Of a stretch of DNA of 42,774 bases, positions 1-42,774 are shown piece after piece. A model generated the notes under the pieces. That model searched no databases, was not told the DNA's origin, and saw only the letters and a list, made by a program, of their open reading frames with translations. Source of the DNA: Nanobdellota archaeon (GTDB taxonomy: Archaea; Nanobdellota; Nanobdellia; Pacearchaeales; GW2011-AR1); contig JAHJSH010000005.1 of NCBI GenBank assembly GCA_018830525.1, forward strand, positions 1 through 42,774. The letters are read 5' to 3'. The translations under genes were made by a program, and so were the position numbers. Position 1 is the first letter of the stretch. Each line of letters opens with the position of its first letter.

Positions 1-2
1 CT

Positions 3-125
3 GCCTTTAAGAGAGTTTATGGAGAGGTCAGGAAGATTAATTACACCAGCCGTTTTGTTCAGATAACTGCAAGAATAATTTTACATAATTTTAGGAGATT
101 ATCTTACTTTGCGAAGGCAAAGTAA
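3..125 (+). pseudogene. 3' end of an ORF cut by the window edge; C-terminus FKRVYGEVRKINYTSRFVQITARIILHNFRRLSYFAKAK resembles a transposase tail
   Basis: Open frame from position 3 to TAA at 123-125; basic, IS5-like C-terminal flavour only. Confidence 0.3.
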
Positions 126-184
126 AACTCACGCAATGCCACTTGCACAGCAAGGTTTTTAAACCAAAATTTTCTCAGTAAGAT

Positions 185-793
185 ATGTTCTATGAAGTAT
201 TAGTAACTGACCATGTAAGAGTAGAGCCGAATAAATTCGGTATGGATACTGACGAGGCCGTACGAGTACAACTCGAAGAATCTTACGCAGGTTTCCAAGA
301 TAAAGATATCGGAACTGTCGTCGCAGTTTTAGATGTTAAGGAAGTTAAGGAGGGAATCATCATCCCCGGCGATGGAGCAGCTTATTACGAATCTACTTTC
401 AAATTAATCGTTTTCCGACCCGAATTACAAGAATTAGTTTATGGTACAATCGAAGAAATCACAAATTTCGGAGCTTTCATGAATATGGGAGTTATCCGGG
501 GAATGATCCACATATCCCAGACAATGGATGATTTCGTCTCATTTTCGGACAGCGGAGTTCTAACTGGGAAAGACGGAAAGAAAAATTTAGTTCAGAAAGA
601 TAATTGTATCGCACGAATTGTCGCAATTTCTTACAAGGGAGAAGATCCTAAAATTGGTCTAACAATGAGACAACCAGGACTTGGTAAACTCGAATGGGTT
701 AAGGCTGAAAAAGAAAAGTCAGACAAGGAAGCAAAACAGGCTGCAGCAATTAAAGCAAAAGCAACTAAGGCGCCTAAGGGGGGCAAGAAATAA
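185..793 (+). CDS. rpoE: DNA-directed RNA polymerase subunit E' (Rpo7/RpoE1) with Lys/Ala-rich C-terminal tail
   Basis: N-terminal RNAP7-like domain plus S1 domain (YGTIEEITNFGAFMNMGVIRGMIHISQ). Confidence 0.95.
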   Translation: MFYEVLVTDHVRVEPNKFGMDTDEAVRVQLEESYAGFQDKDIGTVVAVLDVKEVKEGIIIPGDGAAYYESTFKLIVFRPELQELVYGTIEEITNFGAFMNMGVIRGMIHISQTMDDFVSFSDSGVLTGKDGKKNLVQKDNCIARIVAISYKGEDPKIGLTMRQPGLGKLEWVKAEKEKSDKEAKQAAAIKAKATKAPKGGKK

Positions 794-794
794 A

Positions 795-986
795 ATGGTA
801 GCTAAAGAAAAATCATGTTTGAACTGCAGATCAATCTACTTCGGAGATAAATGCCCTCAATGCGGAGAAACACCCGCGAGCGAATCTTTCAAGGGAAGAA
901 TTCACGTCTTTGATTCCCAAAAATCCGAGATGGCTGAAAACATGAAAATAAACAAAGAAGGCGAATTCGCAATCAAATCAAAATAA
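795..986 (+). CDS. spt4: Transcription elongation factor Spt4 (RpoE'')
   Basis: MVAKEKSCLNCRSIYFGDKCPQCGE zinc ribbon; directly follows rpoE; the ORF track start at 681 is too far upstream. Confidence 0.88.
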   Translation: MVAKEKSCLNCRSIYFGDKCPQCGETPASESFKGRIHVFDSQKSEMAENMKINKEGEFAIKSK

Positions 987-1041
987 GATGGTACCTCCTG
1001 GCACGAGAACCCCTTTAAGATAAATAATCAAAAATAACAAA

Positions 1042-1467
1042 ATGGAAACAAAGATTATCAAACAAGAAAAAAATCCTTTTTTAGAAAGAGAAGAGATTGT
1101 CATGGAAATTTCGAGTGAAACGGCTCCGAGTTTTGAAGATGTTAAAACGGTCTTGGGAAAAGATGCTAATTTAACTGTTGTAAAGAGAATTGATGGAAAT
1201 TTTGGAAAACAAACTTTTACTGCAGAAATTTTTGTTTATGATAATGAAGAGGCAAAATCAAAAATAGAAACTATTCCCAAGAAAATTCGAAAGAAAATGG
1301 CAGAAGAATCTAAGGCTGTAGCAGACGCGGCTAAGAAAGCAGAAGCTACAGAAAAAGCAACTAAAGAAGCTGCAGAAACTAAAGCCAAAGTAGAAGAAAC
1401 TCTGGTTGAAGAACCAGTCGCTGAGGAACCCTCAAAGGGTGACTCTGGGGAGCCTAAAACTGAATAA
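1042..1467 (+). CDS. rps24e: 30S ribosomal protein S24e with Ala/Glu-rich C-terminal extension
   Basis: METKIIKQEKNPFLEREEIVMEI...; located between spt4 and S27ae. Confidence 0.9.
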   Translation: METKIIKQEKNPFLEREEIVMEISSETAPSFEDVKTVLGKDANLTVVKRIDGNFGKQTFTAEIFVYDNEEAKSKIETIPKKIRKKMAEESKAVADAAKKAEATEKATKEAAETKAKVEETLVEEPVAEEPSKGDSGEPKTE

Positions 1468-1469
1468 TC

Positions 1470-1706
1470 ATGGCAATCAAATCGAAAATCAAAGGAAAGA
1501 AGAAACATACTAACAAACCTACATCTGTGAAATACAAGAAGTACACAATTGAAGGCGACAAGATCGTAAAGAAGGCACGAAGTTGCCCAAGATGCGGTCC
1601 AGGAATATTCTTAAGTGTTGGAAAAGGCCGAGCATACTGCGGAAAGTGCCACTTCACTGAATTCGAAAAAAGAGAAGTCGAGCCAAAATTAGAAGTTAAG
1701 GAATAA
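1470..1706 (+). CDS. rps27ae: 30S ribosomal protein S27ae
   Basis: CPRCGPGIFLSVGKGRAYCGKCHFTEF zinc ribbon. Confidence 0.93.
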   Translation: MAIKSKIKGKKKHTNKPTSVKYKKYTIEGDKIVKKARSCPRCGPGIFLSVGKGRAYCGKCHFTEFEKREVEPKLEVKE

Positions 1707-1735
1707 TTTTTAAAGAATCAAAGTCATATTATTTT

Positions 1736-2101
1736 ATGGAAGTTAATTTAAAGAGATATATTTTATATTTGTTCAGATGACAATTGAGTACGCCTATTCT
1801 CGCCGTTGCCCTTATTTGGCTTTCAACTATGAATAAATGGGTAGCGACAATAATTGCAAATTTGGTTGGAGGGTTACTCTTCTTTTGGGTTGATAGATTT
1901 ATTTTTACTTCAAAAGTTTTAGATTCTCAATGGGAGATAAAGGAAGACGTAAGATGCACGGATTGCGGGAAAATTTCTAGAGGTTATCGATTAGTTAGAG
2001 CAAAAAACTATGATAAGACTAAGGGTAAAATTCCAAAGTTCCGATGTGAGAGATGTTCAAAAAAGAAATCAAAAGAACTTAAAAAGAAAGGGATTCAATA
2101 A
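1736..2101 (+). pseudogene. GtrA-like membrane protein with C-terminal zinc ribbon, interrupted by in-frame TGA at 1778-1780
   Basis: MEVNLKRYILYLFR*QLSTPILAVALIWL...VATIIANLVGGLLFFWVDRFIFTSK...CTDCGK...CERC; the ATG frame continues after one TGA. Confidence 0.65.
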
Positions 2102-2189
2102 TTCTTCAACACCAAGACTAATTCTGGTGTCACTCACCAATTACAACAAAACCGAAAGCTTTAAAAAGTATAACTGACTAGCTATAGTA

Positions 2190-2345
2190 TCACCTCTTTT
2201 TCCCCAGGAGAGAGCGATAGGGCATCTTTTTGAACGCTTTATCGCATCTCCTAGGGTTATATTCCTGTAACTTAACTCGTATAAGACCTACGATAACCAA
2301 AAGGTTAAGGCAACGAAAAGTTATTCCACCACAGGAAATTTTATT
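2190..2345 (+). ncRNA. Candidate structured RNA or structured 5' leader upstream of scpA
   Basis: TATA-like gctttaaaaagt near 2160-2170; stem AGGAG..GCGATA/TATCGC..CTCCT; stem TTCCTGT/ACAGGAA enclosing CTTAAC/GTTAAG and AACC-aaaa-GGTT. Confidence 0.4.
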
Positions 2346-2368
2346 AACTAGCAATTCATCTTCCAATA

Positions 2369-3175
2369 ATGGAAGGTGATGACCGTATTAACCAGAATCA
2401 ATTCTTCGACCTAATTACTGGCGAAGACCTAAGCTGGCAATCAATTATCTACGATTTAATCAAGACTGAACAGCTCGACCCATGGGATATTGACATCGGA
2501 ATCTTAGCTGAGCGTTATGTTCAAATCATTCAACAATTAGAAGACGCTGATTTTTTCATTTCTTCCAAGGTTCTCCTGGCATGTTCGTTACTCCTAAGAC
2601 TCAAATCAGAAATCCTGATTAACAGTTACATTCAGGATTTGAATGCTGCACTTTATGGGGGATTAAAAGATGAACGAAAATACGAATTAGAAAGGCTCGA
2701 AATTGATGAAGGAGAACTCCCGACCCTTGTTCCAAGAACGCCGATGGCGCGACACAGAAAAGTAACCTTGAAAGAGCTAATGGGTGCTCTGAACAAAGCA
2801 ATAGATACTGAGAACCGAAGAATTAAACGAGAGATCAAAGGAAAGCAAGCAGAAAAATCCATGCTTGAAGTAATGCCTAGAGGAACTCATATCCCCTTAA
2901 AAGTCAGAGTAAAAAATATTTTTGGAATTGTTAATGGGTATATCAAGGCCGGAAACAATCACATGAAATTCTCTCATCTCGCGCCCGCAAAAGAAGAAAA
3001 ATTAGCCTCCTTCGTTCCAATTCTCCATTTATCTAACGAAGGAAAAGTCTTTCTTAGACAGCCAGTCCATTTTGATGAAATTCATATGAGCCTCAAAATC
3101 CATAACGAAGAGTTAAAAGAATTAGAAGAAGAACTTGGGTTCAATGAAGGCGAGGATGTAGAAGATAACCAATGA
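2369..3175 (+). CDS. scpA: Segregation and condensation protein A (ScpA)
   Basis: FFDLITGEDLSWQSIIYDLIKTEQLDPWDIDIGILAERYVQII...SSKVLLACSLLLRLKSEIL. Confidence 0.87.
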   Translation: MEGDDRINQNQFFDLITGEDLSWQSIIYDLIKTEQLDPWDIDIGILAERYVQIIQQLEDADFFISSKVLLACSLLLRLKSEILINSYIQDLNAALYGGLKDERKYELERLEIDEGELPTLVPRTPMARHRKVTLKELMGALNKAIDTENRRIKREIKGKQAEKSMLEVMPRGTHIPLKVRVKNIFGIVNGYIKAGNNHMKFSHLAPAKEEKLASFVPILHLSNEGKVFLRQPVHFDEIHMSLKIHNEELKELEEELGFNEGEDVEDNQ

Positions 3176-3623
3176 TAATTACAATTTGTTCAAGTGTGGA
3201 TTTCTCACCCAAGATAATTGAAATCAAAAAAATATTGGAAGAAAAGGGACATAAGGTAAATATCCCTTACTTTACTCAAAAAATAATAGATGGGAAGATT
3301 ACTTATAAAGACTACATAGATAAGAAAAAAAAGATGGGGGGGATATTTTTTTAAGAAATGCAGAAGAAATCGACTTGGTTCAAAGATATTGGAATTTTAT
3401 AAAATCCTCTGATGTTATTCTTGTTTTAAATCTAGAAAAGGAAGGCATAAAAAATTATATCGGAGGAAGCACCCTAATAGGGATGGGTTTTGCTTATGGA
3501 CATGGCAAGAAGATATTTTTATTCAATAAGGTTCCTGAAAGAAGTGAAAGAATTCATTATGTTGATGAAATAGTTGATATGAAACCGATAATCCTTGAGG
3601 GAAATTTGGAAAATTTAACTTAA
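3172..3623 (+). pseudogene. Nucleoside 2-deoxyribosyltransferase-like protein split by a -1 frameshift
   Basis: Frame 1 ..YKDYIDKKKK, then a -1 shift gives DGGDIFLRNAEEIDLVQRYWNFIKSSDVILVLNLEKEGIKNYIGGSTLIGMGFAYGHGKKIFLFN; shift region has A8, G7 and T7 runs. Confidence 0.7.
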
Positions 3624-3680
3624 ATAATATGAAAGATATAGGACAATAGTTTTTTTATAACCTGAATTCCCTCAAAATAT

Positions 3681-3986
3681 ATGACTAATACAAAATATCG
3701 TTCTGAATCTGGCAAGATATATGAACGTCGTGAAGATGGTTGGTATCATAATAATAAGAAGATTCCCAAGACCGTTTTTCTTTCTAGTCAGGGTGCCGCG
3801 ATTCAATATGAAATGTTGCAAAATAAACTATTGACTGTTGAAGAATTTTTTGAAAAAGATGATGAATCGGAGAGGGGTTATCTTTACTATATTATAAGAA
3901 AAAATGGAAAGCAATTAATTGACCACTCAAGCAAACTTACCGCAATTGTCGAAGATGATGGGACTATCAAATTGGAAAAAGAATAA
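3681..3986 (+). CDS. Hypothetical protein
   Basis: 101-aa ORF with clean intergenic flanks. Confidence 0.55.
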   Translation: MTNTKYRSESGKIYERREDGWYHNNKKIPKTVFLSSQGAAIQYEMLQNKLLTVEEFFEKDDESERGYLYYIIRKNGKQLIDHSSKLTAIVEDDGTIKLEKE

Positions 3987-4062
3987 CTCTAAAAAATAAA
4001 AAAATAAAGCCGGCAAATTAATGCCTAGCAGCTTGTTAATAATAAAAAGTTTTGTAAAAGAT

Positions 4063-4218
4063 CTAAGCCGCTTCTTCAGCTGGAGCTTCTTCTGCTTTTT
4101 CCACAGGAGCTTCTTCAGCTGGAGCTTCAGCTTCTTCTTCTACTGGAGCTTCTGTTGTTTCTGCTTCTGGAGCAGTCTCAACAGTCTCTTCAGTTGGAGT
4201 TACTGTTTCTTTTTCCAT
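4063..4218 (-). CDS. 51-aa acidic Pro/Ala/Glu-rich peptide MEKETVTPTEETVETAPEAETTEAPVEEEAEAPAEEAPVEKAEEAPAEEAA
   Basis: Read on the minus strand; below the ORF-track size cutoff; the + strand ORF 4021..4254 is its complement. Confidence 0.55.
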   Translation of the reverse strand: MEKETVTPTEETVETAPEAETTEAPVEEEAEAPAEEAPVEKAEEAPAEEAA

Positions 4219-4276
4219 ACTTTAGCAACAAAAAATTTCTTTATAAACATTTAGGTACACTCATGAATGATAACCT

Positions 4277-4729
4277 CTATGGACATTTGATGTAAAAAAG
4301 TTTTCCCTTCGGAGCTTCATGGTAACATTCCTTTTTCTGATATTCCCGAAGGTAAGGAATGTATTCATAGTAATAATCTTTCGAATCTCTTCGATAATCT
4401 TTTTCATAGTAATCATTATAGCCCTTCTGATATTTGTTATAGCCCTTATCATCGTCTTCATAATAATTTTTCACCTGATAATGTCTATCTCGATAATCTG
4501 TTGTCGTCCGATAACTATATCCATGCCGATAATCATAGGTCGAATATCTCTTGTCATTATCATAATCTATGTAAGTTGTCCTAGAATAAAACAGGTTGTC
4601 CTCCGGATAATATTTCGACTCGACAATTTTTTCTTTATATGAATACTCTTCAGAACTATAAACATAGTGCGCTGAAACTAGGCTAACACAAATAAGTGCC
4701 AATATCACGAGAACAACTGATTTTTTCAT
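4277..4729 (-). CDS. Secreted Tyr/Asp/Lys-rich low-complexity protein
   Basis: MKKSVVLVILALICVSLVSA signal peptide followed by a Tyr-rich mature region. Confidence 0.7.
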   Translation of the reverse strand: MKKSVVLVILALICVSLVSAHYVYSSEEYSYKEKIVESKYYPEDNLFYSRTTYIDYDNDKRYSTYDYRHGYSYRTTTDYRDRHYQVKNYYEDDDKGYNKYQKGYNDYYEKDYRRDSKDYYYEYIPYLREYQKKECYHEAPKGKLFYIKCP

Positions 4730-4777
4730 AACTAATAAAACCAAAAGCTTTATTTAAAATTAATTATATCCTATTAT

Positions 4778-4978
4778 ATGGTTTTGCAGTACAAAAAGAA
4801 GTCGGCGAACCGCTGGAAAAAATATCCTGGGAAAGATAAAGTAGAAGGAGACATTCACGATTATGATTTCAGATTACTGGACAAAGACAAATCAAAAGTC
4901 TTAGTAGAAAAAGACACTTACGAAAAAGTCATGAAGAGATTCCGACAAATAGAATTTTTTAAAAGTAAAGAGACTTGA
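4778..4978 (+). CDS. Small conserved-looking hypothetical protein
   Basis: MVLQYKKKSANRWKKYPGKDKVEGDIHDYDF..., ORF of 66 aa. Confidence 0.5.
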   Translation: MVLQYKKKSANRWKKYPGKDKVEGDIHDYDFRLLDKDKSKVLVEKDTYEKVMKRFRQIEFFKSKET

Positions 4979-5367
4979 GGATACTTATTATCCCATTCAT
5001 CAAAATAAAAAGTAGTTATTCCCTCATTCCCTGTTTCTTTTTTTGATAATGGATCTATTCCGCTTTGACGAGCATATGCTTCTTCTGTTGCAATGGGCAT
5101 AGCATCTAAAATTGTATTTTTTACATCCCTTGTAGAATATCTTCTTGGAAGTTTAATCAGGAATTTTGGTATTCCAGTATCTTGGCAAATTGGAATTTTT
5201 TCATCCTTTGCAATTGCAAGATTTAATAAATATTTTCTTTGAGTGTCCCAAGCTAGTGATCCTCTTTGTTCTTTTTGAATTGATTCATTAATTGCTGATT
5301 CTATATATGGCGGAACTTCTGTTACAAGCTTTTTATATAAGCCAATGATATCTCGTTGTTTTATCAT
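4979..5367 (-). pseudogene. Truncated class I fumarate hydratase alpha subunit (N-terminal fragment)
   Basis: ..IPICQDTGIPKFLIKLPRR...DPLSKKETGNEGITTFYFDEWD; similarity stops about at the neighbour's stop codon (ORF formally 4918..5367). Confidence 0.75.
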
Positions 5368-5412
5368 TTTTTATTAAGTCAGTTAGTATTTTTAAGGATT
5401 TTAGTGGTAGAG

Positions 5413-5601
5413 TTAATGATTTTCCTCTTTATACATCCACAACAACAAAGGCATAACTGACCCGTTCTTTAATTTTTTGACTATATTCATAAGTTCCTCA
5501 TGCGTTCTGCAAAACATAAGCCTGTAACCAAAAGAAGACCTTTTTTCTTTCAATGCAGGGAATTCCTCAACAATTTCTTTTTTAATCTCAACATATTCCA
5601 T
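5413..5601 (-). CDS. Small hypothetical protein
   Basis: 62-aa ORF MEYVEIKKEIVEEFPALKEKRSSFGYRLMFCRTHEELMNIVKKLKNG... Confidence 0.45.
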   Translation of the reverse strand: MEYVEIKKEIVEEFPALKEKRSSFGYRLMFCRTHEELMNIVKKLKNGSVMPLLLWMYKEENH

Positions 5602-5644
5602 GATTGAAAGCCTTCGGCATAAGCTAGTTTGCCTTCAATGTCAA

Positions 5645-6802
5645 TTATTTTTCAAAAAAATCAATCCCTTGTGCAATAATTTTATTTTTGATATTAATTG
5701 AATCAAAAAGTTTTTTTTGTTTTTCATCTATTACTCTTTTATATTTTGCTTCGATTATAGTGTCTTTTATTTTAAAATCAATCTCAATACCATCTTTTTT
5801 TAAATACCTCGGATTTTTTCCTTTTATCTTTAAAAAAACTAAATTTTCATAAATTGCTCCTAAATCTTTAAATCCTGCAGTTACATTTTTAATTCCTACA
5901 TCTGAGCAATAAATCTTTTTGTTATCTTTGATTCTTTCATTTAAGCTTTTAGCATCTTTTTCAATTAAATAAAATAAATAAGATTCAACAAAATAATTTA
6001 TGTAATCTTTAACACTATCTTTATGAATTCCTAAAACATTTGCTATTTTATTGTAAGAAACTTGTTTTCCTACTCTTTCACACAATAGTTTAAATAAATC
6101 TTTTATAATAGAACTATTTTTTAGATTATGCAAGGCGATTATATCCTTATAGATTATACTCTCAACTAAATTAGTTATATAATTGGGATCTTTAGTTAAA
6201 ACATATTCGGGCATTCCCCCATATTCCATATATTCTTCAAAATATTTTTCTAACATATATTTTTCAGATTTTTTTGCAGAATAGTTCTTGAATAATAAAA
6301 ATTCTTGAAAATCAAGAGGGTCTACCCCCAGAGTTCTTGTTCTTCCAGTTAAAAATGCTTTTTTGTCCCTTAGCAAGGATGCTGAAGATGATGTTGCATA
6401 GATTTTTATGTTTCCAGAATCATATAAGTTTTTTAGTTCCTGGTTAAAGTCTTTTTTATAAACTACTTCATCTAAAAACAGATATATTTTTTCATTAATT
6501 TTTATGTTATGGATTTTCCTAAATTCTTTTACTAATTCATGGATGGAATTTTCTTTAAACAGATAAGCGTCAAGTGAGAGGTACATTATTCTTTTAGGAT
6601 TAATATCTTTTTCTTTTATTAATCTAAATATAAAATGTTTTAATAGGGTACTTTTTCCAACCCTCCTTAGTCCGGTAATAAAAATTATGTCTTTATTGTT
6701 TAAGTTTTTTTCAAAAAATTCTAAATATTTTTCTCTGAAAATTCCTTCTGATTTTGGAGATTCTTCCCACCAAGGATTCATCTCAAACATCAATTCTTTC
6801 AT
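5645..6802 (-). CDS. AAA-type archaeal ATPase with DUF4143-like C-terminal domain
   Basis: Walker A GLRRVGKSTLLKHFI; IYLFLDEVVYKKDFNQELKNLYD; DUF4143-like C-terminus IDFKIKDTIIEAKY. Confidence 0.85.
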   Translation of the reverse strand: MKELMFEMNPWWEESPKSEGIFREKYLEFFEKNLNNKDIIFITGLRRVGKSTLLKHFIFRLIKEKDINPKRIMYLSLDAYLFKENSIHELVKEFRKIHNIKINEKIYLFLDEVVYKKDFNQELKNLYDSGNIKIYATSSSASLLRDKKAFLTGRTRTLGVDPLDFQEFLLFKNYSAKKSEKYMLEKYFEEYMEYGGMPEYVLTKDPNYITNLVESIIYKDIIALHNLKNSSIIKDLFKLLCERVGKQVSYNKIANVLGIHKDSVKDYINYFVESYLFYLIEKDAKSLNERIKDNKKIYCSDVGIKNVTAGFKDLGAIYENLVFLKIKGKNPRYLKKDGIEIDFKIKDTIIEAKYKRVIDEKQKKLFDSINIKNKIIAQGIDFFEK

Positions 6803-6834
6803 AAAAATGTGTACTTTTTAACTATTTAAATGTT

Positions 6835-6873
6835 GCTATTGGCAATAGCCAATTATTGAGTAAATTGGCTATT
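6835..6873. promoter_or_regulatory. Overlapping inverted repeats upstream of the DUF4143 ATPase
   Basis: GCTATT-ggc-AATAGC and AATAGCCAATT-attgagta-AATTGGCTATT just upstream of a TATA-like tatttaaat. Confidence 0.5.
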
Positions 6874-6972
6874 AGCATTTTTGTTCTTTATCCTTAGCAT
6901 TTTGTTAGTTAAATATGATGGGCATAAATTTGGCACCCAAGAACGCCCTGAGAAATGCCAAAAAAGTATTAC

Positions 6973-7044
6973 GCTCCCACCGGGATTTGAACCCGGGTCG
7001 CTGCCGTGAAAGGGCAGTATCCTTGGCCACTAGACTATAGGAGC
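6973..7044 (-). tRNA. tRNA-Glu (TTC)
   Basis: Full cloverleaf; acceptor GCTCCTA/TGGGAGC, anticodon arm CTGCC-CTTTCAC-GGCAG, T-loop TTCAAAT. Confidence 0.95.
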
Positions 7045-7151
7045 ATATGTTTAAACATGGATTTTGATTTTTAAAGCTTCCGTTGTATCGTCCTCGTTAC
7101 TTCCTAACAAGCAATACAAAGACATAAAAACCACTTTTTCCCCTTAGAATC

Positions 7152-8111
7152 ATGGTAGCGGAAACAGAAAACCCGCAAATCAACGACCTTATTTTCAAGG
7201 AGTTGATAAAAAGAGGATACTCCTTAGAGGGAAATACGCGAATTTGGAACATCGCCGACTCTAAGCTATGGTACTTAACCTCTGAACAGGCCCAAGCTTT
7301 TTTAGATTTAGAATCTTCTGCAGATTATCAAAGAGAAGTTATTCAAAAAGAAATCGATTTAATTAATGGAAATGTCGATGAAGTTGTAGAAAAAATTGGA
7401 AAAGAGAATCTAAATATTATTGATCTTGGTTGTGGAGATGGGAAAAAGGCAGTAATCTTTACTGAACATTTTAAGGGGAAACTAAAGTTGAGATATTGTC
7501 CAGTAGATATTAGTAGCTATATGGTAAAAAAAGCCATAGAGAAGGTAAAGGATGCTGATGTTGGGGAAGTAGTAGAATTTCAATGGAATATATCTGATTT
7601 CGAAAATATAGAAAATATCTCCTTGCTTCTTCGACATGGAGAGTTTAAGAAGAATTTAACACTTCTTTTAGGAAACACTTTAGGAAATTTTGAAATCAAT
7701 GAATTATTATATGAAATACGAAGTTCAATGAAGGGGGGAGATTTCCTATTAATCGGAAATGGTCTTGATAATCGAAAACCTGAAGATATTTTGAAAGCAT
7801 ATGGTAATGATTTTTTAGATAAGATGCTTGTAAAAACATTGACTCAAATAGGATTAAAAAAAGAGAATTTAGAATACGGAGCACGATTCAAAAACTCTCG
7901 AGTTGAGATGTATTATACTATCAAGGAAGATTGTAAAATTTCATTTCTGGGAAGATCTGTTAATTTCAATAAGGGAGACCAAATTATTGTGGCAGTTTCC
8001 TATAAATATAATCGGGAAGATTTCTTAAGTTTTTTAGATCTATATTTTGATGATGTCATGGCCAAGATATCTGAAGATGGTTCTTATATTCTAGCACTTT
8101 GTAAAAAGTAA
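7152..8111 (+). CDS. EgtD-like (histidine-specific methyltransferase fold, Methyltransf_33-type) SAM methyltransferase
   Basis: NIIDLGCGDGKKAVIF...LLLGNTLGNFEINELL. Confidence 0.75.
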   Translation: MVAETENPQINDLIFKELIKRGYSLEGNTRIWNIADSKLWYLTSEQAQAFLDLESSADYQREVIQKEIDLINGNVDEVVEKIGKENLNIIDLGCGDGKKAVIFTEHFKGKLKLRYCPVDISSYMVKKAIEKVKDADVGEVVEFQWNISDFENIENISLLLRHGEFKKNLTLLLGNTLGNFEINELLYEIRSSMKGGDFLLIGNGLDNRKPEDILKAYGNDFLDKMLVKTLTQIGLKKENLEYGARFKNSRVEMYYTIKEDCKISFLGRSVNFNKGDQIIVAVSYKYNREDFLSFLDLYFDDVMAKISEDGSYILALCKK

Positions 8112-8156
8112 TCACAAGTAATCTTTTAAATACTTCTTTCTCTTAATTTTAAATGA

Positions 8157-8275
8157 GAGCCTATAGCTCAGCCAGGTTTAGAGCGCCGGTCTTATATGAG
8201 TGAGATTCAATTGAATCTTATCGTTTCTTCACTCGAAGAAAGCCGGAGGCCCTGAGTTCAAATCTCAGTAGGCTC
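8157..8275 (+). tRNA. tRNA-Ile (TAT) with an intron of about 44 nt (about 8197-8240)
   Basis: Acceptor GAGCCTA/TAGGCTC; D arm GCTC..GAGC; anticodon stem CCGGT/GCCGG, loop CTTATA|A; T arm CTGAG-TTCAAAT-CTCAG; intron helix GAGTGA/TCACTC and GATTC-AATT-GAATC. Confidence 0.88.
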
Positions 8276-8277
8276 AT

Positions 8278-8538
8278 ATGCGAAGGAATCAGAAGGGGAT
8301 TAGTCTTGCTGAAGTAGTTCATGGGAGAAAGATATTATTCCCTGATGCAGAAATCGAAGTATATCAACTAGCTAGTAGGTTTGGACACATAGCTCGGCAA
8401 TGGCTCGTTTTTGCTAATGATGACTATTTCGTAGTTCAATCATCTGGAGAATTCAACTTATATGAAATGGGACGATTTTCTTATAAACTTATCAACAAGG
8501 ATCTCAATAAAGTTTCTTCCTTACAACAATCTTTTTAA
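8278..8538 (+). CDS. Hypothetical protein starting 2 nt after the tRNA
   Basis: 86-aa ORF MRRNQKGISLAEVVHGRKILFPDAEIEVYQL... Confidence 0.45.
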   Translation: MRRNQKGISLAEVVHGRKILFPDAEIEVYQLASRFGHIARQWLVFANDDYFVVQSSGEFNLYEMGRFSYKLINKDLNKVSSLQQSF

Positions 8539-8560
8539 TCTCCTATCTTCTCATAAAAGT

Positions 8561-9742
8561 ATGTTACTCGGATTAGTAGGAAAGCCATCCTGCGGAAAAT
8601 CGACATTCTTCAAGGCAGCAACGCTTGCAGACGTCCTAATCGCTGCCTACCCATTCGCAACAATAAAACCAAATCACGGGATGGGCTACGTAAGAGTTGA
8701 TTCACTTTGCAAAGAACTAAACACAAAATGTAACCCTCGAACCGGATTCTGCACCGGAGAAATACGATTCGTCCCAGTAGAACTAATGGATGTAGCCGGT
8801 CTAGTCGCCGGAGCCTCCGAAGGAAAAGGATTAGGAAACAAATTCCTAGATGACCTAAGACAAGCTGACATGTTCATCCAAATTGTAGATATTTCTGGAA
8901 CAACAGACATCGAAGGGAGAGAAGGAACTGGAGACCCTATTGAAGATGTAAAAATGTTGGAAAACGAACTCAACAAATGGTATGGTGGAATTTTCAAAAA
9001 AGTCTGGGATAAACTCTCAAGGACGATTCAATCAACAAAACAAAACTTTCCCGTGGCTGTTGCAAAACAATTCTCAGGATTAAGAGTTTCAGAAGACGAT
9101 GTGAAGGAAGTTCTAATAAAATTAAAACTTAATCCTGAACAGCCAACCTCATGGTCAGAAAATGATTTGACTAATTTTACAAGCACATTAAGACACCTTA
9201 CAAAACCAATGTTAATTGCCGCGAATAAAATAGATAAGTCGGGAGCAAAAGAAAATTTAGAAAAACTCCATAAAGAATTTCCAGAAATATTAATTATTCC
9301 CTGCTCTTCAGATGGAGAACTCTCGCTAAGACAAGCATCCGAACATGGATTAATTGAATATATTCAAGGTTCTTCAAATTTCAAAATCAATGAAGACAAA
9401 GCAAACGACGAACAAAAAAGGGCATTAGAATCTATCCAGAAAAATGTCTTAGACGTCTATGGTTCAACTGGAGTTCAGGAAGTTCTAGACAAGGCTGTAT
9501 TTGATTTATTAAAATATATTGCAATTTTTCCCGCAGGCTCAAAACTTTCAGATAGTAAGGGAAATATTCTTCCCGATTGTTTCTTACTCCCTCAAGGTTC
9601 AACAGCACTAGACTTTGCATATCATCTTCATACGGACATCGGAGACAAATTTGTAAAAGCAATCGACGTCAGAACGAAACAACCGGTAGGAAAAGATCAT
9701 GCCCTAAAGCATAGGGATGGCATCGAGATTATGACTAACTAA
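8561..9742 (+). CDS. ychF: YchF-type Obg-like GTPase/ATPase with TGS domain
   Basis: MLLGLVGKPSCGKSTFFKAATLA; VDVAGLVAGASEGKGLGNKFLDDLRQAD-type motif; C-terminal TGS LPQGSTALDFAYHLHTDIG. Confidence 0.92.
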   Translation: MLLGLVGKPSCGKSTFFKAATLADVLIAAYPFATIKPNHGMGYVRVDSLCKELNTKCNPRTGFCTGEIRFVPVELMDVAGLVAGASEGKGLGNKFLDDLRQADMFIQIVDISGTTDIEGREGTGDPIEDVKMLENELNKWYGGIFKKVWDKLSRTIQSTKQNFPVAVAKQFSGLRVSEDDVKEVLIKLKLNPEQPTSWSENDLTNFTSTLRHLTKPMLIAANKIDKSGAKENLEKLHKEFPEILIIPCSSDGELSLRQASEHGLIEYIQGSSNFKINEDKANDEQKRALESIQKNVLDVYGSTGVQEVLDKAVFDLLKYIAIFPAGSKLSDSKGNILPDCFLLPQGSTALDFAYHLHTDIGDKFVKAIDVRTKQPVGKDHALKHRDGIEIMTN

Positions 9743-9849
9743 GAAGAATATAAAATAAAAAGTGAGCCAGCCTTTATATCTCTATTGTTTTATATTGATT
9801 ATTTCCCACCACCCAATTTCTTTTAAACAAAATAGATTTTAAAAATAAA

Positions 9850-10761
9850 ATGACTAACCACTTAATCGAATCTCAACAACTTAACAAAGAACATATAATG
9901 AAATTATTCAAAAGAGCGAATGAATTAAGAGCATTTCCAAGTAATTCTCTCAAGGGGAAAATATTGACAACCTTATTTTATGAACCAAGTACGAGAACTA
10001 GATTAAGTTTTGAATCAGCAATGTTAAAAATGGGCGGGCAGGTTATGGGGACGGAGAATGCAAAAGAATTTTCTTCTGCAGCAAAGGGTGAATCTCTCGA
10101 AGATAGTATTAGGGTAATTGCAAGTTATTCGGATGCTATTGTGATGAGACATAACGAAACTGGTTCTGCAACAAGGGCGGCCAAAGTCAGCCCAGTACCA
10201 ATTATCAATGGGGGAGACGGAAAGGGACAACATCCAACACAAGCACTTCTAGATATATATACCATTTACCGAGAATTCGGGAGGTTAGACAATTTAAAAA
10301 TTGCAATGGTTGGGGACTTGGCATCGGGGAGAACGGTTAGGTCTTTATGTTATCTCTTAGGGAAATTCTCCGGAATAGAAATAATTTTTGTCTCCCCAGA
10401 AAATTTGAAAATTGGTGAAGACATAAAAGAATATCTTGGAAGACATAATATTCAATTTCAGGAAAAAGACAACCTAGAAGAAGTGCTCCCGGAAGTAGAT
10501 ATTATTTACATGACTCGGATACAAAAAGAAAGAATAAGCTTAGAAAATTATGAAAAAGCTAAAGGAAAATTTGTAATTAATTCCCTAAATATCCCCCTTC
10601 TTCAAAAAGATTCAAGAATAATGCATCCTCTTCCCCATATTGAAGAGATAAAACTATCAGTAGAAATTGAAAATAATGATTCTCGCGTCGCCTATTTTCG
10701 CCAGGCAGAAAATGGACTTTATATTCGGATGGCTCTTCTAGAAGAGATGATACTAGGTTAA
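9850..10761 (+). CDS. pyrB: Aspartate carbamoyltransferase catalytic subunit
   Basis: FYEPSTRTRLSFE; GDGKGQHPTQALLDIYTI; MVGDLASGRTVRSL; MHPLPHIEEI. Confidence 0.95.
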   Translation: MTNHLIESQQLNKEHIMKLFKRANELRAFPSNSLKGKILTTLFYEPSTRTRLSFESAMLKMGGQVMGTENAKEFSSAAKGESLEDSIRVIASYSDAIVMRHNETGSATRAAKVSPVPIINGGDGKGQHPTQALLDIYTIYREFGRLDNLKIAMVGDLASGRTVRSLCYLLGKFSGIEIIFVSPENLKIGEDIKEYLGRHNIQFQEKDNLEEVLPEVDIIYMTRIQKERISLENYEKAKGKFVINSLNIPLLQKDSRIMHPLPHIEEIKLSVEIENNDSRVAYFRQAENGLYIRMALLEEMILG

Positions 10762-10797
10762 CTAAAACCTTATAATCTTTAAAAATCTTAATCTCCT

Positions 10798-11004
10798 ATG
10801 AGGTTAAACATAAATGTCCAACCAAATTCTGGGAGACAAGAAATAAAGAAGATTTCAGACAGCGAATACAAAATCTTCCTAAAGAAATCTCCTGAAGACA
10901 ATAAAGCAAATGAAGAATTAACAAAACTTCTAAAGAAAGAATTCAATAAAGAAGCAAAAATAATTAAAGGATTTATTTCAAAAAATAAGGTGGTGGAAAT
11001 ATGA
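10798..11004 (+). CDS. DUF167 (YggU-like) protein
   Basis: MRLNINVQPNSGRQEI...DNKANEELTKLLKKEF. Confidence 0.85.
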   Translation: MRLNINVQPNSGRQEIKKISDSEYKIFLKKSPEDNKANEELTKLLKKEFNKEAKIIKGFISKNKVVEI

Positions 11005-11732
11005 GTCGTAGGGGAGAAGATTGCTATTTTGGAACAGATGTTTGGACCGGAGCAGTTAGGATGATTGTTCCAAATTTATTTGCTGCAGAGGGATATTGTA
11101 ACTATAATGGAAAATTTCAAGTAAGAACTATCACCGATATGGGAGTCCTAGAAGAGATGTCCAAAATGATTATCCAGAACAATATTTCATTTAGGGGAGC
11201 AGTAACTTTTGAGTCAATTCATAAAGATTATGTTTCTAAAAAAACTGTAAGAAAAATAAAAAAGTATCTTGATAGGGGACAGATAGAAAAAGCCGGAGAT
11301 AAGGTGTGGGGATACTGTTTAACTTGCCTGAGAGATTACATAGATGATAATCTTTATTTTCTAGGAGAAATTGGGGAATTAAATCTAAATAATTTCGAAA
11401 GAAAAGAATCGCGGCCAATAGTTGGAGTTTGTTACGAGGTCGGAGATAAATATGTTATAAATCTCCCAGATAATTTTCTAGTAACCTTGCACCCTGACGG
11501 AAAATTAGACATAGATACACGGCCGAGCATATTAAAAGAAAGAGCAAAAAAAGAGATGCAAGACATTTCAAAAAATCCTACCGCAAAAATATTTACAGTA
11601 AATAGAGAAGTCATTGGAGAGTTAGAAAAAGCCTGCTTTGAAAAGGACTCTCAAAAAAAAGAGGCGCTTGTTAAGGAAATAACTCGACAAATTAGGTATT
11701 CATGGAAACGAAAAAATAAAAATGGCAATTAA
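11001..11732 (+). CDS. Conserved-looking hypothetical protein
   Basis: 4-nt ATGA overlap with the DUF167 gene; 243 aa. Confidence 0.65.
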   Translation: MSRRGEDCYFGTDVWTGAVRMIVPNLFAAEGYCNYNGKFQVRTITDMGVLEEMSKMIIQNNISFRGAVTFESIHKDYVSKKTVRKIKKYLDRGQIEKAGDKVWGYCLTCLRDYIDDNLYFLGEIGELNLNNFERKESRPIVGVCYEVGDKYVINLPDNFLVTLHPDGKLDIDTRPSILKERAKKEMQDISKNPTAKIFTVNREVIGELEKACFEKDSQKKEALVKEITRQIRYSWKRKNKNGN

Positions 11733-12132
11733 ATATTATCCTGCAGAGGACATACAAATTATCGCAGAAGAAATCGTAGAGAGACTTCAGTGGAATCACA
11801 TCCCATTAGAACATGTTGCATTTATCCGGAGCCGAGGTTCTGCAGCAAAGAGAACTATCGCAAGATGCCACGCTCTCGGTAAAGCAATGCAAATTGGAAT
11901 GGGAAGAAAAAAAGGTTTTTATCTCATAGAAGTAATCTCCGAAAAATTTGACAGACTTTCAGCAGGAGAACAATTAAAAGTCATCATCCACGAACTAATG
12001 CATATCCCCAAATCATTTGGGGGAGGATTTATCCATCACAATATGGTGCACGATGCTTCTGTCGAACAGGTTTATAATCACTACTGCAACTTAAAAAAGA
12101 AGGAAGAAGACGGCAAGATCGAATGGCTATAA
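11722..12132 (+). CDS. Putative metallopeptidase (phage-metallopeptidase-like)
   Basis: VIIHELMHIPKSFGGGFIHHNMVHD: HEXXH plus downstream His/Asp. Confidence 0.75.
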   Translation: MAIKYYPAEDIQIIAEEIVERLQWNHIPLEHVAFIRSRGSAAKRTIARCHALGKAMQIGMGRKKGFYLIEVISEKFDRLSAGEQLKVIIHELMHIPKSFGGGFIHHNMVHDASVEQVYNHYCNLKKKEEDGKIEWL

Positions 12133-12458
12133 AAAAGATAACTTATCTTGTCAAGGGGAAAGAGAAAAAGATTGAAGTAAAAATCTGTGATACTCTTTTA
12201 AAAAAATTCCAGGGACTAATGTTCCGAAAAAATTCTCCCCCACTTTTATTCGTCTTTAACAAGGAGAAAAAACTTTCCATCCACTCCATATTCTGTAAAC
12301 CTTTCACAGCGATTTGGCTCGACAACAAAATGCATGCGACCCAAGTTCTTGAAATTAATGATTGGAGAACAAATATCGTCGGTAAGGGAAGATACTTATT
12401 AGAGATCCCAAGAACTACCACAAAAGGACGAATTCTCGACGGGGAATCTGGGATTTAG
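12123..12458 (+). CDS. DUF192 protein
   Basis: KKFQGLMFRKNSPPLLFVF...LSIHSIFCKPFTAIWLDN. Confidence 0.82.
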   Translation: MAIKKITYLVKGKEKKIEVKICDTLLKKFQGLMFRKNSPPLLFVFNKEKKLSIHSIFCKPFTAIWLDNKMHATQVLEINDWRTNIVGKGRYLLEIPRTTTKGRILDGESGI

Positions 12459-12535
12459 AATAGAAACATTTAAATAGAAAATTGATTAACAAATCTTATC
12501 CTACTAACTAAGAGGTGAAAAGGAGGTTAAAAAAA

Positions 12536-12712
12536 ATGGGAAAAGTTATTGCAAAAAACATTGTCGCACGAAAATCTGGATTTCTATATTATGTAGACGG
12601 AAAGGGAAACGTTTGCGAGGCTAAGATGGCTCGAGGCGGTAAGAAGAAAAAGAAAGCTGCTAAGAAAAAAGCCACTAAGAAGAAGCCAGCAAAAAAGAAA
12701 AAGAAGAGGTAA
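12536..12712 (+). CDS. 58-aa protein with Lys/Ala-rich basic tail, possible nucleic acid-binding protein
   Basis: MGKVIAKNIVARKSGFLYYVDGKGNVCEAKMARGG + KKKKKAAKKKATKKKPAKKKKKR; GGAGGT about 9 nt before the ATG. Confidence 0.75.
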   Translation: MGKVIAKNIVARKSGFLYYVDGKGNVCEAKMARGGKKKKKAAKKKATKKKPAKKKKKR

Positions 12713-12752
12713 ATCTTCACAATTATTATTAATTTTTTAATTTATCATATTC

Positions 12753-12790
12753 AATGAATCTCCCTCGTTAGGGAGCTTGGGAGATTCATT
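12753..12790. terminator. Perfect 12-bp inverted repeat with 14-nt loop, terminator-like
   Basis: AATGAATCTCCC-tcgttagggagctt-GGGAGATTCATT, then attattttta. Confidence 0.5.
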
Positions 12791-12882
12791 ATTATTTTTA
12801 TTCAGCATACAAATTCTTATAAGTTAACTTTAACGATTTCTTATTTAAGTTAGAAGAATTAATTAGATACCTTGGAGGACTC

Positions 12883-13095
12883 TTGATAATGATTAGTTTT
12901 ATCCCCCAAGTAATCAAATCTCAAAAGACAAGGAGTGTAAAAGACATTTCCTTTTGGATGATTTTTGCCACCCTAATCGGGAGCATATTCTGGGTCGCTT
13001 ATGGGATAATTATTTGGAGCATGCCCGTAGCAATCATGAACTATATCTTTTTATTAATAGTAACTTATCAACTATACCTCAAGATCAAATATTAG
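12883..13095 (+). CDS. SemiSWEET/PQ-loop transporter-like protein (N-terminus unclear)
   Basis: FIPQVIKSQKTRSVKDISFWMIFATLIGSIFWVAYGIIIWSMPVAIMNYIFLLIVTYQLYLK. Confidence 0.75.
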   Translation: MIMISFIPQVIKSQKTRSVKDISFWMIFATLIGSIFWVAYGIIIWSMPVAIMNYIFLLIVTYQLYLKIKY

Positions 13096-13504
13096 CGTTA
13101 CTCTTCTCAAAATTCTCAATAGCCTTCCTCAACGCATCCGCCGCCAAGTTAGAACAATGTATTTTTATCGGAGGCAATTCACCCAAGGCCTTTGCAACAT
13201 CATTATTAGTAATCTTCTTCGCCTCATTCAAACTCTTCCCCTTAGCCAACTCTGTTAACATACTCGACGAAGCTATCGCTGCCGCACATCCCATCGTCTG
13301 GAATTTTATATCAGAAATAATATTTTCATTATCGGGCCTACTAGAGTCATCCCTTGGGGAAATCTTCAACATAATCTTCAAAACATCTCCACAAGAAGGA
13401 TTCCCCACAGTCGCCTCAGCATCGGGATTTTTCAGTTCACCCATATTCCGCGGATTCTTGAAATGTTCCAATACTTTTTTATTATAATCTACGTTACCTG
13501 CCAT
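13085..13504 (-). CDS. iscU: Fe-S cluster scaffold IscU/NifU-like
   Basis: HFKNPRNMGEL, GNPSCGDVLKI, TMGCAAAIASSSM, IHCSNLAADAL. Confidence 0.93.
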   Translation of the reverse strand: MAGNVDYNKKVLEHFKNPRNMGELKNPDAEATVGNPSCGDVLKIMLKISPRDDSSRPDNENIISDIKFQTMGCAAAIASSSMLTELAKGKSLNEAKKITNNDVAKALGELPPIKIHCSNLAADALRKAIENFEKSNANI

Positions 13505-13737
13505 TAGCCTATATACTCTAGATTTATTTTATCTGCAATTTCCCTTGAGACGGCTAAACGAAGATTACCTATTCGGACAAGAATACTTCCAGAATCGATA
13601 AGCTTTTCAATATTACTCCCATAAACAAAACCCATAGCTATCAATTTTTGCTTCATTAGAGAATCAACAGATAAATTTTCAATTCTGCCTATCCCGTGTA
13701 AAGATAATTCAGATAAACTTCCGTATCTATTTTTCAT
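13504..13737 (-). CDS. FeoA-domain protein
   Basis: IGRIENLSVDSLMKQKLIAMGFVYGSNIEKL...VRIGNLRLAVSREIADKI. Confidence 0.8.
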   Translation of the reverse strand: MKNRYGSLSELSLHGIGRIENLSVDSLMKQKLIAMGFVYGSNIEKLIDSGSILVRIGNLRLAVSREIADKINLEYIG

Positions 13738-13924
13738 TATTCAATTCCTTCAATAATTTATCAATGTCGATTCCGTGAGCCGCAGCTCCATTTTCAATCG
13801 TCTCAAATTGCGCCATCGGGCAACCGCCACAAAACAATCCTCGCTCGGCCAACTTCTCAGCAGCGCTATTATCCATCTTAATCAATTCAGCAAAAGTCAT
13901 ATTCTTAGTTATTTTTTTCTTCAT
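13727..13924 (-). CDS. DUF1858 (HCP-associated disulfide) domain protein
   Basis: ITKNMTFAELIKMDNSAAEKLAERGLFCGGCPMAQFETIENGAAAHGID. Confidence 0.82.
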   Translation of the reverse strand: MKKKITKNMTFAELIKMDNSAAEKLAERGLFCGGCPMAQFETIENGAAAHGIDIDKLLKELNNEK

Positions 13925-15090
13925 TTCATTTCCCCCTTCTCAAATTTAAACGGACTAATCTCCCGAAGCTTCATAACTTTTTCTGCAATTTTCTCCACGA
14001 CAAAGTCAGCTTCCTCCACGGTTATTTCGTCCAGAGTTAATCTCAAACTGCCATGAATATACAACTCTTCAATACCAAGAGCCTTCAAAACATAACTCTC
14101 TTTCAATTTCGTAGAAGCACATGCCGAACCCGTAGAAACACAAATACCCTCACTGTCTAACATTAACATCAAACTCTCCCCTTCAATCCCATAAAACGAA
14201 ACATGAATATTATTGTAAATCCGATTATCCCTAGATCCATTTATTTTAGTCCCCGGAATCTCCAAGAGCCCCCTAACAATCCTGTCCCTTATTTTCTCAA
14301 TTTTCTTTTTATCAATTTTCTTTTTCAACACTTCAGCAAGCCCAATTATTCCAGGAATATTTTCAGTTCCACTTCGAAGACCGCTCTCCTGTCCCCCCCC
14401 ATTAATAATCGCAGAAATCTTCGTCCCTTTCTTAACATACAAAAAGCCAACCCCCTTCGGTGCATGAATTTTATGTCCCGAGACCGACATTAAATCAATA
14501 TTCTTCAGGTCCAAATTAATCTTTGTAAATCCTTGAACAGCATCGGTATGAAAATAAACTCCTTTCTTCTTACAAATCTCCGCAATTTCCTCAACTGGCT
14601 GGATCGTTCCAATCTCATTATTAACGTGCATTACCGAAACAACCAAAGTATCTTTCCTAATTTTCCTTTCAACATCCTTAGCGTCAACAATCCCATCTTT
14701 TCCAACTCCAACATAATTAACTTTGTAACCTTGCTTCTCAAGAACCTTACAAGTTTCCAAAATGCAAGGATGCTCAATCACCGAGGTAATTATATGTTTT
14801 TTCTCCGGATTAGCCAAAGCTAAACCTTTCAAAGCCAGATTATTAGATTCAGTTCCCCCCGAAGTAAAAACAATCTCCGAAGCTTCAGCTCCGATAAACT
14901 TAGCAATCTCAGACCTAGCTTTCTCCAATTCTTCTTTAGCTTCTCGACCAATCGAATGTTGCGACGAAGCATTCCCATAATTTTTTGTAAAAAACTCACT
15001 AACTTTCTTCACGACACCTTCATCAACCCTCGTCGTAGCTGCATTATCCAAATATATTCCCCCCACCTCAATACCTCGGCTCACAGCCAC
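13921..15090 (-). CDS. iscS: Cysteine desulfurase (IscS/NifS family)
   Basis: YLDNAATTRVDEGV; HTDAVQGF; SGHKIHAPKGVGFLY; CVSTGSACAS. Confidence 0.95.
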   Translation of the reverse strand: MAVSRGIEVGGIYLDNAATTRVDEGVVKKVSEFFTKNYGNASSQHSIGREAKEELEKARSEIAKFIGAEASEIVFTSGGTESNNLALKGLALANPEKKHIITSVIEHPCILETCKVLEKQGYKVNYVGVGKDGIVDAKDVERKIRKDTLVVSVMHVNNEIGTIQPVEEIAEICKKKGVYFHTDAVQGFTKINLDLKNIDLMSVSGHKIHAPKGVGFLYVKKGTKISAIINGGGQESGLRSGTENIPGIIGLAEVLKKKIDKKKIEKIRDRIVRGLLEIPGTKINGSRDNRIYNNIHVSFYGIEGESLMLMLDSEGICVSTGSACASTKLKESYVLKALGIEELYIHGSLRLTLDEITVEEADFVVEKIAEKVMKLREISPFKFEKGEMK

Positions 15091-15433
15091 AAAAATTTAC
15101 TACATCTCGATTAAATTTCTTACAAACCTCGCAAGAACATTTCTTATCTTTCATGTATTTTAAAATTCTCTGTATCTCGCCAAGCGCCATCTTAGGATTT
15201 TCCGCAATAATTTTCGCCGACTTCGCAACTTCTTTCTTAACTTCCGGAGTCAACTTAATCTTATTCGCCCGCTTATTAGACAAATACTGAGAGACCGCAG
15301 CCTTACTAATCCCCAAAATAGCTCCGGCCTTCTCATAACTAAGTTCATATTTCGCAGTTAAAAGCTTCGCTAGCTCTTTCCTTACTGCCGGAATGATATA
15401 CCAAACTTCAATTTCCTGAGGTAACAAATACAT
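15068..15433 (-). CDS. HTH transcriptional regulator (COG2522-like) with C-terminal Cys cluster
   Basis: YEKAGAILGISKAAVSQYLSNKRA HTH; C-terminus CSCEVCKKFNRDVVNFCGCEPRY. Confidence 0.82.
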   Translation of the reverse strand: MYLLPQEIEVWYIIPAVRKELAKLLTAKYELSYEKAGAILGISKAAVSQYLSNKRANKIKLTPEVKKEVAKSAKIIAENPKMALGEIQRILKYMKDKKCSCEVCKKFNRDVVNFCGCEPRY

Positions 15434-15451
15434 AGTTAACTATCGTTAACT
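15434..15451. promoter_or_regulatory. Predicted operator of the isc operon
   Basis: AGTTAAC-tatc-GTTAACT inverted repeat between the minus-strand TATA-like sequence (tttataaat) and the ATG of the regulator. Confidence 0.55.
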
Positions 15452-15496
15452 TCTATTTATAAATTTTTGCTCCGGTGGCCAAAAAACCACCTAATC

Positions 15497-15877
15497 TTAA
15501 CGAAAAATATTTCTGAAAAATCGTTTTATCTTCCTATCTTCTTTCTCCTCTTCTTTCTCGAATATCTTAACATTCTTATAAATGATATGAAATTCAGGGT
15601 CTCCAATTATTAACCAAAGCACGATAAAATGATGGATAGCATCCGACAACACAAGCCCCCAACCCAAATTAACTCCAAAAGAACTCCCAAGATAAATTGC
15701 TAAACCTACGACGATTAACCCGACAAATCCATGGTGAAAATGAATAACCTTTTTCCAACCATAACGATGCATTAATTTTATCAAAACTTCTTTAGAACTA
15801 ACCTTAAATAAAAATCTTCCAAAAATAGTAATTACTTCAATAATCCCTGCGATTAATAAAATATAAATCCAATTCAT
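15497..15877 (-). CDS. Small His-rich integral membrane protein
   Basis: Start at MNWIYILLIAGIIEV; several TM segments, HFHHGF and DAIHHF motifs. Confidence 0.6.
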   Translation of the reverse strand: MNWIYILLIAGIIEVITIFGRFLFKVSSKEVLIKLMHRYGWKKVIHFHHGFVGLIVVGLAIYLGSSFGVNLGWGLVLSDAIHHFIVLWLIIGDPEFHIIYKNVKIFEKEEEKEDRKIKRFFRNIFR

Positions 15878-15878
15878 C

Positions 15879-16064
15879 TTAACTAACCAAAATCGCCTGA
15901 ACCGGACATCCAGCCTCAGCCTCTTTTTCACAAGTCAATTCTTCTACCACAGCCTTTATCGGATGAGCTTTACCATTTTCCAACTTAAAAGAACCTGGAC
16001 ATGTAGCAGCACAAGCGCCACAACTGATACATTTTTCCTGATTAACCACTATCGTGTGAGCCAT
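15879..16064 (-). CDS. 4Fe-4S ferredoxin
   Basis: CISCGACAATCPGSF...CEKEAEAGCPVQAI. Confidence 0.9.
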   Translation of the reverse strand: MAHTIVVNQEKCISCGACAATCPGSFKLENGKAHPIKAVVEELTCEKEAEAGCPVQAILVS

Positions 16065-16248
16065 CATTCACCTCAACCAGATTTACATCGTCATTAATCT
16101 TGAAAGAGTCCTGTTCAATTTGCAGAGTATTAACTGAACTGCTAGTAATAACATTTCCAGTTACATTCGACATAAATGTCAAACCGACCAAGGCCCCAAT
16201 AATAACAATTATTCCAACAACAATCCAAATTATTTTTTTCAAATCCAT
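16042..16248 (-). CDS. Small single-TM protein
   Basis: MDLKKIIWIVVGIIVIIGALVGLTFMSNVTGNVI; overlaps the ferredoxin start. Confidence 0.6.
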   Translation of the reverse strand: MDLKKIIWIVVGIIVIIGALVGLTFMSNVTGNVITSSSVNTLQIEQDSFKINDDVNLVEVNDGSHDSG

Positions 16249-16277
16249 ACCTATCTAAAATCTGTAATATTTATAAA

Positions 16278-16324
16278 ACTATCTTAAAGGAGTTGAAGCC
16301 TCAAGAACCTTGGGTCTTAGGCCA
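16278..16324. repeat. Dispersed hairpin element, copy 1
   Basis: actatcttaaaggagttgaagcctcaagaacctt + gggtcttaggcc; near-identical to 36594-36627 and its 3' arm. Confidence 0.65.
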
Positions 16325-16356
16325 ATATTTATAAACTTAATTAAATTAAAACTTCT

Positions 16357-16905
16357 ATGATAACCTGGATTATAATCGCTTTAGTCATCGTAATAGGCAC
16401 GACATTTTTTTTATATTACAACCGATTCGTAAGATTATCGCACCAAATCGACAATTCTCTCGCACAAATCGACGTACAACTCAAGAAACGTTCGGACTTA
16501 ATACCTAATTTATTATCTGCGGTTAAAGGTTATATGAAACATGAAAGGGCAGCAATCAAAGAAGTAACCGACGCGAGAAAAGCATTGGTTGGAGCAACAG
16601 GTGTTGAAGCAAAAATGAAAGCAGGAAATCAACTTCAATCAGCACTAAAGTCAATCTTCGCAATCGCAGAAGGTTACCCAGACTTAAAGGCAAATACAAA
16701 TTTCTTACAATTACAACAAGAACTTTCAGCAATCGAGGACAAAGTAGCTTACGCAAGACAATACTACAACGACGGAATCATGTCCTACAACGTTATGACA
16801 ACAGTAGTTCCCGGCATGTGGTTCGCTAAGATGTATGGATTCAACAAACGAGAATACTTGAAAATTGCAGAAGCAGAAAGAGCAGTTCCAAAGGTTGAAT
16901 TCTAA
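16357..16905 (+). CDS. lemA: LemA family protein
   Basis: LSHQIDNSLAQIDVQLKKRSDLIPNLLSAVKGYMKHE...YNDGIMSYN. Confidence 0.93.
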   Translation: MITWIIIALVIVIGTTFFLYYNRFVRLSHQIDNSLAQIDVQLKKRSDLIPNLLSAVKGYMKHERAAIKEVTDARKALVGATGVEAKMKAGNQLQSALKSIFAIAEGYPDLKANTNFLQLQQELSAIEDKVAYARQYYNDGIMSYNVMTTVVPGMWFAKMYGFNKREYLKIAEAERAVPKVEF

Positions 16906-16996
16906 AACTAGCTCAAGGGAGGCTACCTGTAGGGAACTGTTAGTTCCGTCAGAATATAGTATAATTAAACATATATGTTAGAGTATATAGGTTAAA

Positions 16997-17902
16997 ATGG
17001 AACAAGCAAGACTATCATTTCACGAAGAAATTCGTAAAAACAAAATCAGCTCATTCTTCCTAATCGGAATTGTACTCGTAGTTCTTCTAGCATTATTCTA
17101 CACAATTGGTTTTGCTATGGGTGGCGATTATTTCTTCATAATCATAATCCTCGGAACAATAATAGCAATAGTTTACGTCACCGCCGGTTACTACAAATCC
17201 GCAGACTTAGCAATCGCATCAGTTAACGCAAAGAAAGCAACCGGCCCAGAATATAGGCAATATAACAATATCGTAGAAGGACTCTGTCTAGCTTCAGGAT
17301 TACCAAAACCAAAACTCTACGTAATGCATGACCAACAAATCAATGCATTCGCTTCCGGACGAGATCCACAACACGCAGTAATCTGTGTAACTGACGGGGC
17401 CATAGCAAAACTTCCCAAACACGAACTCGAGGGCGTCCTCGCACACGAACTCTCACACATTGCAAACTACGATATTCGTTTCATGACTCTAACCGCAGTT
17501 CTCGTAGGTATGGTCGCGATCATCTCACAAATTTTTCTGAGAACCCTTTTCTGGTCCTCAGTGACTGGTGGTCGAAGAAGTAACAGTGGTGGAGATGGAA
17601 AAGGACAAATGATTATGATGGTTATTGGAATAGCCTTAGCAATTCTCGCACCAATCGTAGTCGCACTCGTTCAATTAGCAATCTCTCGAAAAAGGGAATA
17701 TGCTGCAGATTCTTCCGCAGTAAAATTCATGCGAACTCCTACCGGATTAATCGGAGCATTAAGAAAAATCCAAGACAATACTCCAATGAAAGTCTCTGGA
17801 GCAGTCGCCCCACTTTTCTTAGCAAAACCAACAAAAGAAAAAGAATGGTTCCAAACCCACCCGCCATTAGCAAAGAGAATCGCCAGACTTGAAAGGATGT
17901 AA
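16997..17902 (+). CDS. htpX: M48 family zinc metalloprotease HtpX
   Basis: GVLAHELSHIANYDIRFMTLTAVLVG; QLAISRKREYAADSSAV; THPPLAKRIARLE. Confidence 0.95.
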   Translation: MEQARLSFHEEIRKNKISSFFLIGIVLVVLLALFYTIGFAMGGDYFFIIIILGTIIAIVYVTAGYYKSADLAIASVNAKKATGPEYRQYNNIVEGLCLASGLPKPKLYVMHDQQINAFASGRDPQHAVICVTDGAIAKLPKHELEGVLAHELSHIANYDIRFMTLTAVLVGMVAIISQIFLRTLFWSSVTGGRRSNSGGDGKGQMIMMVIGIALAILAPIVVALVQLAISRKREYAADSSAVKFMRTPTGLIGALRKIQDNTPMKVSGAVAPLFLAKPTKEKEWFQTHPPLAKRIARLERM

Positions 17903-17960
17903 CCCAAAACATACTTTCTAAGCCAATAATCTTTAAGAACCAAAAATTCAGTTTTATCCT

Positions 17961-18857
17961 ATGGCAAGTCCCTTAATTCAGCTATTTGAGAATCCTTGGA
18001 TACGAAGTCTATTCCACGCATTTTTGATTATCTTCTTCGCCCTCTTAGTGAACCTCTCACTAAAAATTTACTTCAGAAAAATGTCACGATTTTTCATGAG
18101 AAATCAAACTTCACAAAACAGAAGAGTTACAGAAACAAGACTAAAGATTGTTCGAATTATGACTTCTGGTTTAGTCTATTTAATTGCCTTAATAATGATC
18201 CTTTTATTAATCCCTGGATTTAAAACATTTTCAATTTCTCTTCTTGCAGGAGCTGGAATCTTTGCAATCATCATAGGTTTCGCCGCACAAAAAACCATTG
18301 CAAATTTAATCTCTGGAATCTCAATTGCAATCTATGCACCGTTTAGAATCGGAGATAAAATCAATGTCTCTGGGGAGAACGGGGAAGTAGAAGACATCAA
18401 TCTTCGGCAAACCGTGATTCGAACATGGGACAACAAGAGGATTATTATTCCAAACTCCATCATAGCCGAAAAAGAAGTTGTAAATTATAGTCTAAATGAT
18501 GAAAAGATGTTGTTTACTTTAGAAGCGGGAATAAGTTATGATTCTAGTATAGATAAAGCCAGAGAAATAATGATTCGTTTAGCGAAAGCACATCCAGAAA
18601 ATTTAATCTTCCGAGAAAAAGGGGAAGACAATTTAATGATAAAAAAGGAACCCTATGTAAGGGTTGTCTCCTTCGGAGATTTCTCGATAAACCTCCGACT
18701 ATATTTTTGGGTAAAAGAAAATCCCAAGGGATTCAAAATGAGACACGAACTTTTAGAACAAATCAAAAAAGAATTTGATAAGAATGGCGTAGAAATCCCA
18801 TTCCCTTATCGAACAATTGTCTATAAAAAAGATTTAGAAAGAAAGAGAAAAAAGTAG
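17961..18857 (+). CDS. MscS-like mechanosensitive ion channel
   Basis: GAGIFAIIIGFAAQKTIANLISGISIAIYAPFRIGDKINVSGENGEVEDINLRQTVIRTWDNKRIIIPNS. Confidence 0.93.
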   Translation: MASPLIQLFENPWIRSLFHAFLIIFFALLVNLSLKIYFRKMSRFFMRNQTSQNRRVTETRLKIVRIMTSGLVYLIALIMILLLIPGFKTFSISLLAGAGIFAIIIGFAAQKTIANLISGISIAIYAPFRIGDKINVSGENGEVEDINLRQTVIRTWDNKRIIIPNSIIAEKEVVNYSLNDEKMLFTLEAGISYDSSIDKAREIMIRLAKAHPENLIFREKGEDNLMIKKEPYVRVVSFGDFSINLRLYFWVKENPKGFKMRHELLEQIKKEFDKNGVEIPFPYRTIVYKKDLERKRKK

Positions 18858-20237
18858 TTATTTTTTCCACCTAAATCTTTTTCCAATAACTAACTCGTAA
18901 GTTCCTTCAAATAAATGATTGATTCTTTTTATTGGGACTAAATTTTTTAATGCTTTTGTAGAATCAAAACTTTCCATTTTTCTAACTTCTTTAATATGTG
19001 GAGTCAAGACAAATCCTGTGGTTAATCTTGCTATTGCTGAGATGATAAATATCACTAGTATACTTTCCATCCCATTTATCTTAATGACTCCGATTAAAAT
19101 TGCTCCGAGACCTGCACCCAAGAATATTCCAACCCCGTTTAACACATTATAATATGAAAGAACAATTCCTCGTTTCTGCGGAGTTACACAATCAAATATA
19201 AAATTTCCACTTGCAAGATTAAATCCTGCCCAAGCCATTCCACCAATTAACTCAGGAACAAAGACGAGATAAATCGGGGAAGGAGAAACTAACCAAAGAA
19301 GTGGATAGATTCCAATAAAAATAAATGTAATCCTCATAATCGCATAGTTACCATATCTATCGGCAAATTTCCCCCAATATCTCATGATAACTAACCCGAA
19401 AAATGCCTGTGAGAGAATTATTGTAGTGAAAGTAACATAATTAAAATTCAATACTCTTAACATATATACTGCGAAGAAAGGGCTTGCAATTGCAACCGAG
19501 AAATTCATAAAGGCCCTAAAAATTGTATATCTCCCAAAGTTATTTCTCGGAGATTTTTTAATAAATTCCCAAAAAGAGAAATAGTATCCCCCTTCCAAAA
19601 CTAATTTGGGCTCATAAGATTTTTTAAAATACTCTCTAGCTATAAATCTGGCAACCATCGCAAGAAAAAACAGTGTCATAAAACCAAACATTGTCCAACC
19701 TTTTGACTTAAAATAATCTAGAAAAAATGCTGCAATAAATGTAAAGAGTAAACCTACAAATCCTAGACGAAAATTTCTTTTTGAAAACCATTTACCCCGA
19801 TAGTTTTCATCGACGAGATCTCCTATCCACGAGAACCATGCCGGAGCTGCAATGTTAGCAATGATAATGTAAAATGAGAAAAACAGCAAAAATAATAGGG
19901 GCAGTATTGGAATTATAATTCCCTTATAAAACAAAAATCCTATCAAAATTAGTGGAATCCACATTAACGATTCATATAGGGTGGAGGTCACAACAATCCT
20001 CTTTCGTGAATGTTTCTCAATCAATCGGGAACTGAACCACTGACTTAACGGTCCCAATAATCCTGAGATCGAAGTTATAAGACCTATCAAAAAATTACTT
20101 GAGTTTATTGCAATTGCAAACGGGGTCAGATAAGAATCTCCAAGTGATTGTCGCACTGTTGAAAAAGCTCCCTCTTTTATGGATAATCTTCTAGCCCCAT
20201 GCCTTAACTCCTTTATATCCTCTTTCTTTTTTTTCAT
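18858..20237 (-). CDS. MFS transporter
   Basis: 12-TM pattern; SD-like ggag before MKKKKEDIKELRHGARRLSIKEGAF; ORF track start 20261. Confidence 0.85.
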   Translation of the reverse strand: MKKKKEDIKELRHGARRLSIKEGAFSTVRQSLGDSYLTPFAIAINSSNFLIGLITSISGLLGPLSQWFSSRLIEKHSRKRIVVTSTLYESLMWIPLILIGFLFYKGIIIPILPLLFLLFFSFYIIIANIAAPAWFSWIGDLVDENYRGKWFSKRNFRLGFVGLLFTFIAAFFLDYFKSKGWTMFGFMTLFFLAMVARFIAREYFKKSYEPKLVLEGGYYFSFWEFIKKSPRNNFGRYTIFRAFMNFSVAIASPFFAVYMLRVLNFNYVTFTTIILSQAFFGLVIMRYWGKFADRYGNYAIMRITFIFIGIYPLLWLVSPSPIYLVFVPELIGGMAWAGFNLASGNFIFDCVTPQKRGIVLSYYNVLNGVGIFLGAGLGAILIGVIKINGMESILVIFIISAIARLTTGFVLTPHIKEVRKMESFDSTKALKNLVPIKRINHLFEGTYELVIGKRFRWKK

Positions 20238-20300
20238 ATCATCTCCTTCGCCGGAAACCAAACCTCATTCTTGAAAATTGAAAAGTCGAGCTTTATAAAA

Positions 20301-21239
20301 TCACTTATCCAACTTCAAGAAATCATAAGCAGCCTTAGCCGCCAAAACACCGTCGGCAGTTGCGGTAATTGTCTGTTTAAATGGATTATTCGCTGCATCC
20401 CCCGCGGCATATAACCCCTTAACAGAAGTTCTTCCGACCTTATCAACAATAATATATCCGCCTTCCATTTTCAAATCAAATCCCTTAAAGATTTCTATAA
20501 TAGGGGTAGAACCAATCTCTACAAAAACCCCATCAACAGCCAAGGTATCATTAGCCAATTTTTTACCAACACTCGATTCCAGTTTCAACCCAGTTACTTT
20601 TGTATCACCGATAATCTCAACTGGTTTCGTGTTATAAATAATTTCAATATTCTTTCTTTCCACAACTTTCTGAAGATTAATCGGCTCCGCCCGCATCTTC
20701 TCTTTTCGATAACTGATGTAAACCTTTTTACAAATATCTGACAAATAAATCGCTGCCTTAGCCGCAGCATCCGAACCGCCAATTACCGAAACAATTTTCC
20801 CCTTGAAAAAATTTCCATCACAAGTGGCACAATAAGAAACTCCTTTTCCTGCAAATTCCGCTTCCCCCTGAATTCCCAACTTCCTATGTTCCGAACCCAG
20901 GGCAGTAATCAAAGCCTTGCCCTCATATTTTTTATCGCCGACACTAGCAATAAACCCACTCTTCGCCTTAGCTAATTTATCAACATTACCAGCTACAAAA
21001 ACCGCCCCAAATTCTTTAGCTTGCTTTTCAAATGTTTCCATCAAAGCCTGCCCAGTGCCAATATGCCCCGGATAATTTTCAATCGGCCCACGATAATTAG
21101 TCGCACCACCCAACATTTTCCCAATTATCACTGTCTTAAGACCATAACGCCCCGCATAGATAGCCGCAGCCATTCCTGCAGCACCCGTTCCAAGAATCAT
21201 CAAATCATAAATCCCTTTCACCATATTATCTTCAAACAT
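20301..21239 (-). CDS. trxB: Thioredoxin-disulfide reductase
   Basis: LGTGAAGMAAAIYAGRYGL; SYCATCDGNFFKGK; YAAGDAANNPFKQTITATADGVLAAKAAY. Confidence 0.93.
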   Translation of the reverse strand: MFEDNMVKGIYDLMILGTGAAGMAAAIYAGRYGLKTVIIGKMLGGATNYRGPIENYPGHIGTGQALMETFEKQAKEFGAVFVAGNVDKLAKAKSGFIASVGDKKYEGKALITALGSEHRKLGIQGEAEFAGKGVSYCATCDGNFFKGKIVSVIGGSDAAAKAAIYLSDICKKVYISYRKEKMRAEPINLQKVVERKNIEIIYNTKPVEIIGDTKVTGLKLESSVGKKLANDTLAVDGVFVEIGSTPIIEIFKGFDLKMEGGYIIVDKVGRTSVKGLYAAGDAANNPFKQTITATADGVLAAKAAYDFLKLDK

Positions 21240-21298
21240 AAGTGCTTTTTATATTTATTCCTCGGAAAGTTTAAATATCTCTAATAGCTCTTCATTAT

Positions 21299-22372
21299 AT
21301 GGATGTAGAAGAGAAGATAAAATTAATAAAAGAATTCGCACAAGAAATTGTAACTGAGGAAGAACTAAGAGAATTATTCAAGAATAATCCTCACCCAGTA
21401 GCCTATGATGGATTCGAACCTTCCGGAATCGCCCCAATACATTTCGGTCTTTTGAGAGCAGCCAATCTAAAAAATATGCTAAAAGTCGGAATAAAATTCA
21501 AATTATATCTTGCAGATTATTTTGCATTCATTAATAACAAACTCGGCGGAGATCTAGAGAACATTAGACTTGCCGGAGAATATTTCATAGAAGTATGGAA
21601 GGCCTGCGGAATTGATACAAAAAAAGTTGAAGTAGTTTGGGCGAAAGATATAATGGATGGAATTGATTATTGGGATAAAACTTTGAGAATAGCGAAGGAA
21701 ATTTCATTAGAAAGAAATATGCGGGCAACAACAATCATGGGGAGAAAACAAGGAGAAAAATTAAGCATGGGACAGTTATTTTATCCTCCAATGCAAGTGA
21801 CCGATATCTTTCATATGGATATTGATATTTGTCAATTAGGTATGGATCAAAGGAGAGCCAATATGTTGGCGAGAGATGTGGCAGACAAATTGAAATGGAA
21901 AAAACCAATAGCAGTTCATCACCATATCCTTCTTGGATTACAAGGTTTACAAAAAAAAGGAACCGACGAAGAGACTATGATGGCTTCTAAAATGTCTAAG
22001 TCAGATCCAAAGAGTTGTATTTACATGCATGACACCTATGATGAACTCAAGAAAAAAATTAATGGAGCTTTTTGTCCTGAAGGTCAAGAAGAAGGAAATC
22101 CCTTGTTGGAATATTGTAAGCATATTATTTTTAGAAACATTAAGGCTATGAAGATTAAACGTCCAGAAAAGTTTGGAGGGAATATAGAATTTAAAAATTA
22201 TGAAGAATTAAGAGAAGCCTTTGTAAATAAAAAATTACATCCTATGGATTTAAAGGTAGGAGTCGCAGAGGAACTAGAAAAATTAATCAAACCTGTTAGA
22301 GAACATTTTGAAAATGACAAGCGGGCAAAGAAACTTTACGAGGCTGTGAAGAAATTAAAAATAACGCGTTAA
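21299..22372 (+). CDS. tyrS: Tyrosyl-tRNA synthetase (archaeal type)
   Basis: AYDGFEPSGIAPIHFGLLRA; QLGMDQRRANMLARDVA; MASKMSKSDPKSCIYMHD. Confidence 0.95.
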   Translation: MDVEEKIKLIKEFAQEIVTEEELRELFKNNPHPVAYDGFEPSGIAPIHFGLLRAANLKNMLKVGIKFKLYLADYFAFINNKLGGDLENIRLAGEYFIEVWKACGIDTKKVEVVWAKDIMDGIDYWDKTLRIAKEISLERNMRATTIMGRKQGEKLSMGQLFYPPMQVTDIFHMDIDICQLGMDQRRANMLARDVADKLKWKKPIAVHHHILLGLQGLQKKGTDEETMMASKMSKSDPKSCIYMHDTYDELKKKINGAFCPEGQEEGNPLLEYCKHIIFRNIKAMKIKRPEKFGGNIEFKNYEELREAFVNKKLHPMDLKVGVAEELEKLIKPVREHFENDKRAKKLYEAVKKLKITR

Positions 22373-22534
22373 CACCGAGCAAAAACATTTTTAGTAAAGA
22401 AACATTAAATAAGAAAATGCTTTTGGGAGTAGAGAATTCAGAAGTTCGGTCCTCTTTATGTCTATTTAACTAAATTGAGCTAAAAACTCATGTAAATAGG
22501 GGGTTTATTAGAAAAGGTTATCTTTAGAATAAAT

Positions 22535-22762
22535 TTACCTTCTTAATTTTTCATAATCTTCTTTGCTTACATTAATTTGCCTCAATATTTCTCTTAATAA
22601 TCCCCTGCCCAAATTTTCATTTCCATGAACAGGAACAACAGTTAGCCTTCCATCAGGGTGTTTGAATCTTACATGACTACCTTTTCCATAAATTTTAATA
22701 AAACCCAATTTCTCTAATATTCCACAAAATTTTTTCCCAGAAATAGTTATTAACTTTGTCAT
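22535..22762 (-). CDS. hicA: HicA-type toxin
   Basis: GILEKLGFIKIYGKGSHVRFKHPDGRLTVVPVHGNENLGRGLLREILRQI. Confidence 0.9.
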   Translation of the reverse strand: MTKLITISGKKFCGILEKLGFIKIYGKGSHVRFKHPDGRLTVVPVHGNENLGRGLLREILRQINVSKEDYEKLRR

Positions 22763-22785
22763 ATTTATACTCTTTTATTAAATCT

Positions 22786-23022
22786 TCAAACAAATTGTGG
22801 TCTTTCTATTTGAATCTTTTGAATACCAATAAATCTCATAGGATTAATTTCATTTTTACCAGCTTCTAAACAAACTTCTATTGCCTCTTTAATCCTTTCT
22901 AAAGTTTCTTGCAAAGTCTTTCCTTGAGTATAACATCCTTCTATTTCTGGAACTTTTGCTATATAAATTCCATCTTCATCCTGTTCTATAAAAACTGTAA
23001 AATCAGTTATTTGTTTTTCCAT
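22786..23022 (-). CDS. hicB: HicB-type antitoxin
   Basis: FTVFIEQDEDGIYIAKVPEIEGCYTQGKTLQETLERIKEAIEVCLE. Confidence 0.9.
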   Translation of the reverse strand: MEKQITDFTVFIEQDEDGIYIAKVPEIEGCYTQGKTLQETLERIKEAIEVCLEAGKNEINPMRFIGIQKIQIERPQFV

Positions 23023-23104
23023 ATTTATCTTAATAAACTTTCATTTAAATAATTACCTATTCTTAAATGGGGGGTAGCCCAAAACCTACCTCAAGAGTTG
23101 AATT

Positions 23105-23173
23105 TGGGGAGTATATCCCTTAGAGTATTATCTTTTACATCGATAATTCGGGAGTTCGATTCTTTCTAGGCCT
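23105..23173 (+). other. Degenerate tRNA-like sequence (possible tRNA relic)
   Basis: GAG..TTATC-TTTTACATC-GATAA..GGGAG-TTCGATT-CTTTC-TAGGCCT; no convincing 5' acceptor strand found. Confidence 0.3.
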
Positions 23174-23392
23174 ATATTAAACTCAACTAAAAACCCAAGG
23201 TACTTTTGCAAAATATTAACTTTTGAAATATCTCGTAAAACACCCCTCCCCAAACATTTAAATAATTCCTCTTCCTATTCTAAGTATGCAAACGCAAAGA
23301 AGAACGTGTATTATGAATTCTTATGTCTTTTTAGCGTGCGCTCATTTAGGCTCTATCAAGACCTGGTGATTGCGCGACATTCCCCCTTTTCT

Positions 23393-23800
23393 ATGAAACA
23401 GAAAATGAATGTCGCTATACAGGCATCTAACAAAAATTACACCCACGAAGATTGTTTATCTTGCGGTTACAATATTAACGATCCTCTTTGCCCCGAATGT
23501 TTAGCCAAAGGCTTTAGACAATGGCTTAAAAGATTTCCAAAAGACGAAGAACAAATCAAGAAAAAATTAAACAAATTTCTTGGGGTCCACAGACACTTCG
23601 ATGGAACTTCCAAGAGATGCGCGTCTTGTGGGAAAAACAATACACACCTTTGCCCCTACTGCTTCACAGAATATTTATATAAGATATCAAAAGAAGCCGG
23701 ACTAGGTGTTCAAGCACTATCCGAGTTCCTTTTCATCTTCAACTTCGATTTCGAACACAATGGATATTCAAGAGAACTAGAGGCCTTCGGAGGATACTAA
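23393..23800 (+). CDS. Zinc-ribbon hypothetical protein
   Basis: CLSCGYNINDPLCPEC...CASCGKNNTHLCPYC; ORF open from 23306. Confidence 0.65.
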   Translation: MKQKMNVAIQASNKNYTHEDCLSCGYNINDPLCPECLAKGFRQWLKRFPKDEEQIKKKLNKFLGVHRHFDGTSKRCASCGKNNTHLCPYCFTEYLYKISKEAGLGVQALSEFLFIFNFDFEHNGYSRELEAFGGY

Positions 23801-23837
23801 CCAAAAAGTCTTAAAGCGCAAATCTATTTCTCTAATC

Positions 23838-24677
23838 ATGAAAAAAGCGTTAGTATTGTACTCCGGAGGACTCGATTCTCGATTAGTTGTGCGTATGCTC
23901 CAAGAACAAAATTACAAAATTGAAGCATTGCATTTCAATCTCCCATTCGGATGTGGCTGCTGCAATCTCAGTTGCAACTTCCACTTCACACAAAAAGAAG
24001 GAGTTAAAATGACAATCTTCGACGTAACCAAAGAACCCCTTTTATCCGAATATCTAACACTTCTGAAAAATCCAAAATACGGGACCGGTTCCGGGATTAA
24101 TCCGTGCATCGACTGTAAAATTTTCATGTTCAAAAAAGCGAAAGAATATGCGGACAAACACGGACATAATATTATCGCAACCGGCGAAGTCCCAGGGCAA
24201 CGACCCATGTCTCAAACCGCCCCAGCACAAAAAAAAATAGATGAAGCAATCGGGTTCAAATTAACAAGACCGCTAGCAGATGCAGGATTTAAAGGACGTT
24301 CAAGAAAGAAACAAATGGCCCTTGCAGAAAAATATAAAATAAAATATCCAAGCCCTGGCGGAGGATGTTTACTTTGCGAAAAAGAACCTGCGAAAAGACT
24401 TAAGGTTTTATTAAAAAATGATTTAATCACCGAGAAGACCTTGCCCTTAACAATAATCGGAAGACATTTTTACACAGAAGGCACATGGTTCGTCGTAGCA
24501 AGAAACGAAACAGAAAGCGCTATTATCGATAAATTCGATCCAATCCTCGAAGGCGGAAAAGGAAAACCAACAATATATTTCTCAAATAAAAAAGGAAAAC
24601 AAAAAGCTTTAGAACTTCAAGAAGCTTATTCAACCGGTTCAGAAAACCGAGCTAAATTTGAGGAAATAAAATTATGA
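23838..24677 (+). CDS. PP-loop ATPase, tRNA thiouridylase-like (MnmA/ThiI-like superfamily)
   Basis: LVLYSGGLDSRLVVRML; GSGINPCIDCKIFMFKKAKEYA; IATGEVPGQRPMSQ; SPGGGCLLC. Confidence 0.8.
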   Translation: MKKALVLYSGGLDSRLVVRMLQEQNYKIEALHFNLPFGCGCCNLSCNFHFTQKEGVKMTIFDVTKEPLLSEYLTLLKNPKYGTGSGINPCIDCKIFMFKKAKEYADKHGHNIIATGEVPGQRPMSQTAPAQKKIDEAIGFKLTRPLADAGFKGRSRKKQMALAEKYKIKYPSPGGGCLLCEKEPAKRLKVLLKNDLITEKTLPLTIIGRHFYTEGTWFVVARNETESAIIDKFDPILEGGKGKPTIYFSNKKGKQKALELQEAYSTGSENRAKFEEIKL

Positions 24678-25183
24678 ATAAAATAGTCTGGACATTTACA
24701 AATCAGAAAGAACTCAATAAATCCCAATTCATAGACTACTTCGAAAGAAAAGTTTTCCGAACAATCCGTAAATATGACCTTCTTCCAAAAGATAAAATAT
24801 TCACATTAAAAAAATTAACAAATCTAAACACAACAGTCCTAAAAAATATCCTAGAAAAAAAGTTTGAAGTAAACTGGATGCCCTCTTCAGAGGGTACTTG
24901 CCGAAGCGGCACAAAACCAAACCTCTCATCAGACAATCTTTCACAATTAGCCGAAGATATTTTCAAAGAAGTTCTAAAAGGAAATTTCAAAGGTAAAATC
25001 CCTAAGAATGCCCCTCTTGCCGAGCTTTCAGACAAAGAAATCGAACTCTACGCACAACTCACCGGGACAAAAGGAACAAAAAGAAAACAAGATAAAAAGA
25101 TACAAGCCCTTTTCAACAAATTTCTAAAGAAAAACCAAGACTTAGAACTCAATATCGTGAAGGCAATCGGTCAATTGAATTAA
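24674..25183 (+). CDS. Hypothetical protein, translationally coupled to the PP-loop gene
   Basis: 4-nt overlap (ATGA) with 23838..24677; 169 aa. Confidence 0.65.
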   Translation: MNKIVWTFTNQKELNKSQFIDYFERKVFRTIRKYDLLPKDKIFTLKKLTNLNTTVLKNILEKKFEVNWMPSSEGTCRSGTKPNLSSDNLSQLAEDIFKEVLKGNFKGKIPKNAPLAELSDKEIELYAQLTGTKGTKRKQDKKIQALFNKFLKKNQDLELNIVKAIGQLN

Positions 25184-25814
25184 TCTCCTTCAAAACTCTC
25201 TTCAATTCCCTAAAATCTTTAATAATATAATCTGGTTTTTCTTTCTTAATTGTTTTTAGATTCGACCATGCACACTTATTATGAATCGCTACAGCCCAAC
25301 ATCCAGCTTCACGAGCATACTCGATATCACTAAACCTGTCTCCAACATAAATTGCTTCACTTGGTTTAATCTTCATTTTCTTAAACAACTTCTCCAGCAT
25401 ATCATCTTTATCTTCAAACTTCTCAGCCCCATAAATCTTATTAAACAAACCTTTCAAACCAAGTTTCTTAATCGACTTTCTCAAAAAACTCGTCTCCGAA
25501 TTAGAAACGATAATCAATGGATATTTCTTTTTCAAATCCCACAATGGCTTAACCGAAACACATAATTTTATCCCACCATCAACAGCAGCCTTTGTAAAGT
25601 GCTTATAGAATCTCTTTCGAAGCGCATCAAGATGTCCTGCATTGAGACCAAGACCTTTGATGATAACATGCATCTTATTCCCCATTAATTTCAACAAGGT
25701 ATTCTGATCGAACTTGTGCCCATACTCATCAAGCGTCCGTACCATCGACTTAAATGCAATACTATGCGCATCTGATATCGTCCCATCGAAATCGAGGAAG
25801 ATTGCACGTATCAT
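25149..25814 (-). CDS. HAD-superfamily hydrolase
   Basis: IFLDFDGTISDAHSIAF; LIIVSNSETSFL; EAIYVGDRFSDIEYAREAG. Confidence 0.9.
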   Translation of the reverse strand: MIRAIFLDFDGTISDAHSIAFKSMVRTLDEYGHKFDQNTLLKLMGNKMHVIIKGLGLNAGHLDALRKRFYKHFTKAAVDGGIKLCVSVKPLWDLKKKYPLIIVSNSETSFLRKSIKKLGLKGLFNKIYGAEKFEDKDDMLEKLFKKMKIKPSEAIYVGDRFSDIEYAREAGCWAVAIHNKCAWSNLKTIKKEKPDYIIKDFRELKRVLKEINSIDRLPSRY

Positions 25815-26212
25815 TTCAATGCCTCCAAAAAATCCCTAACATCTTTAACAATCTCTTTAGTTATTGCCTCAAAAACCCATTCATCATTAATCTTGCCATA
25901 TTCATGGACAATAACATTTCTCATACCTTTAGCATTTTTTAGTTTTTCACTAAGTTCGGGAGAAATAAAACTACTATTACTAAGGATATCAAAAATATTT
26001 TTATCATCTTCTGGAGTGTTCAGGTTTCTCTCTTTAATTATCAAAAACCCCAAATCAACAACTGCCTCAATTATCCTTTCAAACCGTCTTTCACAAATGT
26101 CTCTTATTTTCCAATCAGAACTATATTCTTCAAAATTCTTGGGCAGAACCGATTCTAATTCTTCTAGATATTTTTCTATTTCAATTATTTTATCATTTAT
26201 TCTTTCATTCAT
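25811..26212 (-). CDS. hepT: HepT-like HEPN toxin (DUF86)
   Basis: RRFERIIEAVVDLGFLII...MRNVIVHEYGKIND (R-x4-HxY motif). Confidence 0.88.
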   Translation of the reverse strand: MNERINDKIIEIEKYLEELESVLPKNFEEYSSDWKIRDICERRFERIIEAVVDLGFLIIKERNLNTPEDDKNIFDILSNSSFISPELSEKLKNAKGMRNVIVHEYGKINDEWVFEAITKEIVKDVRDFLEALK

Positions 26213-26717
26213 TTTTATAAATAACCCTATGATTTTCTAGAATAGTCTTCTGAATCTTTTCAGGCAAAAATTCAAACACTTGTATGTCTATTTTATCCGA
26301 AACCTTTCCAGCAATCCTTATCCTAAATTTAAAAGCTTCTTTCTGAGTTAATTTCGTTTTAAAATGTACAGCAATATCAATATCTGAACTGAAATTTCTA
26401 GAATTTTCACTAGTTGAACCAAATAACCAAATTTCCTTAACCTTATTTCTTAATTCATCATTTAAAATTTCTTCCACAGTTTCATTAATTAACCTTTTAA
26501 CTCCCACCCCCTTTTTTAAATCAAACTCATTTTCAAATTTACTAATTTTCTTTATAAATTTTAATTTTTCCCTTATACTCCTAGACAACCTATTTTTTTC
26601 AGATTGAGTAAGATTCACACCAGAAATTTGTTTTTCAATTATTTTTAGCTCTCGCTCCCCAAATATCCTTCGAGCATTACCCATATCTTTCTTTAAAAAC
26701 TGTAATATATTTTCCAT
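26205..26717 (-). CDS. mntA: MntA-like minimal nucleotidyltransferase antitoxin with N-terminal helical extension
   Basis: IWLFGSTSENSRNFSSDIDIAVHF (GS-x10-DxD). Confidence 0.88.
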   Translation of the reverse strand: MENILQFLKKDMGNARRIFGERELKIIEKQISGVNLTQSEKNRLSRSIREKLKFIKKISKFENEFDLKKGVGVKRLINETVEEILNDELRNKVKEIWLFGSTSENSRNFSSDIDIAVHFKTKLTQKEAFKFRIRIAGKVSDKIDIQVFEFLPEKIQKTILENHRVIYKNE

Positions 26718-26732
26718 ATCTGTAAATGGGAT

Positions 26733-26775
26733 ATAACCTTTATAAAGGTTATTATAACCCCCATAAGGGTTATAA
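26733..26775. promoter_or_regulatory. Tandem palindromes upstream of mntA-hepT
   Basis: ATAACCTTTATAAAGGTTAT (20-bp perfect palindrome, 26733-26752) and TTATAACCC-ccataa-GGGTTATAA (26752-26775). Confidence 0.6.
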
Positions 26776-26844
26776 AAAGTTATTTCAATAACCCTTCCGA
26801 ATCTCTTTTTTAGAAAGTTCTTTACCTTTTTTTAATTTGGACTT

Positions 26845-28641
26845 TCATTTTATATACCCGCCTTTCTGAAGATTCCACAACTTCTTGTATTCGCCTTGCT
26901 GATTAATCAACTGCCTATGCGTCCCCATCTGGACAATCTTCCCCTTTTTCATCACAATTATCTTATCTGCGTGCATGATAGTTGACAACCTATGCGCAAT
27001 AATAATCGATGTACGCCTTTCCATAAGCTTCGCAAGGTCCTTCTGAATCTCATGCTCAGTCTCGCTATCTAGGGAAGAGGTCGCCTCATCCAGGACCAAA
27101 ATCTTCTTGTCTGCTAAAATAGCCCGAGCAATCGAAACTCTCTGCTTCTCCCCTCCAGACAACTTCACTCCTCGCTCTCCAACAATAGTATTTTCCTTGT
27201 TTGGCATTTCACTAATTATATTCTCTAACTGCGCAAACTTAATCGCTTTCCGAACCTCGGCCTTTGAAGCTGATGGACTCGAGAATTTTATATTATTCCA
27301 GATAGTATCATCAAATAAAACTGCCTCTTGCGGAACAATTGCCATCTCGCTTCGAACAGACTCTTGCTTAAAATCTCTAATATCACTACCATCAATTAAA
27401 ATCGCCCCATGTTCAACATCGTATAATCGATAAAGCAAATTAACTAATGTAGATTTTCCGCATCCCGAGTGCCCAACTAAAGCATATTTCTTATCTGCAA
27501 GTATTTTCAAATTAAATTTATCAAAAATATTTCTTTTCGAATATCCAAATTCAACATTCTTAAATTCAATCTCTCCTCTCCGAATATTAATATCCTTAGC
27601 ACCAGGTTTATCTTTAATCTCATTCTCAATCTTTCCATACTGGAACAAATCTTGAAAATCGATCATAGATCTATAATAACCTCGAATACCCTGAACGAAT
27701 CCAAACAGGGGAGCTACAATATTCCCATAAATTGTATAAATAAAAACAATCGCACCGATAGTTAATTCTCCTGCAAGGAAACTCTTCATAGGGAAATAAA
27801 TTAAAAAGAGAAGCCCAACACCCAAAATAACCGACTGCCCAACATCAAGATATTTAAAAAATCTCACCAGATCTTTAACCGCCATCTTCGTTTCTTCGGT
27901 TAATTTATATAGCCGTTTCTTAACAATCTCCTCTTTTCCGAAATACTTAATCGAATTAATATTTGTCAAGAAGTCTCCAACATTCCCCTTCTCTCTATCT
28001 TCTTTTCTATTAGCATAAGCCCCATAAGCTTTAGAAACATTTTGGATAGAAACACTGTAGACTACGAAAACTATAATAGTTATCAACAAAACAATTGCGG
28101 CAGTTACATTAAAGAAGAGGAGTGATGTAATAACCACCACCATCGAGGCAATCAGCGGAACAATATTAAATATAATAACATCATTCATCCTATCCACCGA
28201 TCCCGAACCTCGTCCAATTCTGGAGATTAAGCTCCCGGTTTTATGGGTCGTATGAAAATTATGCGAAAGCCCGATAATATGATTAAAATATTTCCGCTTA
28301 ACATCTGCAATCATACTTACTGACATACTATTCAAAAGAGTATTATCTACCCATTTCAAAACTGCCCGTAATATTATTGCACCTATAAAAACAGAGAAAA
28401 GAATCCAAAGTAATGCCACAAAGTCCATAGAACTCATTCCGCCGCCTGCAAAAATAGTTCCCTTATCAATCAATTCCTTAAAGATATACTTGTCAACAAT
28501 ATAGGCTCCAGCGAGCAAAAAAGCCACAATAATCAAAATAATGAACTTAATTTTGTAACGCATAAGAAAACTCCAATACTCCTTAAAGTTATACTTAAAA
28601 TCAATTTCTTTCTTAAATTTCTTCTTATCTATTTTTTCCAT
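26845..28641 (-). CDS. ABC transporter, fused permease/ATPase (MsbA/MdlB-like)
   Basis: ALVGHSGCGKSTLVNLLYRLYD; VKLSGGEKQRVSIARAILADKKILVLDEATSSLDSETE. Confidence 0.93.
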   Translation of the reverse strand: MEKIDKKKFKKEIDFKYNFKEYWSFLMRYKIKFIILIIVAFLLAGAYIVDKYIFKELIDKGTIFAGGGMSSMDFVALLWILFSVFIGAIILRAVLKWVDNTLLNSMSVSMIADVKRKYFNHIIGLSHNFHTTHKTGSLISRIGRGSGSVDRMNDVIIFNIVPLIASMVVVITSLLFFNVTAAIVLLITIIVFVVYSVSIQNVSKAYGAYANRKEDREKGNVGDFLTNINSIKYFGKEEIVKKRLYKLTEETKMAVKDLVRFFKYLDVGQSVILGVGLLFLIYFPMKSFLAGELTIGAIVFIYTIYGNIVAPLFGFVQGIRGYYRSMIDFQDLFQYGKIENEIKDKPGAKDINIRRGEIEFKNVEFGYSKRNIFDKFNLKILADKKYALVGHSGCGKSTLVNLLYRLYDVEHGAILIDGSDIRDFKQESVRSEMAIVPQEAVLFDDTIWNNIKFSSPSASKAEVRKAIKFAQLENIISEMPNKENTIVGERGVKLSGGEKQRVSIARAILADKKILVLDEATSSLDSETEHEIQKDLAKLMERRTSIIIAHRLSTIMHADKIIVMKKGKIVQMGTHRQLINQQGEYKKLWNLQKGGYIK

Positions 28642-28670
28642 AGTCTTAAATACTTCGTCATCTTAATTTT

Positions 28671-28757
28671 ATGATGAATGAAGACACCCTTTACGCTCCT
28701 TACGTAAAAGATAAAAAAATAATTACGGGCGAGCCTCTTGACGACGAACAAGAGTAA
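28671..28757 (+). CDS. Possible leaderless microprotein MMNEDTLYAPYVKDKKIITGEPLDDEQE
   Basis: 28-codon ORF with TATA-like cttaaata about 23-26 nt upstream of the ATG. Confidence 0.25.
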   Translation: MMNEDTLYAPYVKDKKIITGEPLDDEQE

Positions 28758-28805
28758 TTCGTAAAATTTCTTTTTAAATTTATGCCAATTTTCTTTTACA
28801 AATTT

Positions 28806-28851
28806 AATTCTTAGGTTCGGGTGCCCCCTGGGCAGAACCGTTTAAAGAATT
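28806..28851. other. Long compound hairpin
   Basis: AATTCTT..GGTTC..TGCCC-cct-GGGCA..GAACC..AAGAATT. Confidence 0.45.
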
Positions 28852-28906
28852 ATAATTTGCAGTATATACGAAACGAAGTTTCGCAATATTAGGAAAGGTA
28901 CAACGA

Positions 28907-28924
28907 GGAAAACCTAGGTTTTCC
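28907..28924. terminator. Perfect 18-bp palindrome 3' of the cyclase-like gene
   Basis: GGAAAACCTAGGTTTTCC, ending 2 nt from the minus-strand stop. Confidence 0.4.
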
Positions 28925-28926
28925 CG

Positions 28927-31071
28927 TTAGTCCATTCTCTTCAACAACTCTTTCAACTTAGCCGCATCAGCAATGTGATTCTTTATTTCAGAAACTTCAT
29001 AAGTCTGACTCTTCCCAATCTCTTTACCTTTAACTACCTTCAAATCTCTCATCATCTTCCTCCGTATATCATCCGAGACCAATAATTTTCCACTATCCGA
29101 ATCTGCGATTCTCTTTGCAAGGGAGATAGTATTTCCAATGCTCGTATATTTTAATTTCCCATCTCTCTTCGAAGCAATCAATTCTCCAGCATGAACACCC
29201 AAATTAAAATCAATATGTTCTCTAAACTTTTTATTATACTCAGTTAATGATTTTAGAATCATAAACCCTGCCTTTGTTGCAAGAACCTCATTAGTATAAG
29301 TCTTAGTCACTAATGGAGAAAATACAATAAAGATATACTCACCTTTCCAATCAACTAATCCTTTCATCTCTTTAGTCCCATTAATAGTTTCAATTAAAGC
29401 TTTCTTCGCATGATCCTTCAACTCAGAATAATTTTTAACACTCAAAGCCACAACTGCTGAAGGGTGCTTCTCTCCCTTTAAGACCAAGGTAGACTCTGCA
29501 GTACCCATAGTTTTTTTAGTCAAGTCCAACATACTATTATCTTCATGACTATAACTATCTGAGTCAAGCCCCTGAACCTTCGGAGATTTATTAGTAAAAT
29601 TCATACTTGAAGCGACATGGTCTTTCATCTTTGAAGGGACGTTTGAACTAACTTTTGAATGAAATTTAGAACCTATCGAACCTATTGAATGCCCGACAGC
29701 CCCAGCACCTTTTTTAAATACTCCAAAAATCTTACTAGTATGTTCTTCTCCAAGAGTTTTCGTTTTTTTAGATTTCATATAAAACACAACTCCCGCACCT
29801 CCAAGAATTAAAATCAAAAATATCCAAACAATTGAATAAGCCTTAAAGATTCCAACACTTTTAAGATCACTAACACTAACTGCATTTCCAGTCAATAAAA
29901 CTTGCTGACTCATTGAACTCTCCCCATCACTGATTGCGACATCATACTCTCCCTGCGGAGCCCTAAGACTAAATTTTCTAATCTCCCCCATTTCCATCAC
30001 CAATTCTAATTCACGGATCTCTCCCCCGATATCTACTTGAATTGTTCCGTTATATTTTGCATTTCCGACGCTTTTAACTATCAAGACTCCATCCTCTCCA
30101 AACTCAAATTCAACTTTAGGATTTTCAAGAACTGTGAACTCTCTCTGCTCTGCAAGAAGATTAAATGAAGTAATTACTTTCCAAACTCCCGGAGTAGCAT
30201 TAACAGGAAGGCTAAAACTTCGGAATTCCCCGGTAGGAATCGCTAATTCAATTTCTTCGTTCTTAGGGGAAAGAATTTTAGCAGAGACAGTTCCAATCAT
30301 TTCAATTCCGGATTGATCAGTAATCTCTGCACCAACGGTAAATTCTTCCCCGGGCATTGCCTCGTCCCCCGATAGACTGATTACCATATTAGAAGCAACC
30401 TGATTTATCTTAAATGAGACCGTAGTAAATCCTTCATTAAGAACTGAAACTCCATTCTTGTCCCTATCATAAGCCCGGATTCCTAAATCATAAGTTCCCG
30501 CCTCAATAGTATCAGGCATAGAAAATATTTCTGTCACAAAACCATCCTCAATCGCTTTACTAAATACACTAGAATTCATCCCCTCAATAAATCCATATAG
30601 CAAATCTCCATTGGCTTTAACAGCTTCAATTCTCACTGTAATTCCTTCACCCGGATTATAACTTTCCTTTTCTAATGCTGCAGTCACGAGGATAGTATTT
30701 GTAATTTGAAAAACTTTAGTAACTGCAACCCGACTTCCAATGGTTAATTTAACCTGGCAATCCCCGAGGATATCTGTAATATTAACAATCTCTAAATCTG
30801 TTCTATCTAAAACCTTATATGGAAGGCTATATGGGAGGGCCTCTTCTCCATCATATCTCCGAGCAGACATTCTTTCTAAATTAATCGTTTTATCTCCACA
30901 AACTAAATCGACATTCAGATTTCCGGTTGGAGCACCAATTAACCCTTCTGCAGTAACGTAAAGTTTGTCTCCAAGGTTGTAAACATCCTGAGGCTCAAGT
31001 AAGGTAATATCTGCAAGAACAAACGAAACTATGAAGACAAAAGCGAGCATTAAACAAATCCCTTTTTTCAT
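28927..31071 (-). CDS. Receptor-like protein: signal peptide, extracellular beta-rich region, one TM, cytoplasmic class III nucleotidyl cyclase-like domain
   Basis: MKKGICLMLAFVFIVSFVLA; TM YSIVWIFLILILGGAGVVFYM; C-terminus NLGVHAGELIASKRDGKLKYTSIGNTISLAKRIADSDSGKLLVSDDI. Confidence 0.78.
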   Translation of the reverse strand: MKKGICLMLAFVFIVSFVLADITLLEPQDVYNLGDKLYVTAEGLIGAPTGNLNVDLVCGDKTINLERMSARRYDGEEALPYSLPYKVLDRTDLEIVNITDILGDCQVKLTIGSRVAVTKVFQITNTILVTAALEKESYNPGEGITVRIEAVKANGDLLYGFIEGMNSSVFSKAIEDGFVTEIFSMPDTIEAGTYDLGIRAYDRDKNGVSVLNEGFTTVSFKINQVASNMVISLSGDEAMPGEEFTVGAEITDQSGIEMIGTVSAKILSPKNEEIELAIPTGEFRSFSLPVNATPGVWKVITSFNLLAEQREFTVLENPKVEFEFGEDGVLIVKSVGNAKYNGTIQVDIGGEIRELELVMEMGEIRKFSLRAPQGEYDVAISDGESSMSQQVLLTGNAVSVSDLKSVGIFKAYSIVWIFLILILGGAGVVFYMKSKKTKTLGEEHTSKIFGVFKKGAGAVGHSIGSIGSKFHSKVSSNVPSKMKDHVASSMNFTNKSPKVQGLDSDSYSHEDNSMLDLTKKTMGTAESTLVLKGEKHPSAVVALSVKNYSELKDHAKKALIETINGTKEMKGLVDWKGEYIFIVFSPLVTKTYTNEVLATKAGFMILKSLTEYNKKFREHIDFNLGVHAGELIASKRDGKLKYTSIGNTISLAKRIADSDSGKLLVSDDIRRKMMRDLKVVKGKEIGKSQTYEVSEIKNHIADAAKLKELLKRMD

Positions 31072-31107
31072 TTTTTATATACCATCTTTAAACAAATGAA
31101 AACATGA

Positions 31108-31130
31108 AGCTTCTCTGAAGCTACTTTTTT
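31108..31130 (+). terminator. Terminator-like hairpin plus T-tract in a divergent intergenic region
   Basis: AGCTTC-tct-GAAGCT followed by acTTTTTT. Confidence 0.35.
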
Positions 31131-31231
31131 CATAAAACATTGAGACAAGATTACTATTTAAATATTACTTGCCTCCGGTTAAACCTATAAGATATCAATA
31201 AATATAAAAAGAACTTTCCAAACATTATACT

Positions 31232-32335
31232 ATGACAAAGACCGTGATAAGTCCATGGGAAGTCGAGGGCGATATTGATTATAAAAAACTAATCAAACAG
31301 TTTGGAACCACCCCAATTTCAGATTTTATAAATAATAAGCTGAAAGACTGCCATCCCCTCTTGAGACGAGGAATTTATTTTTCCCATAGAGACTTCGACA
31401 AATGGCTAAAGGCTCACAGCGAAGGTAAAAAGGTCTCTGTAATCACTGGACGAGGCCCATCAGAAAAGATGCATATAGGACATTTAGTCCCATTCTTAGT
31501 TGCAAAATCTCTTCAAGATAATTTCGGATGTGATGTTTATATTCCAATCTCCGACGACGAAAAATTCTTTGTCAAGAAAAACCTAAGTTTTGAAGAAGCT
31601 CTAAAATATTCTGAAGATAATATATTAGATTTAATTGCCCTGGGTTTTGATCCAAAGAAAACTTTCATTTTTCAAGACTTTGTCTACACAGACATCTATA
31701 AATACGCCGCACGAATCGCAAAACGAATCACATATTCGACGGCAAAAGCAGCTTTTGGATTAACACCGGGGAAAAACATCGGCTGGTCATTCTATCCTGC
31801 AATGCAGGCCGCACATATTCTATTCCCCCAATTCCATTCAAGGAAACATATTTCCGTAGTTCCCGTAGCGATTGACCAAGATCCTTTTATCAGACTAACA
31901 CGAGATATCGCAACTCACAAGGATTTCAATTTAGAAAAACCTGCGGCACTACATGCACAATTTGTTCCATCGCTCCATGGAGGATCAAAGATGTCCTCTT
32001 CCGGAGAAGGATTAATCTTCCTATCAGACGATGCAAAAACAGTAAAAAAGAAGATAAACAAATACGCTTTCTCTGGAGGACAAGCGACAATCGAAGAACA
32101 TCGGAAGAAGGGAGGAAATACCAAAGTGGACATCCCATTCCAATATCTCAAGATGTTATTTGAACCAAGCGATGAAAAATTAGAAGAAATAAAACAAGAA
32201 TACGAATCCGGAAAAATGCTAACCGGAGAACTTAAAGCGATACTAATAGAAAAAATTAATGATTTCTTGAAAGACCACCAAAAAAATAAAATTGAAGCAA
32301 AAAAGAATCTCGATAAGTTTATTCTTAAAAATTAA
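31232..32335 (+). CDS. trpS: Tryptophanyl-tRNA synthetase
   Basis: SVITGRGPSEKMHIGHLVPFLVAK; HGGSKMSSSGEGLIFLSD. Confidence 0.95.
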   Translation: MTKTVISPWEVEGDIDYKKLIKQFGTTPISDFINNKLKDCHPLLRRGIYFSHRDFDKWLKAHSEGKKVSVITGRGPSEKMHIGHLVPFLVAKSLQDNFGCDVYIPISDDEKFFVKKNLSFEEALKYSEDNILDLIALGFDPKKTFIFQDFVYTDIYKYAARIAKRITYSTAKAAFGLTPGKNIGWSFYPAMQAAHILFPQFHSRKHISVVPVAIDQDPFIRLTRDIATHKDFNLEKPAALHAQFVPSLHGGSKMSSSGEGLIFLSDDAKTVKKKINKYAFSGGQATIEEHRKKGGNTKVDIPFQYLKMLFEPSDEKLEEIKQEYESGKMLTGELKAILIEKINDFLKDHQKNKIEAKKNLDKFILKN

Positions 32336-32337
32336 TT

Positions 32338-33276
32338 CTAAGGATTCTGTGGAAGAACCGCCCCACTTTTCTGAAAGAGACTACTTGTTCCAGGCAAACC
32401 TAATGTCATGGGAACTTGAGGATTAGCGCCAGTAGGTGCCACATAAGTTTTTTCTTCCACAGGGAGGGGTGCTGGAAGAATAACTGCCGCAGGGACCATA
32501 TCCTGATTTTTTGGAATTATTGCAACTGGAGCCCCCCACACTGGAGCCCGATTTCCGATAACATTTATACCTGGAGGAGATGTAATGACCTCAATTCCCT
32601 TATCTGTAATTGTCATTCCTATTGCTCTCCGCTCGTGCTTCGTCCTTCTCATTTTAGCAATTCTTACAGCCCGATCACCAGTCCCTGCAATAGGCGATTC
32701 ATAAAAAACACTAACCGAATCTGACAAGAACCTCAAAATATCTGTCTTTGACCATTCGCCCTCGGTAGACGCCCAAATACCTTCCTCCAAACTTTCATCT
32801 GCAAAAACTGTGGTAACATTAAACCTTTTCATTAACGACGACAACTCGAAAATCGTCTGCCTCATTTTTCCCTGATCATTACTATTTAATGCAAGTACTG
32901 AAATCGGATCAAAACAAATTCTCCGTATATTATTTTTAGAAATCATACGACTCAACTCGCTCTTCAACTCTTCGATAGAAGTCTGGGGTGCAAATCGCAT
33001 AAATTTAATTCTCCCCTCACTACTCATCCTTGTAAAATCCCAACCATAGGCCATAGCATCATCAAGAGTATCAATAATATCTGGCTCGAACGAACAATAA
33101 AGACCATTCTCATTAAATTTTGAAACTCCATTCCAAAGGAACTGCAATAAAAACGTCGATTTCCCAGAACCCGGTCCACCAACAATAAGATTATCAGAAT
33201 TTCTCACGAATCCACCCTGACAAATTTTATCAAAGCCAATAATTCCAGTTGGACATCTATCAATCCCCTCTACCAT
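32338..33276 (-). CDS. KaiC-like RecA-superfamily ATPase with Pro/Ala-rich C-terminal tail
   Basis: GIIGFDKICQGGFVRNSDNLIVGGPGSGKSTFLLQFLWNG. Confidence 0.87.
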   Translation of the reverse strand: MVEGIDRCPTGIIGFDKICQGGFVRNSDNLIVGGPGSGKSTFLLQFLWNGVSKFNENGLYCSFEPDIIDTLDDAMAYGWDFTRMSSEGRIKFMRFAPQTSIEELKSELSRMISKNNIRRICFDPISVLALNSNDQGKMRQTIFELSSLMKRFNVTTVFADESLEEGIWASTEGEWSKTDILRFLSDSVSVFYESPIAGTGDRAVRIAKMRRTKHERRAIGMTITDKGIEVITSPPGINVIGNRAPVWGAPVAIIPKNQDMVPAAVILPAPLPVEEKTYVAPTGANPQVPMTLGLPGTSSLFQKSGAVLPQNP

Positions 33277-33385
33277 TTTTTATCTCCTCCATTTAATAAA
33301 ATGGCATTGAAAGTTCTTCGAACTTACCTTACCATACAAAAAATACAGCATAAATCTTTATAAATTCTCTTATTCTATCACTTAT

Positions 33386-35110
33386 ATGAAAACATTAAAC
33401 CTCCATTGCGATTATATAAAATTTAAGGCTCTCAAAAAGGCCCTAAAAAGCGTAGACGAAATCGCTCCGAACCAAAAATTAGAAGGTGAATCAAAAGAAT
33501 GTCTTGTGGTAATGGTCGCAGTAGAAAAAGGAGATTCAAAAGAAACAATTCCAGAATTAGTCGATTCGATAAAAAAAATAGCCGAAGATGTCAAGACAAA
33601 AAACATAGTCCTATATCCTTACGCACATTTATCTAGCAACTTAGGAAAACCAGGAACTGCCGTAGAAGTTCTAAACGAAACTGCAAAAAAACTCAAAGGC
33701 TTCAAGGTCGTTCAAGCGCCGTTCGGTTATTACAAATCCTTCGAACTAAAAGTCAAAGGACATCCGCTGTCTGAACTTTCTCGAGAATTTGTCGTTAAAG
33801 GAAATGAAGTAGAAGAAGCAGAATTAAGTAAGGAAGAACGAGCACAAATGTTAAGAAAATTAAGTAAGGTAAAAATGCAAGCCCCTAGGGGAAAAAATGA
33901 TTTGAAAAGTAATGTAGAATTAGGCAGAGATTTAGATTTATATATAGTAAACGAAATAGTAGGTCCTGGGCTTCCATTACTAACTCCAAAAGGAGCTACA
34001 ATAAAAAGAGAAATAGAAAGATTCACAACTGACGAAGAATTGAAGCGAGGTTACGAATATACTTCAACTCCAATTATGGCAAAGAGCGACTTATTTAAAA
34101 TTTCAGGCCACTGGCAACATTACAAGAAAGACATGTTCGTGTTAAATATCGAGGGAGACGATTATGCCCTTAGACCAATGACATGCCCATTCCAATTTGT
34201 TCTTTATAAGAGAAAACCTAGAACTTACAAAGATCTTCCAAAGAAATATGCAGAAATTGCAACATTATACCGAAAAGAACAGTCTGGAGAACTAAGGGGA
34301 TTAACAAGGCTTTGGCAATTCACTCTTGCGGATGGACATATAATTTGTACCCCCGAACAGTTGGAAGAAGAGTTCGGAAAAGTAATGGATTTAATTAATT
34401 ATATTATCAAAACTTTTGGAATAGAGGTTTGGTACAGATTTTCCAAATGGGGTCCAGATAACAAGAATAACAAATATGTGGATAATCCCAAAGCATGGGA
34501 AGCAACACAGAAATCTATGAAGAAAATATTAGATAATGCAAAGATAAACTATGTCGAAGCAGATGATGAGGCTGCATTCTATGGGCCAAAATTAGATTTA
34601 CAGTACAAAGATGTTTATGGAAAAGAAGATACTTTAATAACAATCCAAATTGATTTTGCCCTTCCTGAAAAATTCGGACTAACATATCTAGCAGAAGACG
34701 GAAAAGAAAAAGAGGCAATGGTTATCCATCGGTCTTCCACCGGAGCAACCGAGAGAATTATAGCATATTTATTAGAGAAGACCCAAGGAAATCTCCCACT
34801 ATGGTTGAGCCCAATTCAAGCAAGGATAATGACTATGAATGATGATGTCAAAGATTATGGAAAAGAAATAAAGAACAAATTAATGGAATCAGGTATTCGG
34901 GTTGAATTAGACAATTCAAATGAATCCATAGGAAAAAAGGCACGAAATGCGATTGTGGATAAAGTGTTCTATCTCGTCACCGTCGGAGAAAAGGAAAAAT
35001 CAGGCGGAAAAATCGCCGTCCGAGGAAGAGCCTCCAAGGAAATTACAACTATGGACCTAGACGAATTTATTTCTAAGTTGAAAGAAGAGATTTCCTCAAA
35101 AACCTTATAA
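33386..35110 (+). CDS. thrS: Threonyl-tRNA synthetase (archaeal type with N-terminal editing domain)
   Basis: MKTLNLHCDYIKFK..; RPMTCPFQFVLYK; TRLWQFTLADGHI; STGATERIIAYLLE. Confidence 0.95.
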   Translation: MKTLNLHCDYIKFKALKKALKSVDEIAPNQKLEGESKECLVVMVAVEKGDSKETIPELVDSIKKIAEDVKTKNIVLYPYAHLSSNLGKPGTAVEVLNETAKKLKGFKVVQAPFGYYKSFELKVKGHPLSELSREFVVKGNEVEEAELSKEERAQMLRKLSKVKMQAPRGKNDLKSNVELGRDLDLYIVNEIVGPGLPLLTPKGATIKREIERFTTDEELKRGYEYTSTPIMAKSDLFKISGHWQHYKKDMFVLNIEGDDYALRPMTCPFQFVLYKRKPRTYKDLPKKYAEIATLYRKEQSGELRGLTRLWQFTLADGHIICTPEQLEEEFGKVMDLINYIIKTFGIEVWYRFSKWGPDNKNNKYVDNPKAWEATQKSMKKILDNAKINYVEADDEAAFYGPKLDLQYKDVYGKEDTLITIQIDFALPEKFGLTYLAEDGKEKEAMVIHRSSTGATERIIAYLLEKTQGNLPLWLSPIQARIMTMNDDVKDYGKEIKNKLMESGIRVELDNSNESIGKKARNAIVDKVFYLVTVGEKEKSGGKIAVRGRASKEITTMDLDEFISKLKEEISSKTL

Positions 35111-35132
35111 ACATCCTTATTCTATAACTCTT

Positions 35133-35393
35133 ATGAGGTGGGGAAAAATTGTTTTGCTTTTTCAGGCTGTCGTAACTTTAATAATCGGAATGATATTCTT
35201 CGCACAATTTTTATCCATAGATCACGCGAAAATCGAAGAACTAAGAGTTGAAATGGACAAGGGATATATCATCTGGGACGACGACGCACCCCCAGTGATG
35301 GTGGACTTAAAACAAAGATATTCCATCGCAGCCTATGTACTTTTAATCATCTCCGTATTTGAAATCTTACTAATCTCTAGAATAGTGTCCTAA
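35133..35393 (+). CDS. Small two-TM protein
   Basis: Two hydrophobic segments flanking an acidic loop (IIWDDDAPPVMVDL). Confidence 0.6.
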   Translation: MRWGKIVLLFQAVVTLIIGMIFFAQFLSIDHAKIEELRVEMDKGYIIWDDDAPPVMVDLKQRYSIAAYVLLIISVFEILLISRIVS

Positions 35394-35430
35394 CCCTTAA
35401 GATTTTAAAGGCCCTTCAACCAATATCTCT

Positions 35431-35889
35431 ATGAAAGTTTCAGAATTACTAAACGAACTAAAACAATCAGAAGTCTACAAAAACTTTAAGGAAGAAAACC
35501 CAGAAGCATTCTTCTGCTCAGCAATGTTTGTCCTAGGCGACGCCGACAAGATAGATATAAACTTCTTCATCCCAAGTCAAAATAGGATCTCTTCATTCTC
35601 CATGCCTTTCGCATCCATAACCAACCATCAAGAAGAAATAAAAGACCAAACTGAAATAAAAGATTTAAATTTTAAGGTAGATATTTATGATTTAAAAAAG
35701 TCTATAGAAGAAAAAACTGGAAAGAAATTCTCACAGATTATTGCAGTCCTACAAAAAGGAAATTGGAATCTAACATGTTTAAATGGCTTAGACATGAGCA
35801 GAATGAACCTCAATGCCTATACTGGAGAGATTCAAAAGAAAGACGAAGGAAGTTTAATGGATATGGTGAGGTTCAAGAAAGAGAATTGA
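35431..35889 (+). CDS. Hypothetical protein
   Basis: 152-aa ORF MKVSELLNELKQSEVYKNFKEENPEAFFCSAMFVLG... Confidence 0.65.
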   Translation: MKVSELLNELKQSEVYKNFKEENPEAFFCSAMFVLGDADKIDINFFIPSQNRISSFSMPFASITNHQEEIKDQTEIKDLNFKVDIYDLKKSIEEKTGKKFSQIIAVLQKGNWNLTCLNGLDMSRMNLNAYTGEIQKKDEGSLMDMVRFKKEN

Positions 35890-35972
35890 CCGAACCAGGA
35901 ATAATAGTTTTTCTACTTCGGGGGAATTTCTTTTTTCTAAAAAGAAAGAGTCCTTGGATATGGTACGATTTA

Positions 35973-36593
35973 CTAAGAAGTAGGTTTCCGAACAATAACA
36001 TTAACATTCCGTTCTTCCCAAGAGTTCACAATTTCAAATCCAACTTTCTTACAAAGTTCAACAAGCTCATCCAAATCATAAATATATGTGTACCTTTCGG
36101 TCCGATCTTTTCCGTCTCGAGAAGTCCATGGAACAAAACACTCTTTCTCTTTATTTTTCAATCGCGGAGATTTCGGACCCCAAGAACTTACAATTGCTTC
36201 TGCGCCAGGTTTCAAAACTCTATAAATCTCCTTCAATGCTTTCTTTCTTTTAGCTACAGAATCAATACAATGAATGACTGCATACATCAAAACAGCATCG
36301 AAATAATTATCTTCAAATGGAAGATCTTCTGCAGGAGCTTTCTTCAAATTAACCGATATCCCCCGCTTCTCAGCATCTTCCTCAGCAAAAGCGATCATCT
36401 CTTTAGAAAAATCAACCCCATACCATCGAAGTCCATTTATCTTTCTAAAATTTCTACCACTCCCACAACCCATATCTAAAATCTTACCCTTTTTCTCTGA
36501 GATAAATTTTTCAACGGTTGGAGGAATCTTCTGCCTAAATTCCCTCCATGATCGAGCGATATTATCCCAAACTTTTTCTTGACCGACATTCAT
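35973..36593 (-). CDS. SAM-dependent methyltransferase, Trm9/ALKBH8-like
   Basis: VWDNIARSWREFRQKI...ILDMGCGSGRNF...AEDLPFEDNYFDAVLMYAVIHCI. Confidence 0.78.
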   Translation of the reverse strand: MNVGQEKVWDNIARSWREFRQKIPPTVEKFISEKKGKILDMGCGSGRNFRKINGLRWYGVDFSKEMIAFAEEDAEKRGISVNLKKAPAEDLPFEDNYFDAVLMYAVIHCIDSVAKRKKALKEIYRVLKPGAEAIVSSWGPKSPRLKNKEKECFVPWTSRDGKDRTERYTYIYDLDELVELCKKVGFEIVNSWEERNVNVIVRKPTS

Positions 36594-36665
36594 ACTATCT
36601 TAAAGGAGTTGAAGCCTTAAGAACCTTAGCTCACCAGAGCTACCTATTGGGTGGTTCTTAGGCAA
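36594..36665. repeat. Dispersed hairpin element, copy 2
   Basis: actatcttaaaggagttgaagccttaagaacctt...ggttcttaggc; stem GCCTtAAGAACC/GGTTCTTAGGC; internal AGCTC/GAGCT hairpin. Confidence 0.65.
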
Positions 36666-36689
36666 TCGATATTTTTATACAACCTTAAA

Positions 36690-36845
36690 TTAATTAACTT
36701 GAGAATTAATAAGCATATTTTGCTGTTCACTCCAATCTTCATCTTTATGGGTTTTAACATAATTTGCCCAAAATTTTATGAATTCTAATCTCTCTCTAAA
36801 GTTAGCTTTAATTTCTTTATTTATTTCTTCCTTATTTATTTTCAT
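36690..36845 (-). CDS. 51-aa partner protein of the adjacent nucleotidyltransferase
   Basis: MKINKEEINKEIKANFRERLEFIKFWANYVKTHKDEDWSEQQNMLINSQVN; ATGA overlap with 36842..37432; below ORF-track cutoff. Confidence 0.7.
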   Translation of the reverse strand: MKINKEEINKEIKANFRERLEFIKFWANYVKTHKDEDWSEQQNMLINSQVN

Positions 36846-37432
36846 TTTATTAATTCAAACTCTTTTTCGGCGTCTAGTTCTTTAAGCAATTTATATAATT
36901 CAGAATTATTAAGCTTTTCTTTAAAGAGTTCATAAAGATGTTTAGCATCCTCAAGATCTTTTTCGTTGCCTTGTTTCCCAAGCATTAGTTTATAGACAAT
37001 TTGCATTTCCAATGGAGAGATATAAAGAGTATGCTTTCCAAGGATTACTTTAATCTTATTTTCAAAAGAGTATTTATGAATATCATTTTGAATTAGCTTA
37101 AACTCCATATTTGGAATTGGTTTTTCTTTTCTTGAAAATCTAATGTTATGCTCTTTAATCATATTAAACGCTTCTTCGGAAATAGAAGTATTTAAACATT
37201 CAAAATTAGAATCATGAATTTTTTTCCATAATTTTTTGAATTCTTCTAAATTCATTTCCGGTATAAGCAAGTCTACATCTTCAGTTGACCTTGACCTTCC
37301 AAATAATATCGAAACATAGCCCGAGACTAATACATATTTGTCCAAAAGACTACAAAATTCTATAACAAAATTGTCAAGTTCATTTATTTTTCTATCGAGT
37401 TTAATCTCTTTTTTATTAATATTATATTCCAT
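36842..37432 (-). CDS. Nucleotidyltransferase-fold protein (AbiEii/DUF6036-like)
   Basis: YVLVSGYVSILFGRSRSTEDVDLLIPEM; ISPLEMQIVYKLMLGKQGNEKDLEDAKHLYEL. Confidence 0.75.
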   Translation of the reverse strand: MEYNINKKEIKLDRKINELDNFVIEFCSLLDKYVLVSGYVSILFGRSRSTEDVDLLIPEMNLEEFKKLWKKIHDSNFECLNTSISEEAFNMIKEHNIRFSRKEKPIPNMEFKLIQNDIHKYSFENKIKVILGKHTLYISPLEMQIVYKLMLGKQGNEKDLEDAKHLYELFKEKLNNSELYKLLKELDAEKEFELIK

Positions 37433-37553
37433 TATAGACTATCGTTTTAAAAGTATAAAACACTTTCTATCATTATTTATAAACTTGTTTTATTATAAGA
37501 TAACATGAAAATCAAACGTAAAGTAACATCAAAGATATTCCATAAACGCATTT

Positions 37554-38933
37554 ATGCAATGGGAGTTATGCAAAATGCGTAAACCGACGAGAACAATTTC
37601 CGGAGTAGCCCCCCTCGCAGTTATGCTCCCCCCAAGACCTTGTGCTCACGGAGCCTGCCTCTACTGCCCATCATTAAACGCCCCACAATCTTACACCCCT
37701 GAGAGCCCGGCAGTCCTCCGAGCAAAACAATGTGATTATGACCCATCAAAACAAGTCAAGACAAGACTAAAACAACTCCAGTCAATGAACCATCCAACAG
37801 ACAAAATAGAATTAATCATAATGGGCGGAACTTTTCTCTCTTATCCCGAGAAATTTCAATTCCAATTCGTAAAAAAATGCTATGATGCAATGAATGGTAA
37901 GGTTTCAAGATCATTAGAGGCCGCAAAAAAGCTCAACGAAAAATCAAAACATAGATGTACCGCACTTTGCATAGAAACTCGTCCAGATGTTTGCACAAAC
38001 AAAGACATAAGGAAAATGTTAGAATGGGGAACAACAAGAATCGAACTGGGAGTTCAAGCTATCGACGATAAAATCTATAAAAAAGTAAATAGGGGACACA
38101 AAGTCCAAGATGTAATTGATGCAACAACAAGATTAAAAAAAGCCGGTTTCAAAATTGGTTACCATTTAATGCCAGGTATACCGGGTTCCAATCCAAAAAA
38201 AGATATAAAAATGTTCAAGAAAATATTCAAATCAAGTGATTTCAAACCTGACCAGATAAAAATCTATCCATGCCAAGTCTTGAAGGGCGCAGGATTGGAA
38301 AACCTCTACTATGGGGGGGAATATGTTCCATACAACAAAGAACAAGTTGCAGAGCTAATAATCCCAATGTTAAAACTAACTCCAAGGTATTGCAGGATCA
38401 TGCGAATCATGCGAGAAATCCCTCCCGCCTATCTCATAGCTGGAATAAAAAACATCGACATGCGAAAAGAGATAGAGGAAGTAATAAGGAAAAAAGGATC
38501 CAAAGTAAACGAAATAAGATTCAGAGAGATAGGATTCGCCCTCCGAGACAACAGAAAAATTGACTCAAAAATAAAACTCAAAACAACAAAATACAAAGCA
38601 TCAAATGGAACCGAATACTTCATCGAAGCAATAAACAAAGACAACATCCTCTTCGGACTTCTTAGACTAAGACTCGAAAAGGATAAAACTTCTCCTGCAA
38701 CTATCAGGGAACTCCATGTTTATGGCCCTACATTAAAACTCAAACAAAAAGCAGATCAAGAATGGCAACATAAAGGATTAGGCAAGATGCTCATGGCCGA
38801 AGCAGAAAAGATAGCAAAGAAAAACAAAAACAAACATATCAGAGTAATCTCCGGAGTCGGAGTCAGAGAATATTACAAAAAACTTAAATACAAATTAGAT
38901 AAAGATAATGTCTATGTTGAAAAAGTGTTGTAA
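37554..38933 (+). CDS. elp3: Elp3-like radical SAM/GNAT protein, short N-terminus
   Basis: PTRTISGVAPLAVMLPPRPCAHGACLYCPS (Cx4Cx2C); C-terminal GNAT QHKGLGKMLMAEAEKIAKK. Confidence 0.93.
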   Translation: MQWELCKMRKPTRTISGVAPLAVMLPPRPCAHGACLYCPSLNAPQSYTPESPAVLRAKQCDYDPSKQVKTRLKQLQSMNHPTDKIELIIMGGTFLSYPEKFQFQFVKKCYDAMNGKVSRSLEAAKKLNEKSKHRCTALCIETRPDVCTNKDIRKMLEWGTTRIELGVQAIDDKIYKKVNRGHKVQDVIDATTRLKKAGFKIGYHLMPGIPGSNPKKDIKMFKKIFKSSDFKPDQIKIYPCQVLKGAGLENLYYGGEYVPYNKEQVAELIIPMLKLTPRYCRIMRIMREIPPAYLIAGIKNIDMRKEIEEVIRKKGSKVNEIRFREIGFALRDNRKIDSKIKLKTTKYKASNGTEYFIEAINKDNILFGLLRLRLEKDKTSPATIRELHVYGPTLKLKQKADQEWQHKGLGKMLMAEAEKIAKKNKNKHIRVISGVGVREYYKKLKYKLDKDNVYVEKVL

Positions 38934-38950
38934 GCAAGAATCATTATTCC

Positions 38951-40168
38951 TTATTTATAATTTATAAGCCACTTCCAAACAGGCAAAACCTTAATTATCT
39001 TGCCATCTAGTTTAAATTCATCTTCTTGTTTGTAAGTCAATATTAAACCCTGATCTAACTTAAACTCCTTTAAAGCTTCCAACATCCCAGCTATTTCCCT
39101 TTCCTGGTTTTCTTCATTAAAGTTATAACAAACTTGAATGGCCCGAGTAATTTTTTCTTTTTCTTTAATAATGAAGTCGCATTCTCTCTTCTCTTGGAAA
39201 TAGAAGATTTCTTTATATTTTCTTCTTAGAGCCAAAAAGACTAAATTTTCAAGCATCTTTCCAGAATCTTTTGAAAAAGAAGCAGAATTATTACTTGAGA
39301 AGCCATTATCTATAGAATAGGCTTTTTTAGGGTTTACTTGTTGCTGTTTAAATGAATAACTAAAACGAGGGACACTAAAGATTAGGTAAGCATTTTCAAA
39401 AAATGAGATATAATCAATGACGCTTTGTACGGATTTTATCTCAAACATCTTTTTTATTGAATTATAAGAATACTCCTTTCCAACATTACTAACCAAGAAA
39501 ATTGCTATCTTTCTTAATATCTCTGTATTTTTTATGTTAAACCTTATCGCGATATCTTTCATAACAATATCTGATAATAAATCGTGAAGAATTGTCGGAG
39601 TATTCTTCTTAACAAATTCAGGAAATCCCCCTTGGAAAAGATATTCCTTAAATGAATCTAGGGAAGGGTCCATTTTTTTTAAATTAAGAAACTCTTTAAA
39701 CGAGAATGGAAATAACTCATAACTTAAATGTCTTCCTGTAAGCCTTGTTCCCAACTCTCGACTCAATAAAGAGGCGTTGGAGCCAGTTAAAACTACTTTT
39801 TCTTTCTTATCGACTAAGTATCTTATATACTTCTCCCATTGAGGAATATTTTGAATTTCATCAAAAAAGTATACGCCTCCCCCTCCATATACCTCTTTCA
39901 TAATACTCTCAATTTTATTAAAATCACTCAAACTAAATCCCTCTAATCGAGGATCTTCCAAATTAAGATAATAAGATTTTTTCTGCCTTTTTATTAATTG
40001 GTGTAATAGGGTGCTTTTACCGCATCTTCTTACTCCAGTAATTATTACAGCAAATGAGTCCAGAATATTTAGGTCTTTTCGTTCTTCTCTAAGTGTTCCT
40101 ATATCTGCTTTGTCAAGTGATTCTCTCTGAAGAGAGATAACTTCTATTATATCTTCCTTAGTTATCAT
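38951..40168 (-). CDS. AAA-type ATPase with DUF4143 domain
   Basis: ITGVRRCGKSTLLHQLIKRQ; GVYFFDEIQNIPQWEKYIRYLVDK; VVLTGSNASLLSRELGTRLTGRHLSYELFPFSFKEFL. Confidence 0.93.
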   Translation of the reverse strand: MITKEDIIEVISLQRESLDKADIGTLREERKDLNILDSFAVIITGVRRCGKSTLLHQLIKRQKKSYYLNLEDPRLEGFSLSDFNKIESIMKEVYGGGGVYFFDEIQNIPQWEKYIRYLVDKKEKVVLTGSNASLLSRELGTRLTGRHLSYELFPFSFKEFLNLKKMDPSLDSFKEYLFQGGFPEFVKKNTPTILHDLLSDIVMKDIAIRFNIKNTEILRKIAIFLVSNVGKEYSYNSIKKMFEIKSVQSVIDYISFFENAYLIFSVPRFSYSFKQQQVNPKKAYSIDNGFSSNNSASFSKDSGKMLENLVFLALRRKYKEIFYFQEKRECDFIIKEKEKITRAIQVCYNFNEENQEREIAGMLEALKEFKLDQGLILTYKQEDEFKLDGKIIKVLPVWKWLINYK

Positions 40169-40207
40169 ATTCCTTGTTAAATTTCCTTATTTTTAAACCT
40201 TTCTACT

Positions 40208-40245
40208 GCCAATAGAAGCTAGTTTCTATCTACAATAGAAGCTAT
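40208..40245. promoter_or_regulatory. Direct/inverted repeats upstream of the second DUF4143 ATPase
   Basis: GCCAATAGAAGCTAGTTTCTATCTACAATAGAAGCTA; shares GCCAATAG with 6835-6873. Confidence 0.45.
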
Positions 40246-40371
40246 TTAATTCTTTAACTTTTATCCGATAATTCATAACACCCCCTGGGAATTAGAAAAA
40301 GAAAAGAAAAGATTTTGTCTTATAAAAAATATACCTCTGAAATTCTTTATAAAAATTATTATTTTAATGCC

Positions 40372-40465
40372 GTGTTGCATGATTCAAAATTTGATATAAT
40401 ATAATATTGTGTCTTGAAAAATTTACCCCATAACATTTGCTCCTAAAAAGGTAATCATACAACAC
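40372..40465. repeat. 94-bp AT-rich element with 13-bp terminal inverted repeats
   Basis: GTGTTGCATGATT (40372-40384) and AATCATACAACAC (40453-40465), one mismatch. Confidence 0.5.
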
Positions 40466-40533
40466 AGCACCCTTTAATAATCTATTAAATCCAATGATTA
40501 CATCCACTAAACCCTTACCTCCCAAAAAATATT

Positions 40534-40664
40534 TATTTCTTAGAAGATTTCTTAGAAAACTTTCTCTTATTTCTTCTCACCCTAACAGCTACAAATCCAC
40601 CACCAATCAAAAGGATGAATACTATTGCGATTCCCCAACCTACTGCTCCACCACCAATAACTGC
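40534..40664 (-). pseudogene. 3' fragment of a surface-protein paralogue (C-terminal TM anchor only)
   Basis: 131-bp block, 2 mismatches to 41292-41422; encodes AVIGGGAVGWGIAIVFILLIGGGFVAVRVRRNKRKFSKKSSKK*; no start codon in frame. Confidence 0.8.
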
Positions 40665-40755
40665 CTCATCTTCAAAAATTCATTTCCAATTTTCACAAAC
40701 AATAATATTTATAAAATAAATTAATCTAATAATACCAAACAAAAGAGATGAAACA

Positions 40756-40989
40756 ATGAAATATAGATTAACACCCATAGCTCAAAAAATAATGAACGTC
40801 CTCAGGAGATATAACTTCGAAATCATAAAAATGAAAGGTGACCATATCAAAATAAACAAAATTCTCCCAATGAAAAGACCAATAATTCTAGTTAATGTAA
40901 AAAGACTAAGTAACAAAGTCAGACAAAATCTCATCAAAGAAGCCGAAGATGCCGGCGTACCAAGAGAAGAATTAGAAAAGCTCTTTTAA
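40756..40989 (+). CDS. hicA: HicA-like toxin
   Basis: IMNVLRRYNFEIIKMKGDHIKINK...SNKVRQNLIKEAEDAGVPREELEKLF. Confidence 0.75.
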   Translation: MKYRLTPIAQKIMNVLRRYNFEIIKMKGDHIKINKILPMKRPIILVNVKRLSNKVRQNLIKEAEDAGVPREELEKLF

Positions 40990-41229
40990 TCACAAAACCA
41001 TTCTCGAAATCATAGGTGCATTTTCCATATCCCGCACAATCGCAACAGCACTCTCCGGAGCATCCTCAAAATATAACTCCAACGCCTCCCTCAACTGCTC
41101 CTTTGCTTTCTCAACGGTTTCTCCCTGAGTAACAACACCCGGCACCTGAACAGAAGAAATACTATAAATCTTCTTACCATCCAAAACCTCAGGACAAATC
41201 ACAATATCCAACTCTATTCTATCAACCAT
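40990..41229 (-). CDS. hicB: HicB-like antitoxin
   Basis: KIYSISSVQVPGVVTQGETVEKAKEQLREALELYFED. Confidence 0.82.
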   Translation of the reverse strand: MVDRIELDIVICPEVLDGKKIYSISSVQVPGVVTQGETVEKAKEQLREALELYFEDAPESAVAIVRDMENAPMISRMVL

Positions 41230-41290
41230 AAACTAACAAAACAAAAAGAGTTTAAATATATTACTATATTATAGTATTAAACTTCTACGC

Positions 41291-42610
41291 CTATTTCTTA
41301 GAAGATTTCTTAGAAAACTTTCTCTTATTTCTTCTCACCCTAACAGCTACAAATCCACCACCAATCAAAAGGATGAATACTATTGCGATTCCCCAACCCA
41401 CTGCACCACCACCAATAACTGCACCTGTTATTAAGGAGAAGAATCCTCCTGTTGCTGTTGCTCCACCTTCATCAGTTGTTTCAGGTTCTTCATCTTCAAG
41501 GAAAATAACTTCTTCAACACAAGACTGCTCTTCATCTGGCTTTGCCCTTGTAGGTGTGCAATAATTATCTGGATAAGAACAAGTTCTCGTTTGCAATTCA
41601 TTTGAACATTCAGACCATTCAGAACAAGTCCATGAAGTTCCACAAGAACTTCCACCGCTAGAACCTGAACTAGTAGTAACGACAGGTGCAGTGATAGAGA
41701 ATAAACTAGTTTCACTAATGTTTGAATTCCCTACAGAATCAACACAATCAACATACCACTCATGATTTCCAACACTTAATCCAGTTAATGAAATAATATT
41801 TGATGTATTAGCAAGAGTTAAGTTATAACTAGAAACATTATTCAAAAATAATTCACAACTTACAGGAGAATCATCACTAATATTAAACTCAAAAAGAACA
41901 GAATTACTTGTAGTAGAATAACCAATAATAGGAGCAACAAGGGTAATAACAGGAGCAGCATTATCAACTAGAGTAAAATTTATTGCACCATTACTATATA
42001 AGGAAATATTCTGCGTTTCACTAGCATAACCAACATTAGAAGCAGTAATTGTGTAATTTCCTTCATCTAAAATATTTCTTCCTTCCTTTAAACCATCTGT
42101 AAGATTGATATCTGTAGGAATTGAAGAAATGTCTAAATACCATTTTCTATTCAATATCAAAACATCTTCAATATCTCCCTCAATTGTACTATTAATTATT
42201 TGCAAATTTGTAACATTATCTGCATAAAGTCCATACATAGGATTATTCATAATTTGGTTATTTATTAATAAAATATCCTTAGCATCTTTTATATTGATAC
42301 TAGAAATCCCAAAGCCAGTTAAAATTATATTTTTAATAGTAATGTTATTAACACTATCTATATTTATTCCGAACAAAACTCCCGAATCTATTGTAAAAAT
42401 AAAATTATTATTTCCCACTATTTCTACGTCATTCGCAAGAATATTCAAACATTGTGCAGTCGCTTCAATTGTTTGATTTATTTCATAAGTTCCAACTTCA
42501 ACGATATCCCCACACTCATAAATTACATTATTAGTAGAATTGTAAGTAGCAGCACTAGCAAAGGCCAACATAAATAATATCATTGAACCGAAAATTAATG
42601 ATTTTCTCAT
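41291..42610 (-). CDS. Cell-surface protein: signal peptide, right-handed beta-helix-like region, Ig-like domain, TSP1-like Cys motif, C-terminal TM
   Basis: MRKSLIFGSMILFMLAFASA; NITIKNIILTGFGISSINIKDAKDILLINNQI; WTCSEWSECSNELQTRTC; GWGIAIVFILLIGGGFVAVRVRRNKRK. Confidence 0.82.
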   Translation of the reverse strand: MRKSLIFGSMILFMLAFASAATYNSTNNVIYECGDIVEVGTYEINQTIEATAQCLNILANDVEIVGNNNFIFTIDSGVLFGINIDSVNNITIKNIILTGFGISSINIKDAKDILLINNQIMNNPMYGLYADNVTNLQIINSTIEGDIEDVLILNRKWYLDISSIPTDINLTDGLKEGRNILDEGNYTITASNVGYASETQNISLYSNGAINFTLVDNAAPVITLVAPIIGYSTTSNSVLFEFNISDDSPVSCELFLNNVSSYNLTLANTSNIISLTGLSVGNHEWYVDCVDSVGNSNISETSLFSITAPVVTTSSGSSGGSSCGTSWTCSEWSECSNELQTRTCSYPDNYCTPTRAKPDEEQSCVEEVIFLEDEEPETTDEGGATATGGFFSLITGAVIGGGAVGWGIAIVFILLIGGGFVAVRVRRNKRKFSKKSSKK

Positions 42611-42774
42611 AGTAGTAACACTAAATAGTGGTTTATAAAGTTAACGGCTATCCCCAGTATCTCCGAAACTACACAAAATAAGATAATTCCAAATAACCAA
42701 GAGCTAGAAGAATAGCATGCATTTTTTCCATAAATTCCGATGTCTATGAAATCATTTATTCTTCTGCTGTGTTC

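Follow-up and report, generated by a model that had tools for sequence, protein, structure and literature searches.

A near-universal receptor-like protein in an archaeal family of the Pacearchaeales carries a class III cyclase fold that has lost its catalytic residues

Introduction

What can a nucleotide cyclase fold do in a membrane protein once its catalytic residues are gone? The question is raised by an open reading frame (ORF) on contig JAHJSH010000005.1 (assembly GCA_018830525.1) of a Nanobdellota archaeon of the order Pacearchaeales; the whole stretch of DNA analysed, here called the window, is 42,774 nucleotides long. DPANN archaea have very small genomes and, to our knowledge, little of their signal transduction has been described. 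A search of the open-licence literature (Pacearchaeota or Woesearchaeota with cyclase, macroglobulin or surface protein) returned no description of this protein, which is no proof of absence, and nothing close on pseudo-cyclases was found among open-licence papers. According to a 2021 study, class III holds very few predicted archaeal adenylate cyclases (PMC8646023).

Results

Layout of the protein

A first-pass annotation, made from the letters of the DNA, had proposed a signal peptide, a beta-rich ectodomain of about 380 aa, a transmembrane (TM) helix, a linker and an intracellular domain. All of these are present in a full-length AlphaFold2 model of the 714-aa protein (mean pLDDT 80.6), with an ectodomain of about 385 aa, and the motifs quoted at the time (ALSVKNYSEL, KGEYIFIVF and NLGVHAGELIASKRDGKLKYTSIGNTISLAKRI) occur in the ORF at 28927-31071 on the minus strand. 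Sequence and full-length model together give the layout of a transmembrane receptor: signal peptide, ectodomain, one TM helix and a cytoplasmic domain. The parts are the following.

28927..31071, minus strand: whole ORF, macroglobulin-domain receptor-like protein with pseudo-cyclase (714 aa, ATG start; homologues in 180 of 185 family genomes)
31012..31071, minus strand: signal peptide, residues 1-20, ending in FVLA before D (sequence; helix 3-15 in the model)
29857..31011, minus strand: ectodomain, residues 21-405, tandem macroglobulin/Ig-like beta sandwiches (model pLDDT mostly 80-97; Foldseek; PF01835)
29767..29835, minus strand: single TM helix, residues 413-435 (model and sequence)
29506..29766, minus strand: disordered linker, residues 436-522 (pLDDT 30-50 over most of its length; disordered stretch 435-515 in the model, pLDDT below 50)
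28981..29505, minus strand: pseudo class III nucleotide cyclase domain, residues 523-697 (profile, fold, alignment, tree)
28930..28980, minus strand: C-terminal helix, residues 698-714 (KLKELLKRM; R712 94% conserved; kept in relatives without the cyclase domain)

The signal peptide and its cleavage point were read as MKKGICLMLAFVFIVSFVLA followed by D. A conserved LTGNA(I/V)SV motif lies ahead of the TM helix and basic residues follow it, which places the C terminus inside; the C-terminal helix was modelled at residues 699-712. Immediately ahead of the TM helix, many class-level homologues share an [LI]-T-G-x-[AV] motif (residues 393-400 of the window protein, 29872-29895, minus strand; also L121, L122 and L114). 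Short profile matches to the pre-TM/TM region were also seen in unrelated surface ORFs of the order, so this motif may belong to surface proteins in general or to their processing.

When the full model was searched with Foldseek, the best matches were macroglobulin chains of complement C3/C4, A2M and CD109 (E 5e-12 and up); the TM-scores of the ectodomain matches were low because the domain arrangement differs. The MG2 profile (PF01835) was not listed for the window protein itself; it was weak in 18 of 25 relatives (best 1e-7) and above cut-off in the class-level homologues L158, L163 and L169. By these homologues and by its fold, the ectodomain contains MG2-type beta domains, and Cys58 and Cys105 within it are invariant. 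Tandem MG-type beta sandwiches are thus common to the window ectodomain, alpha-2-macroglobulin and complement C3-C4, but the window protein has only about four domains, is anchored by a TM helix and shows no thioester or bait region. Pfam gave no thioester domain in the ectodomain, and no bait region was found, A2M_BRD matching only weakly and in 5 of 25 relatives. Given these two results, and an ectodomain of only about 385 aa, we rejected an alpha-2-macroglobulin protease trap.

The inner domain has a class III cyclase fold

Searched alone, the window protein gave a sub-threshold match to PF00211 (E 0.009 for the whole protein, 0.0011 for the domain; below the gathering cut-off), whereas 23 of 25 family relatives matched, the best at 1.5e-10. 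A family profile run against the PDB found CyaB of Pseudomonas aeruginosa (1.8e-9) and Cya2 (1.1e-7). The AlphaFold2 model of the cyclase-like domain had a pLDDT of 84.6, and the best 50 PDB matches listed for it by Foldseek were all class III cyclases, among them CyaB (3r5g; E 5e-12, TM 0.68). Profile relationship and fold both confirm the domain as a homologue of class III cyclases, and they rule out a chance likeness of motifs. The first-pass annotation had described a degenerate class III cyclase domain in a transmembrane protein of a DPANN cell, and fold, degeneracy and host group were all borne out; it had named a predicted structure without the cyclase fold as the outcome that would count against it, and AlphaFold2 and Foldseek gave the class III fold.

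The domain shares with class III cyclases (PF00211; CyaB of Pseudomonas, Cya2 of Synechocystis, GC-A) the fold, the order of elements and the G-x-H/N-x-G and Y-T-x-I-G motifs, and the whole protein has the ectodomain-TM-cyclase layout of the membrane guanylyl cyclase GC-A. In contrast to these cyclases, the window family is without the first metal Asp, the base Lys and the transition-state Asn, and it has an additional conserved C-terminal helix and a macroglobulin-like ectodomain.

Catalytic residues are lost across the family

The alignment comprised the domain from 62 members of the window's family and from 12 proteins of the order's other families, together with 28 canonical DPANN cyclases and 3 proteins carrying both the ectodomain and a cyclase. 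Three catalytic sites of the window protein read as follows.

29440..29442, minus strand: Ser544, first metal-binding Asp site, Me1 (D in 1 of 62 family members, 26 of 28 canonical cyclases with 2 gapped, and 3 of 3 ectodomain+cyclase proteins)
29338..29340, minus strand: Glu578, second metal-binding Asp site, Me2 (D in 28 of 62 relatives)
29122..29124, minus strand: Ser650, transition-state Asn site (N in 5 of 62 relatives)

The family-wide losses are the first metal Asp, the base-recognition Lys (present in 3 of 62 members) and the transition-state Asn. Residue states at Me2 are less certain, since this column needs a one-residue gap. The base-recognition Thr is kept in 31 of 62 members and replaced by Met in 23, and the Arg site holds R or K, Arg alternating with Lys (32/62). 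None of the 62 has more than two of Asp, Asp, Asn and Arg; the full catalytic set occurs in none, and the two metal Asp never occur together with Asn/Arg. In the 31 intact DPANN cyclases of the alignment, Asp/Lys/Asp/Asn/Arg are present at every covered site; coverage is missing at Me1 in two canonical cyclases and at Asn/Arg in one. Thus, the earlier proposal of a non-catalytic or altered cyclase is supported by the catalytic positions of 62 family members. The losses of the first metal Asp and of the Asn in NLAxR (Ser in the window protein), noted at first for the window protein, extend to nearly the whole family, whereas the reported GE in place of GD (Glu578) fits the window protein and some relatives and is not family-wide.

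In class III homodimers, one chain contributes the metal pair of a site and the opposite chain its Asn/Arg. The Me1 Asp and the transition-state Asn, normally from opposite chains, are both gone here, so homodimerisation cannot restore the site. A search of the organism's own genome (about 86% complete) gave the window protein as the sole PF00211 match. There is thus no active partner to complement the pseudo-cyclase, and an active heterodimer was rejected for want of a second cyclase. Judged by its aligned residues, the pseudo-cyclase domain is very unlikely to catalyse. Three other genomes of the window's family (G039, G062 and G099) carry an additional, separate PF00211 ORF above cut-off (561, 271 and 366 aa, respectively) beside the pseudo-cyclase.

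Effectors that bind cyclic nucleotides (PF00027) were absent from the own genome and present in 2 of 170 family genomes; by this measure the own genome shows no cAMP signalling pathway. The further suggestion of a nucleotide-binding scaffold holds in part only, because the residues of the nucleotide pocket are not conserved.

The domain is under selection at new positions

No part of the protein is better conserved within the genus than the cyclase segment (61% mean identity, compared with 53% for the ectodomain and 43% for the linker, the least conserved segment). In the closest pairs dN/dS for the pseudo-cyclase domain was 0.12-0.17, and the domain is under purifying selection. At nine residues (P586, T589, T591, N594, E595, N613, K619, K653 and R712) conservation in the family is 82-98%, unlike in canonical cyclases; five of these residues lie in one motif.

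29287..29319, minus strand: pseudo-cyclase-specific motif SPLVTKTYTNE, residues 585-595 (P586, T589, T591, N594 and E595 82-98% conserved)

Constraint in this family has therefore moved: the catalytic positions drift, and new conserved positions have arisen elsewhere in the domain.

Distribution and gene neighbourhood

The genomes compared are metagenome assemblies, roughly 60-95% complete, sorted into numbered families; relatives are labelled Ca. Pacearchaeota or Nanoarchaeota archaeon. The receptor-like protein was found in 180 of the 185 genomes of the window's family. In an order-level sample the C-terminal domain matched in 171 of 186 genomes (160 of 166 in the family, 11 of 20 in other families), nearly always once per genome. 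The full-length profile matched 17 of the 20 order genomes outside the family, several of these matches being short or weak. The protein is no one-off; it is a near-universal, mostly single-copy family in this archaeal family. Pseudo-cyclase domains without the receptor ectodomain occur in other families of the order (L112, L113 and L123; frames of 310, 317 and 172 aa).

Next to the receptor gene lie the following genes.

31232..32335, plus strand: Trp/Tyr-type tRNA synthetase (PF00579), divergent neighbour (adjacency conserved across much of the family)
32338..33276, minus strand: KaiC-like ATPase (PF06745, E 4e-48) with a long proline-rich C-terminal tail (same strand as the receptor gene)
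33386..35110, plus strand: ThrRS-like gene (named by reading of the sequence; adjoins the receptor gene in other orders)

The neighbours of the receptor gene (the synthetase, a thiolation-type gene named by reading of its sequence, and HAD genes) are divergent or convergent, and a partner could not be deduced by operon inference: the receptor gene stands alone, so there is no operon to name one. The KaiC-like ATPase gene is near the receptor gene mainly within the genus and mostly not beyond it. For this reason we do not put it forward as the partner, though it may be one. In most forms without a cyclase, the ThrRS gene and the receptor gene are immediate neighbours; in the window's family, one to a few genes separate them. 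This gene order supports orthology of the no-cyclase forms with the window protein. Elsewhere in the window, two overlapping ORFs at 25811-26717 (minus strand) resemble, by reading of their sequence, a toxin-antitoxin pair of a HEPN (HepT-like) protein and a minimal nucleotidyltransferase (MntA-like, GS...SDIDIAV), and 38951-40168 (minus strand) encodes an AAA_14 + DUF4143 ATPase (PF13173 E 2e-39, PF13635 8e-20).

The same ectodomain with other cytoplasmic ends

A class-level search gave matches in 56 genomes of other orders, mostly to the ectodomain and TM helix, at least two of them weak. Nineteen of the 20 class-level homologues fetched have no cyclase; in these, the TM helix is followed by a basic linker and an amphipathic helix, and 13 of the 18 complete no-cyclase homologues finish in an F-x-x-F type end (GLFNMFN, GNPFNIFD). 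These proteins (L155-L172) have the ectodomain and TM helix of the window protein, and many lie directly beside the ThrRS gene, but their cytoplasmic part consists of the basic linker and the amphipathic helix, and in many it closes with an F-x-[MIL]-F-[DN] motif. Helix and final motif suggest a common cytoplasmic partner.

In three other families of the class the ectodomain is fused to an intact class III cyclase: G440 (L154/L213), which was one of the 20 homologues fetched, and G341 (L215:6951-9431) and G277 (L096/L214), which were found through the PF00211 search. Ectodomain and TM helix are homologous to those of the window protein and the cyclase is C-terminal (profile E 1e-42 to 1e-61 over ectodomain and cyclase). 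Unlike the window protein, all three have every catalytic residue (e.g. FTDIRDF, KYLGD, NLASR), are without the C-terminal helix and lie outside the ThrRS gene context.

In one genus inside the order (L107, L109) the cyclase domain is lost, but the C-terminal helix (LREEAKPFIERALRK) is still there. The ectodomain tree places this loss as nested and secondary, and a contig artefact was rejected, as the ORFs of two genomes are complete and finish with the conserved helix; the other PF00211-like match in G200 is a separate 659-aa frame.

A tree of 48 cyclase domains has a branch (95/90) that separates the 30 pseudo-cyclases from all the others, and the three intact cyclases with the ectodomain lie between the pseudo-cyclases and the other canonical cyclases. 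This topology fits, and does not prove, an origin of the pseudo-cyclase in a receptor cyclase that bore the same ectodomain. In the ectodomain tree, the three intact-cyclase receptors are on long branches, placed weakly and apart, so they may be ancestral or may have come about by separate fusions.

Discussion

The cyclase fold of this protein, being without catalytic residues, probably signals by protein binding and not by chemistry. We favour, with somewhat better than even confidence, a surface receptor-like protein whose pseudo-cyclase is a dimerisation or protein-binding output module that does no catalysis. The tandem macroglobulin-type beta domains outside the cell would take up ligand or tension, which would alter the arrangement or dimer state of the pseudo-cyclase; the changed state would change the partner presented, no cyclic nucleotide being made, and the conserved C-terminal helix would act together with the pseudo-cyclase in this output. 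We infer dimerisation and protein-binding output, and signalling from the architecture alone. A role in protein contact is favoured by the loss of catalytic residues, a pocket that is not conserved, the near absence of cNMP effectors, the relocated constraint and a helix that outlives the cyclase. The non-catalytic halves of mammalian adenylyl cyclase and soluble guanylyl cyclase are a known parallel: like the window domain they keep the class III fold and have lost catalytic residues, and they have regulatory or partner-binding roles. However, those halves complement a partner chain into an active site, and no partner cyclase was found in the own genome.

A purely structural anchor would look similar, which weighs against the receptor reading. 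The protein could be a structural or adhesive surface protein (an S-layer anchor, a host-contact or an envelope-organising protein) with the pseudo-cyclase as a constitutive dimerisation plug under the membrane. We consider this main rival unlikely, although core envelope parts typically occur, as this protein does, in nearly every genome as a single copy, and ectodomain and TM helix are conserved class-wide while the cytoplasmic part varies from a short basic tail to a pseudo-cyclase or an intact cyclase, and is without the cyclase domain in one genus of the order. A passive plug should not need a domain that is the best conserved within the genus and carries specific near-invariant residues, and fusion of the ectodomain to intact cyclases in three lineages is a receptor architecture. 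The loss in one genus, together with other orders that never show the domain in this gene, does indicate that the output is not indispensable everywhere.

Less probable again is a sensor whose pseudo-active site holds ATP, GTP or a cyclic (di)nucleotide without turnover and so reads energy or messenger state. Degenerate GGDEF domains, which have a related fold, serve as ligand receptors, and by analogy such a use is conceivable here; the base-recognition Thr (31/62) and the Me2 Asp (28/62) are partly retained. On the other hand, the rarity of the base Lys (3/62) and the Thr/Met (23/62) and Arg/Lys (32/62) alternations point to a pocket without common constraint. We give very little credence to an active cyclase with altered residues or to one half of an active heterodimer: the overall fold is kept and some members retain the second Asp and the Arg, but Me1 Asp and transition-state Asn are both missing, a homodimer brings no rescue, and the own genome (about 86% complete) gave no other class III cyclase.

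Coming back to the protein-binding output module, its history can be sketched tentatively, at a little under even confidence: an ancestral macroglobulin-receptor cyclase may have given up catalysis in a single event at the base of the order, and the cyclase fold may then have become a core, near-universal protein-binding output domain fixed order-wide. Beyond the first-pass annotation, the analysis shows a near-universal family, a domain akin to those of real receptor cyclases, and a class-wide ectodomain with different cytoplasmic ends. Essentially every genome of a large family thus carries a catalytically dead yet strongly conserved cyclase fold, the origin of which is framed by relatives with an intact cyclase and relatives with none. 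If the proposed reading is true, minimal and probably host-dependent cells would have a transmembrane signalling or surface-organising route that lacks a second messenger. One ectodomain with an active cyclase, a pseudo-cyclase or none is a natural series in which the role of the pseudo-cyclase can be tested directly, as can the way in which these cells sense their surroundings or attach to them.
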